Origin: Hypericibacter terrae | GTDB taxonomy: Bacteria; Pseudomonadota; Alphaproteobacteria; Dongiales; Dongiaceae | Direction of reading: 5' to 3' | Assembly: GCF_008728855.1 (NCBI RefSeq) | Contig: NZ_CP042906.1 | Span: 5,299,001-5,363,000 of the forward strand | DNA: 64,000 nt | Shown here: positions 1-64,000 of the stretch, piece after piece | Position numbering within the stretch: the stretch's first letter is position 1 | How the letters are laid out: each line of letters begins with the position of its first letter | The notes under the pieces: generated by a model | Told to the model about the DNA's origin: nothing | Seen by the model: the letters and a program-made list of their open reading frames with translations, nothing else | Databases searched by the model: none | Translations under genes and position numbers: made by a program

Positions 1-408
1 CTTCGCCGCTTCCATCAGCGCCGTGTAGTAGGAACTGGTGCCGGTTTCGACGATGCAGCGCGCCACCAGCTCGCCGGCCCGCGAGCCGCGGATCGAATGC
101 GTCGCGCTGACCGGAATCGAGAAGCCTTCCTTGAAGCGCGCGAAGCTCTTGTCGAAGTCGAAGCTGGGATCGGCCAAGGCCGCCCAGCGCGCGAGCACCG
201 CGCCATGTTGCACTTCTTCGGCCGCCCAGCTGCGCGCAGCGCCCTGGAACGAATCGTCGTCATCGAAGACGTTGCAGAGATAGGCGGCGTAATCGCCGCC
301 GTTATATTCGACGAGGCTCGCCGCCTTCACGATCCGCAACAATTCCGGATCCACCAGCGACGGATCGAACCGATCCCAGGGAATGTCGTCGAGCGTCCAG
401 TGCTTCAT
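1..408 (-). CDS. Ferritin-like domain protein, 3' end cut by window edge
   Basis: The frame opens with ATG at 408 (MKHWTLDDIPWDRFD) and stays open for 136 codons to the window edge, so the C-terminus is missing. Residues around 70-75 read EEVQHG, a di-iron ligand pattern typical of ferritin-like and acyl-ACP-desaturase-like four-helix bundles. A second helix carries VETGTSSYYTALMEAA, as in that superfamily, so a later E/H pair is expected beyond the edge. It lies downstream of the atp operon on the same strand, but a 170-bp gap with a strong hairpin suggests separate transcription. A GGAAAAG stretch precedes the start. The substrate is unknown: a desaturase-like, rubrerythrin-like or oxygenase role is possible. 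Confidence 0.7.
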   Translation of the reverse strand, partial: MKHWTLDDIPWDRFDPSLVDPELLRIVKAASLVEYNGGDYAAYLCNVFDDDDSFQGAARSWAAEEVQHGAVLARWAALADPSFDFDKSFARFKEGFSIPVSATHSIRGSRAGELVARCIVETGTSSYYTALMEAAK

Positions 409-542
409 GGCTTTTCCATCCAGCTTTGTCCGCGCGGCGCCGAATTAACGCTTCGGCAACGCTTATTTTGCGGGCGACGACGTCGTTCCGCAAGACCGAT
501 TGGAATCGACCTTAACCTTTTAACTCAAACGGTTATCAGGGG

Positions 543-578
543 TTCCCTGGCACCCGCGGGAGCGCGGGGCCATGGGAA
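543..578 (-). terminator. Hairpin directly after the atpC stop
   Basis: TTCCCTGGCACCCGCG pairs with CGCGGGGCCATGGGAA over about 15 bp with two single-base bulges and a GGAG loop. It starts at the base next to the atpC stop codon. There is no clear U-run after it on the minus strand, so it may be a terminator of relaxed type or a 3' stability element ending the atp transcript. Confidence 0.5.
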
Positions 579-995
579 TCAGTAGGGCGAACCCTCGGTC
601 GCTGCTACCATTTTTGCCTCGGCCACCGCCACGGCCCGCTCGGCGGCCGCCCGGTCGGTGTCGGTCTTGGCGTCGGTCAGGTCGTCCCGGGCGTCCTTGA
701 GTTCGCCCTCGATCCGGCCCCGGTCGAGCTCCGCCAACGGGATGGCCTGCTCGGCCAGGACCGTGCAGCGCTCGCCCGTGACTTCGGCGAAGCCCCCCGC
801 CACGAAGATGCGGTCGGTCACCTGGCCGCCCTCGAAGACGGCGATCACGCCCGGACGCACGCTCGAAATGAGCGGGGCATGATCCGGCAACACGCCGAAA
901 TCGCCCTCGGTCCCCGGCACGACGACCATGTCGACCGCCTTGGAGATGAGAAGGCGCTCGGGCGACACCAGCTCGAACTGCGTCTTGTCCGCCAT
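579..995 (-). CDS. atpC: ATP synthase F1 subunit epsilon
   Basis: 138 residues, ATG start. Epsilon is part of the rotor central stalk and can inhibit ATP hydrolysis. The N-terminal beta-sandwich carries the family stretch FELVSPERLL followed by PGTEGDFGVLPDHAPL (about residues 7-42). The C-terminal half is the usual Ala/Asp/Arg-rich two-helix segment. It is the last gene of the atp operon, 61 bp after atpD. Length and position are standard. Confidence 0.97.
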   Translation of the reverse strand: MADKTQFELVSPERLLISKAVDMVVVPGTEGDFGVLPDHAPLISSVRPGVIAVFEGGQVTDRIFVAGGFAEVTGERCTVLAEQAIPLAELDRGRIEGELKDARDDLTDAKTDTDRAAAERAVAVAEAKMVAATEGSPY

Positions 996-1056
996 GAAGG
1001 CTCCGCCTCTGCTCCGCTATGCCTGGTCTGGTTCCAACCGCTGCCGGGGATCCGCC

Positions 1057-2493
<1,437 letters not shown>

Positions 2494-2522
2494 CTAGCGC
2501 GCCTGGTGGCGACGTTCGTCGA

Positions 2523-3401
2523 TTAAAGCGCCTCGGCCCCGGAGATGATCTCGATCAGCTCCTTGGTGATGTAGGCTTGGCGGCTGCGGTTGTAGTTGAT
2601 GGTCAGCTTGTTGATCATGTCGCCAGCATTGCGCGTGGCATTGTCCATCGCGGTCATGCGCGAGCCCTGCTCGGAGGCCGCGTTCTCCAGGAGCGCCCGG
2701 AACACCTGGACGCCCAGATTGCGCGGCAGCAGTTCCGCCAGGATCTCCTGCTCGTCCGGCTCGTATTCGTAGAAGACGTCGCTCGTCGGCGCCGCCGCCG
2801 TGCCGGCCCCGACGAAGGGGATCAGCTGCTGGGCGGTCAGGAACTGCGTCATCGCCGACTTGAACTTGTTGTAGAAGATGGTGCAGACGTCGAACTCGCC
2901 GGCCTCGTAGAGGGCGGTGATGCGGTGCGCGATCCGGTCGGCGTCCGCATAGCTCAGGCGCGGCCGGCCGACATCGTCGAAGCTCTCGATGATAAGCTTG
3001 CCGAAATCGCGCTTGAGCTGATCGCGGCCCTTGCGGCCGACGCAGATGATCTTGACGGTCTTGCCGGCGGTCAGGAGCTCGCGGATCATCTTGCGCGCGC
3101 CGCGCACGATGGTCGAATTGAAGCCGCCGCAAAGCCCGCGGTCGGAGGTCATGACCACGATCAGGTGGGTCTGGTCCTTGCCCGTGCCCACCAGCAGCGC
3201 CGGCGCCCCGTCGCGCCCCGCCATGGCCGTGGCGAGCGAGCCCAGCATCCGGTCCATGCGCTCGGCGTAGGGCCGCGCGGCCTCCGCCTGCTCCTGGGCA
3301 CGACGCAGCTTCGCCGCCGCGACCATCTTCATGGCCGCCGTGATCTTCTGCGTGGATTTCACGCTGTTGATGCGGACCTTCAGGTCCTTGAGGCTCGGCA
3401 T
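2523..3401 (-). CDS. atpG: ATP synthase F1 subunit gamma (central shaft)
   Basis: 292 residues, ATG start. Gamma is the coiled-coil shaft that turns inside the alpha3beta3 hexamer. The N-terminal helix [20 protein letters not shown] is typical, as is the C-terminal helix with [15 protein letters not shown]. The segment [11 protein letters not shown] is the family signature. It lies 46 bp after atpA and 41 bp before atpD in the same operon. Confidence 0.98.
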
Positions 3402-3447
3402 GTCCTGGTGGGCCCCGGCTGGTTCCGTTCGCGGGTCGAGTGGCGGA

Positions 3448-4976
<1,529 letters not shown>

Positions 4977-4977
<1 letters not shown>

Positions 4978-5537
4978 CACTCAACCCCTTTCATGGCGAG
5001 TTGCAGTCTTTGCAGTTTGGTTTTGAGCGAGCTGTCCACGAGACGGCTGCCGACCTTGACCACCAGGCCGCCGAGCAGGCTCGGATCGACCTTCAGGTCC
5101 ACGGCAACCTTGCCGCCCGTGACGCGCTTCAAGGCCTCGGTGACGGCCTGGCGCTGGCGCTCGTCGAGCGGCTGCGCCGACACCACCTGGGCACTGGCCT
5201 CGCCGCGACGACGCGCGAGCTCGGCCAGATAGGCGTCGATGATCTCGGGAAGAACGAACAGGCGGCGATTCTGCGCCACCAGCCCGACGAAGCGGTGCAT
5301 CAGCGCCGAGGCGCCGGCCTTGTCCAGCAGGGCTTGCATCGCGCGGCCCTGGTCGATGCGCGAGATCATGGGATTGCGGATGAGTTGGCGCAGATCGGCG
5401 CTCTCGGCCAGCATCGCCTTCAGCTCGCGCAGGTCCTTCGCGACCTCGTCGAGCTGCTTCTTCTCGTCGGCCAGTTCAAAGAGCGCGGCGGCGTAGCGCG
5501 CCGCCAGACCGCCTGAGCCAGTGCCTCCGGCTGCCAC
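4977..5537 (-). CDS. atpH: ATP synthase F1 subunit delta (OSCP)
   Basis: 186 residues from a GTG start at 5537. Delta joins F1 to the peripheral stalk. It has the family N-terminus ([21 protein letters not shown]) and the C-terminal signature with [18 protein letters not shown]. It is the first gene of the operon. The Fo genes (atpB, E, F) are not here, as in other alphaproteobacteria, where they form a separate cluster. The start is not preceded by a strong Shine-Dalgarno. Confidence 0.96.
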
Positions 5538-5653
5538 GTTTCTCGATCCCCGTCGTTACCCTGAAAATGCGAGCCTCTTCCCAAAAGCCCGCAACCGGCA
5601 ATGTTTCACCCGCGCGGGCGCGACCTGTTCCGGCCACGCCGCGGGGCGGGCGG

Positions 5654-5682
5654 TGAATAACATAGCTGGCTAACCCATGCAA
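5654..5682 (-). promoter_or_regulatory. Possible atp operon promoter
   Basis: On the minus strand TTGCAT is followed after 17 bp by TATTCA, about 115 bp upstream of atpH. This is the best sigma70-like pair in the 272-bp gap between priA and atpH. Both hexamers are imperfect, so it is only a candidate. I see nothing else definite in the gap. Confidence 0.3.
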
Positions 5683-5809
5683 TGGCCCCAGGCCGCCCCG
5701 AGGCCCCTGTGGAAAACCGCTTGATTTCAGCCGCTTTGCGCTTTTGCGAAGGGTCATGCGGCGGGCGCTTCGGCCGCGCCTTTTTGCCGCTGCCGGAGCC
5801 TGCCTTTTT

Positions 5810-8020
5810 TCAGAAGAAGCTGTAGGGATCGATATCGATCTGGAGCCTCAGCGAGCCGCTCAGCTTGATCGGCGCCAGCCACTCCCGGATCAAGGGCTGG
5901 GGGGCCTGATCGCGCCGGCATTTCATCAGGAAGCGCCGGCGATGGCGCCCCCGCAGAAGCGCCAATGGCGCCGGGGCCGGCCCCAGCACGGTCACCCCCT
6001 CGAGATGCGGCGCCCGGGCCGCCACCTCGCGCGCGAGCCGGTCGACCGCCTCCGGGCTCTCGCCCGAGAGAATGAGCGCCGCCAGACGGCCGAAGGGCGG
6101 CATGCCGGTGCGCTGGCGATCCTGGGATTCCTCGGCCAGGAAACGGTCGCGATCGTCGCCCACCAGGGCCTGCATCACCGGATGGCCGGGGTCGAAGGTC
6201 TGCAGCAGCACCTGGCCCGGCCGTTCGGCGCGACCGGCCCGGCCCGCGACCTGGTGCAGCAATTGATAGGTGCGCTCGGCCGCCCGGAGATCGCCCCCGC
6301 CCAGCCCCAGATCGGCGTCGACCACGCCCACCAGCGTCAGCATCGGGAAATGATGGCCCTTGGCGACGATCTGGGTCCCGATCAGCAGATCGACTTCATG
6401 GGCCTGGATGCGGCGGACCATCTCCTCCGCACCCCGGACCGAGAACACGGTGTCGCTGGTCATGACCGCGAGCCGCGCCTGGGGATAAAGCGCCACCACC
6501 TCCTCTGCCAGCCGCTCGACCCCGGGCCCGCAGGCGGCGAAACTGTCGACAGCATTGCAGGCCGGGCAGGCCGGCGGCAGCTCCGCCGTGTAGCCGCAAT
6601 GATGACATTGCAGCCGCCCGCGGAAGCGATGCTCCACCAGCCAGGCGGTGCAATGCGGGCATTGCAGCCGATGGCCGCAGGTCCGGCAGAGCGTGAGCGG
6701 GGCATAGCCGCGCCGGTTCAAGAACAGCAGCCCCTGCTCGCCCGCGGCCAGCGTCTCGGTCAGGGCCTTGCGCAGGGGCGGCGAGATCCAGCTCTGGCGC
6801 GGCGGCGGATGGCGCCGCAGATCGATGGTGGAGATCCGAGGCAAGCTGGCGCCGCCATGGCGGTCGGGCAGATGCACCGCGCCATAGCGCGCCGTCGCCA
6901 CGTTCTGCACGGTCTCGAGCGAGGGCGTGGCCGAGACCAGCAGCACCGGGAACTGGCCCTGATGCGCGCGCACCACCGCCATGTCGCGCGCCTGATAGAT
7001 GACGCCGTCTTCCTGCTTGAAGGCGGATTCATGCTCCTCGTCGACGACGATCAGGCCCAGCTCGGCGAAAGGCAGGAACAGGGCCGAGCGCGCGCCCACC
7101 ACCAGCCGCACCTCGCCTTCGGCGACGGCACGCCAGGTCCAGCGCCGCTCGGCGCTCCCCAGATCGGAATGCCATTGCGCCGGCTTCGCGCCGAAGCGCT
7201 GCTCGAAGCGGCCGAGCCATTGCGCCGAAAGCGCGATCTCGGGCAGCAGCACCAGCACCTGGCGGCCGGCCTCGAGGGCGGCCGCGATCGCCTCGAAATA
7301 AACCTCGGTCTTGCCGGCGCCGGTGACGCCGTCGATCAAGGTCGCGGAGAAGCCGCCCTTGGTCACGGCATGGCGCAGGCTCTGCACCGCCTGCGCCTGC
7401 GCCGGCTCGAGCGTCGGACCCGGCAGCCGCCAGTCGGGCACCGGCGGGCTCATCCGCGCCGGCAGCTCCACGGTCTCGATCGCACCGGCCTCGACCAGCC
7501 CCTTGATCACGCCGGTCGAGCAGCCGGCCTCGCGCGCCAGCTCGGAAAGGAGCCGCGGCGGCCCCTCCTTCAGCAGATCGACCACGCGCTGACGCGCTTC
7601 CGTCACGCGCGCCGGCAGCGCGGCGCCGGAGACGAGTCGATAGCCGGTCAGGACCCGCGGCGGCTCCAGGGCGGCCGAGACGCTCATCGCCATGCGCAGG
7701 ACCGCACCGGGTGCCGCCATCGAATAGCCGGCGACCCAATCGACGAAACGCCGCACCGCCGCCGGCATGCGCGGGGCCTCCAGCCGCTCGACGACATTTT
7801 TCAGGCGTTTCGGGTCGAACTCGCCGCTGCCCGCGCCCCACACAACGCCCACCATTTCGCGGCGGCCAAGCGGTACAATGACGTAATCGCCCTCTTCGAG
7901 TTCGAACTCGGGTGGCACCCGATAGTCATAGGCGCCGGCCAGGGGCAGCGGCAGCAGCACGCTCACGCTGCGCGCTGCGCCAATCTGCTCGGGGCTCGAA
8001 CTGGTGCCTGATTCCGCCAT
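5810..8020 (-). CDS. priA: Primosomal replication restart helicase PriA
   Basis: 736 residues, ATG start. It reloads the replisome at repaired forks. The N-terminal DNA-binding domain spans roughly 15-115. A superfamily 2 helicase follows, with Walker A GVTGAGKT near 231-238 and the DEEH box in [12 protein letters not shown]. The Zn-binding insertion has paired cysteines ([23 protein letters not shown]). The C-terminal motifs include [12 protein letters not shown] and QVAGRAGR. Full length. It is divergent from fsa, with 116 bp between the starts. Confidence 0.97.
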
Positions 8021-8136
8021 CGGCTACACTCTGGGAAAGATACAGTCTACGGAGGGCGGACCCGAGTCGGCCAATCAGGCCGGCAGCGTCGGCGCCCCCC
8101 GCCTCCTTCTACCTAGGGATTCTGGAACCGCTCCGC

Positions 8137-8793
8137 ATGAAGTTCTTCATCGACACCGCCGACATTGCCGAGATCCGCGACCTTGCCGCCACCGGCCTGG
8201 TGGACGGGGTGACGACCAATCCGTCGCTGATCCACAAATCCGGACGCAACTTCATCGAGGTTGTGAAGGAGATTTGCGCCGTGGTCGAGGGGCCGGTCAG
8301 CGCCGAGGTGACCGCGACCGAGCATGCGAAGATGCTGGCCGAGGGCCGCAAGCTCGCCAAGGTCGCCGACAATGTCTGCGTCAAGGTGCCGCTCACGCCG
8401 GATGGTCTCAAGACCTGCAAGGCGCTGCGCAGCGACGGCATCCTGGTCAATGTCACGCTCTGCTTCTCCGCCGCCCAGGCGCTGCTGGCCGCCAAGGCCG
8501 ATGCCAGCTTCATCTCGCCCTTCGTCGGCCGGCTCGACGATATCGGCAGCGACGGCATGGGGCTGATCGACGAGATCGTGCAGATCTATCGCGCCTACGA
8601 CAGTATTCGGACCGAGGTGCTGGTCGCCTCGGTACGCCATCCGATCCATGTGATCCAGTCGGCGAAGATGGGGGCCGATGTCGCGACCCTGCCCCCCGCG
8701 GTGCTGCGCCAGATGTTCAATCATCCGCTGACCGACAAGGGTCTGGCGGCATTCCTGGCCGATTGGGCCAAGACCGGACAGACGATTCTCTAA
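8137..8793 (+). CDS. fsa: Fructose-6-phosphate aldolase / transaldolase (FSA type)
   Basis: 218 residues from ATG at 8137 ([13 protein letters not shown]); a longer upstream frame has no homology-like sequence. This short class of TalB-related proteins forms decamers. The catalytic Schiff-base lysine is K83 in CVKVPLT, matching Lys85 of E. coli FsaA. TTNPSL and the final FLADWAKTG are family features. Members of this class can be true transaldolases, so the exact reaction (pentose phosphate transaldolase or fructose-6-phosphate aldolase) is not settled by sequence. Confidence 0.93.
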
Positions 8794-8816
8794 TCTTTGG
8801 GAGCGAACGGCGCATC

Positions 8817-9581
8817 ATGACCCAGACGCCCGAGGACGCCGCCGGCCGCAGCCGTGAAGCCACGGGCAGCGGCGCCGCGACATCGGGTTCGTCGCGCGCG
8901 GGCCGCCCCACCGCCGCCGAGGTCATGGATTATCTGCAGCGCCATCCCGATTTCCTGACGCAGCATCCCGACCTGCTCGACGCGCTGAAGCTGCCCAACC
9001 GCCGCTCCGGCGACGGGGTGGTCGACCTGCAGCAATTCATGGTGGAAAAACTGCGGCGGGAGCTGCAGCGGCTGCGCGGCGATCAGGACGATCTCCTCTC
9101 CAACAGCCGCGACAATCTCGCGACCCAGACCCGGGTCCATCGCGCCGCCCTCGCGCTTCTCGACGCCAGGAGCCTGACCAACCTGATCGAGATCGTGACC
9201 ACCGATCTCGCCGTCATCCTCGATGTCGATGTGGTGACGCTTTGCCTCGAGCGCAGCGAAGGCCTGACGGAACCGAGCCGGATGGACGGCGTGCAGCTGC
9301 TCGATCGCGGCACCGTGGACCAGCTCATCGGGCGCGAGCACGAGGTGCTGCTGCGCGACGAGGTGACGGGCGACCCTGCGCTCTTCGGCGGCGGCGCGGG
9401 CCTGGTACGATCGGACGCCTTGCTCCGGCTGAAGTTCGGCGAGGAGATGCCGCAGGGGTTGATCGCCTTCGGCACACGCCATCCGGGTTATTTCGATTCC
9501 GGCCAGGGCACCGAGCTCCTGGGATTCCTCGCGCGCATCCTCGAACATTGCGTGCGGTCGTGGCTGAGCTCGACCCGCTGA
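8817..9581 (+). CDS. DUF484 family protein with GAF-like domain
   Basis: 254 residues. A low-complexity Ser/Gly/Ala N-terminus is followed by AAEVMDYLQRHPDFLTQHPDLL (about 30-52), the hallmark of DUF484. A coiled-coil-like stretch (LRRELQRLRGDQDDL) and a GAF-like region follow. It starts 23 bp after fsa and overlaps xerC by 22 bp. The DUF484-xerC neighbourhood is widely conserved in proteobacteria, but its molecular role is not known. Confidence 0.9.
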   Translation: MTQTPEDAAGRSREATGSGAATSGSSRAGRPTAAEVMDYLQRHPDFLTQHPDLLDALKLPNRRSGDGVVDLQQFMVEKLRRELQRLRGDQDDLLSNSRDNLATQTRVHRAALALLDARSLTNLIEIVTTDLAVILDVDVVTLCLERSEGLTEPSRMDGVQLLDRGTVDQLIGREHEVLLRDEVTGDPALFGGGAGLVRSDALLRLKFGEEMPQGLIAFGTRHPGYFDSGQGTELLGFLARILEHCVRSWLSSTR

Positions 9582-10540
9582 GGCTGACGCTCGAGCCGGC
9601 GCTGGCCGGCGCCGTCGAGGAGTGGACCGCCTGGCTCACCCATGAGCGTCGCGCCTCGCCGCACAGCATCGCCGCCTATCGTCGCGATGTCGCGGGTTTC
9701 CTGCGCTTCCTGACCGAGCATCGGGGCCATGCGCCCGGCCTCGAGGATCTGCGCCGGCTCGAACGCGGCGATTTCCGCGGCTGGCTGGCACGCTCGAGCG
9801 CAAGGGGGCTCGTGCCGGCGTCGAACGCGCGGGCCATCTCCGCGCTCAAGAGCCTGTTCCGCTTCCTGGCGAAACGCGGACTGGTGGAAAACGCGGCGCT
9901 GGGAACCTTGCGCCCGCCGCGGCTGCCGCGCTCCGTGCCCAAGGCCCTGTCCGCGGCCGAGGCCCAGGACGTCGTCGACGAGGCCGGTATCTATGCGAGC
10001 TCGCCCTGGATCGCGCTGCGCGACAGGGCGCTCTTCATGCTGCTCTATGGCGCGGGCCTGCGTATCGCCGAGGCCCTCTCCCTCGATCGCCGCGACCTGT
10101 CGACGGGCGGCGCCACGGCGATGACCGAGCTCGTCGTCACCGGCAAGGGCTCGAAGCAGCGCCGCGTTCCCCTGCTGCCCGAGATTCGTGCGGCCCTCAT
10201 GGAATACGCGACCGCCTGCCCCTTCGGCACCGCCAAGGAGGACCCGCTCTTCGTGGGCGCGCGCGGCGACCGCCTGAGCGCGCGCGTGGCCCAGCGCGAG
10301 CTGGCGCGCCTGCGGGCCTTGCTGGGCCTGCCCGACAGCGCCACGCCCCATGCGCTGCGCCACAGCTTCGCCACCCATCTCCTCGCCGGCGGCGGCGATC
10401 TGCGCACGATCCAGGAGCTGCTGGGCCACAGCTCGCTCAGCACCACCCAGCGCTATACCGAAGTGGACAGTACGGCGCTGATGAAACTCTATAATGAAGC
10501 CCATCCCCGCGCACGGCGCGGCGCAAACCGGAGGGCCTGA
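9560..10540 (+). CDS. xerC: Tyrosine recombinase XerC
   Basis: 326 residues from GTG at 9560, which overlaps DUF484. A TTG at 9548 is the other option; neither has a clear Shine-Dalgarno. XerC resolves chromosome dimers at dif with XerD. The SAM-like N-terminal domain covers about 15-110. The catalytic set is visible: R168 (GAGLRIAEAL), K196 (GKGSKQR), H264 and R267 (HALRHSF), H290 (LLGHSS) and Y299 (TQRYT). It is intact and of normal size, so it is a housekeeping recombinase rather than a phage integrase. Confidence 0.93.
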   Translation: MAELDPLRLTLEPALAGAVEEWTAWLTHERRASPHSIAAYRRDVAGFLRFLTEHRGHAPGLEDLRRLERGDFRGWLARSSARGLVPASNARAISALKSLFRFLAKRGLVENAALGTLRPPRLPRSVPKALSAAEAQDVVDEAGIYASSPWIALRDRALFMLLYGAGLRIAEALSLDRRDLSTGGATAMTELVVTGKGSKQRRVPLLPEIRAALMEYATACPFGTAKEDPLFVGARGDRLSARVAQRELARLRALLGLPDSATPHALRHSFATHLLAGGGDLRTIQELLGHSSLSTTQRYTEVDSTALMKLYNEAHPRARRGANRRA

Positions 10541-10998
10541 TGAAACGCCGCACTCTCTTGACCGGCGGCTTTGCCGCGGTCTGCCTCATACCGCTCATGA
10601 TCCCGGTCGCGCGGGCCGACGATTCGGTCGGCGACATCATTTTGACCGAGCTCGAGCGCCGGCTGATCGTCAGCTACTACCGGCAGCATTATGAAGAATG
10701 GGACGCGGACAATCGCAACAATGGCAGCAAGCACAAGAACAAGGAGTTGCCGCCCGGGCTCGCCAGGAAGGGCACGCTGCCGCCGGGCCTCTACAAGCAA
10801 TTGGTCCGCAACGGATCCCTGCCGCCGGGCCTCGAAGCAAGGTCTCTGCCCGACGACCTCTCGATGCAGCTGCCACCGCGTCCTTCCAGCCAGCGGCTCG
10901 TGATCGTGGACGACAAGGTCCTGCTGGTCCAAGCCGCGACCAACGTGATTCTCGACGTCCTGACCGTCGCCGCGATCGACGCCATCCAGAACAACTGA
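10540..10998 (+). CDS. Secreted CigR-like protein with LPPGL repeats
   Basis: 152 residues. The ATG overlaps the xerC stop (TGATG) and has GGAGG just upstream, so it is coupled to xerC. Residues 1-26 are a signal peptide (RR, hydrophobic core, ARA cut site). Three LPPGL motifs occur at 70-74, 80-84 and 94-98, followed by a hydrophobic C-terminus. This arrangement matches the family named after Salmonella CigR. The function here is unknown; a periplasmic or inner-membrane protein is likely. Confidence 0.7.
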   Translation: MKRRTLLTGGFAAVCLIPLMIPVARADDSVGDIILTELERRLIVSYYRQHYEEWDADNRNNGSKHKNKELPPGLARKGTLPPGLYKQLVRNGSLPPGLEARSLPDDLSMQLPPRPSSQRLVIVDDKVLLVQAATNVILDVLTVAAIDAIQNN

Positions 10999-11008
10999 GC
11001 GAGGCGCC

Positions 11009-11485
11009 GTGGCGAAAGCGCTCCATATCCGGGCGAGCCGCATCGAGGATGCCGAAGCCGTCGGCCGCATGGCCGGCGCCTTTGCCGTCTATCTGCGCGC
11101 TCTTGGGGACATGACCGACTTCCGCTTCGATGCCGAGGCCTTTCGCCGCGACGGCTTCGGCCCCAATCCGGCCTTCAGCGGCCTGATCGCCGAACAGGAC
11201 GGCCGGCCGATCGGCTATCTCCATTACCATTTCGGCTATGACGCCGACGCCGCCGCGCGGATGATGTTCATCGCCGATCTCTGGGTCGAGCCCGAGGCTC
11301 GCGGGCTGGGAGCCGGACGGGCGCTCATGGCCGAAGCCGCGCGGATCGGCCGCGAGAAACAGGCAGGCCTGCTGTTCTGGGCGGTCTATAAGCCCAACAA
11401 GCTCGCCGCCGCCTTCTACGAGCGGCTCGGCGCGCATTATCTGCGCGATCTCGATTTCATGATCATCGATACCGCGGCGCTCTAA
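11009..11485 (+). CDS. GNAT family N-acetyltransferase
   Basis: 158 residues from a GTG start 10 bp after the CigR-like gene. The acetyl-CoA binding motif A is RGLGAGRALMAEAARIG (about 100-117), preceded by FIADLWVEPEA. The C-terminal motif B includes FYERLGA. The substrate is unknown. Its stop overlaps the convergent phospholipase D gene by 4 bp. A second GNAT with a similar layout is at 34484-34990. Confidence 0.85.
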   Translation: MAKALHIRASRIEDAEAVGRMAGAFAVYLRALGDMTDFRFDAEAFRRDGFGPNPAFSGLIAEQDGRPIGYLHYHFGYDADAAARMMFIADLWVEPEARGLGAGRALMAEAARIGREKQAGLLFWAVYKPNKLAAAFYERLGAHYLRDLDFMIIDTAAL

Positions 11486-13035
11486 AGCTGCGATTCGATC
11501 GGCAGGAGAGCGATGATCCGGGCCAACAGCCGACGCCCGAGGGCCGCTTCCGGCTCGTCGCGAAGGATCGTGACCGCGCCGGGTGCGCCGTCCTGCCAGA
11601 GGATGCGGCCGCGCTCCAACCCGATCCGATAGCTCCTCTGCAGCGAGGTCTCGCTGGCGAAGATCTCGCGGATCTCGCGCACGAGATCCGCATGCTCGAA
11701 GATCACGCCCATCTCGGTGTTGAGCGACTCCGATCGCGGATCGAAATTCATCGAACCCACGAAACCCAGCCGGTCGTCGACCGTGAAGGCCTTGGTGTGG
11801 AGCCGGGCGCTGCGCGATCCGAACAGCGAGTTGCGGCGGCGGACGTCATAGGGCTTGAGCTCGAACAGATCGATCCCGCCCTCGAGCAGCGGCCGGCGCG
11901 AGCGGGCATAGGCGCCATGGACGGCCGTCACGTCCGTCGCGGCCAGCGAGTTCGTCAGGACCGAGACCCTGGTTCCCTGCTTCGCCAGCTCGATGAGCTG
12001 GGCGGTGCCCGCCCGCCCCGGGATGAAATAGGGTGAGATGATCTCGAGATCGGTCCTCGCCGACATGAGCAGGGGCCGGATCGCGGGCATCAGCCAGTCC
12101 GGCTGGCCCGTTCCTTTCGCCTTCCGCGGCGGGTCCGCGACGATCCTCGCCGTCGACGTCCAGTGGATCCGGCCTTTGCCGGACAGCAGGTCGCGGACGG
12201 TGACCTGTTCCTCGACGCGCCCGAGATAGGGCCGCGACGCCGCGTTGTTCGTCAGCGCCGCCAGCCTCCGGCGCAGCCTGCGCAGGCCGCGCTTGCGCTG
12301 CCGGCCCAGCGCGCCGATCGGAATGACCGCCTGGCTGTTCCAGTATTTGTCGAAGACCGCCTCCGCCTGCGGGACGGCGGTCCCCACGGCGAGCAGGTCG
12401 AGATCGCGGAAATTCGCGTTCTGGCCCGCGTCGAAATAGGCATCCCCGATATTGCGACCGCCGATGACCGCGATCCGGCCGTCGGTGATCCAGGCCTTGT
12501 TGTGCATGCGTCGCGTGATGCGAATCCCGCGCAGCACTGTCTCCAGACCACGCCGAAACAGGCCGCCGCGCGTCAGCCTCGGGTTGAACAGGCGGACGGA
12601 GATGTTTGGATGGGCGTTGAGCGCGAGATAGGAGCGGTCATAGCCGTGAGCGTTGATGTCGTCGAGGAGCAGCCGGACCCGCACGCCGCGATCGGCGGCG
12701 GCGATGACTTCGGCGGCCAGCAGGCGCCCGGTCAGGTCGCCCTGCCAGAGATAATATTGCAGGTCGAGGCTGCGGCCCGCCTGCCGAGCGGCTTGGGCAC
12801 GGACAGCGAAGGCATCGAGATTTTCGGGAAGAAGGACCAGTCCGGTCTCGCCTTCATGCTGCGCGATCAGCGGCGCGACCAGTCTGTCGAGCGGCGTTCC
12901 GTCTCCGGATACAGGCAGTGCCGTGGACGGCTTCCCGCGCGCGCGCTCGATGAAACGGCTGTAGGAGAGCAGCACGAAATATGAAGCCAAGAACAGCCCG
13001 GCCAATGCAACGAGAGCCAGGAGAAGCAGTTGCAT
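11482..13035 (-). CDS. Phospholipase D family protein, cardiolipin synthase C-like
   Basis: 517 residues. An N-terminal membrane anchor (about 1-24) is followed by two HKD catalytic motifs: MHNKAWITDGRIAVIGGRN and LHTKAFTVDDRLGFVGSMN, each with H-x-K and a downstream D. The arrangement resembles ClsC/YmdC and ClsB, which transfer phosphatidyl groups to make cardiolipin. It is paired with the endonuclease/exonuclease/phosphatase-fold gene upstream (60-bp gap), as in E. coli ybhP-clsB. Enzyme specificity cannot be fixed from sequence. Confidence 0.85.
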   Translation of the reverse strand: MQLLLLALVALAGLFLASYFVLLSYSRFIERARGKPSTALPVSGDGTPLDRLVAPLIAQHEGETGLVLLPENLDAFAVRAQAARQAGRSLDLQYYLWQGDLTGRLLAAEVIAAADRGVRVRLLLDDINAHGYDRSYLALNAHPNISVRLFNPRLTRGGLFRRGLETVLRGIRITRRMHNKAWITDGRIAVIGGRNIGDAYFDAGQNANFRDLDLLAVGTAVPQAEAVFDKYWNSQAVIPIGALGRQRKRGLRRLRRRLAALTNNAASRPYLGRVEEQVTVRDLLSGKGRIHWTSTARIVADPPRKAKGTGQPDWLMPAIRPLLMSARTDLEIISPYFIPGRAGTAQLIELAKQGTRVSVLTNSLAATDVTAVHGAYARSRRPLLEGGIDLFELKPYDVRRRNSLFGSRSARLHTKAFTVDDRLGFVGSMNFDPRSESLNTEMGVIFEHADLVREIREIFASETSLQRSYRIGLERGRILWQDGAPGAVTILRDEPEAALGRRLLARIIALLPIESQL

Positions 13036-13095
13036 TCCACCTCCTGGATCGGCCCTTCCCTGGTTGCGAGGGAGAGACGGACGTCGCCGTCGGCG

Positions 13096-13962
13096 TCAGG
13101 CGGCGACCTTACCCTTCGATGAAGGCGCCGTCGCCGTCAGATGCTTCAGGTCGATATGGGCCTTGATCGGCAGGTGATCCGAGGCGACACGGGCGAGCGG
13201 CGTATCGTGAACCTCGATACCCGTGATCAGATCATGCGGGCTGCCGAGAATCCGGTCCAGCGCAAACAGGGGGAAGCGCGAGGGGAAACTCGGCAGATGC
13301 GCGGTCAGGGGCCCGAACTCGGGATGCAGATTCTCGAGCGAGGAGCGCGGTCCCACCCGCCACTCGTTGAGATCGCCCAGCAGCAATGTGGGCCGTTCGC
13401 CGCGCGCCGCAACCGCCGACACGATGGCCTCGGCCTGCCGGAGACGCGAGCGGCGCAGCAATCCCAGATGCGCCGCGACGACCCGCAACGATCCGGCCTT
13501 CAGATCCACATCCACCACCAGCGCGCCGCGCGGCTCGACGCCCGGCAGGTCGATCTGGTGCACATGGCTGACGCTGCCTTCGCGAAACAGGAGGACGTTG
13601 CCGTGCCATCCATGGCATTTCGGATGGCCCTTCACCTTCACCGGAACCAGCCCGTTCTCGCGCTCCAACCGCTGCAGGTCGAGCAAGCCCTCCCGGCTCC
13701 CGAATCGCTGGTCGGCCTCCTGCAGAGCGATGATGTCGGCGCCGATCTCGCCGATCACGGCCTCGACGCGGGTCGGATCGAAGCGCTGATCCATCCCGAC
13801 GCATTTATGGACGTTGTAGGAGGCGATCAGCGCGCCCGTTTCCGCCTCGCGGCCGGACCGGTAGCTCTTCTTCTCCTGCTGCAGCGTCGCGAGGATATGG
13901 GACGAGAGACGTTCTCTGCGGCGTTCTTTGGTTCGGTTCGGCACAGGCCTCGGAGCTCCCAT
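13096..13962 (-). CDS. Endonuclease/exonuclease/phosphatase fold protein (YbhP-like)
   Basis: 288 residues from ATG at 13962. A GTG at 14016 would add 18 residues with no family resemblance, and the first 30 or so residues are poorly defined. Catalytic-site motifs of the DNase I/Mg phosphodiesterase fold are present: N in SYNVHKC, E in LQEAD, H in VVAAHLGL, D and N in LLGDLNEW, and DH in VASDHLP. No signal peptide is seen. The pairing with a cardiolipin synthase-like gene suggests a lipid phosphodiester substrate rather than DNA, but this is inference. Confidence 0.82.
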   Translation of the reverse strand: MGAPRPVPNRTKERRRERLSSHILATLQQEKKSYRSGREAETGALIASYNVHKCVGMDQRFDPTRVEAVIGEIGADIIALQEADQRFGSREGLLDLQRLERENGLVPVKVKGHPKCHGWHGNVLLFREGSVSHVHQIDLPGVEPRGALVVDVDLKAGSLRVVAAHLGLLRRSRLRQAEAIVSAVAARGERPTLLLGDLNEWRVGPRSSLENLHPEFGPLTAHLPSFPSRFPLFALDRILGSPHDLITGIEVHDTPLARVASDHLPIKAHIDLKHLTATAPSSKGKVAA

Positions 13963-14160
13963 TCCGGATTGGCGCGGTTCGACCAGGGGACCCGCCCCGC
14001 GGAAGACTCCGCCCACGGATCAGGATTGCCATCGACCTTGTCGGGGGTTCCATCCCGACGCGAGGGCCGCGTTCGACCGCGGCTCCCCCATAGATAGGGA
14101 CGCCCCTGCTCAATTTAAGGCTATTGCGTCGAGGCAGCCAAGCCTGTCAACGGCTTAAGG

Positions 14161-14199
14161 GCGGCTCCGTTCCCCCGCGCAGGCGGGACCGGGCGCCGC
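14161..14199 (-). terminator. Hairpin directly after the lpdA stop
   Basis: The transcript side forms CCCGC/GCGGG around a CTGC loop inside an outer GCGGC/GCCGC helix, with partial pairing between. It begins at the base next to the lpdA stop (14200-14202). No U-run follows, so it is similar in style to the hairpin after atpC. It plausibly ends the sucA-odhB-lpd transcript. The remaining 14017-14160 shows nothing else clear. Confidence 0.45.
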
Positions 14200-15609
14200 T
14201 CAGATGTGAATGGCGCGCCCGTCGACCGCGAGGGCCGCTTCCTTGACCGCCTCGTTCAGGGTCGGATGCGCATGGAAGGCGCGGGCTACATCCTCGGCCG
14301 AGCCTGCGAACTCCATCGCCATCACCGCCTCATGGATCATGGTGCCGGCATCGGCCGAGATGATATGGCAGCCGAGAAGCCGGTCGGTCTTGGCGTCGGC
14401 GATGATCTTGACCAGGCCTTCGGTGTCGCCGGCGCACCGCGCGCGGCTGTTGGCGGTCATCGGGAACTTGCCGACCTTGTAGGCGACGCCGGCCGCCTTG
14501 AGCTCTTCCTCGGTCTTGCCGACGGTGGCGACCTCGGGATGGGTGTAGACGATGCCCGGCACGGTCTCGTAATTCACATGGCCGGCCTGGCCCGCCAGGA
14601 TTTCGGCCAGGGCGATCCCTTCCTCCTCCGACTTGTGCGCCAGCATGGGCCCGGCGATCACGTCGCCGATCGCATAGATGCCCGGCACGTTGGTGGCGAA
14701 ATGGCGGTCGGTCTTGATCCGGCCCCGGTCGTCCTTGGCGACGCCCACCGTCTCGAGCCCGAGACCCTCGGTATAAGCGCGCCGGCCGACGCAGAGCAGG
14801 ACCACGTCGGCATCGAGCGTGGCGGTCTCGCCGCCGGCCGCCGGGGCCATGGAGAGCGTCACGCTGCTGGCGCCGGCGACCGCGCCCGTGACCTTCATGC
14901 CGAGGCGGAACTCGAAGCCTTGCTTCTGCAGGATGCGCTGGAACGACTTGGCGATCTCGCCATCCATGCCCGGCAGGATGCGGTCGAGATATTCGACCAC
15001 CGTCACCTTCGATCCGAGCCGCCGCCAGACCGAGCCCATCTCGAGCCCGATATAGCCGGCGCCGATCACGATCAGATGGGCCGGCACGGGATTGAGCGAG
15101 AGCGCGCCGGTCGAGGTGACGATGCGCTTCTCGTCGACGGTGATGCCCGGCAGCGGCGAGGATTCCGAGCCCGTGGCGATGCAGATGGTCTTGGCGGTGA
15201 GCGACTGGCTGCCGCCACCCTCGAGCGCCACCTCGACGCGGCCATGGCCGGCGATGCGCCCGCGGCCTTTGATGTAATCGACCTTGTTCTTGCGGAACAG
15301 GAACTCCACGCCCTTGGTCAGGTCCTCGACCACCTTGTCCTTGCGCGCGAGCATGGCCGCCAGGTCGAGCGAGACATTGCCGACGCCCACGCCATGCACC
15401 GCCAGATGCGACTTGGTCTCCTCATAGATCTCCGAGGATTGCAGCAGGGCCTTGGACGGGATGCAGCCGACATTGAGGCAGGTGCCGCCCAGCCGGCCGC
15501 GCATCTCGATGCAGGCCGTCTTGATCCCGAGCTGGCTGGCGCGGATCGCGGCGACATAGCCGCCCACCCCTCCGCCGATGATCACCAGATCGTAGGTCGC
15601 GTCCGCCAT
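14200..15609 (-). CDS. lpdA: Dihydrolipoyl dehydrogenase (E3)
   Basis: 469 residues. It reoxidises dihydrolipoyl groups of 2-oxoacid dehydrogenase complexes with FAD and NAD. FAD-binding GGGVGG is at 12-17. The redox disulfide is C44/C49 in GGTCLNVGCIPSK. The NAD-binding GAGYIGLEMG and the C-terminal catalytic HPTLNE are present. It lies downstream of odhB with a peptidase gene between them, so it most likely serves 2-oxoglutarate dehydrogenase. Confidence 0.97.
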   Translation of the reverse strand: MADATYDLVIIGGGVGGYVAAIRASQLGIKTACIEMRGRLGGTCLNVGCIPSKALLQSSEIYEETKSHLAVHGVGVGNVSLDLAAMLARKDKVVEDLTKGVEFLFRKNKVDYIKGRGRIAGHGRVEVALEGGGSQSLTAKTICIATGSESSPLPGITVDEKRIVTSTGALSLNPVPAHLIVIGAGYIGLEMGSVWRRLGSKVTVVEYLDRILPGMDGEIAKSFQRILQKQGFEFRLGMKVTGAVAGASSVTLSMAPAAGGETATLDADVVLLCVGRRAYTEGLGLETVGVAKDDRGRIKTDRHFATNVPGIYAIGDVIAGPMLAHKSEEEGIALAEILAGQAGHVNYETVPGIVYTHPEVATVGKTEEELKAAGVAYKVGKFPMTANSRARCAGDTEGLVKIIADAKTDRLLGCHIISADAGTMIHEAVMAMEFAGSAEDVARAFHAHPTLNEAVKEAALAVDGRAIHI

Positions 15610-15642
15610 GGAATTTCTCGCCGATAGAGGAAGAAAGCGGCC

Positions 15643-16398
15643 TCAGCGCCCGACCAGGACGCAGGCCCTTTCGCGTTGCTTGCCGTAGCAGGTCATGCGC
15701 TCGAAGGCGCCGCGCGGCACGGGGAAGTCGGTCATGTCCTTGGGCGTCTTGCCCTTGTCGAGCGCCACCCAGGGATCGTTCACATAGACATTCTCTTTGT
15801 CGAAGCCCGTCACCACCACCCAATGGGCGACGTGGTCGCCATGGATGTAGTAGGTGCTGACCAGCACGATCGGGATCATGCCCTGCCGGAAGCGCGCCTC
15901 GAGTTCGGCCTGCGAGGCCATCTCGTAATGGATCGGGATGCCCTGGCGGGCGGCCTCGGCCAGATCCTTCTCCTGCAGCACCCGCATGACTTCCTTGCGC
16001 TCGGCCGAGCGGGTGCGCTCGCCCAGGAACACGTCGCGGTGATTGATATGGACTTCGGCCTTGTAGCCGCGCCGGCTCAAGGCCAGCGCCAGCGCGACCG
16101 GGCTGCAGCCGCCATGGCCGCCGGAGGGGCCGGAGAAGACCGACGTCGCCTCGCGCCAGAGCTGGAGTTCGCTGGCGCGGTCGAACGGCGCCTTGGGATC
16201 GATGGCGCGCATCGACATCAGCACCGAGGAGGGCCCGCAGGTGAAATCGGTGGTCTGGCGGTAATGCGGAATACGGCGCTTGGCCGGGGTCTTGGCGGGC
16301 GGGCCCTTGGCCGCCTTCTTCACCGCCGGTCTGGCCGTGGCGGACCGCGCCGCCGGCTTGGAACTCCCGGCGCGCCTGCGCTTCGTCGTCTTTTTCAT
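15643..16398 (-). CDS. C39-like papain-fold peptidase with Lys/Ala-rich tail
   Basis: 251 residues, ATG at 16398. Residues 1-42 are a basic Lys/Arg/Ala/Pro tail starting MKKTTKRRRA, like histone H1 tails and with no hydrophobic core. The rest is a C39-like cysteine peptidase domain: C54 in DFTCGPSS, H192 in DHVAHWVVVTG and N207-D208 in YVNDPW fit a Cys-His-Asp/Asn triad. It is not linked to an ABC exporter, so bacteriocin leader cleavage is unlikely. It lies 33 bp upstream of lpdA and 23 bp downstream of odhB, an unusual place for a peptidase. The target is unknown, and it may be a pseudo-enzyme. Confidence 0.82.
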   Translation of the reverse strand: MKKTTKRRRAGSSKPAARSATARPAVKKAAKGPPAKTPAKRRIPHYRQTTDFTCGPSSVLMSMRAIDPKAPFDRASELQLWREATSVFSGPSGGHGGCSPVALALALSRRGYKAEVHINHRDVFLGERTRSAERKEVMRVLQEKDLAEAARQGIPIHYEMASQAELEARFRQGMIPIVLVSTYYIHGDHVAHWVVVTGFDKENVYVNDPWVALDKGKTPKDMTDFPVPRGAFERMTCYGKQRERACVLVGR

Positions 16399-16421
16399 AT
16401 CCCCTCGGGCCTCCGAAAATC

Positions 16422-17744
16422 TCAGATCTCGAGCAGCATGCGCTGCGGATCCTCGATGCCGTCCTTGAGCCGCACCAGGAAGGTGACGGCCTCGCGGCCA
16501 TCGACGATGCGGTGATCGTAGGAGAGCGCCAGATACATCATCGGCCGGATCTCGACCTTGCCGGCGATCGCCACCGGCCGGTCCTGGGTCTTGTGCATGC
16601 CCAGGATGCCCGACTGCGGCGGATTGAGGATCGGCGTCGACATGAGCGATCCATAGACGCCGCCGTTCGAGATGGTGAAGGTGCCGCCCTGGAGCTCGTC
16701 GAGCGCCAGCTTGCCGTCGCGCGCGCGCTTGCCGAAATCGGCGATCTTCAGCTCGATCTCCGCGAAACTCATCTTGTCGGCATCGCGCACCACCGGGACC
16801 ACCAGCCCCTGCTCGGTGCCGACGGCCACGCCGATGTCGTAGTGATTCTTGTAGACGATCTCCTCGCCGTCGATCTCGCCATTGACGGCCGGGATCTCCT
16901 TGAGCGCCATGATCGCCGCCTTCACGAAGAAGGACATGAAGCCGAGCTTCACGCCATGCTTCTTCTCGAAGGCGTCCTTGTAGTGGCTGCGCACGGCCAG
17001 CAAGTTCGTCATGTCCACCTCGTTGAAGGTGGTGAGCATGGCGGCATTGTTCTGGGCCTGCTTGAGACGCTCGGCGATGCGCTTGCGCAAGCGGGTCATG
17101 CGCACGCGCTCTTCGCGCGGCGCTGCCCCTGCCGGGACCGGCGCAGTCGCGGGCGCCGGAGCGCCCGCCGGGGTCGGCGTCTGGACCGGCGCCGCCAGGC
17201 GGCCTTCGCGCTCGAGATAGCCCAGCACGTCGGTCTTGGTCAGGCGACCGGTCTTGCCCGTCGCCGGAATCTGTTCCGGCGCCAGCTTGTTCTCCTCGAC
17301 CAGCTTGCGCACGGCCGGCGCCAGGCGATCGGGTTGCGCCGTCACCGGCGGCGCTTCCGTCGGCGGGGCGGGCTGAACGGTTTCGGGCGACGCGGCAGCC
17401 GCCTGCGGTGCCGGAGCCGCGGCTTGCGGCGCGGGCCCGGACGGGGTTTTCGGTACGATTGGCGTGGGACCCGCCGTCGGCGCGGAGGGGGCGCCAGTCG
17501 CAGCGGCGCCATCGCCGATCACGCCGACCACGGCGCCGACTTCCACCGTGTCGCCGGTCTTCGCCCTGATCTCGGAAAGGGTGCCCGCCTTGGTGGCATA
17601 GACCTCGAGCGAGACCTTGTCGGTCTCGAGCTCGAGCAGCGGCTCGTCGACCGCGACCTTGTCGCCCGGCTGCTTCAGCCACTTGGCGATGGTCGCCTCG
17701 GTGACCGACTCGCCCAGCGCGGGAACGACAATGTCTGTGGCCAT
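16422..17744 (-). CDS. odhB: 2-Oxoglutarate dehydrogenase E2, dihydrolipoyl succinyltransferase
   Basis: 440 residues. The lipoyl domain (about 1-75) has the lipoylated K43 in [11 protein letters not shown] Pro/Ala linker (about 80-145) leads to an E3-binding domain with [12 protein letters not shown] and [13 protein letters not shown]. The C-terminal acyltransferase core has the catalytic His/Asp in [12 protein letters not shown]. It forms the core of the complex with SucA and Lpd and transfers succinyl to CoA. It follows sucA by 56 bp. Confidence 0.97.
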
Positions 17745-17800
17745 GGGAACCTCGTGGCAATCGTCAAAAGGGGACCCGGAGGCCCTATTTCATTGGAAAG

Positions 17801-20707
17801 CTAGGCGGTGGTCAAACCCAGAGCCTCGGCCACCAGATGGGCCTGCTCCTTGATATGACGCTTGAGGAGGCCGGTCGCGGGCGATGCCGAGGACGGACGT
17901 CCCGAATAGGTCAGGCGCGGCTGGCGGATGCCGGCCTCGGCCATCACCCCTTCGATCTCGGGCGAGGCGAAGGACCAGGCGCCCATGTTCTTGGGCTCCT
18001 CCTGGCACCAGGTGATCTGGACGTCGGGCGAGAAGCGCTGCAATTCGCCCTTCAGCGCCTTGTCCGGGAACGGATAGAGCTGCTCGAGCCGCAGGATATA
18101 GACGTCCTTGATCCCCTGCTTCTCGCGCTCCTCGTGGATGTCGTAATAGACCTTGCCCGAGCAGAGCACGACGCGGCGGATGTCGCGGTCGGCGGCCAGC
18201 CGGCCATGCGCCTCGTCATGGAGCACGCGATGGAAGCTGGTGCCGGTGCTCATATATTCGAGCTTGGACATGGCGAGCTTGTGGCGCAGCAGCGATTTCG
18301 GCGTCATCGCGATCAGGGGTTTCCGGAAATTGCGATGCAGCTGCCGGCGCAGCACATGGAAATAGTTCGCGGGCGTGGTGCAGTTCACCACCTGCATATT
18401 GTCCTCGGCGCAGAGCTGCAGATAGCGCTCGAGGCGCGCCGACGAGTGCTCGGGCCCCTGGCCCTCATAGCCGTGCGGCAGCAGCATCACCAGGCCCGAC
18501 ATGCGCAGCCATTTGCTTTCGCCGGAGCTCACGAACTGGTCGACGATCACCTGGGCGCCGTTGGCGAAATCGCCGAACTGCGCTTCCCAGAGCACCAGCG
18601 CCCGCGGCTCGGCCAGGCTGTAGCCATATTCGAAGCCCAGCACGCCGGCCTCGGAGAGCGGGCTGTCGATCACCTCGAGCTTCGCCTGCTTTTCGCGGAT
18701 ATTGTTGACCGGCAGGTACTCGTCCTCGTTCTCCTGGTCGATCAGCACCGCATGGCGCTGGGAAAAGGTGCCGCGGCCGACATCCTGGCCCGAGAGCCGG
18801 ACCGGCGCGCCTTCGATCAGGAGGCTGCCGAAGGCGAGCGCCTCGGCCGTCGCCCAGTCGATGTTCTCGCCGCTTTCGATCGCCTGCCGCTTGGCTTCGA
18901 GCTGGCGCACGATCTTGCGGTTGAGGTTGAACCCCTTCGGCACCGAGCAGAGCGCGTTGCCGATCTCCTTGAGCTCCTGCAAGGGCATGGCGGTCTCGCC
19001 GCGGCGGTCGTCGCCCGAGGCGATCTCCAGCCCGCTCCAGGCGCCTTCGAGCCAGTCGGCCTTGTTCGGCTTGAAGCTCTTGGCGTTCTCGAGCGCTTCC
19101 TCGAGATGTTTCTGGAAGTCGGTCACCATGCCCGTCGCCTCGGCTTCGGTCAGCGTGCCATCGCGCACGAGCCGTTCGGCGTAGAGCTGGCGGGTGGTCG
19201 GCATCTGCGCGATCCGCTTGTACATCAGCGGCTGCGTGAACATCGGCTCGTCGCTCTCGTTATGGCCGTAGCGGCGATAACAGAACATGTCGACCACGAC
19301 GTCATGCTTGAAGCGCTGGCGGTACTCGGTCGCGATGCGCGCCACATGCACGGTCGCTTCCGGATCGTCGCCGTTCACGTGGAAGATCGGCGCCTGGATG
19401 ATCTTCGCGACCTCCGAGCAATAGGGCCCGGAGCGCGATTGCACCGGATCGGTGGTGAAGCCGATCTGGTTGTTGACGATGAAATGGATGGTGCCGCCGA
19501 CGCGATAGCCCTTGAGGTCGGAAAGATCGAGGGTCTCGGCCACCAGCCCCTGGCCGGCGAAGGCAGCGTCGCCATGCATCAGGATCGACATCACCTCGTT
19601 GCGATCGAGATCGCCGCGCTGCTCCTGCTTGGCGCGCACCTTGCCCAGCACGACCGTGTTCACGGCCTCGAGATGGGACGGGTTCGCGGTCAGGGAGAGA
19701 TGGACAGTGATGCCGTCGAACTCGCGGTCCGACGACGTGCCCAGATGGTATTTCACGTCGGCCGAGCCCTGGACGTCCTCGGGATTGGCCGGATTGCCCT
19801 GGAACTCGGAGAAGATCGCCGAGAAGGGCTTGCCCATGAAGTTCGCGAGCGTGTTGAGACGGCCGCGATGGGGCATCCCGATCACGAGCTCCTTCACGCC
19901 GATCTGGCTGCCGCGCTTGATGATCTGCTCGAGCGCCGGGATCAGGCTTTCGCCGCCGTCGAGGCCGAAGCGCTTGGTGCCGGTGTATTTCTTGTCGAGG
20001 AACCGCTCGAAGGTCTCGGCCGCGGTCAGGCGCTCGAGGATCGCGCGCTTGCCTTTCTCGGTGAAGTTGGTCTGGTTGCGGATGCTCTCGATGCGTTCCT
20101 GGATCCAGGTCTTCTGATCCGGATCCTGGATATGCATGAACTCGACGCCGATGTTCCCGCAATAGGTCTCGCGCAGGATCGCCATGATCTGGCGCAGCGT
20201 CGCATATTCGAGGCCGAGCACGTGATCGATGAAGATCGGCCGGTCCATGTCGGCTTCGGTGAAGCCGTAGGAGGCGGGATCCAGCTCCGAATGTCTCGGT
20301 CGCGGCTTCAGTTGCAGCGGATCGAGATTGGCCTCGAGATGGCCGCGCACGCGGTAGGCGCGGATCAGCATGAGGGCGCGAATCGAATCGGTCGCGGCCG
20401 CGCGGATGACATCGTCATCGGCACGCGGGGTGAGCCGGGTCGCGCCGTTCTCGTGCGCCATCGCCGGCGCGACGTTATCGTGGCCCCCATGATCGTGGCC
20501 ATTGACGATGACCCCGTTCTGGCGCGGTGCCCAGCTGGCGCCTACCAGATCCTTGGCGATGTTCGGTGCATCGTCCGCGAGTTCGGCGAAGAAGCCGCGC
20601 CAGGATTCGTCCACCGACTGTGGATCGTCGAGATAGCGGGCGTAGAGCTCGGTGATGAAGGCGGCGTTGGGACCGGATAGAAACGTCGTGGGGTCGTTGC
20701 GCATCAT
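17801..20707 (-). CDS. sucA: 2-Oxoglutarate dehydrogenase E1 (thiamine diphosphate)
   Basis: 968 residues. It decarboxylates 2-oxoglutarate and succinylates the E2 lipoyl arm. The N-terminus SGPNAAFITELYARYLDDP is the E2-interaction helix. A short His/Gly-rich variable stretch (about 66-85) follows. The ThDP region GMPHRGRLNTLANF and the GDAAFAGQG Mg/ThDP site are clear. The C-terminal transketolase-like domain is complete. Two adjacent ATG codons (20707, 20704) could start it. It lies 148 bp downstream of sucD; that gap holds GC-rich pairing stretches but no gene. Confidence 0.97.
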   Translation of the reverse strand: MMRNDPTTFLSGPNAAFITELYARYLDDPQSVDESWRGFFAELADDAPNIAKDLVGASWAPRQNGVIVNGHDHGGHDNVAPAMAHENGATRLTPRADDDVIRAAATDSIRALMLIRAYRVRGHLEANLDPLQLKPRPRHSELDPASYGFTEADMDRPIFIDHVLGLEYATLRQIMAILRETYCGNIGVEFMHIQDPDQKTWIQERIESIRNQTNFTEKGKRAILERLTAAETFERFLDKKYTGTKRFGLDGGESLIPALEQIIKRGSQIGVKELVIGMPHRGRLNTLANFMGKPFSAIFSEFQGNPANPEDVQGSADVKYHLGTSSDREFDGITVHLSLTANPSHLEAVNTVVLGKVRAKQEQRGDLDRNEVMSILMHGDAAFAGQGLVAETLDLSDLKGYRVGGTIHFIVNNQIGFTTDPVQSRSGPYCSEVAKIIQAPIFHVNGDDPEATVHVARIATEYRQRFKHDVVVDMFCYRRYGHNESDEPMFTQPLMYKRIAQMPTTRQLYAERLVRDGTLTEAEATGMVTDFQKHLEEALENAKSFKPNKADWLEGAWSGLEIASGDDRRGETAMPLQELKEIGNALCSVPKGFNLNRKIVRQLEAKRQAIESGENIDWATAEALAFGSLLIEGAPVRLSGQDVGRGTFSQRHAVLIDQENEDEYLPVNNIREKQAKLEVIDSPLSEAGVLGFEYGYSLAEPRALVLWEAQFGDFANGAQVIVDQFVSSGESKWLRMSGLVMLLPHGYEGQGPEHSSARLERYLQLCAEDNMQVVNCTTPANYFHVLRRQLHRNFRKPLIAMTPKSLLRHKLAMSKLEYMSTGTSFHRVLHDEAHGRLAADRDIRRVVLCSGKVYYDIHEEREKQGIKDVYILRLEQLYPFPDKALKGELQRFSPDVQITWCQEEPKNMGAWSFASPEIEGVMAEAGIRQPRLTYSGRPSSASPATGLLKRHIKEQAHLVAEALGLTTA

Positions 20708-20855
20708 TCGTTCGGTTGTTGTTGCAGGAGCCTTCTAGGCTCTCGGCCCTGTCAATATGGTTAACAGGGTCTTTCGGCTCGCGACCTCTTCCCCCCAGGA
20801 AGGCGCTCGCCGGAAAACCCGTCGGGACCGAGCGACCGGCCCGGCGGGCCTATGG

Positions 20856-21728
20856 CTAGCGCAGTACCTTTAACATTGTACTGCCGAGACTTGCGGGCGA
20901 CTCCGCGACGGCGATCCCGGCGCTCCGCATGGCCTCGATCTTGTCCCCCGCCCCGCCCTTGCCACCCGAGATGATGGCGCCGGCATGGCCCATGCGCCGG
21001 CCCGGGGGGGCCGACACGCCGGCGATGAAACCGACGACGGGCTTTTTACGCTTGTCATGTTTCAGAAATTCGGCGGCGTCCTCTTCGGCCGAGCCGCCGA
21101 TCTCGCCGATCATGACGATACCCTTGGTTTCCGGATCGCCCAGGAACATCTCCAGGCAATCGATGAAATTGGTGCCGTTGACCGGGTCGCCGCCGATGCC
21201 GATGCAGGTGGACTGCCCGAGACCGGCCGCCGTGGTCTGGGCGACCGCCTCGTATGTAAGCGTCCCTGACCGGGAAACAATCCCGATCGAGCCTCGCTTA
21301 TGGATATGGCCCGGCATGATCCCGATCTTGCAGGCATCGGGGGTGATGACCCCGGGGCAGTTGGGGCCGATCAGCCGGGTTTTCGAGCCCGACAGCCCGC
21401 GTTTCACACGCACCATGTCGAGGACCGGTATACCCTCGGTGATGCAGACCGCGAGCGCCACCCCGGCGGCGACCGCCTCGAGGATCGCGTCGGCGGCGAA
21501 AGGCGGAGGCACATAGATCGCCGAGGCCGTGGCCCCGGTCTTCCTGACCGCCTCGGCGACGGTGTCGAACACCGGCAGATCGAGATGGGTGGTCCCGCCC
21601 TTGCCGGGCGTGACGCCGCCGACCATGCGGGTCCCGTAGGCGATCGCCTGCTGGCTGTGGAAGGTGCCTTGCGAGCCGGTGAAGCCCTGACAGATGACTT
21701 TCGTGTCGCGATCGACGAGGACGGCCAT
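20856..21728 (-). CDS. sucD: Succinyl-CoA synthetase subunit alpha
   Basis: 290 residues. It performs substrate-level phosphorylation in the TCA cycle. The CoA-binding Rossmann part starts with [15 protein letters not shown]. The phosphorylated histidine is H248 in [10 protein letters not shown], preceded by a Glu-containing [13 protein letters not shown] loop. The ATG overlaps the sucC stop (TGATG), indicating coupled translation and equal subunit output. Confidence 0.98.
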
Positions 21729-22897
21729 CAGGCGGCTTCCTTGACCGCGCGCACGATCTTCTCGGCCGCGTCGGCGAGATTGTCGGCGGACAGAACCTTG
21801 AGGCCGCTTTCGGCGAGGATCTTCTTGCCGAGCTCGACGTTGGTGCCTTCGAGACGCACCACCAGCGGCACCTTGAGCGCCAGCTCGCGCGCGGCCGCGA
21901 CCACGCCCTCGGCGATGACGTCGCAGCGCATGATGCCGCCGAAGATATTGACCAGGATGCCCTTCACGTTCGGATCGGAGAGGATGATCTTGAACGCTAT
22001 GGTGACGCGTTCCTTGGTGGCGCCGCCGCCGACATCGAGGAAATTCGCGGGCGCCGAACCATAGAGCTTGATGATGTCCATCGTCGCCATGGCGAGACCG
22101 GCGCCGTTGACCATGCAGCCGATGCTGCCGTCGAGCTTGATGTAGTTGAGGCCGTATTTGCCGGCTTCGATCTCGGAGGGATCCTCCTCGTTCTCGTCGC
22201 GCAGCGCGGCCACGTCGGGATGACGGAAGAGGCCGTTGTCGTCGAAATTCATCTTGGCATCGAGCGCGATCACCTCGCCCTTGCCGGTGACGACCAGGGG
22301 ATTGATCTCGACGATCGACGCATCGAGCTCGTTGAAGGCGCGCCAGGCGGCGGTGACGAACTTGATGCAGGACTTGACCTGGTCGCCCTCGAGCCCGAGC
22401 CCGTAGGCGACCTGGCGCGCATGATGCGGCATCAGCCCGGTGGCCGGATCGACCGGCACCTTGATGATCTTGTCGGGGGTCTTGGCGGCGACCTCCTCGA
22501 TCTCGGTCCCGCCCTCGGTCGAGGCGATGATGGTGACGCGCGACGAACCGCGATCGACCAGGAGCCCCAGATAGAGCTCGCGGCGGATATCGACACCTTC
22601 TTCTATATAGAGACGGCGCACGAGGCGGCCTTGTGGACCGGTCTGCTTGGTGACCAGGGTCATGCCCAGCAGCGCCTTGGCGTAGTCGCGCACTTCGGCG
22701 AGGGACTTGGCGATCTTCACGCCCCCGGCCTTACCGCGGCCGCCGGCATGGATCTGCGCCTTCACGACCCAAACGCTGCCGCCAAGCTGCTTGGCCGCAG
22801 CTTCGGCTTCGTCGACCGAAAAGGCAGCGACGCCGCGTGGCACGGCGACGCCAAACTTGGTGATCAGGCTTTTCGCCTGGTACTCGTGAATGTTCAT
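21728..22897 (-). CDS. sucC: Succinyl-CoA synthetase subunit beta
   Basis: 389 residues from ATG at 22897 ([17 protein letters not shown]), the standard N-terminus; the frame is open further upstream but the extra codons have no family match. ATP-grasp fold with [17 protein letters not shown] near residue 45-62. [14 protein letters not shown] in the C-terminal half faces CoA and the phospho-His loop. It precedes sucD with a 1-base overlap. Confidence 0.98.
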
Positions 22898-23071
22898 CGG
22901 CCTAAGAAGAACGGGAAGAGTGCTGGCGGCGGCACCCGGCCTTGCGACCCGACTGTTTTTGCAGGGCGCATAATCTAGCAACTTCCCGGGACAGCGCAAG
23001 CGCCGCCCACGAGTCGGCAACCAGATCCGGGATACCGCCGCCTTAGGCCTTCAGAACGACTGACGGCCGTA

Positions 23072-24177
<1,106 letters not shown>

Positions 24178-24195
24178 TCATTCGGGCGACGCATA

Positions 24196-24241
24196 CCTGA
24201 TGTCGAATCAGGCCTGGGCATATCACTAGACCTAGTGTCAA
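24196..24241 (-). promoter_or_regulatory. mdh leader with perfect palindrome and -35-like box
   Basis: CACTAGACCTAGTG (24224-24237) is two 6-bp arms around AC. Overlapping it on the minus strand is TTGACA (24241-24236), but no good -10 follows at 17 bp. A different pair, TTGCTC and TATTGA 17 bp apart, would place the start site inside the palindrome. A second inverted repeat, CCTGAT-GTCGA-ATCAGG (24196-24212), lies in the probable 5' leader. This looks like an operator for the mdh-suc operon; the regulator is unknown. Confidence 0.5.
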
Positions 24242-24269
24242 TACCCTCTTTTAACATCAAGAGCAAGTG

Positions 24270-24290
24270 TGTTGAACAAAAATTTCAACA
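24270..24290 (-). terminator. AT-rich inverted repeat after zapE
   Basis: TGTTGAA and TTCAACA form a perfect 7-bp inverted repeat around an AT-rich 7-nt loop, 1 bp beyond the zapE stop. It is weak as a terminator because no U-run follows. It could also be a protein binding site upstream of mdh. Confidence 0.3.
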
Positions 24291-24291
24291 T

Positions 24292-25464
24292 TCAGGTCAG
24301 ATGATGCCGTTCGCGATAGCCGTCGGACTGCATTTCGACGAGCCGAGAATGGGTCCGGCGATACTCGAATTCGATGTCGTCGCTCGCCGCGAGTGACTCG
24401 ATCGGCGCCTCCGCCGTCATCGCGAGAAGCGAGCGATGTTCGTAGAGCTCGTCGACCAGCGTGATGAATCTTTTCCCCTCGTTGCGGCGCTCCGGCGTGA
24501 AGCGCGGCACGCCGTCGAGCAGCAGCGTATGGAAGTGAGTCGCGAGCGTCAGATAGTCGGCGGCACCCAGCGGACGCCCGCAGAGCGCATCGAAGGTCAT
24601 GAAGGCCGTTCCTTTGGCAGCGCGCATTATTTCGAATTGGCGCCCCTGCACGGTGAAGACCGCGGGCTCGCCCTTCGCGCCGTCCGTCAGCACCGTCCAG
24701 ATCTCCTCGAGCTGTGCGCTCGCGGCCGCGCCCAGCGGAAAAAAATACAGCGGACGACCCTTCATCCGCAGCAGCCGGTAGTCGGTCGGACCGTCCAGCT
24801 CGAACAGGTCGAGCTGCTCGGCGATGAGCGCGATGAAGGGGAGAAAGCGCTCGCGCTGGAGCCCGCCCCGGTAGAGGTCGGAAGGGGCGGTGTTGGAAGT
24901 CGCCACCACCACCACGCCTTTCTGAAAAAGCGCCTCGAAAAGCCGACCCAGGAGCATCGCGTCGGCGATATTAGTCACCTGGAACTCGTCGAAACAGAGC
25001 AGCCAGCTCGATTCCGCGACTCGGGTCGCCAGGGCCGGAATCGGATCGCCCTCGTTGGTCTGGCGCCACTCATGCATCGACTGGTGCATCTCGAGCATGA
25101 ACTCGTGGAAATGGACCCGGCGCTTGGCCGCGATCGGGGCGGTCTCGAAGAACAGGTCCATCAGCATGGATTTGCCGCGTCCGACAGGTCCGAAGATATA
25201 GAGCCCCTGCGGCGCCGGCTCCTGGGCGTGGCGCACCAGCCCGAGCCGTTCGCGCCAGCTCCTGGATCCGCCGCCCGGCCGGTAATTCAAAAGCGCGTGA
25301 TAGAGGAGCTGGAGTTTTTCCGCCGCCATGGCCTGGCTCGGATCGGCGGCGATGGCGCCGGACCCGACCAGGGCGCGGTAGCGCGCGAGCGGTCCCTGCC
25401 CCGACCCGCCGCCGAGATCGGGCACCGCTTCCGGATGTCCCGCGGATCCGGCTTCGGCTGTCAT
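24292..25464 (-). CDS. zapE: Cell division-associated AFG1-like ATPase ZapE
   Basis: 390 residues. AFG1/LACE1 family AAA+ ATPase, linked to Z-ring dynamics in bacteria and protein quality control in mitochondria. Walker A is GPVGRGKSML (about 92-101), Walker B is LLCFDEFQV, and sensor-like VATSNTAPSDLY follows. The first 25 residues are Gly/Ser-rich and variable. The start overlaps the SDR stop by 4 bp, so the two are co-translated. Confidence 0.93.
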   Translation of the reverse strand: MTAEAGSAGHPEAVPDLGGGSGQGPLARYRALVGSGAIAADPSQAMAAEKLQLLYHALLNYRPGGGSRSWRERLGLVRHAQEPAPQGLYIFGPVGRGKSMLMDLFFETAPIAAKRRVHFHEFMLEMHQSMHEWRQTNEGDPIPALATRVAESSWLLCFDEFQVTNIADAMLLGRLFEALFQKGVVVVATSNTAPSDLYRGGLQRERFLPFIALIAEQLDLFELDGPTDYRLLRMKGRPLYFFPLGAAASAQLEEIWTVLTDGAKGEPAVFTVQGRQFEIMRAAKGTAFMTFDALCGRPLGAADYLTLATHFHTLLLDGVPRFTPERRNEGKRFITLVDELYEHRSLLAMTAEAPIESLAASDDIEFEYRRTHSRLVEMQSDGYRERHHLT

Positions 25465-26231
25465 CGGCCTCCCGACACATCCACGATGGTGCCGGTCACA
25501 TAGCTCGCATGGGGCGAGAGCAGGAAGACGATGGCCTTGGCCACCTCGAGCGCCGAGCCGACCCGGCCCAGCGGCACGCTGCCGACCAGGCGTTTCAGCC
25601 GGCCCGCATCGCCGACGGAACCATGGATCTCGGTCAGGATCAGGCCGGGCGAGACGGCGTTGACGCGGATGCCTTCGCGCCCGACCTCCCGCGCCAGCCC
25701 GATCGTCATGCTGTCCACCGCGCCCTTGGAGGCCGCGTAATGCACGAACTCGCCCGGACTGCCGAGGGTCGAGGCGCGCGACGAGACATTGACGATGGCG
25801 CCGCCGCTCCCGCCATTGCGGGTCGACATCCGCTTGACCGCCTCGCGCGCGCAGAGGAAGGCGCCGATCACATTGAGGCGCATGACCGCCTCCAGCGTCT
25901 CGGCCGCCAGATTCTCGACCCGGCCGCTCGCGCCGATGATGCCGGCATTGTTGACGAGCCCGTAGATCGGCCCGAACTGCGCCTCGGTCTCCTCGAACAG
26001 GCTGATGACCTGGTCTTCCTGCGAGACATCCGCCTGGATGGCGATCGCCGTGCCCCCGGCCTTCTCGATCGCCTGCACGGTGCGCGCCGCGGCCTTGCCG
26101 TTGCTGTTGTAGTTGACCGCCACGCGATAGCCCTGCGCCGCCGCGAGGCGCGCGGTCGCGGCGCCGATGCCGCGACTGCCGCCGGTGACCAGCAATACCG
26201 GTCCCTTGCCTGACTTGCTCCGAGTCGCCAT
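25461..26231 (-). CDS. Short-chain dehydrogenase/reductase
   Basis: 256 residues from ATG at 26231; a TTG three codons upstream is less likely. NAD(P) motif TGGSRGIG sits near residues 16-23, NNAG is present, and the catalytic Ser-Tyr-Lys is seen in NVSSRAS and YAASK. NYNSNGKAA after beta-2 suggests NADPH preference, as in FabG-like enzymes. No co-encoded pathway identifies the substrate. It overlaps zapE. Confidence 0.9.
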   Translation of the reverse strand: MATRSKSGKGPVLLVTGGSRGIGAATARLAAAQGYRVAVNYNSNGKAAARTVQAIEKAGGTAIAIQADVSQEDQVISLFEETEAQFGPIYGLVNNAGIIGASGRVENLAAETLEAVMRLNVIGAFLCAREAVKRMSTRNGGSGGAIVNVSSRASTLGSPGEFVHYAASKGAVDSMTIGLAREVGREGIRVNAVSPGLILTEIHGSVGDAGRLKRLVGSVPLGRVGSALEVAKAIVFLLSPHASYVTGTIVDVSGGR

Positions 26232-26326
26232 GGCGCTCAATCTATCCGAACCGCCGGGAACCGAAAGTCCGGCGTGGCGGACGCCCGCCGAAATCGAGGC
26301 GCCCTGACGAATCGAGGAGAGAGCTC

Positions 26327-26533
26327 ATGAACGAAGACGTCTTCAACATGTCCCTGCGGAAATTCCTGAAGCAGGTCGGCGTGACCTCGCAGCGCGCCAT
26401 CGAGGTTGCCGTCCGCGAGGCGGCGGCCCAAGGCCGGACAAAGGGCAAGGGGCCGCTCAAGGCCCGGATGACGCTCACGATCGATTCGATCGGGCTTCGG
26501 CACGAGGTCGAGGAAGAGATCGATCTCGGCTGA
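26327..26533 (+). CDS. DUF6494 family small protein
   Basis: 68 residues with a strong GAGGAGAG ribosome site 6 bp before ATG. MNEDVFNMSLRKFLKQVGVTSQ and the C-terminal MTLTIDSIGLRHEVEEEIDL match a small conserved alphaproteobacterial family I recall as DUF6494. It has no signal peptide or membrane segment. It is a single gene facing the arginase-fold gene (3-bp gap at the stops). Function unknown. Confidence 0.8.
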   Translation: MNEDVFNMSLRKFLKQVGVTSQRAIEVAVREAAAQGRTKGKGPLKARMTLTIDSIGLRHEVEEEIDLG

Positions 26534-26536
26534 GGC

Positions 26537-27415
26537 TCAGCCCAGCCCGCGCGCGAGCGCGTTCACCAGCTGGCGGGCGATGACGCGGTTGGGATCGAGA
26601 TTGGGATTGAAGATCGGGAGGTCGAGCCCGACCGCGCGGCCGCTGCCGACCGCGGCCTTGAGGACCGCGACCAGCTCCTCGAATTCGAGGCCGTCGCTCA
26701 TGCGGTAATCGACCGCCGGCATGACCGCATCGTCCAGCACGTCGACATCGAGATGGATCCAGAATCCCTGCCGGTCGCTGCCGGCGAGCTGGCGCGCGGC
26801 GGCGGCGGCGGCATCCGCCACCCCGGCCTTGCGGACGGTCTGCAGGTCGAGAACCGTGATGTCGGTCTCGCGGACGTCCTGGCTGCCATATTTGAGGGCC
26901 ATGGCCGCGTCGCGATGGCCGAAGAGGACGATGTCCTCATCGCGCACGTAAGGCCGGCCGCCATCGAGATCGGTCACGATCGCCGGGCCCCGGCCCGAGA
27001 CCAGCGCCAGATCCATATCCGCCGCCTCGCCCGTGAGCGAGGCTTCGGGCTGGTAGAAATCCGCATGGCCATCGAGAAACAGCAGACCGTAGCGCCCCCG
27101 CCGGCGCAAGCCCAGCAGGCAGCCCAGCAGGATGCTGCAATCGCCGCCGAGCACGACCGGGAACTCGCCCTGATCGACGGCGGCGCCGACCTCGTCGGCC
27201 AGGCGCGGCGAATATTCGGCGATCCCCTGCGGGTTGAGCATCTTCGTGTCCGCATCGCGCACCGGATCGTAGTCCGGCGGCTCGACCCGCCCGGCGCGCC
27301 TGGCATCCAGCGCCCGCGCCAGGCCGAGCTGCAGCAGGACCTCGGGCGCGCGCTCGACGCCGCTCGGCCAGAGCCCCAGGGGCGAAGGCGCTTCGATGAT
27401 GGCGAACCGGGTCAT
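26537..27415 (-). CDS. Arginase/ureohydrolase-fold protein
   Basis: 292 residues. Metal-site motifs of the ureohydrolase fold are GGDCSILLG (about 90-98), FLDGHADFY and HLDVDVLDD. The usual GGDH histidine ligand is Cys here, a variant I recall in some arginase-family proteins. That makes arginase, agmatinase or formiminoglutamase activity uncertain. No urea or polyamine genes are adjacent. Confidence 0.82.
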   Translation of the reverse strand: MTRFAIIEAPSPLGLWPSGVERAPEVLLQLGLARALDARRAGRVEPPDYDPVRDADTKMLNPQGIAEYSPRLADEVGAAVDQGEFPVVLGGDCSILLGCLLGLRRRGRYGLLFLDGHADFYQPEASLTGEAADMDLALVSGRGPAIVTDLDGGRPYVRDEDIVLFGHRDAAMALKYGSQDVRETDITVLDLQTVRKAGVADAAAAAARQLAGSDRQGFWIHLDVDVLDDAVMPAVDYRMSDGLEFEELVAVLKAAVGSGRAVGLDLPIFNPNLDPNRVIARQLVNALARGLG

Positions 27416-27509
27416 GCGTGGTCTCCCTTCCGATCGCGTGAGATCGTGACTCTAGGACGCGGCACCCCGCATCGCCCAGCCGGGTTCTCCAGGCCGCCCG
27501 CCGCGGCCG

Positions 27510-28196
27510 TCAAGGATTCAGGCGGACAAGTTCGGCCAGATAGGCCTTCTGGGCAACGAGAAGACGCTCATGCGCGCCCGGTTCCGCCGGCGCCGTGAGA
27601 TTCGTATTGGCGATGAACGAGCCCAAGAGCGTGAAGCTCGTGACGCCGGCCAGCAATGTTTGCTGCCCCTCGACCTCGACCGCCGAGGCCAAGCCGACAT
27701 AGAGCGCGTTGCTGTCCTTCCCAATCACGCCGAGCACTTGAGAACCGGAGAGCTCGATGCCTTCGACCTTGCCGTTGACCTCCCGCTCGATCTCGGCCAT
27801 GTCGATCTCGGGCATATGCTTCTGCATCTCGGCGATGAATTCGGGCAGCGAGATCCGGAAGGTATGGGGCGTTCCATCCTGCAGCTGGACGCTCGTGTTC
27901 CCATAATGGCTGTAGCCGGGAGCTCGACCCGCATGCCAGTCGTCGAGCTCGGTGCAGAGCACGAAATGCATCAGCACCAGGCCATGACCCGCCTGCGCCT
28001 TCTGGACGGTATCCATGACAAGGGCGTCAGCCGGATTGTTATGGTCGAGAACGCAGTATCCCTCGGGCGGCACGATCGAGAGTGTCTTGCTGCCAACCTG
28101 GATCTCCTCGGCATAACCGCCGGAAACGAGGAACAGGAACGTCGCCAGGGTCAGGATCAGGAAACGCAGGAGCGCGGGCGGCTGTAGCTTGTGCAT
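27510..28196 (-). CDS. Secreted protein of unknown function, paralogue A
   Basis: 228 residues with a signal peptide (about 1-29, cut after YAE-type site). The mature part shares a clear pattern with the upstream neighbour: GSKTLSIVPPEGYC, a D-N-DA segment, QAG, HFVLC-E-W, then SNALYVG and a C-terminal AQKAYLAELVRLNP. Two conserved cysteines could form a disulfide. I do not recognise the family. It starts 6 bp after paralogue B, so both are in one operon. Confidence 0.8.
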   Translation of the reverse strand: MHKLQPPALLRFLILTLATFLFLVSGGYAEEIQVGSKTLSIVPPEGYCVLDHNNPADALVMDTVQKAQAGHGLVLMHFVLCTELDDWHAGRAPGYSHYGNTSVQLQDGTPHTFRISLPEFIAEMQKHMPEIDMAEIEREVNGKVEGIELSGSQVLGVIGKDSNALYVGLASAVEVEGQQTLLAGVTSFTLLGSFIANTNLTAPAEPGAHERLLVAQKAYLAELVRLNP

Positions 28197-28202
28197 GTCG
28201 GC

Positions 28203-28871
28203 TCAGGGATTGCTGCGGATCAGTTGGGCGACATAGGCCTTCTGGGCGTCGATCAGCTTGTCGAAGGCGCCCTCGCCCATCGGGCGGTAGAGGTTCACCG
28301 AGGCGGGCACCGAGCCCAGCGTCGTCACGGCGCCGACGCCGGCCAAGGGATATTTCTTGCCGCCGACCTCGAGCACGCCGAGGAAGCCGACATAGAGCGC
28401 ATTATGATCCTGGTCGAGAAGGCCGAGAAGTTGCGGGCCTGAGGCCTGGGTCTCCGTCACCTTGCGGCTCGCCTGATCCTCGATCCGTGTCACATCGGCG
28501 GGGTCGAGCTTGGGCACCTTGGGCGCCATGATGTCGAGATATTTCTGGCGCGACAGGGGGAGCGGCTGCGGCGCGCCCGGATAGTTGAGCGGCAGCATGA
28601 TGCGGCCGAACTCGCTGAAGGCGACGGTCCCGGTTCGCCATTGAGGGAACTCGTCGCAGCGGCCGAACTGGAGCACGACCTGGTTCTTGCCGGCCTGGAC
28701 GTCCTCGGCCCGCTGCATCGCCGCCGCATCGAACGCGTTGCCGCGATCATAGCTGCAGGAACCCGCGGGCGGCTGGAGCGAGAGCGTCTTGCCGCCGGCA
28801 GTCACGTCCTCCGCGGCGAGCGGGCCGGCGAAGGCCAGCAACATCGCGAGCGCCACGATCCCAGCACGCAT
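28203..28871 (-). CDS. Secreted protein of unknown function, paralogue B
   Basis: 222 residues from ATG at 28871; a TTG three codons earlier is less likely. It has a signal peptide (about 1-20, ending AAA or LAA). It shares with paralogue A GGKTLSLQPPAGSC, GRCDEFPQW, HNALYVG, LAGVGAVTTLGS and the final AQKAYVAQLIRSNP. The two are an old tandem duplication. The gene sits 88 bp downstream of sdhB. Function unknown; likely periplasmic. Confidence 0.8.
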   Translation of the reverse strand: MRAGIVALAMLLAFAGPLAAEDVTAGGKTLSLQPPAGSCSYDRGNAFDAAAMQRAEDVQAGKNQVVLQFGRCDEFPQWRTGTVAFSEFGRIMLPLNYPGAPQPLPLSRQKYLDIMAPKVPKLDPADVTRIEDQASRKVTETQASGPQLLGLLDQDHNALYVGFLGVLEVGGKKYPLAGVGAVTTLGSVPASVNLYRPMGEGAFDKLIDAQKAYVAQLIRSNP

Positions 28872-28959
28872 GCGTGTCAATTCCCCCGGGGCAATGAAAC
28901 GACGCTTGCGTGCCCCGCCCGGCCGATCGCGGCCCGATGGGGACGGAACCCGGTGGCGC

Positions 28960-29736
28960 CTAGCGGCGCGCCACCATCAGCTTCTTGATCTCGGCGATCG
29001 CCTTGGCCGGATTGAGGCCCTTCGGACAGGTCTTCGTGCAGTTCATGATCGTGTGGCAGCGATAGAGCCGGAACGGGTCCTCGAGATCGTCGAGCCGCTC
29101 GCCGGTATATTCATCGCGGCTGTCGGCGATCCAGCGATAGGCCTGCAGCAGGATGGCCGGCCCCAGATAACGGTCGCCATTCCACCAATAGCTGGGGCAG
29201 GCGGTGCTGCAGCAGAAGCAGAGGATGCATTCCCAGAGCCCGTCGAGCCGGGCGCGCTCCTCGGGGCTCTGCGGATGCTCGCGGCCCGGTGCGGGCGACT
29301 TGCTCTTGAGCCAGGGCTCGATCGAGGCATATTGCGCATAGGCCCGGTTGAGATCGGGCACCAGATCCTTCACCACCGGCATATGGGGCAGCGGGTAGAT
29401 CTTCATCTCGCCCTTCACGTCGTCGATGTATTTGGTGCAGGCGAGCGTGTTGGTGCCGTCGATGTTCATGGCGCAGCTGCCGCAGACGCCTTCGCGGCAG
29501 GAGCGGCGGAAGGTGAGCGTCGAATCCATCTCGTTCTTGATCTTGATCAGCGCGTCCAGAACCATCGGACCGCATTTGTCGAGATCGACCTCGTAGGTGT
29601 CGAGCTGGGGCGTCTCGCCCGAATCCGGATTCCAGCGATAGACCTTGAAATTGCGGATGCGCTTCGCCCCGGCCGGGGCCTTGTGGATCTGTCCGGGCCG
29701 GATCTTGGAATTGGCGGGTAGGGCGAACTCGGCCAT
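28960..29736 (-). CDS. sdhB: Succinate dehydrogenase iron-sulfur subunit
   Basis: 258 residues from ATG at 29736 ([12 protein letters not shown]). Three Fe-S clusters carry electrons from FAD to quinone. Cysteine motifs: [12 protein letters not shown] with a later LAC for 2Fe-2[17 protein letters not shown], and [17 protein letters not shown]. Full length. It is separated from sdhA by about 6 kb of other genes, whereas sdhCDAB is normally contiguous, so it must have another promoter. Confidence 0.97.
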
Positions 29737-29852
29737 CGTCGTTCGAATCCTCTCTCCAGGCAGATGTCTTGCGGGCGGTCCGTCGCGACCCGGGCCGGCC
29801 CAGAACGGCAAGGCTACGCGGTTTTAGGCGCGATTCGATGCCAAAGGATTAA

Positions 29853-30887
29853 CTAGCTGTTTTCGTTCGTCTTTGCCAGTCCGACCGGGGCCTCTTTGCG
29901 CATTTCCAGATAGCCATAGCCGATCGCGAGGCCGGCGCCGATCCAGACCAGGTCGCGCGCGCGGCGGACCAGGGCCACCGCCACCCCGACCGAAGGCTCG
30001 CCGGCAAAGGCGCCGTAGAGCAGCAGGAACGCCCCCTCGACCGCGCCCAGGCTCCCGGGGATCAGACCGGTGGCCTGGCGAACCAGCTGCACCACAGCCT
30101 CGATGATGAGGATCTCGGGGACCGTGAGCGGATAGCCCAGCAGGCTGGAGATGACATAGAGCTCGAGCGCCCCCAGCAGCCAGCCGGCGAAGGCGAGCGC
30201 GAGGGCGGCGGCAAATCGCGGCGAGGATTCGACATAGAGACGGTGAAGCTCCCGATCCACGGCGCGGATCTCGCCAAGGAAGCGCTCCAGCCCGGCGGCG
30301 AAGCGGAAACGATGGATGAAGCCCACGAGCCGCGAGGTGATCCGGAAGCGCTGCACCAGGAAGAATCCCAGGATCCCGCCGGCGAACAGCAGCGACCCGA
30401 TACCGATCGCGGTGACCGTATCGGCCCCCAGCGTCGGCTCCCGCAGCATCAGCGCATAGGCGATGCCGAGGAACGGCAGGAAGGACAGAAGGAGCGAGGT
30501 GCGCGCCACCAGGAGCGAGGCCACGGTCTCGCGCGGATCGAGCCCCCGATGCTTGACCAGGATCAGGCCCTTGGCCGGCTCGCCGCCGAGCCCGCCCAGG
30601 GGCGTCACGACGTTCAGCATCTCGCCAACCAGCCGCACCCGCCAGAGCCAGAGCCAGGGGCGAAGCTTGAAGGGCAGCGCCGGCAGCACGGCGAGCCAGC
30701 TCGCGACATCGGCGCTGAAAACCAGGGCCGCCGCCGCCATCACCAGGAGAAAGCCCCAGCCGAGCCGGCCGAGCAGGGCCAGGACCTGCCCCAGATCGAT
30801 GCTGGCGAGCACCGCCACCAGCAGGCCGGCGCCGACGACGACCATCGCCAGCTTGACCCAGAGTCGGGACGGAATCGGATTCGCCAT
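29853..30887 (-). CDS. YbhN/AglD-like flippase-domain membrane protein
   Basis: 344 residues from ATG at 30887. About eight hydrophobic segments are visible. The motif NVVTPLGGLGGEPAKG (about 93-108) is the signature of the lysylphosphatidylglycerol synthase transmembrane domain/YbhN family. There is no C-terminal aminoacyl-transferase domain, so it does not make lysyl-PG. A lipid transport or flipping role is plausible. It lies next to a CDP-alcohol phosphatidyltransferase, which supports a lipid link. Confidence 0.85.
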   Translation of the reverse strand: MANPIPSRLWVKLAMVVVGAGLLVAVLASIDLGQVLALLGRLGWGFLLVMAAAALVFSADVASWLAVLPALPFKLRPWLWLWRVRLVGEMLNVVTPLGGLGGEPAKGLILVKHRGLDPRETVASLLVARTSLLLSFLPFLGIAYALMLREPTLGADTVTAIGIGSLLFAGGILGFFLVQRFRITSRLVGFIHRFRFAAGLERFLGEIRAVDRELHRLYVESSPRFAAALALAFAGWLLGALELYVISSLLGYPLTVPEILIIEAVVQLVRQATGLIPGSLGAVEGAFLLLYGAFAGEPSVGVAVALVRRARDLVWIGAGLAIGYGYLEMRKEAPVGLAKTNENS

Positions 30888-30930
30888 CGTCAGTGCACGT
30901 CCAGACCGCGAGGCATCAAAACACTTCGAG

Positions 30931-31036
30931 CCCCCTCCCCTTGCCGGAGGAGGTAGGGGGAGGGGTGCAGCCGCGACATGCAATCGCGTGCGAGGCACCC
31001 CCCTTCCCAACCTTCCTCCTCAAGAGGGGAAGGGAC
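30931..31036. repeat. Palindromic C/G-rich repeat, copy 1
   Basis: CCCCCTCCCC and a matching GGGGGAGGGG form one arm pair, and CCTTCCTCCT with AGAGGGGAAGG forms another, over about 106 bp. It lies between the CDP-alcohol phosphatidyltransferase and YbhN-like genes. It is the most divergent of the five copies. Confidence 0.75.
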
Positions 31037-31076
31037 AAGTGAGTGAGAGCAGCTCGCTCCTTTGCAGCCGTCGCGC

Positions 31077-31679
31077 TCACGCCGCGGGGCGCAGCATATG
31101 TCGGTGCAGCCAGGCGAAGTAAACCGCGAAGATCGGCGTCACCGCCGCTGCGACATAGAGCAGCGGCAGGCCCCAGCCGAGCCAGACGACGATCGGGATG
31201 AGGACGGTCGAATCCTCGGCGTCGAAGCCGGCGAAGCTGGAGAGCTCGGCCGCGCGCTGGCCCTTCTGCCCCTCGGCCCACATCACCACGCCGAGGATGA
31301 ACATGACGGCGAAGCCGGCGAGGAAGCCCAGCGCCACCGTCCAGCCGCCCAGCTCGGTGAACCGCAAGCCGATTCCCAGACCAATGAAGATCGCTGCGTT
31401 ACAGACCGAATCCGAGACGAGGTCGTAGTAATGCCCGATCTTGCTCATCTTCCCCGACAACCGGGCCAGCATCCCGTCCGCCCGGTCGAGGAGCATGGAC
31501 AGGATGAACAGGAAGCCGCCGATCGTCAGCCAGAGCGGCTCGCCGTCGGCATAGGCGGCCGCCGCGCCAAGGCCGGTGGCCAGGCGCAAGGTCGTGATGT
31601 GATTGGGTTGTACCGGGGTATTCACCAGCGGCCGCACCAGGGGCGTAACCAGGCGGTGGATCCAGGTGTTGTGGCTCAT
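31077..31679 (-). CDS. CDP-alcohol phosphatidyltransferase
   Basis: 200 residues, integral membrane. The complete signature D-x2-D-G-x2-A-R-x8-G-x3-D-x3-D is seen: D65, D68, G69, A72, R73, G82, D86 and D90. Such enzymes swap CMP of a CDP-alcohol for another alcohol, making phosphatidyl-headgroup lipids. The sequence does not fit PgsA or Pss closely enough to name it. The neighbourhood has a CTP-type nucleotidyltransferase (35158-35898) that could supply a CDP-headgroup, and a YbhN-like transporter. Confidence 0.88.
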   Translation of the reverse strand: MSHNTWIHRLVTPLVRPLVNTPVQPNHITTLRLATGLGAAAAYADGEPLWLTIGGFLFILSMLLDRADGMLARLSGKMSKIGHYYDLVSDSVCNAAIFIGLGIGLRFTELGGWTVALGFLAGFAVMFILGVVMWAEGQKGQRAAELSSFAGFDAEDSTVLIPIVVWLGWGLPLLYVAAAVTPIFAVYFAWLHRHMLRPAA

Positions 31680-31704
31680 GGCTTCGGGGCCCGTCGCAAT
31701 ATTA

Positions 31705-31733
31705 TTGACTTATTAACGCGGCGGCCCTTAATC
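31705..31733 (+). promoter_or_regulatory. Possible promoter for the PhyH dioxygenase gene
   Basis: TTGACT at 31705-31710 is followed after 17 bp by TTAATC (31728-31733), about 60 bp upstream of the start. The -35 is good and the -10 is weak. The gap is shared with the divergent CDP-alcohol phosphatidyltransferase. Confidence 0.35.
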
Positions 31734-31791
31734 ACGGCACTAGCAAGGGAAAGGTCCGCTGAAAAGCGTGACCTGGGGACAGTAGGAAATC

Positions 31792-32556
31792 TTGCCGAGA
31801 TTGGCCATAGGTAAGCTCGACCCGAGCCAGGTCGAGCAATTCAAGAAGCGTGGCTTCACCGTCCTGCGCCGGGCCTTCGGTGGCGAAGCCGTGGCGCAGT
31901 TCGACGCCTGGGCGACCGACCTTGTGCAGCAGCCCGAGGTTTCCGGGCACCAGTGGGTCTATCGCGACCCCAGTCTGCTCGATCCTTCCCAGCGCATCAT
32001 CACCCGGATCGAGCGGATCTCGCCCTTCCACAAGGGCTTCGAATCCCTGACCCTCGCCCTCAAGCCGCTGGTCGAGCAGCTCCTGGGCGAGCCGGCGGCC
32101 CTCTTCAAAGAGAAGATCAATTTCAAGTTCCCCGGCGCCGACGGCTTCAAGCCGCATCAGGACGCGCAGGCCGGCTGGAACAATTACGCGGATTTCTTCG
32201 TCTCGGCCCTGGTCTGCTTCGACGAAGCCACCACCGCCAACGGCTGCCTGCAGATCGTCGACAATTACGAGCATAAGGGCCTCGCCCGCCTGTGGGAGCC
32301 GCTGACCGAGAGCGACCTCGCCGGCATGCATTGGGTCGACCTGCCGACGCAGCCCGGCGACATCATCTTCTTCGACAGCTATGTGCCGCACGCCTCGCAG
32401 CCCAACATGACCGACCGGATGCGCCGCATCTACTATGCGACCTATAACCGGGCCTCGGCCGGCGAGCTCATGGAGCGCTATTACGCGGACAAGCATAAGA
32501 GCTTTCCGCCGGACATCGACCGCGACCCGTCGAAGCGCTACGTCTTCCGCGTCTGA
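31792..32556 (+). CDS. PhyH-family Fe(II)/2-oxoglutarate dioxygenase
   Basis: 254 residues from a TTG at 31792 with AGGA just upstream; a TTG at 31801 is the alternative, and no ATG or GTG fits. The iron triad is H122-x-D124 (PHQDAQAGW) and H200 (VPHASQ). R212 (RRIYYATYN) should bind 2-oxoglutarate. KINFKFPG, ANGCLQIV and the ending FPPDIDRDPSKRYVFRV recall the PhyH subgroup that hydroxylates aminoalkylphosphonates (PhnY, TmpA); I recall this resemblance and have not tested it. The neighbours hint at lipid or phosphonate metabolism. Confidence 0.85.
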   Translation: MPRLAIGKLDPSQVEQFKKRGFTVLRRAFGGEAVAQFDAWATDLVQQPEVSGHQWVYRDPSLLDPSQRIITRIERISPFHKGFESLTLALKPLVEQLLGEPAALFKEKINFKFPGADGFKPHQDAQAGWNNYADFFVSALVCFDEATTANGCLQIVDNYEHKGLARLWEPLTESDLAGMHWVDLPTQPGDIIFFDSYVPHASQPNMTDRMRRIYYATYNRASAGELMERYYADKHKSFPPDIDRDPSKRYVFRV

Positions 32557-32768
32557 TCGCCGTCTGCTTCTGAGAGCCGGGGCGCGGCGTCGCCATCGGC
32601 GGGGCCGAGATCTTGTTCAGCCCCGATCGTCAAGCCTCGCGCTGGACCGGCGCCTGCTGCTGTCGGCACCCCTGCGACGTGCCGGCCTCCGACCACCACC
32701 GGTTGAAGGCCTCGGGCTGGTCGCTGCAGATATTCCTACCCTGGCGGATCCCTCGAGGCCGGATCGTC

Positions 32769-32797
32769 TTAACCGCACCCCATGTTCATGTTACGAT
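32769..32797 (+). promoter_or_regulatory. Possible promoter for the AMP-forming ligase
   Basis: TTAACC (32769-32774) and TACGAT (32792-32797) are 17 bp apart, 53 bp upstream of the ligase ATG. The rest of the gap 32557-32768 holds no convincing gene. A frame is open there in the ligase phase but has no family-like sequence. Confidence 0.35.
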
Positions 32798-32849
32798 TTT
32801 GCCCTGGCCTCCGCTGCCCAAGGCGCATTCAAAAGATCGGGACCGCCCC

Positions 32850-34433
32850 ATGAGCAATCCAGCCTTCTACCTCGAAGCGACGGCGCTTCGCTCCCCCGAT
32901 GCCACCGCCGTGATCTTCCGCAACCGGCATTACAGTTACGCCGAAATCTACCGCTGGTCCTCCCGGCTGGCATCCGGCCTTGCGGCGCGAGGCTACGGCA
33001 AGGGCAGCCGCATCGCCCTTTCCTGCAATAATCGCCCCGCCTTCCTCATCGCCTATTACGGCATCCTCATGACGGGTGCGGCGGTCGTCAATCTGCTCTG
33101 GACTTCGCCCGAGAACGATTTCGCCTACCTGCTGGAAGATGCCGGCTGCGACGCCTTTCTCTGTTTCGATCGTTACGGCGATCGTGATGTGGCGCCCCTG
33201 GCGATCGCGGCCGCCGCGCGCGTGCCGTCCTGCCGGGAGGTCATCATCCTTCCGGAGGACCCCGAGGCAGCCTCTCCCATCCCTGGCGTGCCCGCTCTCT
33301 CGGACTTGATGCGGGGCCAGCCCGATCTCTTCACGATCCGTCATTTCGCGAGACATGATCCGGCGCTGGTCACCTACACCTCGGGCTCGACCTCCCGCCA
33401 GAAGGGCATCGAGATCTCGGCCGGCGCCGTTGCCGAGGCGGTCAATCTCACCATCCCCCTCTTCTCGATCGAGCATACCGCGGTGCGTCTCTCCATCTTC
33501 ACGATGGAATGCATCATGACGCAGCTCTTCCTGGTGCTGCAGCCCACCTTCCTGGGTCAGGCCGTCGTCTATCTCGAATGCGAGAACGCAGAGACGCTGA
33601 TCGACGAGGCGACGGGCGGGCAGGTCTGGAAGAACATCATCGAGCACGATGTCACTTTCATCGTCTCGGTCCCGAGCTTCTATCGCTGGCTTCTGGATCA
33701 TGTGGGCACGCTCGCCAAGGACCAGATCCCGCTCAAGCTCTGTATCAGCGGCGGCGCCGCCCTGCCGGCAGCCTGGGAGAAGGAATTCCGCGACCGGCTG
33801 GGCGTCGATCTCGCCAACGGCTACGGCGCTTCCGAAACCTGCGCCGCGCTCGCCTGGTCCTGGCCCCGCAGCGGCAACCGCGAAGGCTTCGTGGGCAAGA
33901 TGATTCCCGGCATCGAGGCTCGCATTGTCGACGAGAACGGCCAGGATCTGCCGCTGACGTCGCAGGGTCATCTGCTGGTGCGTTCGCCCGCCATGATGAC
34001 GCGTTATCTCAATCGTCCGGATCTGACGGAGAAGGCGCTTCAGGACGGCTGGTATTGCACCCGCGACATCGCGACCTTCGACACGGATGGCTATCTCAAG
34101 ATCGTCGGGCGGATGGACAGCCGGATCTCGCGCGGCAACGAGCATATCCTGCCCGAGGAGGTCGAGAGCCTGCTGCATCGCCATCCGGCCGTATCGCTGG
34201 CGGCGGTTGTGGAAGTTCCGCATCCGTTTCATGGGCATGACGGCAAGGCCTTCGTCACGCTCAAATCCGACCTCAAGCCCGAACAGCAGATCGAAGCCGC
34301 GACGCTGCTGCAATGGCTGAAGAAGCAGCTTCCGGACGGCCAGTCGCCGGGCGAGCTCGAGATCCGCGAGAGCTTGCCCATGACCAACACCGGCAAGATC
34401 GCACGTCACGTGCTGGCGCAATCGGCTCTATAG
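32850..34433 (+). CDS. AMP-forming acyl-CoA synthetase/ligase family
   Basis: 527 residues from ATG at 32850. The ANL fold is clear: A3-like TYTSGSTSRQKG (175-186), NGYGASET, GWYCTRDIATFDTDGYLKIVGR and the catalytic C-terminal lysine in MTNTGKIARHVL. The A3 motif reads STSRQKG where most members have TTGxPKG, so the P-loop is slightly unusual. No carrier-protein domain is fused. The substrate (acyl, aryl or other acid) is unknown. It follows the PhyH gene on the same strand, 293 bp downstream, and converges on a GNAT gene. Confidence 0.88.
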   Translation: MSNPAFYLEATALRSPDATAVIFRNRHYSYAEIYRWSSRLASGLAARGYGKGSRIALSCNNRPAFLIAYYGILMTGAAVVNLLWTSPENDFAYLLEDAGCDAFLCFDRYGDRDVAPLAIAAAARVPSCREVIILPEDPEAASPIPGVPALSDLMRGQPDLFTIRHFARHDPALVTYTSGSTSRQKGIEISAGAVAEAVNLTIPLFSIEHTAVRLSIFTMECIMTQLFLVLQPTFLGQAVVYLECENAETLIDEATGGQVWKNIIEHDVTFIVSVPSFYRWLLDHVGTLAKDQIPLKLCISGGAALPAAWEKEFRDRLGVDLANGYGASETCAALAWSWPRSGNREGFVGKMIPGIEARIVDENGQDLPLTSQGHLLVRSPAMMTRYLNRPDLTEKALQDGWYCTRDIATFDTDGYLKIVGRMDSRISRGNEHILPEEVESLLHRHPAVSLAAVVEVPHPFHGHDGKAFVTLKSDLKPEQQIEAATLLQWLKKQLPDGQSPGELEIRESLPMTNTGKIARHVLAQSAL

Positions 34434-34483
34434 GTCGAAAGGCCGACCGGGACGATCTGCAAGATCCCTGCGCCGGCCAAGCG

Positions 34484-34990
34484 CTAGGTGATGTCCCAGA
34501 CCATCTGCCGGTCGTGCTCGATGAGTTCGCAACCGAGATTCTTGTAGAAATCGATCGCCGGGCGGTTGTTGGAGATCACCATCCAGACGATCCGTTCGGC
34601 ATCGGCGTGCAACGCGATGCGCTTGGCCTCGTTCATCAGAGCCCGCCCAACCCCGAGGCCCCGGACGGCGGGAGCGGTGAAGACCCCGATGACGAAAAGA
34701 GAACGATAGATTTCCCACACGCCCCAATGCCAGGAAAGATAGCCCACCGGCTTTCCGTCCTGCTCGGCGATCAGGACTTTGCAGACCGGGTTGGGTCCGA
34801 ATGCCAGATCGAATGCACGATCGAGATCGGCCTGCGTCGGAAAATCGGACGGATCCCCGTCTTCGTCCGCGCCCGCCGGACTTGGATAGAGCTCGGCGTG
34901 AAGCCGCCCCAGATGCTGAAGCAGATCCCGGACCAGACCCCCGAGCGCCTTGCGATCCTCGATCACGGCTTCTCGAATGACCAAGCTCAT
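34484..34990 (-). CDS. GNAT family N-acetyltransferase
   Basis: 168 residues, ATG. Motif A is RGLGVGRALMNEAKRIAL (about 113-130); VISNNRPAIDFYKNLGCE is motif B. An insertion near residues 36-50 is acidic (PAGADEDGDPSD). It shares the general plan of the GNAT at 11009. It converges with the ligase gene and lies 167 bp downstream of the nucleotidyltransferase. Substrate unknown. Confidence 0.85.
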   Translation of the reverse strand: MSLVIREAVIEDRKALGGLVRDLLQHLGRLHAELYPSPAGADEDGDPSDFPTQADLDRAFDLAFGPNPVCKVLIAEQDGKPVGYLSWHWGVWEIYRSLFVIGVFTAPAVRGLGVGRALMNEAKRIALHADAERIVWMVISNNRPAIDFYKNLGCELIEHDRQMVWDIT

Positions 34991-35157
34991 CCTTCACCCT
35001 CATACGCCAAATGGCTTACCCATCGCCCCCGAGAGATCCCGCCCCTCTTCCCGGGAAAACGGAAACCCATGATCGTTATCGGACGCAACGATGGCAGCGG
35101 CGGCCGGCGCCCTGTTTTAAGTCAGCGAAAGGCGCCGGGCTGAAGAAAGCGCCTCGA

Positions 35158-35898
35158 TCAACCGCCGTGCAGCGCCGGCTCGACCACTTCATGCGCGCGG
35201 CGCAGATCCTCGGGCGTGTCGATCTCGATCCAAGCCATGCCGGTGATGTCCTCGCAGCCGATGCGATGCGTGGAATCGGCGAAGAAGACTTCGCGCATCG
35301 CCGGCTCATAGGGCTCGGCCGCCCGGCCGTTGGCGACGAAGCGTTCGGTCGCCGCCGCCAGGCGGTCCGCCATCAGCGGCTCGAGCTTGAGGAAGCCCGG
35401 CCATTCGCCCATCGCCTCGAAATCGCCGCTGACGATCTTGCCGAACTCGACCAGCTGCCCGCCACGCAGGCAGGCCTTCACCGGCTCGGGGCCGGGCTCG
35501 AGGTCGCGATCGATCAGCAGGCAGTTGCGGTGCGGCGACTGGATCAGGCGCTGCAGCACGACGGGGTCATAGAGCACGTCGGCATCCATGAAGAGGATGT
35601 CCGAGCCGCTGCGCAGCACATCGCGCGCGGCGCAGAGCGAGACCACCGCCCCTTCCTCGAAGCGCGGATTATGGATCGTGTCGATCCAGGATTTGGCGCC
35701 GATCGCCGCCAGCTCGGCATGGATCTCCTCGGCCTTGAATCCCACCACGATCGTCATCCTCTCGATACCCAGCGATTCCAGGATCGCGATATGCCGGCGC
35801 AACAGCGTCTTGCCGCCGAATTCGAGGAGACATTTGGGATGGCCCGCGCCATTGGACAAACGAATACCGCGCCCGGCGGCCAGCATGATCGCGTGCAT
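35158..35898 (-). CDS. Nucleotidyltransferase (LicC/PntC-like, CTP type?)
   Basis: 246 residues. The N-terminal MLAAGRGIRLSN (5-16) and HPKCLLEFGGK fit the NTP_transferase family that activates phosphocholine, aminoethylphosphonate or sugar phosphates. Metal-site DAD is in LFMDADVLYDP, and the C-terminal EDITGMAWIEIDTPEDL is typical. The resemblance is closest to phosphocholine/AEP cytidylyltransferases, by recall. With the CDP-alcohol phosphatidyltransferase it could build a CDP-headgroup for a polar lipid. It lies 55 bp upstream of sdhA; the 34991-35157 gap shows nothing. Confidence 0.85.
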   Translation of the reverse strand: MHAIMLAAGRGIRLSNGAGHPKCLLEFGGKTLLRRHIAILESLGIERMTIVVGFKAEEIHAELAAIGAKSWIDTIHNPRFEEGAVVSLCAARDVLRSGSDILFMDADVLYDPVVLQRLIQSPHRNCLLIDRDLEPGPEPVKACLRGGQLVEFGKIVSGDFEAMGEWPGFLKLEPLMADRLAAATERFVANGRAAEPYEPAMREVFFADSTHRIGCEDITGMAWIEIDTPEDLRRAHEVVEPALHGG

Positions 35899-35953
35899 GG
35901 GCTTCAGCGTCCTGGAGCGTCAGGGCGGAGGGGAGCGGTCGCGCGCAGCGGGC

Positions 35954-37783
35954 TCAATAGACGCGCGCCTTCGGTGGGAACGACTGCACGTCGTTCGAGA
36001 GCGGCTGCATATGGACCGGGCGGTAGTCGATCCGCGGCTTGCCGTCCTCGCCGCACCAGACGGCCGTGTGCTTGAGCCAGTTCTTGTCGTCGCGCTCGGC
36101 GTGATCCTCGCGCGCATGGGCGCCGCGGCTCTCGGTACGGTTGACCGCCGAGGCCACCGAGACCACCGCCTGGATCAGCAGATTGTCGAGCTCGAGCGTC
36201 TCGACCAGATCGCTGTTCCAGATCATCGAGCGATCGGAGACGCCGACATCGGAGCGCCGGCTCCAGCAGGATTCGAGCAGCTTCAGCCCTTCGCTCAGTA
36301 CCTCGCCGGTGCGGAACACGGCGCAGTTCGACTGCATGATCTTCTGCATCTCGAGCCGCAATGCCGCCGTGGGCGTATTGCCCTTGGCATGGCGCCAGCG
36401 ATCGAGCCGCGCCAATGCGGCATCGCCCGAATTCGCCGGCAGCGCCGGCACCGGTTCCTCGGCATCGAGCGTGGCGGCGCAGCGATTGGCGGCGGCGCGG
36501 CCGAACACGACCAGATCGAGCAGCGAGTTCGAGCCCAGCCGGTTGGCGCCATGGACCGAGACGCAGGCCGCCTCGCCGATCGCCATCAGCCCCGGCACGA
36601 CGCTGTCGGGATTGCCGTTCCTGATCGTAACGGCCTCGCCGTGATAGTTGGTCGGGATGCCGCCCATATTGTAGTGGCAGGTCGGCAGCACCGGGATCGG
36701 CTCGCGCGTCACATCGACGCCGGCGAAGATGCGCGCGGTATCGGCGATGCCGGGCAGGCGCTCATGGATGATCTTCGGATCGAGATGCTCGATATGAAGA
36801 TGGATATGGTCCTTATGCTCGCCGACGCCGCGGCCTTCGCGGATCTCCATGGTCATGGCACGGCTGACCACGTCGCGTGAGGCGAGGTCCTTGGCCGAGG
36901 GCGCATAGCGCTCCATGAAGCGCTCGCCGGCCGAGTTCGTCAGATAGCCGCCCTCGCCGCGCACGCCCTCGGTGATGAGGCAGCCGGCACCATAGATGCC
37001 GGTCGGGTGGAACTGGATGAACTCCATGTCCTGCAGCGGCAGCCCGGCGCGCAGCACCATCGCATTGCCATCGCCGGTGCAGGTGTGGGCGGAGGTACAG
37101 GAGAAATAGGTACGGCCATAGCCGCCGGTCGCCAATACGACCGACTTGGCGGCGAAGCGATGGATCGAGCCGTCATCGAGATTCCAGGCCATCACCCCGC
37201 GGCAGCGGCCTTCCTCGTCCATGATCAGGTCGAGGGCGATATATTCGATGAAGAACTCGACCGAGTGCTTCAGCGCCTGCTGATAGAGCGTATGCAGGAT
37301 GGCATGGCCGGTGCGGTCGGCGGCCGCACAGGTGCGCTGCGCGATGCCCTTGCCGAAATGCGTGGTCATGCCGCCGAAGGGGCGCTGATAGATCTTGCCT
37401 TCGGGCGTGCGGCTGAAGGGCACGCCGTAATGCTCGAGCTCGATCACCGCGGGAGTCGCCTCGCGCACCATGTACTCGATGGCGTCCTGGTCGCCGAGCC
37501 AGTCCGACCCCTTGATGGTGTCGTACATATGCCAGCGCCAATCATCCTCGCCCATATTGCCGAGCGAGGCCGACATGCCGCCCTGGGCCGCCACCGTATG
37601 GCTGCGGGTCGGAAACACCTTGCTGATGCAGGCCGTGCGCAGGCCCTTGGCCGCCATGCCGAAGGCGGCACGCAAGCCGGCTCCGCCGGCGCCCACCACC
37701 ACCACGTCATAGGCGTGATCGACGATCGGGTAGGCCTGGCCGTTGATTTTGGGCGCTGCCGTCGGCGCTGCCGATTCAGCCAT
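35954..37783 (-). CDS. sdhA: Succinate dehydrogenase flavoprotein subunit
   Basis: 609 residues. It oxidises succinate to fumarate with covalent [13 protein letters not shown] is the dinucleotide motif, and the flavinylated His is H62 in [28 protein letters not shown] and the substrate-site HYNMGG region are present. The C-terminus RGAHAREDH and KHTAVW are standard. It lies 5 bp after sdhD. sdhB is not next to it but lies 6 kb away. Confidence 0.98.
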
Positions 37784-37788
37784 GAGAC

Positions 37789-38184
37789 TTAGCCTCCGAA
37801 GGCGGTATCGAAGAGGGCGATGGCGGTCGCGAGCGCGAGGCCGATGCAGAGGAAGCGCAGGCCGATCACCAGGATCAGCTTGACCGCTTCATGATGAACA
37901 TAGTCCTCGACCACCACCTGCAGACCCAGCAACGCGTGCCAGAAGCCCGCCCCCAGCACTAGCAGCATCAGGCCGAAAGTGACGGGCGAGCCCAGCCACT
38001 GCGTGGCGCCGGCGCGATCGATGCCGGCATGAGCGACGAGGCCGGCGACCAGCCAGACCAGGAGCGGAATCAGCGCCAACGCGGTGAGGCGCTGAAGCCA
38101 CCAGTGTTGGACGCCTTCCTTGGCGGAACCGAGACCGCGGACGCGGCCGAGTTCGCTGCGCAGATCGGCGCTTGGCTTGACCAT
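37789..38184 (-). CDS. sdhD: Succinate dehydrogenase membrane anchor subunit
   Basis: 131 residues from ATG at 38184, overlapping the sdhC stop (TGATG). Three hydrophobic helices. [18 protein letters not shown] and the [19 protein letters not shown] segment, with candidate haem-b His, match the SdhD family. It anchors SdhAB at the membrane and forms part of the quinone site. Confidence 0.95.
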
Positions 38185-38579
38185 CAGAGCCCCTCCATCT
38201 GCCAGTAGCCGAGGCCCCAGGCGAGCAGCGTCAGCAGCAGCGCCAGGATGACCGCGGTCCAGCCGGTGATCGACATCGTCTTGAGCTCGAAGCCCCAGCC
38301 CATGTCCCAGAAGAGATGGCGGATGCCGTTGGCCAGATGGAAGAACAGCGCATAGGTCCAGCCGAACAGCAGGAGCCGGCCGAGGATGGAACCGATCAGG
38401 CCCTGCGCCTGGGCGAAGGCCTCGGGCCCCACCGCCGCCGCGATGATCCAATAGACCAGCAGCAGCGAGCCGACCGCGAGCGCGATGCCCGTGATGCGAT
38501 GCAGGATGGAGAGGACCGAGCTGATCTGCCAGCGATAGATCTGGAGGTGGGGCGAAAGCGGCCGGTTCTGTGTCGCCAT
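38184..38579 (-). CDS. sdhC: Succinate dehydrogenase cytochrome b556 subunit
   Basis: 131 residues. PLSPHLQIYRWQISSVLSILHRITG is the family N-terminus, with quinone-site Ser and Arg in SVLSILHR. HLANGIRHLFWD contains the haem-ligand histidine. Three transmembrane helices. It is the first gene of sdhCDA and has a canonical promoter at 38618-38646. Confidence 0.96.
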   Translation of the reverse strand: MATQNRPLSPHLQIYRWQISSVLSILHRITGIALAVGSLLLVYWIIAAAVGPEAFAQAQGLIGSILGRLLLFGWTYALFFHLANGIRHLFWDMGWGFELKTMSITGWTAVILALLLTLLAWGLGYWQMEGL

Positions 38580-38617
38580 AGCTCGATGATTCCTGGCCCT
38601 TATTGAAGCCCGGCGGT

Positions 38618-38646
38618 GATTTAGACCCCGCCGGAAGGCAAGTCAA
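38618..38646 (-). promoter_or_regulatory. sdhC promoter, sigma70 type
   Basis: On the minus strand TTGACT (38646-38641) and TAAATC (38623-38618) are exactly 17 bp apart, about 39 bp upstream of the sdhC ATG. This is the clearest promoter in the window. Confidence 0.65.
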
Positions 38647-38680
38647 TTCCGCCCCGTCCGGTCATACCGCATCTGCGGAA

Positions 38681-38741
38681 TGTGGATAGGAAGGTGGAAA
38701 GACTGTGCACAGAATGTGCACTTCTCCACCAGCTATACACA
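38681..38741. promoter_or_regulatory. Operator-like and DnaA-box-like sites upstream of sdhC
   Basis: GTGCACAGAATGTGCAC (38705-38721) holds two GTGCAC palindromes 11 bp apart, one helical turn, suggesting a dimeric regulator. Two DnaA-box-like 9-mers flank it: CTATCCACA (minus, 38689-38681) and CTATACACA (plus, 38733-38741), each one mismatch from TTATNCACA. Two boxes alone do not make an origin. Regulation of sdhC or of the downstream RNA is possible. Confidence 0.4.
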
Positions 38742-38749
38742 GGAAAGAT

Positions 38750-39570
38750 GACCCGGCGGGTAAAAGCAGATTGCCCGCCCGGCGCGATTCGCCTCAAGCT
38801 TCCCATTGCACGCGAAAGCGTCGACCTGAGACCGCTCGCAGACATACGCGCAAGGCATGGACCGCCCCCGTCTGACGTGCCTCGGGGGCATATCGGGCGA
38901 GAGCCCCATGCCGATGGTGCCGCCAGGCGCCCGCCCAATCCGCGAGTTCGGTTTTCGGCCGCAGGGGACGGGGGAAGGCCTTCGGGCCTTTCCGTCCGCG
39001 ATCTGGCGCCGGCGACAGGGGATCCGCGGGCCGTCCTTCGGGGCGGCGCAGGGATTGAACCGTCGTCGGGACGGCATGGCGGGCTGCCCTCCAACGAGCA
39101 CTCGCCGACCCGGTCGGTCTCTGATGTCTGAGCCTTCGGGCCGGGCGGATAGGGGCCTGAAAGACGGCGCCGGACTCGTCTCGCGCAAGCGGTCGGTCCG
39201 GATGGCGTCGGAAGAGCGCGCCTTGGCTGTTCGGTCCGGAGCCCATCCGGGACCGACGCAGGTGCCGCCGGGCGGCTGGTCCGAGGGTGAACCACCAGGA
39301 GCCGTCGGGTGCTCGGCGCTGCCGGCCTCGCCCGAGGCCGGCTTTGCTCCGAGGCGAAGGTCGAAATTGCGGTTGCTGGATGCCAGGTCCGGGCTTGCCG
39401 CGTAGATCGACTGGGAAAGGCCCCGCCGCTTTTTCGTGCCGGAGCCCTTGCCGGCTCCGGAGGCGTCAGTCAACGCCCCGTTCTGCGGGGCGTGGCGCGC
39501 GGAGTCCCTAGAGGCTCCGCGCGCCTGACGCCTCGAATCCGTTTAACATGCGCGAGTCGCGCGATTCAAC
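38750..39570 (+). ncRNA. Candidate large structured RNA of unknown class
   Basis: No frame in the 1-kb gap 38647-39652 looks like a protein. Plus-strand structure is dense. Tetraloop hairpins: ACGC-GAAA-GCGT (38810-38821), GGGC-GAGA-GCCC inside GGCAT/ATGCC (38887-38912), GGGAAGGCC-TTCG-GGCCTTTCC (38972-38993, extended by GGAC/GTCC), GCCGTCC-TTCG-GGGCGGC (39030-39047), CGC-GCAA-GCG. A 14-bp helix with one bulged G joins 39192-39205 to 39243-39257. GCCGGCCTCG pairs with CGAGGCCGGC (39321-39342). A perfect three-way junction spans 39460-39534: outer GAGGCGTCAG/CTGACGCCTC, inner ACGCCCCG/CGGGGCGT and GCGCGCGGAG/CTCCGCGCGC. UUCG and GNRA loops occur only when read on plus. It does not match RNase P, tmRNA, SRP or 6S consensus as I recall them. 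No firm promoter or U-run end was found. Confidence 0.4.
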
Positions 39571-39652
39571 AAGATTTGGTGGGAGTTGTAGCGCCGGCCC
39601 CTAGATGTGGCCGGGGCGCCCCTGGTCTTCGGCAGCTTGCCGGAGCGGGACC

Positions 39653-40018
39653 CTAGAGCGGCGGCTCGAACTGCGGCCGCCAGAGCAGGTCCTGCTGGTA
39701 CTTCGGCATCTTCTTCCAGAGCGCGTTGTTCTTGTTGAAATCGTCCAGCAGCCAATTGGTCTGGCCCCCATCGCGCAGCCCATAAAGCTGGTCCCAGGCC
39801 AGCGGCATGGATTGCTTGAAATAGGCCGCGCTCTCGCCCTTGGTCGGCAGGGTGAAGCCACGTTGCAGCTCGATCGCATAATACTGGCCGGCAATCTGAC
39901 GCTGGTAAGCGTCTCGAACCGGCACGTCCATGGCGTTGCAGCCGGCGAGGCCCATCCAGGCGAGGGCGCCGATCAACATCCAGCGGCGCGAGGCCGACAT
40001 CCGAAGCCGTGGGGTCAT
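39653..40018 (-). CDS. Small lipoprotein of unknown function
   Basis: 121 residues from ATG at 40018, with AGGAG 10 nt upstream; an inner ATG at 40000 gives 115. The N-terminal signal ends in the lipobox LAGC. The mature part is Trp/Tyr/Gln-rich with no recognised domain. It lies 55 bp after the MaoC-like gene, so it may be the last gene of that operon. Confidence 0.75.
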   Translation of the reverse strand: MTPRLRMSASRRWMLIGALAWMGLAGCNAMDVPVRDAYQRQIAGQYYAIELQRGFTLPTKGESAAYFKQSMPLAWDQLYGLRDGGQTNWLLDDFNKNNALWKKMPKYQQDLLWRPQFEPPL

Positions 40019-40073
40019 TGCGGAAGAAGCTCCTGAAAATCCCGGGCGCATGCCGGCCGGGCGCCTTTCTTCA

Positions 40074-41138
40074 TCAGCCGCGGCGCGGCAGCAGCGCCCA
40101 ATAGTCGAAATCGAGCACGACCGCCGGATCGGGATTGCCGTCGGGCGCCTTGTCGGGAAATCCCGCGGCCGGCTGGTTCTTGGCGGCGACCAGCCGCAGA
40201 CGCAGCGCGCCGGCATTCGCCACGCCCGGCAGCTCCGCCTTCGCCAGCACCTCGCTCCAGGCAAAGATCGTATCGCCGGCGAAGCTGGGGTTCGTGTGCC
40301 GGCCGCCATTGATGGCGAGCAGCTTCAGCGCATTGCCCAGCCCGTTGGCCGAAAGCGCGCGCGCCAGGCTGATGATATGGCCGCCATAGACGATGCGCCG
40401 CCCAAAGCGGCCGTCCTTCTCGGCATGCTGGTTGAAATGCACGCGCGCATTGTTCTGATAGAGCCGGGTCGCGGTCATATGACACGACTCCTCGATCGTC
40501 ATGCCGTCCACATGATCGATGCGCTCGCCGGGCTCGTAATCCTCCCAGCGATGCGCCGAGCCGGTGACGGCCGGATCGAAGCGCGTCAGATCGAGCCCGC
40601 CACCGACTTCCAGCGCCGGCGGCGGCAGGGCGGCGACGAGATCGGGAATGACGGCGGCCGGCGCCGGCGACTGCGGATCGCGCTTGCGCACCAGCACCCA
40701 GCGCACATAGTCGACCACCATCGCGCCGCGCTGGTTGCGCCCGATCGAGCGCACATAGACCACGCCGGTCTGGCGGTTGGAATTTTCCTTGAGGCCGATG
40801 ACGCGCGAGGTCGCCGCCAGCGTGTCGCCCGGATAGACCGGCGCGCCGAACAGCCCTTGCGCATAGCCCAGATTGGCGATGGCGTTGAGCGAGATGTCCG
40901 GCACGGTGCGGCCGAAGACCAGATGGAACACCAGCAGATCGTCGAGCGGCGCCTGCGGCAATCCCAGGTCGCGGGCGAAACCGTCGGAACTGGGGAGCGC
41001 GAAACGGTTGCCGGTCAGGCCCGTATAGAGCGCGACGTCGCCGGTCGTGACGGTGCGGGGAATCGCATGGCGGATCTCCTGCCCGAGCCGGAAATCCTCG
41101 AAGAAATTGCCGGCGCTGGTCTTGGTAGAAGCGGTCAT
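40074..41138 (-). CDS. mch: MaoC-like dehydratase, probable mesaconyl-CoA hydratase
   Basis: 354 residues with two hot-dog domains. The N-terminal half has FFEDFRLGQEIRHAIPRTVTTGDVALY, the C-terminal half has YGGHIISLARAL and GDTIFAWSEV. The length and features fit mesaconyl-CoA (2-methylfumaryl-CoA) hydratase of the ethylmalonyl-CoA pathway rather than short R-specific enoyl-CoA hydratases. The adjacent CitE-like lyase supports this, because Mch and malyl-CoA lyase act in sequence. The symbol is tentative. Confidence 0.72.
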   Translation of the reverse strand: MTASTKTSAGNFFEDFRLGQEIRHAIPRTVTTGDVALYTGLTGNRFALPSSDGFARDLGLPQAPLDDLLVFHLVFGRTVPDISLNAIANLGYAQGLFGAPVYPGDTLAATSRVIGLKENSNRQTGVVYVRSIGRNQRGAMVVDYVRWVLVRKRDPQSPAPAAVIPDLVAALPPPALEVGGGLDLTRFDPAVTGSAHRWEDYEPGERIDHVDGMTIEESCHMTATRLYQNNARVHFNQHAEKDGRFGRRIVYGGHIISLARALSANGLGNALKLLAINGGRHTNPSFAGDTIFAWSEVLAKAELPGVANAGALRLRLVAAKNQPAAGFPDKAPDGNPDPAVVLDFDYWALLPRRG

Positions 41139-41145
41139 CGCGAGA

Positions 41146-41264
41146 GCCCCCTCCCCCTACCCCCTAAGTTAATGTGATCGCTTCGCTCTACTTTAAAGCT
41201 TCGATCGCGATCTATGTCACACACGCCCCCTCCCCTTGCGGGAGGGGGGAGGGGGAGGGGTGGG
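41146..41264. repeat. Palindromic C/G-rich repeat, copy 2, interrupted
   Basis: A CCCCCTCCCCCTACCCCCTAA arm is followed by about 60 bp of AT-richer sequence and then a CCCCCTCCCCTTGCGGGAGG-type hairpin. It looks like two arms split or rearranged. It fills most of the gap between mch and the CitE-like gene. Confidence 0.7.
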
Positions 41265-41294
41265 CCCGAGCGGGCTTCGTCGATCATGCGGCGA

Positions 41295-42188
41295 TCATGC
41301 CGGCTTGCCGTCGCCGCGTTCGCGGGCGGCGATGGATTCGGCCAGTTCGACGATGCGTCGCGCGTTCAGCACATGGAGATTCTCGATCAGCTTCCCGTCG
41401 AGCACGACGATGCCGCGGCCGTTGGCGGTCGCGTCGGCATGGGCGGCGATCACGCGGCGCGACCAGTCGACATCGGACGCCGCCGGCGCGAAGGCCTTGT
41501 TGGCGGCCGCGATCGTCTTGGGATGGATGAGGGTCTTGCCGTCGAAGCCCATCTCGGCCCCCTGGTGGCAGGCGATCTCGAAGCCGGCATCGTCATCGAG
41601 GTCGAGATGCACGCCGTCGAGGATGGCGAGCCCGTAGGCCCGCGCCGCCAGCATGCAGAGGCCGAGGCTGGTGATGAGCGGCAGGCGGTCGCGCGTATGG
41701 GCCGCATGCAGATCCTTGGTCAAGTCCGAGGTGCCCATGACGAAGCTCTGCACCCGGCGCGAGGCGCCCGCGACCTCCTCGGCGTTCAGCATCGCGCGCG
41801 GCGTTTCCATCATGCACCAGAGGGTGAGCGCTTCGGGCGCGCCGTTGGCGACCAGCACCGTCTCGGCCTGGCGCACCGTCTCGACGCTCTCGACCTTGGG
41901 AATCAGGATGGCGTCGGCGCCGGCGTCGGCAACCGCCGCCAGATCGCCATAGCCCCAGGGCGTGTTGAGGCCGTTCACGCGGATCACCACCTCGCGCGCG
42001 CCGAACCCGCCGGCCTTGACCGCATTGACCACCTGGATCCGGGCATCGCGCTTGGCCTCGGGCGCCACGGCGTCCTCGAGATCCATGATCAGCACATCGG
42101 CCGCCAGGGTCTTGGCCTTCTCGAGGGCGCGAAGATTGGAGCCGGGGGTATAGAGCGCGCTGCGGCGCGGACGGGTGGACTGGAACAT
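41295..42188 (-). CDS. HpcH/HpaI-family CoA ester lyase (malyl-CoA lyase/thioesterase-like)
   Basis: 297 residues, CitE-like TIM barrel. RSALYTPGSNLRALEKA at the N-terminus and the Mg/acyl-CoA site motifs MDLEDAVAP, METPRAMLN and GTSDLTKDL are present. HPKTIAAANKAFAP is the C-terminal lid motif. With Mch next to it, beta-methylmalyl-CoA/malyl-CoA cleavage or malyl-CoA hydrolysis is likely. Lyase and thioesterase paralogues cannot be separated by eye. Confidence 0.82.
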   Translation of the reverse strand: MFQSTRPRRSALYTPGSNLRALEKAKTLAADVLIMDLEDAVAPEAKRDARIQVVNAVKAGGFGAREVVIRVNGLNTPWGYGDLAAVADAGADAILIPKVESVETVRQAETVLVANGAPEALTLWCMMETPRAMLNAEEVAGASRRVQSFVMGTSDLTKDLHAAHTRDRLPLITSLGLCMLAARAYGLAILDGVHLDLDDDAGFEIACHQGAEMGFDGKTLIHPKTIAAANKAFAPAASDVDWSRRVIAAHADATANGRGIVVLDGKLIENLHVLNARRIVELAESIAARERGDGKPA

Positions 42189-42292
42189 GGGCAGTCATTC
42201 CCTGATCTGACGAGGCGGTTTCGCGACAGGCCGGACGCCCGAGCCCCGCCGGAAGCTGCGCGACTATAGCGAAACCGGAACGGTGAAACAGC

Positions 42293-42418
42293 GGCCGGCG
42301 CCGGCCCTCTTTCAGGTAGGGGGCGCCGGCCGGATTGTCATCGTGACAAGCGCAGAAAAGCTGGGTTCGCCACCCCCTTCGGGGGCTCTCTTGCCGCCTT
42401 CCCAGCGGGCCGGCCCGC
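42293..42418. other. Cluster of inverted repeats between CitE-like gene and pdxY
   Basis: GGCCGGCGCC and GGCGCCGGCC (42293-42302, 42322-42331) form a 10-bp inverted repeat with a 19-nt loop. CCCC-TTCG-GGGG follows (42374-42385), then the palindrome GCGGGCCGGCCCGC (42405-42418). They lie in the probable pdxY leader. No start of another gene is seen in 42189-42451. Confidence 0.5.
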
Positions 42419-42451
42419 ATGGGAGAGTGCGCCCCTCATCCGAGGGCCTCC

Positions 42452-43300
42452 ATGAACATCCTGTCGATCTCGTCCCGCGTCACCTATGGCCATGTCGGCC
42501 ATGCCGCTTCGGTCTTCTGCCTGCAGCGGCTGGGCCATGAGGTCTGGCCGGTCGAGACCACGCTGCTCTCGAACCATCTGGGCTATCCGGCCTGGGGCGG
42601 ACGCCAGCTCACGACCGAGGAGGTGGCGATGGTGCTGGACGGGCTCGAGCGGTTCGGCGTCTATCCCGAGGTCGATGTCTTCGCCACGGGCTTTCTCGGC
42701 AAGGCGCCGCAGCTCGCGGTCGAGACCCTGGCCAAACTGCGCCGCAGCCGGCCCGACATGCTCTATGCGCTGGATCCGGTGATGGGCGAGCGCAAGGGCG
42801 GCCTCTATGTGCCGGCCGAAACCGCGGCGCTCATCAAGCGCGAGCTCCTGCCCGAGGCCGATCTCACCTTCCCCAACATCTTCGAGCTCGATTATCTCTC
42901 GGGCAGCCGCGTCGAGACGCTCGAGGATGCGATCAGGGCCTGCGAGGCGATCCGCGCACAGGGAAGGCCCGGTCTCGTCGTCATCGCCACCGGCATCGAG
43001 CGCGTCGACGGCCATCCGCAGGCGATCGAGACCATGGCGGTCGGACCGCAGGGCGTGTTCCTCGCCACGGCCACACGCCATCCCCTGAAGGCGCACGGCA
43101 CCGGCGACTGCTTCGCCGCGTTCTTCCTCGGCCACTATCTCAACAACCGCCACGACCTCGAAGCCTCGCTGGGCCTCGCCGCCAGCGCCATGGCCGCGGT
43201 GGTCGAAGCGACCGGCAGCGCGAGAGAACTGGCGCTGGTCGCCGCGCAAGACGCCTTCGCGAACCCGCCGAAGAAAGCGACGCTGCAGCGGTTGAGGTAG
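42452..43300 (+). CDS. pdxY: Pyridoxal kinase
   Basis: 282 residues from ATG at 42452 with GAGGG upstream; an earlier in-frame start would add 11 atypical residues. Ribokinase-fold: MNILSISSRVTYGHVGHAA, TLLSNHLGYP, ALDPVMGE and the GTGD anion hole and base in AHGTGDCFAAFF. It phosphorylates pyridoxal to PLP in the salvage pathway. Length fits PdxY (about 285). Confidence 0.93.
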   Translation: MNILSISSRVTYGHVGHAASVFCLQRLGHEVWPVETTLLSNHLGYPAWGGRQLTTEEVAMVLDGLERFGVYPEVDVFATGFLGKAPQLAVETLAKLRRSRPDMLYALDPVMGERKGGLYVPAETAALIKRELLPEADLTFPNIFELDYLSGSRVETLEDAIRACEAIRAQGRPGLVVIATGIERVDGHPQAIETMAVGPQGVFLATATRHPLKAHGTGDCFAAFFLGHYLNNRHDLEASLGLAASAMAAVVEATGSARELALVAAQDAFANPPKKATLQRLR

Positions 43301-43317
43301 CGCGATCTGAGTTATCG

Positions 43318-43411
43318 TCCCCCTCCCCCTGCAAGGGGGAGGGCTAGGGAGGGGGCTGCACCGACCGAGCGGCCCCCTCCTTAATCCTCCCCCTGAAGAA
43401 GGGGGAGGAGA
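43318..43411. repeat. Palindromic C/G-rich repeat, copy 3
   Basis: Two hairpins, CCCTCCCCC-TGCAA-GGGGGAGGG and CCTCCCCC-TGAAGAA-GGGGGAGG, are joined by TAGGGAGGGGG and CCCCCTCCTTA, which can pair with each other. It lies between the convergent pdxY and asd stops and could act as a bidirectional terminator. Confidence 0.85.
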
Positions 43412-43443
43412 CAAGAAAGAAAGCGCCGCTTCCGTTTTCCGCC

Positions 43444-44457
43444 TTACAGATAATTCTCCGCCAGATGCTCGGCGATCTGGATGGCGTTGAGCGCCGCCCC
43501 TTTGCGCAGATTGTCGGAGACCACCCAGAGCGAGAGGCCGTGGGGCACCGTCGTATCGACGCGCACGCGGCTGACGAAGGTCGCGTCGTCGCCGACGCAT
43601 TCGACCGGCGTAATATAGCCGCCGGGCTCGCGGCGATCCTCGAGGATCACGCCCGGTGCGCTCTGCAGCGCATCGAACGCCTCCTCGACCGAGATCGGAT
43701 TCTCGAATTCGAGATTGATCGCCTCGGAATGGCCGACGAAGACCGGCACCCGGACGCAGGTCGCGACCACGTCGATGTTGGGATCGAGAATCTTCTTGGT
43801 CTCGACCTTCATCTTCCATTCCTCCTTGGTCGAGCCGTCTTCCATGAAGACATCGATCTGGGGAATGGCGTTGAAGGCGATCTGCTTCGGGAACTTGTTC
43901 TTCACGATCGGCCCGGCCATGTAGATGGCGCGCGTCTGGTTGTAGAGCTCGTCCATCGCCTCCTTGCCGCCGCCCGAGACCGACTGGTAGGTCGCGACCA
44001 CCACGCGCTTGATGCGCGCGAGATCGTGCAGCGGCTTCAGCGCCACCACCATCTGGATGGTCGAGCAGTTCGGATTGGCGATGATGTTGCGCCGGGTGTA
44101 GCCCGCGATCGCGTCGGGATTGACCTCCGGCACCACCAGCGGGATCTCCGGATCCATGCGGAAATGCGAGGTGTTGTCGATCACCACGCAGCCGGCCTTG
44201 GCCGCGCGCGGCGCATGCACGGCCGAGACCTTGGCGCCGGGCGAGAACAGGCCGATATCGAAGCCCTTGAAATCGAACTTGGCGAGATCCTGGCAGCGCA
44301 GGACCTCGTCCTCGCCGAAGGAGACTTCCTTGCCGACCGACCGCTCGGACGCCAAGGCCACGACCTCGTCGACCGGAAACTCGCGCGCTGCCAGCGTCGC
44401 CAGCATCTCTCGGCCGACATTGCCGGTGGCACCGACGACCGCTACTTTGTAACCCAT
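43444..44457 (-). CDS. asd: Aspartate-semialdehyde dehydrogenase
   Basis: 337 residues. It makes aspartate semialdehyde for lysine, threonine and methionine synthesis. GATGNVG is the NADP motif. The catalytic Cys is C131 in IANPNCSTIQ, and the His lies in RVPVFVGHSE. SVSGGGKEAMDEL is the class signature. Full length. In many alphaproteobacteria it lies near leuB, as here. Confidence 0.97.
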   Translation of the reverse strand: MGYKVAVVGATGNVGREMLATLAAREFPVDEVVALASERSVGKEVSFGEDEVLRCQDLAKFDFKGFDIGLFSPGAKVSAVHAPRAAKAGCVVIDNTSHFRMDPEIPLVVPEVNPDAIAGYTRRNIIANPNCSTIQMVVALKPLHDLARIKRVVVATYQSVSGGGKEAMDELYNQTRAIYMAGPIVKNKFPKQIAFNAIPQIDVFMEDGSTKEEWKMKVETKKILDPNIDVVATCVRVPVFVGHSEAINLEFENPISVEEAFDALQSAPGVILEDRREPGGYITPVECVGDDATFVSRVRVDTTVPHGLSLWVVSDNLRKGAALNAIQIAEHLAENYL

Positions 44458-44559
44458 TGTCTGCTCGCTCTTCTTTGTGTTGACTGTGAATTAGTGGGCA
44501 AACCGCGCCGGCGCAAGCGCCGGGCGGCGTGACGGGACGGAGCGCGAGGTCGCACCCCG

Positions 44560-44892
44560 ATGAAAGCCGCGATGAGCTATGCCGAGTTCTGGCCGCGCTA
44601 TCTCAAGGCCCATGCCCAGCCGGGCACGCGGCTCGTCCATTTTCTCGGCACCGGCCTCGCCCTCGCCTGCCTGCTCTGGGCCGCGATCGCGCAGGACTGG
44701 CGCCCGCTGATCGCGACGCCGATCCTGGGCTACGGCTTCGCCTGGTCCGCACATCTCATGATCGAGGGCAATCGCCCTGAAACTTTCGGTCATCCGTTCT
44801 TCTCGCTCTTCAGCGATCTCCGCATGCTGTTTCTCTGGACGACGGGACGCCTCGACGGGGAGTTGGTGCGGCTGGGTCTGAAGGCCCCTTAG
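44560..44892 (+). CDS. DUF962/Mpo1-like membrane protein
   Basis: 110 residues; an ATG four codons later (MSYAEFW) is possible. YLKAHAQPGTRLVHFLGT, then two hydrophobic segments, then WSAHLMIEGNRPETFGHP and SDLRML match the Mpo1 family. Yeast Mpo1 is an Fe(II) dioxygenase acting on 2-hydroxy fatty acids, and the His set needed is present. The role in bacteria is unproven. Confidence 0.85.
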   Translation: MKAAMSYAEFWPRYLKAHAQPGTRLVHFLGTGLALACLLWAAIAQDWRPLIATPILGYGFAWSAHLMIEGNRPETFGHPFFSLFSDLRMLFLWTTGRLDGELVRLGLKAP

Positions 44893-44915
44893 GGCATCGA
44901 TCCAAGCCGCCAAAA

Positions 44916-44951
44916 CGCGAAGGGCCGCCCGATCCGGGGCGGCCCTTCGCG
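44916..44951 (-). terminator. Strong 15-bp hairpin terminator
   Basis: CGCGAAGGGCCGCCC pairs perfectly with GGGCGGCCCTTCGCG around GATCCG. On the minus strand it is followed by TTTT, so it best fits termination of the small secreted gene at 44977-45156. It can also stop transcripts from the DUF962 gene. Confidence 0.75.
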
Positions 44952-44976
44952 CTTGATCTCCCTGGGGAGTGAACGC

Positions 44977-45156
44977 TCAGCCGCCCGTGTCGCCCTCCGG
45001 CTTCACAGTGGTGGTCGTCTTGGTGGTGGTCGTGTCGCTCTGCGCGATGACCGCGCTGGAGGCCTGGGCCGTCGTCGTGTGATTGCAGGCAAAAGCGGAT
45101 GACGTCGCGCCGAGCGCAACCGCCGCCATCACCAGATATGCTGCCAGACGAGCCAT
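44977..45156 (-). CDS. 59-residue secreted Thr-rich peptide
   Basis: ATG at 45156 with GAGG upstream. MARLAAYLVMAAVALGATSS-type signal peptide ends near AFA-CN (about 24). The mature part is Thr/Ser-rich (DTTTTKTTTTVK) with one Cys and no recognised domain. The strong terminator just after it supports a real transcription unit. It may be periplasmic or a short lipoprotein, as C24 could be a lipobox-like Cys (AFAC). Confidence 0.6.
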   Translation of the reverse strand: MARLAAYLVMAAVALGATSSAFACNHTTTAQASSAVIAQSDTTTTKTTTTVKPEGDTGG

Positions 45157-45220
45157 CAGAGGCCTCGAAACCCGATTTCGACGCTAGGCTAACCGATGCC
45201 GGTCCAGCCTGTCGAGAAGG

Positions 45221-45520
45221 TTATCCGCCTGTTGTGGTGGAGGGCGGGTTAACGGGCGGGGTGGCTGGCGGCTGGCCCTCCGTCTGGTTCTGGAGGGCCG
45301 GCGGCTTAATTGTCCCGTATTTCTTGAGATAATAGCTCTTGGGACCGCCGCAGCCGCAGGGCGCCGCATCTTCGGTGGCGCTCGCCGGGGTCGCCGCGAC
45401 GGTCGCGGCCGGGCTGCCCGGCTGCGATCCGGTGTCGGCCCAGACCGCAATCCCCCCGACCAGGGCGACCATGGCGGCCAGAACCAAGATTCGGGCCTTC
45501 GGGTTAGCGAACCATTTCAT
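45221..45520 (-). CDS. Small membrane-anchored or secreted Pro/Thr-rich protein
   Basis: 99 residues. The N-terminal hydrophobic segment (about 10-28) is a signal or anchor. The rest is Pro/Ala/Thr-rich with CGCGG at about 55-59 and YYLKKYGTIKPP. The Cys pair could bind metal or form a disulfide. I do not recognise the family. It lies 64 bp upstream of the 59-residue secreted gene and may share its transcript. Confidence 0.6.
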   Translation of the reverse strand: MKWFANPKARILVLAAMVALVGGIAVWADTGSQPGSPAATVAATPASATEDAAPCGCGGPKSYYLKKYGTIKPPALQNQTEGQPPATPPVNPPSTTTGG

Positions 45521-45664
45521 GGGTCCGAGCTTAGCCGTTCTGCCGGTTCCAAGTCACCTGGCGGGACCCGGCCCGGCGGCCCACGCGACAGGGTGCGGTC
45601 AGCTTCGGCCCCTAGGGTGAGGCAGACGGTCGATCCCGATCGAACCCCCAAAGGAGACCCTCGT

Positions 45665-45931
45665 ATGCGCAAAATCACCCTGGCGGCTGCCCTCACGATC
45701 ATTCTCGGCCTGAGCTCGCAGATGGCGTTCGCCGAAGAATCCTGCGAAGGCTCCGGCCCGCAGCTCACCAAGGAACAGATCGAAGCGAAGCTCAAGGCTG
45801 CAGGCTATGTGGAGATCAAGGAGATCGAGCTCCATAGCGGCTGCTACGAGGCCAAGGGTCTCGACAAGGACGGCAAGCGCTTCGAGCTCGAGATCAATTC
45901 CTATACCGGCAATATCGCCCAGGCGGAGTAG
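45665..45931 (+). CDS. PepSY domain periplasmic protein
   Basis: 88 residues from ATG at 45665. Signal peptide to about residue 23 (MAFA). LTKEQIEAKLKAAGYVEIKEIELHSGCYEAKGLDKDGK and the closing LEINSYTGNI fit a single PepSY domain. It is followed 8 bp later by a cytochrome b561 gene, a common pairing. Confidence 0.87.
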   Translation: MRKITLAAALTIILGLSSQMAFAEESCEGSGPQLTKEQIEAKLKAAGYVEIKEIELHSGCYEAKGLDKDGKRFELEINSYTGNIAQAE

Positions 45932-45939
45932 CGCCGGCC

Positions 45940-46506
45940 ATGACCGCGCCGCCGATCGCCGGCAAGTCCCTGGCATCGGACGAGCCTTGCGAGAAGGGCT
46001 GGATCAAGGTCTGGGATCCGCTGCTGCGGGTCTTCCACTGGAGCTTGGCCGGCGCGGTCATCACCGCCTATGTCTCGGACGGCGCCCGGACGGTCCATGA
46101 GAGCGCCGGCTATATCGCGCTGGCGTTGGTGCTGGTCCGTCTTCTCTGGGGCGTGGTCGGGCCCCGCCATGCGCGCTTCGCGGATTTCCTCCGCTCGCCG
46201 CGGGCCGTCTATGATTATCTCGGCGAGATCCTGACCATGACCGCGCGCCGCTATCTCGGGCACAACCCCGCCGGCGGCGCGATGATCGTGGCCCTGCTGA
46301 TCCTCGTCACCGTCACCGGCGTCAGCGGCTGGCTGACCACGACCGATCGGTTCTTCGGTGTCTGGTGGATGGAAGGCCTGCATTCGCGCTCGGCCGATCT
46401 GCTGATCGCGTTCGCCGGCCTTCATGTCGTGGGCGTGATCGCCTCGAGCGTCCTGCACAAGGAAAACCTGGTGCGGGCGATGATCACCGGCAGGAAACGG
46501 CCCTGA
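45940..46506 (+). CDS. Cytochrome b561-type membrane protein
   Basis: 188 residues with four hydrophobic segments. WDPLLRVFHWSLAGAV has the first haem-ligand His, YVSDGARTVHESAGY the second, and later His residues follow in ARRYLGHNP and FAGLHVVGV. This is the Ni/Fe-hydrogenase-type cytochrome b domain. With the PepSY protein it likely forms a small redox unit at the membrane. Donor and acceptor are unknown. Confidence 0.88.
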   Translation: MTAPPIAGKSLASDEPCEKGWIKVWDPLLRVFHWSLAGAVITAYVSDGARTVHESAGYIALALVLVRLLWGVVGPRHARFADFLRSPRAVYDYLGEILTMTARRYLGHNPAGGAMIVALLILVTVTGVSGWLTTTDRFFGVWWMEGLHSRSADLLIAFAGLHVVGVIASSVLHKENLVRAMITGRKRP

Positions 46507-46511
46507 CTCCT

Positions 46512-46916
46512 TCAGGCGTCCGGCTTGTGGCGATGAAAGACGCAAGCGAGCTTGTTGCCGTCCGGATCGCGCACATAGGCGACATAGAAGCTGGGCTCGT
46601 AGTAGGACCGCGTGCCCGGCGCGCCTTCGTCGGTGCCGCCGTGGGCGAGCGCCGCTTCATAGAAGGCGGCGACCTCGGCTTCGTTGCGGGCCCGCAGGGC
46701 GATCATGGCGCCGTTGCCCGCGCTGGGCGGGCGCCCGTCGAAGGGCGGGCAGATCCAGAAGCTGACGCCTTCGTCATAGCCAGGTCCCCAGCCCGCCCAT
46801 CCGTCCGCCCCCTCGTGGGAACGGGCGCAGCCGAGCGCACCGAACACCGCATCGTAGAAACGAACGGAACGCGCGAAATCGCTGACGCCCAGGGTGGTGT
46901 AGAGAATCAACGACAT
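46512..46916 (-). CDS. VOC family protein (glyoxalase/bleomycin resistance fold)
   Basis: 134 residues. LILYTTLGVSDFARSVRFYDAVFGALG starts the first beta-alpha-beta-beta-beta unit, and FYVAYVRDPDGNKLACVFH ends the second. VOC proteins bind metal and catalyse varied reactions, so the substrate is unknown. A paralogue is at 56531-56947. The stop is 5 bp from the convergent cytochrome gene. Confidence 0.88.
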   Translation of the reverse strand: MSLILYTTLGVSDFARSVRFYDAVFGALGCARSHEGADGWAGWGPGYDEGVSFWICPPFDGRPPSAGNGAMIALRARNEAEVAAFYEAALAHGGTDEGAPGTRSYYEPSFYVAYVRDPDGNKLACVFHRHKPDA

Positions 46917-46996
46917 GCCGGCTCCTCCTGTTCTTCATGCGGGCGCGCCGAAGAGGAACGGAAGCGGCGCGGATTCGATCCCGGCGCCACGCGGCC

Positions 46997-48109
46997 TCAG
47001 GCCGCGAGCTTGTCCAGTTCCTTCAGCACCGCATCGCCCATGCCGCCGGTCGAGACCTTGGTGGCGCCGGGGGTCATGATGTCGCCGGTGCGATAGCCCG
47101 CCGAGAGCGCGTTGGCAACCGCCTTCTCCAGCAGGTCCGCATCGGCGCCGAGCGCGAAGGAATAGCGCAGCATCATGGCGAGCGAGAGGATGGTGGCGAG
47201 CGGATTGGCCAGGCCCTTGCCGGCGATGTCGGGCGCGCTGCCATGGACCGGCTCGTAGAGGGCGCGGCGGCGGCCGCGCGCATCGGCGGCGCCGAGCGAA
47301 GCCGAGGGCAGCATGCCGAGCGAGCCCGTCAGCATCGCGGCGCAGTCGGAGAGCAGATCACCGAACAGATTGTCGGTGACGATCACGTCGAACTGCTTGG
47401 GCTGGCGCACCAGCTGCATCGCGCAATTGTCGGCATACATGTGCGACAGCTCGACGTCCTTGTAGTCGGCGTCATGCAGCTTCTGCACTTCCTCGCGCCA
47501 GAGCACGCCGCTTTCCATCACGTTGGCCTTCTCGACCGAGCAGACCTTGCGGCCGCGCAGGCGCGCCAGGTCGAAGGCCACCCGCGCCACGCGCTGGATC
47601 TCCGGCGTCGTATAGACTTGCGTGTTGATGCCGCGCCGCGTGCCGTCGGGCAGGGTCTCGATGCCGCGGGGGCTGCCGAAATAGACGCCGCCGGTGAGCT
47701 CGCGCACGATCATGATGTTGAGCCCGTCGACCAGCTCGCGCTTCAGGCTGGAGGCGTCGGCGAGCGGGCCGAACACGATCGCCGGCCGCAGATTGGCGAA
47801 CAGCTCCATATCCTTGCGCAGGCGCAGGAGGCCCCGTTCCGGCTTCTTGTCGAAGGGCAGGCTGTCCCATTTGGGACCGCCGACGGCACCCAGCAGCACC
47901 GCATCGGCGCCCATGGCCTCGCCCATGGTGGCGTCGGTCAAGGGCGTGCCGTGCTTGTCGTAGGAGCAGCCGCCGACCAGGCCCTGGCTCACGTCGAAGC
48001 CGATCGCGCGGCGCTTGGCATACCAGTCGAGCACGCGCTCGACCTGCTGCATCACTTCGGGGCCGATGCCGTCGCCGGCGAGGATCAGGAGTTTCTTGTT
48101 CGCAGCCAC
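46997..48109 (-). CDS. leuB: 3-Isopropylmalate dehydrogenase
   Basis: 370 residues from GTG at 48109 ([18 protein letters not shown]), with AAGGA upstream; the frame is open further upstream but the extra residues are not family-like. Leucine biosynthesis, NAD-dependent. [13 protein letters not shown], the substrate-site YADNCAM and [10 protein letters not shown], and [14 protein letters not shown] are standard. It follows leuD by 53 bp. Confidence 0.96.
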
Positions 48110-48162
48110 GGGACCGGGATTCCTTGAATTCGGCAGTAAGGGAGTTCGGCGGGAGAGGTCGT

Positions 48163-48768
48163 TCAGAGCCAGGGCTGCTCGAGCTTCTTCCTGGCTTCGA
48201 AGCTGTCGATGGCCGAGGCCTTCTGCATGGTGAGGCCGATATCGTCGAGGCCGTTCAGCAGGCAATGCTTGCGGAAGGCGTCGATCTCGAAATGGATCCG
48301 GCCGCCGTCGGGGCCAGTGATCTCCTGCTTCTCGAGATCGATCGCGACGATGGAATTGGCGCCGCGCTGGGCGTCGTCCATCAGCTTGTCGACCTCGCTC
48401 TGCGGCAGCTTGATCGGCAGGATGCCGTTCTTGAAGCAGTTGTTGTAGAAGATGTCGGCAAAGCTCGTGGCGATCACGCAGCGGATGCCGAAATCCATGA
48501 TCGCCCAGGGCGCATGCTCGCGGCTCGAGCCGCAGCCGAAATTCTCGCCGGCGACCAGGATCGCGGCCTTGCGGTAGGCCGGCTGGTTCAGCACGAAATC
48601 GGGCTTCTCCTTGCCGTCGACCTCGTAGCGCATCTCCTCGAAGAGATGCTTGCCGAGACCGGTGCGCTTGATGGTCTTCAGGAACTGCTTCGGGATGATC
48701 ATGTCGGTGTCGACATTTCTCATCGGCAGGGGCGCCGCGACGCCGCGGAGCGTGGTGAATTTCTGCAT
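48163..48768 (-). CDS. leuD: 3-Isopropylmalate dehydratase small subunit
   Basis: 201 residues from ATG at 48768 ([15 protein letters not shown]), with AGGTGA at good spacing; ATG 48774 and GTG 48777 are alternatives. [15 protein letters not shown] and [12 protein letters not shown] are the family signature. It pairs with LeuC, encoded 4 kb away beyond a two-component system and others. Confidence 0.96.
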
Positions 48769-48842
48769 CGCCATCACCTATGGGGAAGGCCGTCCGGACG
48801 GGGCCCGAAGCAGGGCCGGCCGGGGCGGCTGAGGGGCTGGTT

Positions 48843-49343
48843 TTAGCGCCAAGGGCGCCGGATGACCAGGGTTTTGGCCAGGATGTCGTGGAGCCCCTGC
48901 TTGCGGGGGGTGAAGGCGACCATGAGGAATCCGATCATCAGGATCGCGCCCGACAGGAACTTGGCGAAATAACGCCCGGTCGCCTGCGAGAACGTAATGC
49001 GATCGCCGTCGATATCCGTGACCTGCATCGAGAGGGCCATCTTGCCGAGAGTCGCCTGCCGGGGGCCGCTCTCCATGAAGGCCACGTAGAGCCAGGTCCC
49101 GATCACCAGGATCAGGGTGCCGAGGGGCGTATATTCGAGCTCGGCGCCGATCCCCATGGCGCTTTCGGTCACGGTGGCGTCGCCCTGGCCGATGGTCTCA
49201 TAGATCGGCAGCACGAAACTCAGCGGGACCAACGCGGCATTGACGATGATGCTGTCGATGAGGGCCGCGACCACCCGACGCCAGAAGCCGCCATAGCGCG
49301 GGCCCGCGGCTTCGCCGTGATCCGTCGAGGCTTGCGCCATCAT
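48843..49343 (-). CDS. RDD family membrane protein
   Basis: 166 residues from ATG at 49343 or 49340. [17 protein letters not shown] and later helices give about three membrane segments. [15 protein letters not shown] and [12 protein letters not shown] are RDD family features, although the first motif reads R-R-x5-D. The function is generally unknown; some RDD proteins act in Na+/H+ exchange. It lies 74 bp downstream of nothing obvious on its strand and 74 bp upstream of leuD. Confidence 0.82.
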
Positions 49344-49475
49344 CGACCTAGGGGCTGCCCGACAATTTTGAATCACCCACTCGCGAAGGGAAACTCGGCT
49401 TGGCGCCGAGCATAGGCCAAAGCCGGCCTTTTGGGCAGATGGGCGGTAAAACAGGGTTAATCCGTGGGTTGCGCG

Positions 49476-50825
49476 CTAGGGCAGCGGCGGCAGGCGCAAG
49501 CTCACCGCGGCACCCCCGCCCCGGACTTCGCCGATCTCGAGCTCGCCGCCATGCACCGCCATGATGCGCGCGACGATGGCGAGACCCAATCCCGCCCCCG
49601 GGCCCTTGGCGCGGCGTCCGCGATAGAAGCGCTGCGTGACCCGCGCCCGGTCGGCCGGCGCGAAACCCGGGCCGGCATCGCGCACCGTCAAGCTGGGCCC
49701 GCGACCCGGTGTCGCATCGCTCACCTGGATTTCGACGGCGGCATGCTCGGGCGTATGCGCGATCGCGTTCTCGACCAGATTGCGCAACGCCCGTCTCAGG
49801 GCCGCGGCGTCGCCATGCGCCCGGACCGGTTTCTCCGCCCCGATCACCGACAGGTCGCGATGCTGGGCCAGGCAGAGCGGCGCCATGGCCGTCGCCAGCT
49901 CGACCGCGAGCGCCGAGAGGTCGAGCTCGTCGCCCACATGCAGCGGCTGCGCGTCGAGCTCGGCCACGGCCAGCATCTGATCGACCAGGCGGCGCATGCC
50001 CGCCAGGTCCTGCTTCAGCGACGCGACCGCGGCCTTGTCGGGCAGCGTCTCGATATGGGCGGAGAGCACGGCGAGGGGCGTGCGCAGCTCATGCGCGGCA
50101 TCGGCGGCGAACTCGCGCTGATGGCGGAAACCTTCCGCCAGCCGGTCGAGCGCATCGTTGACCGCGGTGACGAGCGGGACCAGCTCGGACGGAAGATCGT
50201 CGCCCGGCAGCCGAACGCCGGTCTCGCGCGGCGTGATGCTCGCGGCCGCATCCGCCACGCGCGCCAGCGGCGCCAAGCTGCGCCGGATGGTCCAGACCCC
50301 GATGAGCAGGGCGGCCGCCAGCACCGGCAGCAACAGCGGGAGGATCTCGTCGCCCCACTCGTTCACGATGCCGTCGAGCAGCGTCGGCGCATGATGGTTG
50401 AGCATCACGTCGAGCAGCAGCGGGCCCGAGGGCGTGTCGAAGCGCCCGCTCAGCACCGAGACCTCCAGCTCCGGCCCGCTGTCGGGCGGTACGGCCTTCT
50501 GCAGCCCCTCCCAGTCGGGCGAGGCCGCCAAAACGGTACCGGCGCCGTCGCGCACCCGGTAGGCGAAATGGAGATCCGGCGGCAATCCGACGGCGATGCG
50601 GCCGTCGGTCTCGCGCGCGATCGATTGCGCCAGCGACCGCATGTCGGCCTGGAGCGTCTCGGCGGTTACCTCGGTGCGGTCGTCGCGGCTGTTGATGTAA
50701 GGCAGCAGGCCGGCGACCAGAAAGGCGACGACGAAGAGGCCCCCGAGGCGCCAGCCCAGGCGCGAGGCCATGCTGGCGGTGGAGCGCCGGGCGGCGGGCG
50801 GCGGCAAGGGCTCGGGCAGCGTCAC
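49476..50825 (-). CDS. Sensor histidine kinase (QseC-like)
   Basis: 449 residues from GTG at 50825, overlapping the response-regulator stop by 4 bp. Transmembrane segments near 27-45 and 160-180 flank a periplasmic domain. HAMP-like linker, then H245 in AADAAHELRTPL, N box LVENAIAHTP and G boxes DAGPGF and GAGLGLAIV. It likely senses a periplasmic signal and phosphorylates the adjacent regulator. The signal is unknown. Confidence 0.92.
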   Translation of the reverse strand: MTLPEPLPPPAARRSTASMASRLGWRLGGLFVVAFLVAGLLPYINSRDDRTEVTAETLQADMRSLAQSIARETDGRIAVGLPPDLHFAYRVRDGAGTVLAASPDWEGLQKAVPPDSGPELEVSVLSGRFDTPSGPLLLDVMLNHHAPTLLDGIVNEWGDEILPLLLPVLAAALLIGVWTIRRSLAPLARVADAAASITPRETGVRLPGDDLPSELVPLVTAVNDALDRLAEGFRHQREFAADAAHELRTPLAVLSAHIETLPDKAAVASLKQDLAGMRRLVDQMLAVAELDAQPLHVGDELDLSALAVELATAMAPLCLAQHRDLSVIGAEKPVRAHGDAAALRRALRNLVENAIAHTPEHAAVEIQVSDATPGRGPSLTVRDAGPGFAPADRARVTQRFYRGRRAKGPGAGLGLAIVARIMAVHGGELEIGEVRGGGAAVSLRLPPLP

Positions 50826-51499
50826 GGCGCCCCGTCGGACATGAGATAGCCGATGCCGCGCAGCGTATGGATCTGCGCCGTGGCGCCCGCCTCGGCGAGA
50901 CGCCGGCGCAGGCGGGAGACCAGCACTTCCAGCGCGTTGGGCTCGACCTCGCCGGCGAGGCCATAGATCGAGTTCTCCAGCGCGGCCTTGGCGATCGCGC
51001 GGCCGCTGCGCCGGATCAGCGCCTCGAGCAGGTCCGTCTCGCGCCGGCCCAGGGCCAGGGGGCGATCCTCGACGGTCGCGGTGCGGTTCTCGGCGTCGAA
51101 GCGCAGATTGCCGAGCTCGATCGCGCGGCTCATGACGGCGCCGGGGCGGCGCATCAGCGCCCGCAGGCGCGCGGCCAACTCGGCGATCTCGAAGGGCTTG
51201 ATCAGATAATCGTCGGCGCCGCCATCGAGGCCGCGCAGCCGGTCGCCCAGATCGCCGCGCGCGGTGGTGACGAGAATGGGCGTGGTGTCGTTGCGCGCGC
51301 GCAGGCGCTTGAGGAGATCCATCCCGTCGCCGTCGGGCAGGCCGAGATCGAGCAGGATGGCGTCGAACCGCATCGTCGCCAGCGCCGCCTCGGCATCCTC
51401 GATCAGGCCGACATGGTCGACGGCGAATCCCTCCATGGCCAGGCCCTTCGCCAGAAAATGGGCGAGGCGCTCATTGTCTTCGACCAGGAGCAGGCGCAT
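50822..51499 (-). CDS. OmpR-family response regulator (QseB/TctD-like)
   Basis: 225 residues. Receiver with phospho-acceptor D51 in AILLDLGLPDGDG and K in LIKPFE. Winged-helix DNA-binding domain at about 125-220 ends RGIGYLM. It is first in the operon with its kinase. No clear target site was identified in the 170-bp upstream gap (51500-51669). Confidence 0.93.
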   Translation of the reverse strand: MRLLLVEDNERLAHFLAKGLAMEGFAVDHVGLIEDAEAALATMRFDAILLDLGLPDGDGMDLLKRLRARNDTTPILVTTARGDLGDRLRGLDGGADDYLIKPFEIAELAARLRALMRRPGAVMSRAIELGNLRFDAENRTATVEDRPLALGRRETDLLEALIRRSGRAIAKAALENSIYGLAGEVEPNALEVLVSRLRRRLAEAGATAQIHTLRGIGYLMSDGAP

Positions 51500-51669
51500 G
51501 GATCGCGGCTCTCGCGCTCGGGGGAGGTGAGGATAGTTTGCGCCAGCGACGGAGGCTTAGCGAGGCCCAAGCCCGGGCCGGAAAGCGAGCGCCCGGGAAC
51601 CCCGCGGGGGCAGAGCTCCCGGACGCGTCGATCGCGGGCTGCCCTTGGAGGCCCGCGGCCGATCGAAAA

Positions 51670-51957
51670 TCAGAGGCCCAGCACGCGCTTGGCCTTGTCG
51701 ACCTGACTCATGCAGTCTTCCTCGTCGCCTTCATCGACCAGTTCGTCTTGCGCCGCGGCCAGGAACGACAGCGCCTTGTCCTTCTTCGTGCCGTCGGATT
51801 GCTGGTTGGCGGTTTCGGTGATGCTCTTGATCTCCTGCTCGCAGCTCCGGGTCCCGGCCCAGGCGGGTGCGAGGGCGCAGGAAAGCCCGACGCCGAGAAC
51901 GGTGGCGGCAAGGCCGAGCGCGGCGATCGAAGGGCTGAAGGTGCGGAACAGCGACAT
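51670..51957 (-). CDS. Small secreted protein of unknown function
   Basis: 95 residues from ATG at 51957 with GGAG upstream; the frame is open before it but not signal-like. Signal peptide to about residue 35 (PAWA). The mature part is acidic with two Cys (RSCEQEI and EDCMSQ) and helical (KDKALSFLAAAQDEL). No domain recognised. Probably periplasmic. Confidence 0.68.
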   Translation of the reverse strand: MSLFRTFSPSIAALGLAATVLGVGLSCALAPAWAGTRSCEQEIKSITETANQQSDGTKKDKALSFLAAAQDELVDEGDEEDCMSQVDKAKRVLGL

Positions 51958-52063
51958 GATCGGGGAATTCTCCAGGTCAGGGGTGATGGCCGTTCCGCGT
52001 CCTGCGGCCGGCGACCTGGAGAATGCGCGGGGGAGGCTGTCGCGAAGCTGACCTGCGGCGGCT

Positions 52064-52642
52064 CTAGGTCCCAACCCGCGGCGAAGCCAGGGTTTTCGCC
52101 ATGTCCGCGACCGGCAGGACCAGGCCGCCGCGGGTCTGCCAATCATGCCGATACGTCACGCGATAGCCGCAGCGCTGATAGAAGGCCAAGGCCGGGAGAC
52201 TCGCGCCGAGCGTCACCTCGCCATGGCCCGCCGCGGCGATGGCCGCTTCCGCCATGCGGAGCAGGCGCCGCGCGATGCCGCGGCCGGTGAAGCCGGGCAG
52301 CACATAGAGCCCGATGACTCTGCGGTCGCGCCAGGAGCAGAAGCCGACAACGCCCGGACCCGGCGCCTCGGCCAGCAGCATGCGCTCGCCCTGCCGATCC
52401 ATCGCCTGGCGATAGCGATCGGGATGGAGGCCCGCGATCCAGCTCTCGAGCTCGGCGCGCGAATAGGGCCCGTGCGCGATCCCGCGCACGGCCTCGCGAT
52501 GCACGCGCTCGATGAAGGCGCCGTCGCCGGGTGTGGCAGGGCGGATGCGGATGACGGGCGATTTGATGAGCGGCCCCCAAGCGCTTGCTTGCTTATCCCT
52601 TCCCCCTTGAGGGGGAAGGTTAGGAAGGGGGGTGAGCCGCAA
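52064..52642 (-). CDS. GNAT family N-acetyltransferase with repeat-derived start
   Basis: 192 residues if started at the TTG at 52642. Recognisable GNAT sequence begins at VIRIRPATPGDGAFIERVHREA, about residue 30, and motif A is GFTGRGIARRLLRMAEAA. No ATG or GTG lies between the frame opening and that point. The first 17 residues (LTPLPNLPPQGG) are a translation of repeat copy 4, so the true start is unclear. Substrate unknown. Confidence 0.75.
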   Translation of the reverse strand: MRLTPLPNLPPQGGRDKQASAWGPLIKSPVIRIRPATPGDGAFIERVHREAVRGIAHGPYSRAELESWIAGLHPDRYRQAMDRQGERMLLAEAPGPGVVGFCSWRDRRVIGLYVLPGFTGRGIARRLLRMAEAAIAAAGHGEVTLGASLPALAFYQRCGYRVTYRHDWQTRGGLVLPVADMAKTLASPRVGT

Positions 52643-52696
52643 CTCGACGCTTCGAGAGGACCCCCTCCTTAATCCTCCCCCTCAAGGGGGGAGGAG
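52597..52696. repeat. Palindromic C/G-rich repeat, copy 4
   Basis: CCTTCCCCC-TTGA-GGGGGAAGG and CCTCCCCC-TCAA-GGGGGGAGG hairpins are joined by TTAGGAAGGGGG and CCCCCTCCTTAA, which pair. It overlaps the 5' end of the GNAT frame and ends 29 bp from the leuC stop. Confidence 0.85.
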
Positions 52697-52725
52697 ATAG
52701 AAAGAGAAGGAGGGGTGGCCGATCT

Positions 52726-54132
52726 CTACTTCAGCTCGCGGATATCCGTGAGATGGCCCGTCACCGCCGCCGCCGCGGCCATCGCCGGGCTCACCAGATG
52801 GGTGCGCCCGCCGCGGCCCTGGCGGCCTTCGAAGTTGCGGTTCGAGGTCGAGGCGCAGCGTTCGCCGGGCTCGAGCCGGTCCGGATTCATCGCCAGGCAC
52901 ATCGAGCAGCCGGGCTCGCGCCATTCGAAGCCGGCCTCGATGAAGATCTTGTCGAGGCCTTCGGACTCCGCCTGTTCCTTCACGAGACCGGAGCCGGGCA
53001 CCACCATCGCGTTGACATGGCTCGCCACCTTGCGGCCCTGCGCGACCTTGGCGACCTCGCGCAGATCTTCGATGCGGCCGTTGGTGCAGGAGCCGATGAA
53101 GACGCGATCGACCTTGAGCTCGCTGAGCTTGGTGCCGGGCTTGAGGCCCATATAGTCGAGCGAGCGCTTCATCGCGTCGCGCTTGCCGGCATCCGTCGCC
53201 TTGTCGGGATCGGGCACGGCGCCGGTGATCGGCAGCACGTCCTCGGGGCTGGTGCCCCAGGTGACCTGCGGGACGATATCGGCCGCCTTGAGCACGACCT
53301 CTTTGTCATAGTGAGCGCCGGGATCGGAGGGCAGCGTGCGCCAATAGGCGACCGCCTGCTCCCACACGGCACCCTTGGGCGCCATCGGCCGGCCCTTCAC
53401 ATATTCGAAGGTGGTCTCGTCGGGCGCGATCAGGCCGGCGCGCGCACCCGCCTCGATCGACATATTGCAGACCGTCATGCGGCCTTCCATCGACAGCGCG
53501 CGAATGGCGTCGCCGGCATACTCGATGACATGGCCGGTGCCGCCGGCGGTGCCGATCTTGCCGATGATCGCGAGGATCATGTCCTTGGCGGTGACGCCCA
53601 GCGGCAGCTTTCCCTCGACCGTGATGCGCATGTTCTTGGCCGGCGCCATGATCAGGGTCTGGGTCGCCAGCACATGCTCGACCTCGGAGGTGCCGATGCC
53701 GAAGGCGAGCGCGCCGAAGGCGCCGTGGGTCGAGGTATGGCTGTCGCCGCAGACGATGGTCTGGCCCGGCTGGGTCAGGCCCTGCTCCGGCCCGATGATA
53801 TGCACGATGCCCTGGCGGATATCGTCCATCGAGAAATAGGGCACGCCGAACTCGGCGCAGTTCTTCTCGAGGGTCTCGATCTGGATCCGCGATTCCGGCT
53901 CGGCGATGCCCTTGGAGCGGTCGGTCGTCGGCACGTTATGGTCGGCGACCGCGAGCGTCGCTTCCGGCCGGCGCACCTTGCGCCCGGCCGTGCGCAGGCC
54001 TTCGAAGGCCTGCGGGCTCGTCACCTCATGGACGAGGTGGCGATCAATATAGATCAGGCAGGTGCCATCTTCCTGGCGATCGACCAGGTGCTTGTCCCAG
54101 ATCTTGTCGTAGAGCGTGCGCGGTGTGGCCAT
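52726..54132 (-). CDS. leuC: 3-Isopropylmalate dehydratase large subunit
   Basis: 468 residues. Aconitase-family 4Fe-4S hydro-lyase. [24 protein letters not shown] is the signature, split here into [11 protein letters not shown] and later motifs. Cluster Cys are in IGSCTNGR and GCSMCLAMN. Works with LeuD in leucine synthesis. The gene lies with rplS-trmD as in other Rhodospirillales, not next to leuD. Confidence 0.97.
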
Positions 54133-54179
54133 TGTCGTGCCTCAGTAGATCCGTCGGGAGCGATCCTTCGCTACCCCTG

Positions 54180-54300
54180 GCTTGTCATTGCCGGGCTTGA
54201 CCCGGCAATCCATGGTGCAGATGCACGATGGATGCCCGGATCAAAGCTTGTCCTCGGGCCGGCCCCAGGCCGGAACCGGGGAGCCGGGCATGACATCAGT
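54180..54300. repeat. Intergenic palindromic repeat of REP type
   Basis: TGTCATTGCCGGGCTTGACC near 54183 and its partly mirrored GCCCGGATCAAAGC to GAGCCGGGCATGACA near 54293 form a nested inverted repeat between leuC and rplS. I know this type (starting TGTCAT, ending ATGACA) from many alphaproteobacterial intergenic regions. It is distinct from the C/G-rich family. The rest of 54133-54346 has no gene. Confidence 0.75.
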
Positions 54301-54346
54301 CATAATTGGTGCGTGGCGGTAAAAGCGCAATTGGCCACGCCCAGCC

Positions 54347-54748
54347 TCAGCCTTCCGCCGCTTCGCCGGCCGCTTCGTCGCCGGCGCGCTCGCGGGTGGA
54401 TTCGCTGATGCGGGCGGCCTTGCCGCGAAGCCCGCGGAGATAATAGAGCTTCGCCCGGCGGACATCGCCCTGGCGCACCATCTCCACCGACTCCACGCGC
54501 GGGCTGAAGAGCGGGAACACGCGCTCCACGCCTTCGCCGTAGGAGATCTTGCGCACGGTGAAGGAGGAGTTCAGGCCGGCATTGCGGCGGGCAATGCAGA
54601 TGCCCTCGAACGCCTGGATACGCTCGCGCGTGCCCTCGATCACCTTCACATTCACGCGCACCGTGTCGCCGGGACGGAACTCCGGCAGCTTGGCGGTCGC
54701 GGCCAGCTTCTTCACCTGGCTCTTCTCAACTTCTTGCAACGTCGTCAT
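54347..54748 (-). CDS. rplS: 50S ribosomal protein L19
   Basis: 133 residues from ATG at 54748, overlapping the trmD stop by 4 bp. [26 protein letters not shown] and [15 protein letters not shown] are signature segments. The core is about 115 residues, and a Glu/Ala-rich C-terminal tail ([11 protein letters not shown]) is added. Bridges the 30S-50S interface. Confidence 0.98.
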
Positions 54749-55524
54749 CGCTTGGCTTCCTTCTTCTTGGAATCGGTCTTGCGGGCGAGGTAACGGGCCC
54801 AGAGATCGGGCCGCCTCGCACGCGTGATGTCCTCCGCCTGCTGGCGACGCCAGAGGCGGATCTTCTCGTGATGGCCGGAGAGCAGGATCTCCGGCACGGC
54901 GCGGCCCTGCCAGTCGGCGGGCCGGGTGTAATGCGGGTATTCGAGGAGACCCGCTTCGAAACTTTCCTCGTCGAGGCCCTCGGGCGCACCCATGACGCCC
55001 GGCAGCAGGCGCACCACCGCGTCGATCAGCGCGATCGCCGCGGGCTCGCCGCCGGAGAGCACGAAATCGCCGAGGCTGATTTCCTCGACCTCGCGCGCAT
55101 CGAGCACGCGCTGGTCGACGGCCTCGTAGCGGCCGCAGAGCAGCGTGACCTTGGGCCGGGCCGCGATCTCGCGCACCAGCGCCTGGTCCAGCACGCGGCC
55201 GCGCGGGCTGAAATAGATCGCCGTCTCGCCCGGCGCCAACGTCGCTTCGAGGGCCGCGTCGATCACGTCGGGGCGCATCACCATGCCGGGACCGCCGCCG
55301 AAGGGCGTGTCGTCGACCGAGGCATGCTTGCTGCTGGCGAACCGGCGGATGTCGATCGCGTCCAGCGCCCAGAGGCCGGCCTCGAGCGCCTTGCCGGCGA
55401 GCGACTGGCCCAGGGGGCCCGGGAACATCTCCGGGAAGATCGTCAGCACGCTGGCGCGCCACTGTGTCGTCTGGCTGCTCATCGCGGGATCGCTCTGCGT
55501 CGAGGGTTTGGCGGTCATCATCAT
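54745..55524 (-). CDS. trmD: tRNA (guanine-N1)-methyltransferase
   Basis: 259 residues from ATG at 55524, the first of three ATGs; starts at the inner ones or at MSSQTTQW are possible. Trefoil-knot SPOUT fold: [24 protein letters not shown] and [13 protein letters not shown] form the AdoMet knot. Methylates G37 of tRNA. It overlaps rimM and rplS by 4 bp each. Confidence 0.97.
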
Positions 55525-56057
55525 CGCGCCTCCACCTCGGCCGGCGGTTCGGCCACCAGGCGGCCGCCCGGCAGATCGACCAGCGGCACCACCTTCTTGG
55601 TGAAGGGCAGCATCAGGCTGACACCCTCGCCTTCGATCTCCAGCAGATCGCCCGCCCCGAAATTGAGCACCGCCTTGACCCGCCCCAGGGTCTTGCCGTC
55701 GCGCGCCTCGACCCGCAAGCCCACCAGGTCGGCCTGGTAGAACTCGTCATCGGCGCCGATCTCCGGCAGGGCCTCGCGGCCGACATAGAGCTTGGTGCCC
55801 TTGAGCGCCTCGGCCGCGTCGCGATCGGCGACGCCGTCGATCTGGGCGATCACGCCCTCCTTGGCCTGGCCCTGCAGCTTCAGGCGGAAGCGACGCTGCC
55901 CCCGCTCGTCGCTCAGCTCGCCGTAGGACGCGACGCTCTTCGGATCGGCGGTGAAGCTCTTGACGCGAACGAGGCCCCGCACGCCATGCGCGGCGGCGAT
56001 CACGCCCACCAGCACCCGTGCCTTGCCTGTTTCGTCCATGTCGTTGCTTCCCGCCAT
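55521..56057 (-). CDS. rimM: Ribosome maturation factor RimM
   Basis: 178 residues. Binds S19 and assists 30S maturation. [20 protein letters not shown] is the N-terminal signature, and [23 protein letters not shown] starts the PRC-barrel domain (about 95 on). It overlaps trmD by 4 bp and follows rpsP by 44 bp. Confidence 0.97.
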
Positions 56058-56101
56058 GATGTCGAGAATCGGTCCTTACGCCGCCTGCCTTCGCGTCCGG
56101 C

Positions 56102-56470
56102 TTACTGGGCCGGGGCTTCGGCGCCGGCCTTGGCCTTCGCGTCGGCCGCGGCCGCCGCGCGCTCCTGCGCCTTCTTTTTCGGCAGGTGCTTGGTGGTCTG
56201 CACATGCTGCTTGGGCTTTTCCGCCAGGCCGATCTCGGCCAGGAAGCCCTGGACGCGCTCGGACGGGGTGGCGCCCATCTTCAGCCAATGCTCGATGCGC
56301 TCCTTCTTGAGCAGGACGCGGTTGCCGCTCTCGCGGGTCACCATCGGGTTGTAGGTGCCGACCTTCTCGATGAAGCGGCCGTCGCGCGGGCTGCGCGAGT
56401 CCGCAATGACGATGCTGTAGAAGGGGCGCTTCTTGGCGCCGCCGCGGCTCATGCGAATCTTAAGCGACAT
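56102..56470 (-). CDS. rpsP: 30S ribosomal protein S16 with long C-terminal tail
   Basis: 122 residues. The core [42 protein letters not shown] is standard. The usual length is about 80-90; here residues about 85-122 form a Lys/Ala/Glu-rich tail ending EAPAQ. Extended tails occur in other alphaproteobacteria. First of the rpsP-rimM-trmD-rplS operon. Confidence 0.98.
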
Positions 56471-56530
56471 GTGTCTCGTTGCTCCTCAGGTTTGATCGTT
56501 CGTTGTTCGGTTCGTTTGTGTTGACTCGAG

Positions 56531-56947
56531 TCATTCTGGATCGTGGCAGACCGCCTGCAGCTTGTTGCCGTCGGGGTCGCGCACATAGGCGGCGTAGTAA
56601 TGGGCGTGATATTGCGGCCGAAGCCCGGGCTTGCCTTCGTCCTTGCCGCCATGCTTCAGCGCATTCGAGTAGAAGAGATCGACCGCGTGGCGGTTGGGCG
56701 CGATGAAGGCGACATGGACGCCGTTGCCGGGGACCGCGGCGCGGCCGTCGAACGGCTTCAGGATCCAGACCGGCGCCCCTTGCGTGTCGATGCCCTTGCG
56801 GCCATAGCCATAGGCTTCGCCCTCATAGGGGAAGAGCAGGCTCAGGCCGAGCGGCGACAGCACCGCGTCGTAGAAATCGACCGAGCGCTTCAGGTCGTTG
56901 CTGCCGAGCGTCACATGCGAGAAGCAGCCATTGGGGCGCGTTGTCAT
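56531..56947 (-). CDS. VOC family protein inserted between ffh and rpsP
   Basis: 138 residues. CFSHVTLGSNDLKRSVDFYDAVLSPLG and YYAAYVRDPDGNKLQAVCH delimit the two-module VOC fold. About 40 percent of positions look shared with the VOC gene at 46512. It is 10 bp after ffh and 60 bp before rpsP, an unusual gene for this conserved translation/secretion block. Substrate unknown. Confidence 0.88.
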   Translation of the reverse strand: MTTRPNGCFSHVTLGSNDLKRSVDFYDAVLSPLGLSLLFPYEGEAYGYGRKGIDTQGAPVWILKPFDGRAAVPGNGVHVAFIAPNRHAVDLFYSNALKHGGKDEGKPGLRPQYHAHYYAAYVRDPDGNKLQAVCHDPE

Positions 56948-56957
56948 ACCGATCCCC

Positions 56958-58310
<1,353 letters not shown>

Positions 58311-58532
58311 CGTCGGTCTTGGAACCTGGTGGTTCGGGTCTCGAAAGGCGCTGCGATCAGCCCAAAACGACTTTTCGCCCGTGCGCGAAATTCGCGGACG
58401 GGCGGGGCCCCTCGGGGCCGGGTGGTCGCCTTGGTGGTGAAGGCGGGCGGAACATAGAGGCGGAGGGCCGCCTGCGTCAAGGAAAGCGGGGTGCCTGCGG
58501 CTAGGAAAGGGGGCGGCGATTTGTCGTTGTTT

Positions 58533-58632
58533 GTCCCCTCCACCGCTTCGCGGGGGAGGGTCAGGGAGGGGGCTGCTGGGCCCATCCGCGCGGCCCCCTC
58601 CCTAACCCTCCCCCTCAAAAAGGGGGAGGGGA
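58533..58632. repeat. Palindromic C/G-rich repeat, copy 5
   Basis: CCCCTCCACCG-CTTCG-CGGGGGAGGG and CCCTCCCCC-TCAAAA-AGGGGGAGGG hairpins flank TCAGGGAGGGGG and CCCCCTCCCTAA, which pair. It lies within the 410-bp gap 58311-58720. The rest of the gap (58311-58532, 58633-58720) holds no gene; the final 80 bp is AT-rich and probably contains the glycosyltransferase promoter. Confidence 0.85.
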
Positions 58633-58720
58633 TAACATTGGCGACATTCGCTTCGATTGTCGTAACGTAATATATTGAAACTATGACTTAAATTCTTCCC
58701 GCGCGAGCCAGGACCCGCCC

Positions 58721-59563
58721 ATGACCGAGATCGCCATCGTGACCGGCGCCGATGCCACCTATGCCGGGATGCTGGAGGAGTGCCTGCGCTCGATCCGGGA
58801 CAAGCCGGAGAGCCGCCAGGTCGCGCTCTGCCTCCTGGATGTCGGCCTGGGCCAGCATCGGGACCGGCTGGCCGCCCTGGCCGACAAGGTCGTCGAGCCC
58901 GGCTGGGACATCGACTTCCCGGCCCGGCCCCAGACCCCCGGCTATTTCCGGGCCATGTTCGCCAGGCCCTTCCTGCCCCGCTATTTCCCCGGGCACCGGC
59001 TCTATCTCTGGATCGATGCCGACGCCTGGGTCCAGGACTGGCGCGCGGTCGAGCTCTTCATCGAGGGCGCCCGCCAGACCGACCAAGCCAGCGGCCAGCC
59101 CCGCCTCGCCGTGGTCCCCGAACTCGACCGCAGCTACCGCAACTTCTATGGCGCCTGGCAGGAATTCCACGACGTCATCCATAAAAGCTATGTCGACGCC
59201 TTCGACAGGGCCACGGCCGACGAGCTGGTGCGCTACCCGCTGATCAATTCCGGTGTCTTCGCCATGCGCGCCGAGGCGCCCCATTGGCAGGCCTGGGGCG
59301 ATACGCTCCGGACCTCGCTCCAGCGAACGACGAGCTCCCTGGTCGAACAGGCCGCGATCAACCATGTGGTGTATCGCCAGAAGCTGCCCACGGCCTTCCT
59401 ACCGAGCTGGTGCAACTGGATCTGCCATCACGCGGCGCCGCGGCGCGATCCCTCGACCGGCATGCTGACCGAGCCGCTGCTGCCCTATCAGCGGCTCGGC
59501 ATCGTCCATCGCACGATGTGGACGAAGAACGAATGGGGCTATGCGGCCAAGGGCAACGCCTGA
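58721..59563 (+). CDS. Glycosyltransferase-like protein with DxD motif
   Basis: 280 residues from ATG at 58721. IVTGADATYAGMLEECLRSI at the start and LYLWIDADAWVQDW (D-x-D at about 98-100) resemble GT-A enzymes of the GT8-like type. INSGVFAMRAEAPHWQAW is another family-like segment. No signal peptide. The sugar donor and acceptor are unknown. A broken copy lies at 61172-61742. It converges with a small gene one base away. Confidence 0.75.
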   Translation: MTEIAIVTGADATYAGMLEECLRSIRDKPESRQVALCLLDVGLGQHRDRLAALADKVVEPGWDIDFPARPQTPGYFRAMFARPFLPRYFPGHRLYLWIDADAWVQDWRAVELFIEGARQTDQASGQPRLAVVPELDRSYRNFYGAWQEFHDVIHKSYVDAFDRATADELVRYPLINSGVFAMRAEAPHWQAWGDTLRTSLQRTTSSLVEQAAINHVVYRQKLPTAFLPSWCNWICHHAAPRRDPSTGMLTEPLLPYQRLGIVHRTMWTKNEWGYAAKGNA

Positions 59564-59564
59564 T

Positions 59565-59972
59565 CTAGGCGAGCGCGCCCGCGACCTGCTCCGCCAGCAC
59601 GGCCAGCCCGTCGGCGACCTGCGCCGCGATCGCGGCATAGCGCGCGATGTTCTTGAGCCGGGTGAGATCGTCGACGAGATTGTCGTTGATCTCATCGAGC
59701 TTGCCCTTGAGCTCCAGCACGTCGGCCGAGCTGTCGAGGCGGGCCAGGGTGACGAAGGCCAGCGCTCGGAACGCTTCCCCGACATCGGCCTGGCTCGCCC
59801 GCAGCATCTTGCGCCGGGCCTTCTCGTCGTTGGTCAAGGATCGCCCGGCCCGTGCCGCGCCGAGCACGATCTCGTCGATCTCGCTCTGGAGCGCATGATC
59901 CAGGTCCAGAAGATGGGCGCGGCTCTGCATCGCGTCCGCAACGATGGCTTCGGCGCTTTGCCTGTCGAACAT
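59565..59972 (-). CDS. Helical protein of unknown function
   Basis: 135 residues from ATG at 59972, overlapping the lipoprotein stop (TGATG); a GTG one codon upstream is less likely. Nearly all helix: Ala/Leu/Asp/Glu-rich with heptad-like stretches (ALQSEIDEIVLGAARAG, LKGKLDEINDNLVDDL). No signal peptide or membrane helix. Co-translated with the lipoprotein, so the two may act together. Family not recognised. Confidence 0.72.
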   Translation of the reverse strand: MFDRQSAEAIVADAMQSRAHLLDLDHALQSEIDEIVLGAARAGRSLTNDEKARRKMLRASQADVGEAFRALAFVTLARLDSSADVLELKGKLDEINDNLVDDLTRLKNIARYAAIAAQVADGLAVLAEQVAGALA

Positions 59973-60943
59973 CACGGAGTCTCCCCGGTCAGAGCCGCCA
60001 GGTCCTTGGCGATCTTGGCCAGCTCTTGTGCCTTCGCAGCGAAGACCTTGATCTTGGCGAACACCTGCGGCCAGGTGAGTTCCGGATTGTTCAGGGCCTT
60101 GGTCAAGGCCGCATGGGCCTCGCCCATGGCCAGGAAGACGTCACCCGGCCGGGCCTGCAGGAAGTTGTCATAGGTCTCGGCCGCATCGACGGCGGCGTTC
60201 AGATCCGCCTCGCTGCCGCGGTCGTCCTGATAGGCGTCGATCTTGTCGCGAAACGCCCTCGTCAGCGCCTCGCGCTGAGGATCCGAGCCGAAGATCGCGG
60301 CGTTCTTGAAAAGAGCGGCCGCGCGCTGGATGACCGGGTCGGCCTGCTTGGTGGCCGTCCTCAATCCTGCGAGCTTCACCTGGTTCGAATATTCGCCCAG
60401 CAGCCAATTGACGCCCGAGCCGACCGGCGTGGCGAAACCCGGGACGGTGCCGGCGGGGCTCCCCTCGGCCGTGGCGACCGTGTTGGCCAGATGCTCGATG
60501 CTGCCCAGGGCCGCGTTCACGTCGGCCTCGGCCTTGGCCGCGCTGTCGTCGGCGACGAGGGCGGCCAGGTTCTGCGCATAGACATTGATGTCATGCATCA
60601 CCCCGACCATGTTGCCGAGCAGCGGGTCGGGCGGAAAATATTGCGGCTGATCGGGATGGGCCGGATCGACGATGGCGACCCGGCAGCGCTCCGACCCGAG
60701 CTCGCAATCGCCGTTCGCGCCCATGACGGCCAGGCTCATATTGGTGCGGGCATGCTCCGACAGGAACTCGGTGTACGCGCCCGTGGCCGTCTTGTTGAGA
60801 TCGTTGAGGGCCGATTCGGCGTCCGTGGTCGCGTCCGCGAATGAGGCGATGGGCGCGGCATAGTCCGAGGCGCTGCAGCCGGAAAGCGCCAGCGCAACGG
60901 CGACCGCCGATGCCAGTCGAACACAGATCGGATTGATGCTCAT
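59972..60943 (-). CDS. Helical lipoprotein of unknown function
   Basis: 323 residues. The signal ends with the lipobox LSGC near residue 23. The mature part is mostly helical and Ala-rich, with a short Cys pair (GDCELGSERC) near 80-90. Domain not recognised. Upstream partner of the 135-residue gene. A decayed piece of this gene occurs at 61811-61892. The 60944-61171 gap shows no gene. Confidence 0.78.
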   Translation of the reverse strand: MSINPICVRLASAVAVALALSGCSASDYAAPIASFADATTDAESALNDLNKTATGAYTEFLSEHARTNMSLAVMGANGDCELGSERCRVAIVDPAHPDQPQYFPPDPLLGNMVGVMHDINVYAQNLAALVADDSAAKAEADVNAALGSIEHLANTVATAEGSPAGTVPGFATPVGSGVNWLLGEYSNQVKLAGLRTATKQADPVIQRAAALFKNAAIFGSDPQREALTRAFRDKIDAYQDDRGSEADLNAAVDAAETYDNFLQARPGDVFLAMGEAHAALTKALNNPELTWPQVFAKIKVFAAKAQELAKIAKDLAALTGETP

Positions 60944-61171
60944 CCCCCGTCCCCCTGGGGCAACCCAGCCGATGGCCCCCGTTTACTATCGCCCGTTTCA
61001 GCCCCCGGGTGCTGTGACTAAATTCCGCTTCATGTTGGGGGGCCGGAGGGCGCGGTCAGAGACACAGCGGCGCACATCATTGATTGATGATTAAGTTATG
61101 AAGGGAGACCGACAGAAGTGCTGCCTTATCGGCTGTCGGAACCCCTCGATCGAACCCCATGCCTGTTAATT

Positions 61172-61742
61172 TCCGGGCACCGCCTCTTTCTCTGGATCAA
61201 TGCCGACACTTGGGTCCAGGGCGCGCGCGGTCGAGCTCTTCATCGAGGGCGCCCGTCAGACCGACCCCGCCAGCGGCCAGCCCTGCCTCGCCGTGGTGCC
61301 CGAGATCGACCGCAGCTACCGCAATTTTTTCGGCGCCTGGCGGGAGTTCCACGTCAGCCGGTTGAGCTACGCCGAGGCCTTCGACGAAGCCACAGTCGAC
61401 CACCTGGTGCGCTACCCGCTGTTCATTTCCGGCGTCTTCGCCATGCGCGCCGAGGCGCCCTATTGGCGGGCCTGGGCCGATACGCCTCGAGCCTCGCTCC
61501 AGCAGATGACGAGCTAACTGGTCGAGCAGGCCGCAATCAACCATGTGGTGTATCGCCAGAAACCGCCGGCGACATTCCTGCCGAGCTGGTGCAACTGGAT
61601 CTGCCATCAGACGGCACCGCGACGGGATGTGGAGAGCGGCAAGCTGACCGAGCCTGCCCTATCAAAGGCTCGGCATCGTGCATCGCACGATGTGGATGAA
61701 GAACCAGTGAGGCTATGCGGCAAAGGAGGGCGCAACACCCTA
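61172..61742 (+). pseudogene. Broken second copy of the glycosyltransferase-like gene
   Basis: The sequence matches 58987-59563 closely but lacks the first 90 codons. A 2-bp deletion after GGTCCAGG shifts the frame at the DxD site (where NAD replaces DAD). AGC TAA replaces AGC TCC, giving a stop near 61515. A 5-bp deletion follows the CTGACCGAGCC stretch, and AAC CAG TGA replaces AAC GAA TGG. Four lesions exclude function. Confidence 0.88.
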
Positions 61743-61892
61743 GGTGATCGCGCCTGCAAACCGTTCCGCTAGCTTGGCGAGGCTGCTGGGGATTTGCACA
61801 GCGAACTAGGAAGGAAGTCGTCATAGGTCTTGGCCGCCGCCACGGCGGTATCGAGGTTCGCTTCGCTCCCGCGATCGTCCCGATAGGCGTCG
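61743..61892 (-). pseudogene. Fragments of the helical gene and lipoprotein gene
   Basis: 61743-61800 resembles 59565-59630 (end of the 135-residue gene), and 61811-61892 resembles 60158-60239 (middle of the lipoprotein gene) with the same order and strand as the intact block. The parts between are deleted. The remaining 61893-62006 holds short repeats but no gene. Confidence 0.75.
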
Positions 61893-62006
61893 CGTGACTA
61901 AGCGCTGCGGTGTTGTGACTAAACACCGCCCCATTGATTAGCGCGCCAATTATCGAGCTAAGCGGCATGATTTGGAGGTCGGTCTGAAAATTGATAATTT
62001 GAATGC

Positions 62007-62930
62007 TCAGTTCGGAACTGAGAGCAACCTAACCATTCCCGGCATGACGCCAGTCAATGCAGCCGCCGCACGGCTCGCGAGCATCGCTGCCGTCTTACGA
62101 CTTCCTCCCGCCCCCTCGCCGTAACTGTGCATCGCGACCGCGCGCCCATCGCTGTCCTTCCAAAGCATCCCGCTATCGCCACCGAAGGTTCCCGGGCTGC
62201 TCACATTAATCAAGGCATCACAATAGAGTGTGCCTAGCACGGCATCGGTGATGATCGCGTGCAGGCCCGATACAACGCCGTGGCAGATTCCGTGACTTGC
62301 TCCGTGGGCCAACAACTGTTGCCCACCCATCGGCATACCGAATTCCAGGAACGTCGCGTGACTAGCGCGTACAATGAGTTCTGGATGCTCCAGAGCTATG
62401 AGGGCGGCATCTACGAATCCATCGGTGTCCGGAGAAATGATGCGCTTGTGTGTCTTGCCAATCGGAATCCAAGTCTTGGATCCCGGAGAGTAGGAGTAAG
62501 CGATATTCTCAAAGCTAGCGTTCGGCACGACATGGCCACAAGTAAGAGCAAAGAACTGGCCGCCGACCGAGCAAAGAGCACCGATCGTACCCTGGGAAGC
62601 ATCGCCAACTTTGATGGCCACGGGGCCCGGATCGGGAAACACGCTGACTTGAGGTTTCAGTCTTCGCAGCCGAACCACATCGACTGGAATGGTCTTGCCT
62701 TCGTGGCGCACGTATCGCGGCAGGCGATCATCAACCTTTAGGTCAGATTTAGCGATCTTGTTGGCGACAAGAACGGTGAGGCAAAGTTCCTCAGGGTCCA
62801 TTTTCTCGCCGACCATGCGTGGGCCAATCATGGTGCCCACAACATTAGGATACCGCGCGAGGCGTCGCGACCGCTCCTGGCGCGCCAGTCGGATGCGCCG
62901 AACACCCGCTTCGTGATTACGCCTGTTCAA
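62007..62930 (-). CDS. Trypsin-fold serine protease without signal peptide
   Basis: 307 residues from TTG at 62930, one base after the lipoprotein stop; GGGA lies upstream. Chymotrypsin-type triad: H133 in ALTCGHVV, D174 in FVDAALIAL and S253 in GGDSGML. An N-terminal domain (about 25-90) with VVGTMIG, LTVLVANKI and IPVDVV matches a domain I recall before trypsin-like domains in Nal1-related bacterial proteins. It is cytoplasmic by sequence. An exact palindrome CTCAGTTCGGAACTGAG covers the stop (62006-62022). Target unknown. Confidence 0.82.
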   Translation of the reverse strand: MNRRNHEAGVRRIRLARQERSRRLARYPNVVGTMIGPRMVGEKMDPEELCLTVLVANKIAKSDLKVDDRLPRYVRHEGKTIPVDVVRLRRLKPQVSVFPDPGPVAIKVGDASQGTIGALCSVGGQFFALTCGHVVPNASFENIAYSYSPGSKTWIPIGKTHKRIISPDTDGFVDAALIALEHPELIVRASHATFLEFGMPMGGQQLLAHGASHGICHGVVSGLHAIITDAVLGTLYCDALINVSSPGTFGGDSGMLWKDSDGRAVAMHSYGEGAGGSRKTAAMLASRAAAALTGVMPGMVRLLSVPN

Positions 62931-62931
62931 T

Positions 62932-63804
62932 CTACTGAAGTCCCGGAATTTGAACTGGGGTTAGGACAAGTTTGCCGCTGGAGTTGTCAATTTCATAGAG
63001 TTGAACGATTGGCGGTGCCGGCGGCTTCTGATCTCCACCGGTGAGCTTTTTAAGGATAAGTCCGACAACGGTCATGTCGTTCTTCAGTATCGTCCGGACA
63101 TTCTGCGCCTCGCCCGATCCTCCTTCGCCGAGGTCGATTTTGTCGAACTGATCGGCGGCCTGGGTGAGCAGCGTGACGATCTCGTCGCGATGCGCTTCCG
63201 CGCCGGGTGCGTTCAAGAGATCGTAAGCGTCGTCGAGCTGCCTGACCACGCCGCTCTTCTTCGCCGGGTCAAAAATTGCATTAAGTACGTTGACGCTGAA
63301 CAGATTATGAGTCCGCGCGGTGTCGACTTGCCGCTTCATGTCCTCTTTGGTGGTCTGGAGTAACTTGGCCTGCTCGCCCATGTCCGTACCCTGCGCGTGA
63401 TAAACGCCGGAGCCCGTCTCGGCTGCGGACGCCAAGCTCGAAATCATGGAACCGATGGCCGTCATCGTCTCCGGGACCTTGGAGTCCACCGTCTGACCCA
63501 CTGTCGACAGGATGCCGTTCGACAAGGTGATCTGGAGGTTGCTGGTACCGATCCCGCTCCAGGCCTTGGCATAGACAGGGTCCTTCATATCCGGCAAGTA
63601 GATAATCGTGCCCTGGATTGGCGTGTCTTTATTTCCCGTGCGCACGACCATCAAATATGGCTTCGTCTGGTAGATTTTTATGCCGGTTTCGTGGTCGGAA
63701 TTGAATTGCTTTGGATCGTCGTAGAACGCAATCCGCGCACAGCCACTCGCGGCGACAGACCCCACAATGGCAACTGCAATACCCAGCATCCATGAACCGG
63801 ACAT
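62932..63804 (-). CDS. Lipoprotein upstream of the trypsin-fold protease
   Basis: 290 residues. Signal peptide with lipobox AASGC near 21. IKIYQTKPYLMVVRTGN and IIYLPDMKDPVYAKAWSGIGTSNLQITLSNG form a probable beta domain (about 40-105), then a helical part. I recall a similar beta segment in other uncharacterised bacterial proteins but cannot name it. ATG at 63804 with AAGGA upstream. Codon and base use are AT-richer than the rest of the window. Confidence 0.75.
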   Translation of the reverse strand: MSGSWMLGIAVAIVGSVAASGCARIAFYDDPKQFNSDHETGIKIYQTKPYLMVVRTGNKDTPIQGTIIYLPDMKDPVYAKAWSGIGTSNLQITLSNGILSTVGQTVDSKVPETMTAIGSMISSLASAAETGSGVYHAQGTDMGEQAKLLQTTKEDMKRQVDTARTHNLFSVNVLNAIFDPAKKSGVVRQLDDAYDLLNAPGAEAHRDEIVTLLTQAADQFDKIDLGEGGSGEAQNVRTILKNDMTVVGLILKKLTGGDQKPPAPPIVQLYEIDNSSGKLVLTPVQIPGLQ

Positions 63805-63855
63805 TTCAATCCATCCTTGTAGTTTCTCTGATTAATTTCTCAGGAGCATAACCGC

Positions 63856-64000
63856 CTATTTAGATTCGACATCTTTTATTAGACGCAGCCTAGGTTCAAT
63901 TATATTTTTTACATGCGCATTTGTTTTCTTTCTTATCGAATCAACATCGAGCCCCTTTGCAGACGAACACTTCGTGACTCCGTTATCACGGAGATAGGAA
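63856..64000 (-). CDS. C-terminal end of an unknown protein, cut by window edge
   Basis: 48 codons open from the right edge to TAG at 63858-63856 (ends LRLIKDVESK). Lys/Asn/Ile-rich, in an AT-rich stretch. The 51-bp gap to the lipoprotein start contains no terminator, so it is probably the first visible gene of the same operon. No family recognised. Confidence 0.5.
   Translation of the reverse strand, partial: SYLRDNGVTKCSSAKGLDVDSIRKKTNAHVKNIIEPRLRLIKDVESK

Follow-up and report, generated by a model that had tools for sequence, protein, structure and literature searches.

We found, on the plus strand of the window (the whole 64,000-nt stretch of Hypericibacter terrae DNA analyzed here), a large structured non-coding RNA gene at 38805..39545, about 740 nt long with both ends predicted, and the interval very probably represents a genuine new RNA class. 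Comparison among genomes establishes, at the level of sequence, the RNA gene and its strand, its 3′ structure, an array of DnaA boxes, the fixed spacing of that array, and paralogues. The reading as a whole, that of a new hairpin-rich class of large ncRNA with a DnaA-array promoter, a terminator-like junction and a body that would serve as scaffold or sponge, we consider probable.

Structure, strand and coding potential of the RNA gene

All of the structural elements are on the plus strand. A 5′ hairpin with a GNRA loop, ACGC-GAAA-GCGT (38810..38821), comes right after the promoter, where it is conserved in an alignment of 34 homologues. Two UUCG-capped hairpins with 7-bp stems are at 38974..38991 (loop 38981-38984; its strand is supported by the UUCG bias described below) and 39030..39047 (loop 39037-39040), and a 9-bp hairpin, GCCGGCCTC-GCCC-GAGGCCGGC, is at 39321..39342. 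The P4 hairpin CGGAGCC/GGCTCCG (39440..39459) covaries in part, and its G-U rich pairs favor the plus strand. The 3′ three-way junction (39460..39534) is built from P1 (39460-39469/39525-39534, 10 bp), P3 (39473-39480/39486-39493, 8 bp) and P2 (39495-39504/39515-39524, 10 bp). A preliminary description of this DNA had reported this junction with stems of 10, 8 and 10 bp, three plus-strand GNRA hairpins and two UUCG hairpins, and all are present, with UUCG loops at 38981 and 39037 and no GNRA hairpin on the minus strand.

U-rich tracts come after the junction in homologues, so the junction appears to be a terminator-like 3′ end. The corresponding terminal U-rich tract, part of a predicted intrinsic terminator, is at 39535..39547 (plus); the window's own tract is weak (GTTTAAC), whereas those of homologues are strong (for example TTTTTTT at L056). 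We infer that the 3′ end of the RNA consists of the junction and this tract, which together would have terminator activity. A conserved TTG..-17-TGATAA beside the junction had at first suggested a minus-strand transcript; tetraloop counts and U-tracts identify it as the terminator region read in reverse. Past the U-tract and downstream of the terminator, a motif CAACAAGATTTTGTGG is conserved in many homologues, and appears here as CAACAAGATTTGG at about 39563-39575 of the window. Farther along, at 39653-40021 on the minus strand, is a small lipoprotein-like ORF with no Pfam match and little conservation, even in the sister species.

The 3′ domain shows compensatory changes. With 41 homologues, these occur at 28/32 model pairs (0/500 shuffles), 88.4% of alignment cells pair, and cells changed on both sides number 159, against 50 in shuffled alignments and 23-39 with partners slid, all in an alignment (A6) that was fitted to the model and so leans towards the model's own structure. 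Eight sequences aligned by MAFFT without guidance give compensatory changes at 14/35 pairs (0/500 shuffles). The search for compensatory changes proposed in the preliminary description has thus come out in favor of a structured RNA.

The strand is marked by tetraloops. Counting hairpins with stems of at least 4 bp in 34 homologues of type 1 (the type found in the window), UUCG loops number 61 on the plus strand against 3 on the minus, and GNRA loops 68 against 23; a separate count gives UUCG 60 against 2, and 53 against 0 in the type 2 paralogues described below. The mean is 1.76 UUCG hairpins per homologue RNA vs 0.07 per 670-nt control genomic window. The tetraloop density that had been called hard to get by chance is indeed beyond chance by this measure, with a strand ratio of 60:2. 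Folding is more stable for the plus strand in 34/34 homologues, so that folding energy and tetraloop asymmetry agree on the plus strand originally assigned. An octamer, CCTTCGGG, occurs 35 times against a single occurrence of its complement, and the trinucleotide GGA is enriched on the plus strand.

No protein gene was found to account for the interval. Relative to the sister species (G001), 9/9 indels break frame, each being 1-2 bases, and substitutions have no codon-phase bias in the three main open frames; a protein gene was rejected on these grounds, as the preliminary description had anticipated in seeing no plausible one. The interval thus shows what is expected of a structured ncRNA gene, covarying secondary structure without coding potential. 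A different reading, in which the hairpins are GC-rich palindromes that arose by chance, mobile palindromic repeats, or remnants of a decayed gene, can draw on the G+C-rich genome and on minimum free energies that are strong on both strands (38750-39570: plus -462.7 kcal/mol, z = -4.5; minus -425.1, z = -3.7). Its probability is close to nil in the face of the orthologous position and of conservation, the RNA interval being 80% identical to the sister species while the spacer just beyond is 33% identical; covariation and strand asymmetry also speak against it.

The DnaA-box array, the predicted promoter and the neighborhood

The preliminary description stopped just short of an array of DnaA boxes (38681..38741, plus), and it covered neither the paralogues nor the terminator-like character of the junction. 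Four boxes are co-oriented, TGTGGATAG (38681-38689), GGTGGAAAG (38693-38701), TGTGCACAG (38704-38712) and TGTGCACTT (38715-38723), and a fifth, CTATACACA (38733-38741), is inverted. The spacing is the same in nearly all homologues: those with enough flank have co-oriented TGTGGATAA-like boxes at 11-12 bp and one inverted TTATnCACA, before the RNA. The boxes are degenerate in the window's genome, and perfect TTATCCACA copies are found in relatives (for example at L057). A best array within 8/27 positions was found at 43/53 RNA loci and in 0/640 control windows; L091 is an RNA locus without the full array. A search of 385 genomes with only the array as query found matches in 19, and in 15/19 the match adjoins the RNA, including diverged copies missed by covariance model R2; of these 15, the copies in G044, G225 and G390 were recognized by eye and are less certain, the rest being confirmed by R2 or R3 (models described below).

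Following the array is a predicted plus-strand promoter (38771..38799), with -35 TTGCCC (38771-38776), a 17-nt spacer and a -10-like TCAAGC (38794-38799). The -10 is poor in the window and near consensus in relatives (GATAAT, GATACT). In 27/34 homologues the TTG of the -35 falls at +38/+39, counted from where the inverted box begins; the biggest pile-up among shuffles is 5. The position of the boxes and their phasing upstream of the -35 suggest that DnaA acts as a transcription factor for the RNA. Control of the RNA by DnaA is likely, with both the binding of DnaA and the sign of its effect as predictions from these sequences.

The divergent neighbor, outside the RNA gene, is sdhC (38184..38579, minus; Pfam PF01127, E 4.2e-34). 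The preliminary placement upstream of sdhC holds only geometrically, as the RNA is divergent from that gene. The RNA adjoins sdhC in many genomes, which might suggest a regulator of sdhCDAB or a long, structured leader at its 5′ end, but the RNA is on the wrong strand for an sdhC leader, as judged by tetraloops and folding energy, paralogues occur away from sdh, and in G005 a J-domain-like ORF (L025, contig C96) on the opposite strand lies between the RNA with its array and sdhC. This reading is therefore extremely improbable. From the same G005 arrangement, with the J-domain-like ORF between array and sdhC, it follows that the array belongs to the RNA. The window's genome has a second sdhC-like gene (L024, G000:C1:3632294-3632662), 53% identical.

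Elements of DNA replication control also have DnaA boxes. Like DARS1, DARS2 and datA of E. coli, the array is a conserved cluster of DnaA boxes outside oriC with one box inverted (PMC5742627). It could be a datA/DARS-like or titration site, with the transcript mattering only as transcription through or beside the array; an ordered set of five strictly spaced boxes, well away from oriC, is in keeping with such a site, and in DARS cores, too, one box opposes two others (PMC5742627). DARS and datA sites are characterized by ADP dissociation from DnaA or by hydrolysis of ATP by DnaA. In the DARS core, box I is opposite to and converges on boxes II and III with fixed spacing 14/12 (PMC5742627). E. 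coli DARS1, TTATCCACT-14-TGTGGATAA-12-TGTGTATTA, is convergent, whereas the array here is divergent, differs in spacing with a 31-bp inner spacer, and is phased to the promoter of a conserved RNA; DARS membership was rejected on this geometry. The more general reading as a DNA site is unlikely, given the strong selection on RNA structure seen as covariation, the phasing to the promoter, and the joint retention of RNA and boxes in paralogues.

A second DNA-level reading, the array as chromosomal oriC and the RNA as an origin transcript, would explain the TTATCCACA repeats with their 12-bp period and AT-rich flank, and the locus occupies the origin-side half of the window's genome. It is nonetheless very unlikely, because the array is not at the GC-skew switch where skew is informative: in G314, with strong skew, the origin maps to 0.42-0.80 Mb, whereas the array is at 3.98 Mb, and in G225 the array has no skew switch. 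Skew is weak in the window's genome, and changes at about 5.65 Mb by parS, 325 kb from the RNA. These parS sites (TGTTTCACGTGAAACA; G000:C1:5662639 and 5664679) mark the likely origin region. The existence of paralogous copies also speaks against an origin.

Homologues and paralogues

A plain DNA search gave matches in close relatives only. The junction covariance model R2 found the RNA in 28/385 genomes of the class, and the final plus-strand model R3 in 37/385 sampled class genomes at E<1e-5, distributed over 19 families; by these matches to sequence models, the RNA class is present in 19 or more alphaproteobacterial families. R3 recovers the window's own locus from its genome at E 5.7e-29, with the match at the three-way junction scoring 108 bits (E 2.8e-30). 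A phylum sample searched with R3 for the RNA outside Alphaproteobacteria gave nothing convincing, the best E being 0.005 where matches outside the class above about E 1e-4 were treated as chance. Clear carriers are 5/17 genomes of the window's family and 6/40 of the large family f23. Named carriers are mostly Rhodospirillales-type and Minwuiaceae MAGs, MAG names not being reliable. A weak match in G008 (L237, E 2.7e-5) was set aside, not looking like a member by eye. Homologue length ranges from about 0.15 to 1.3 kb.

A second RNA type was found at unrelated loci in several genomes (L218-L221, L227, L075-L080, L229-L230, L240-L244). Type 2 shares the 3′ motif CCGCGUC..GCACCUGACGCC, and most of its loci have DnaA-like boxes upstream, several with a single box or a few. 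Some type 2 genes contain tandem UUCG-capped hairpin units, 33 nt x10.5 at L218:1628-1974 and 67 nt x7.8 at L219:1855-2376.

Relation to known RNAs and possible role

Rfam 15 has no convincing family for the window on either strand, for 10 type 1 loci or for 12 type 2 loci; the best scores are far below gathering thresholds and the families implausible. The Rfam check that had been recommended for both strands therefore agrees with the proposal of an undescribed large structured RNA, which is also favored by the strong covariation and the exclusion of coding. It is new as a class of RNA that has no known relatives, large structured ncRNAs being in themselves a familiar category. In CsrB and RsmZ sponges, several hairpins carry GGA in their apical loops. 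The RNA described here resembles sponges of that type in its repeated small hairpins within one molecule, and in the plus-strand excess of GGA, but its apical loops are UUCG and GNRA rather than GGA. GOLLD, ROOL and OLE are likewise large, intricately structured ncRNAs of unclear function (PMC12286853); the RNA here does not match their Rfam models, and differs in its repeat-hairpin architecture and DnaA-box promoter.

The nearest analogue in context is CcnA of Caulobacter crescentus, an ncRNA at oriC with DnaA and CtrA sites that is reported to act on the ctrA and gcrA mRNAs (PMC8959179). Both are alphaproteobacterial ncRNAs tied to replication control elements. CcnA is at the origin, whereas skew and parS place the RNA here far from the origin where this could be tested, and it has capped hairpins and a position beside sdhC; the comparison is one of location and architecture. 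CcnA was the only DnaA-linked ncRNA found in a search of open-access literature, and no account of the RNA itself was met there, though one may exist in subscription journals.

We propose that a plus-strand transcript would start at a promoter where DnaA would bind at a set distance from the -35, and would end in the terminator-like three-way junction. Through this promoter geometry RNA output would track DnaA, probably either how much of it there is or whether it is bound to ATP or ADP, and the RNA would therefore report replication-initiation status. The body consists of a variable number of UUCG- and GNRA-capped hairpins with purine-rich internal loops, sometimes as literal tandem repeats. 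The repeated capped hairpins suggest that it may serve an RNA-binding protein as scaffold or sponge; this is the reading that best fits the repeats, and as a role it is speculative. That the RNA is a direct output of DnaA whose capped hairpins bind a protein and thereby pass replication status on to cell physiology, as an RNA branch of bacterial cell-cycle control found in many families and in two paralogue types, is plausible at somewhat short of even confidence.

Bacteria have few large structured RNAs, and those are often of central importance. The conserved DnaA array phased to a promoter is a built-in clue to the control of a widespread RNA and, if the proposal is true, ties the replication initiator to a non-coding RNA in a way that can be tested. 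Genomes differ in their count of UUCG hairpins, from 1 to about 15, and homologues spanning this range of repeated hairpins offer material for biochemistry.
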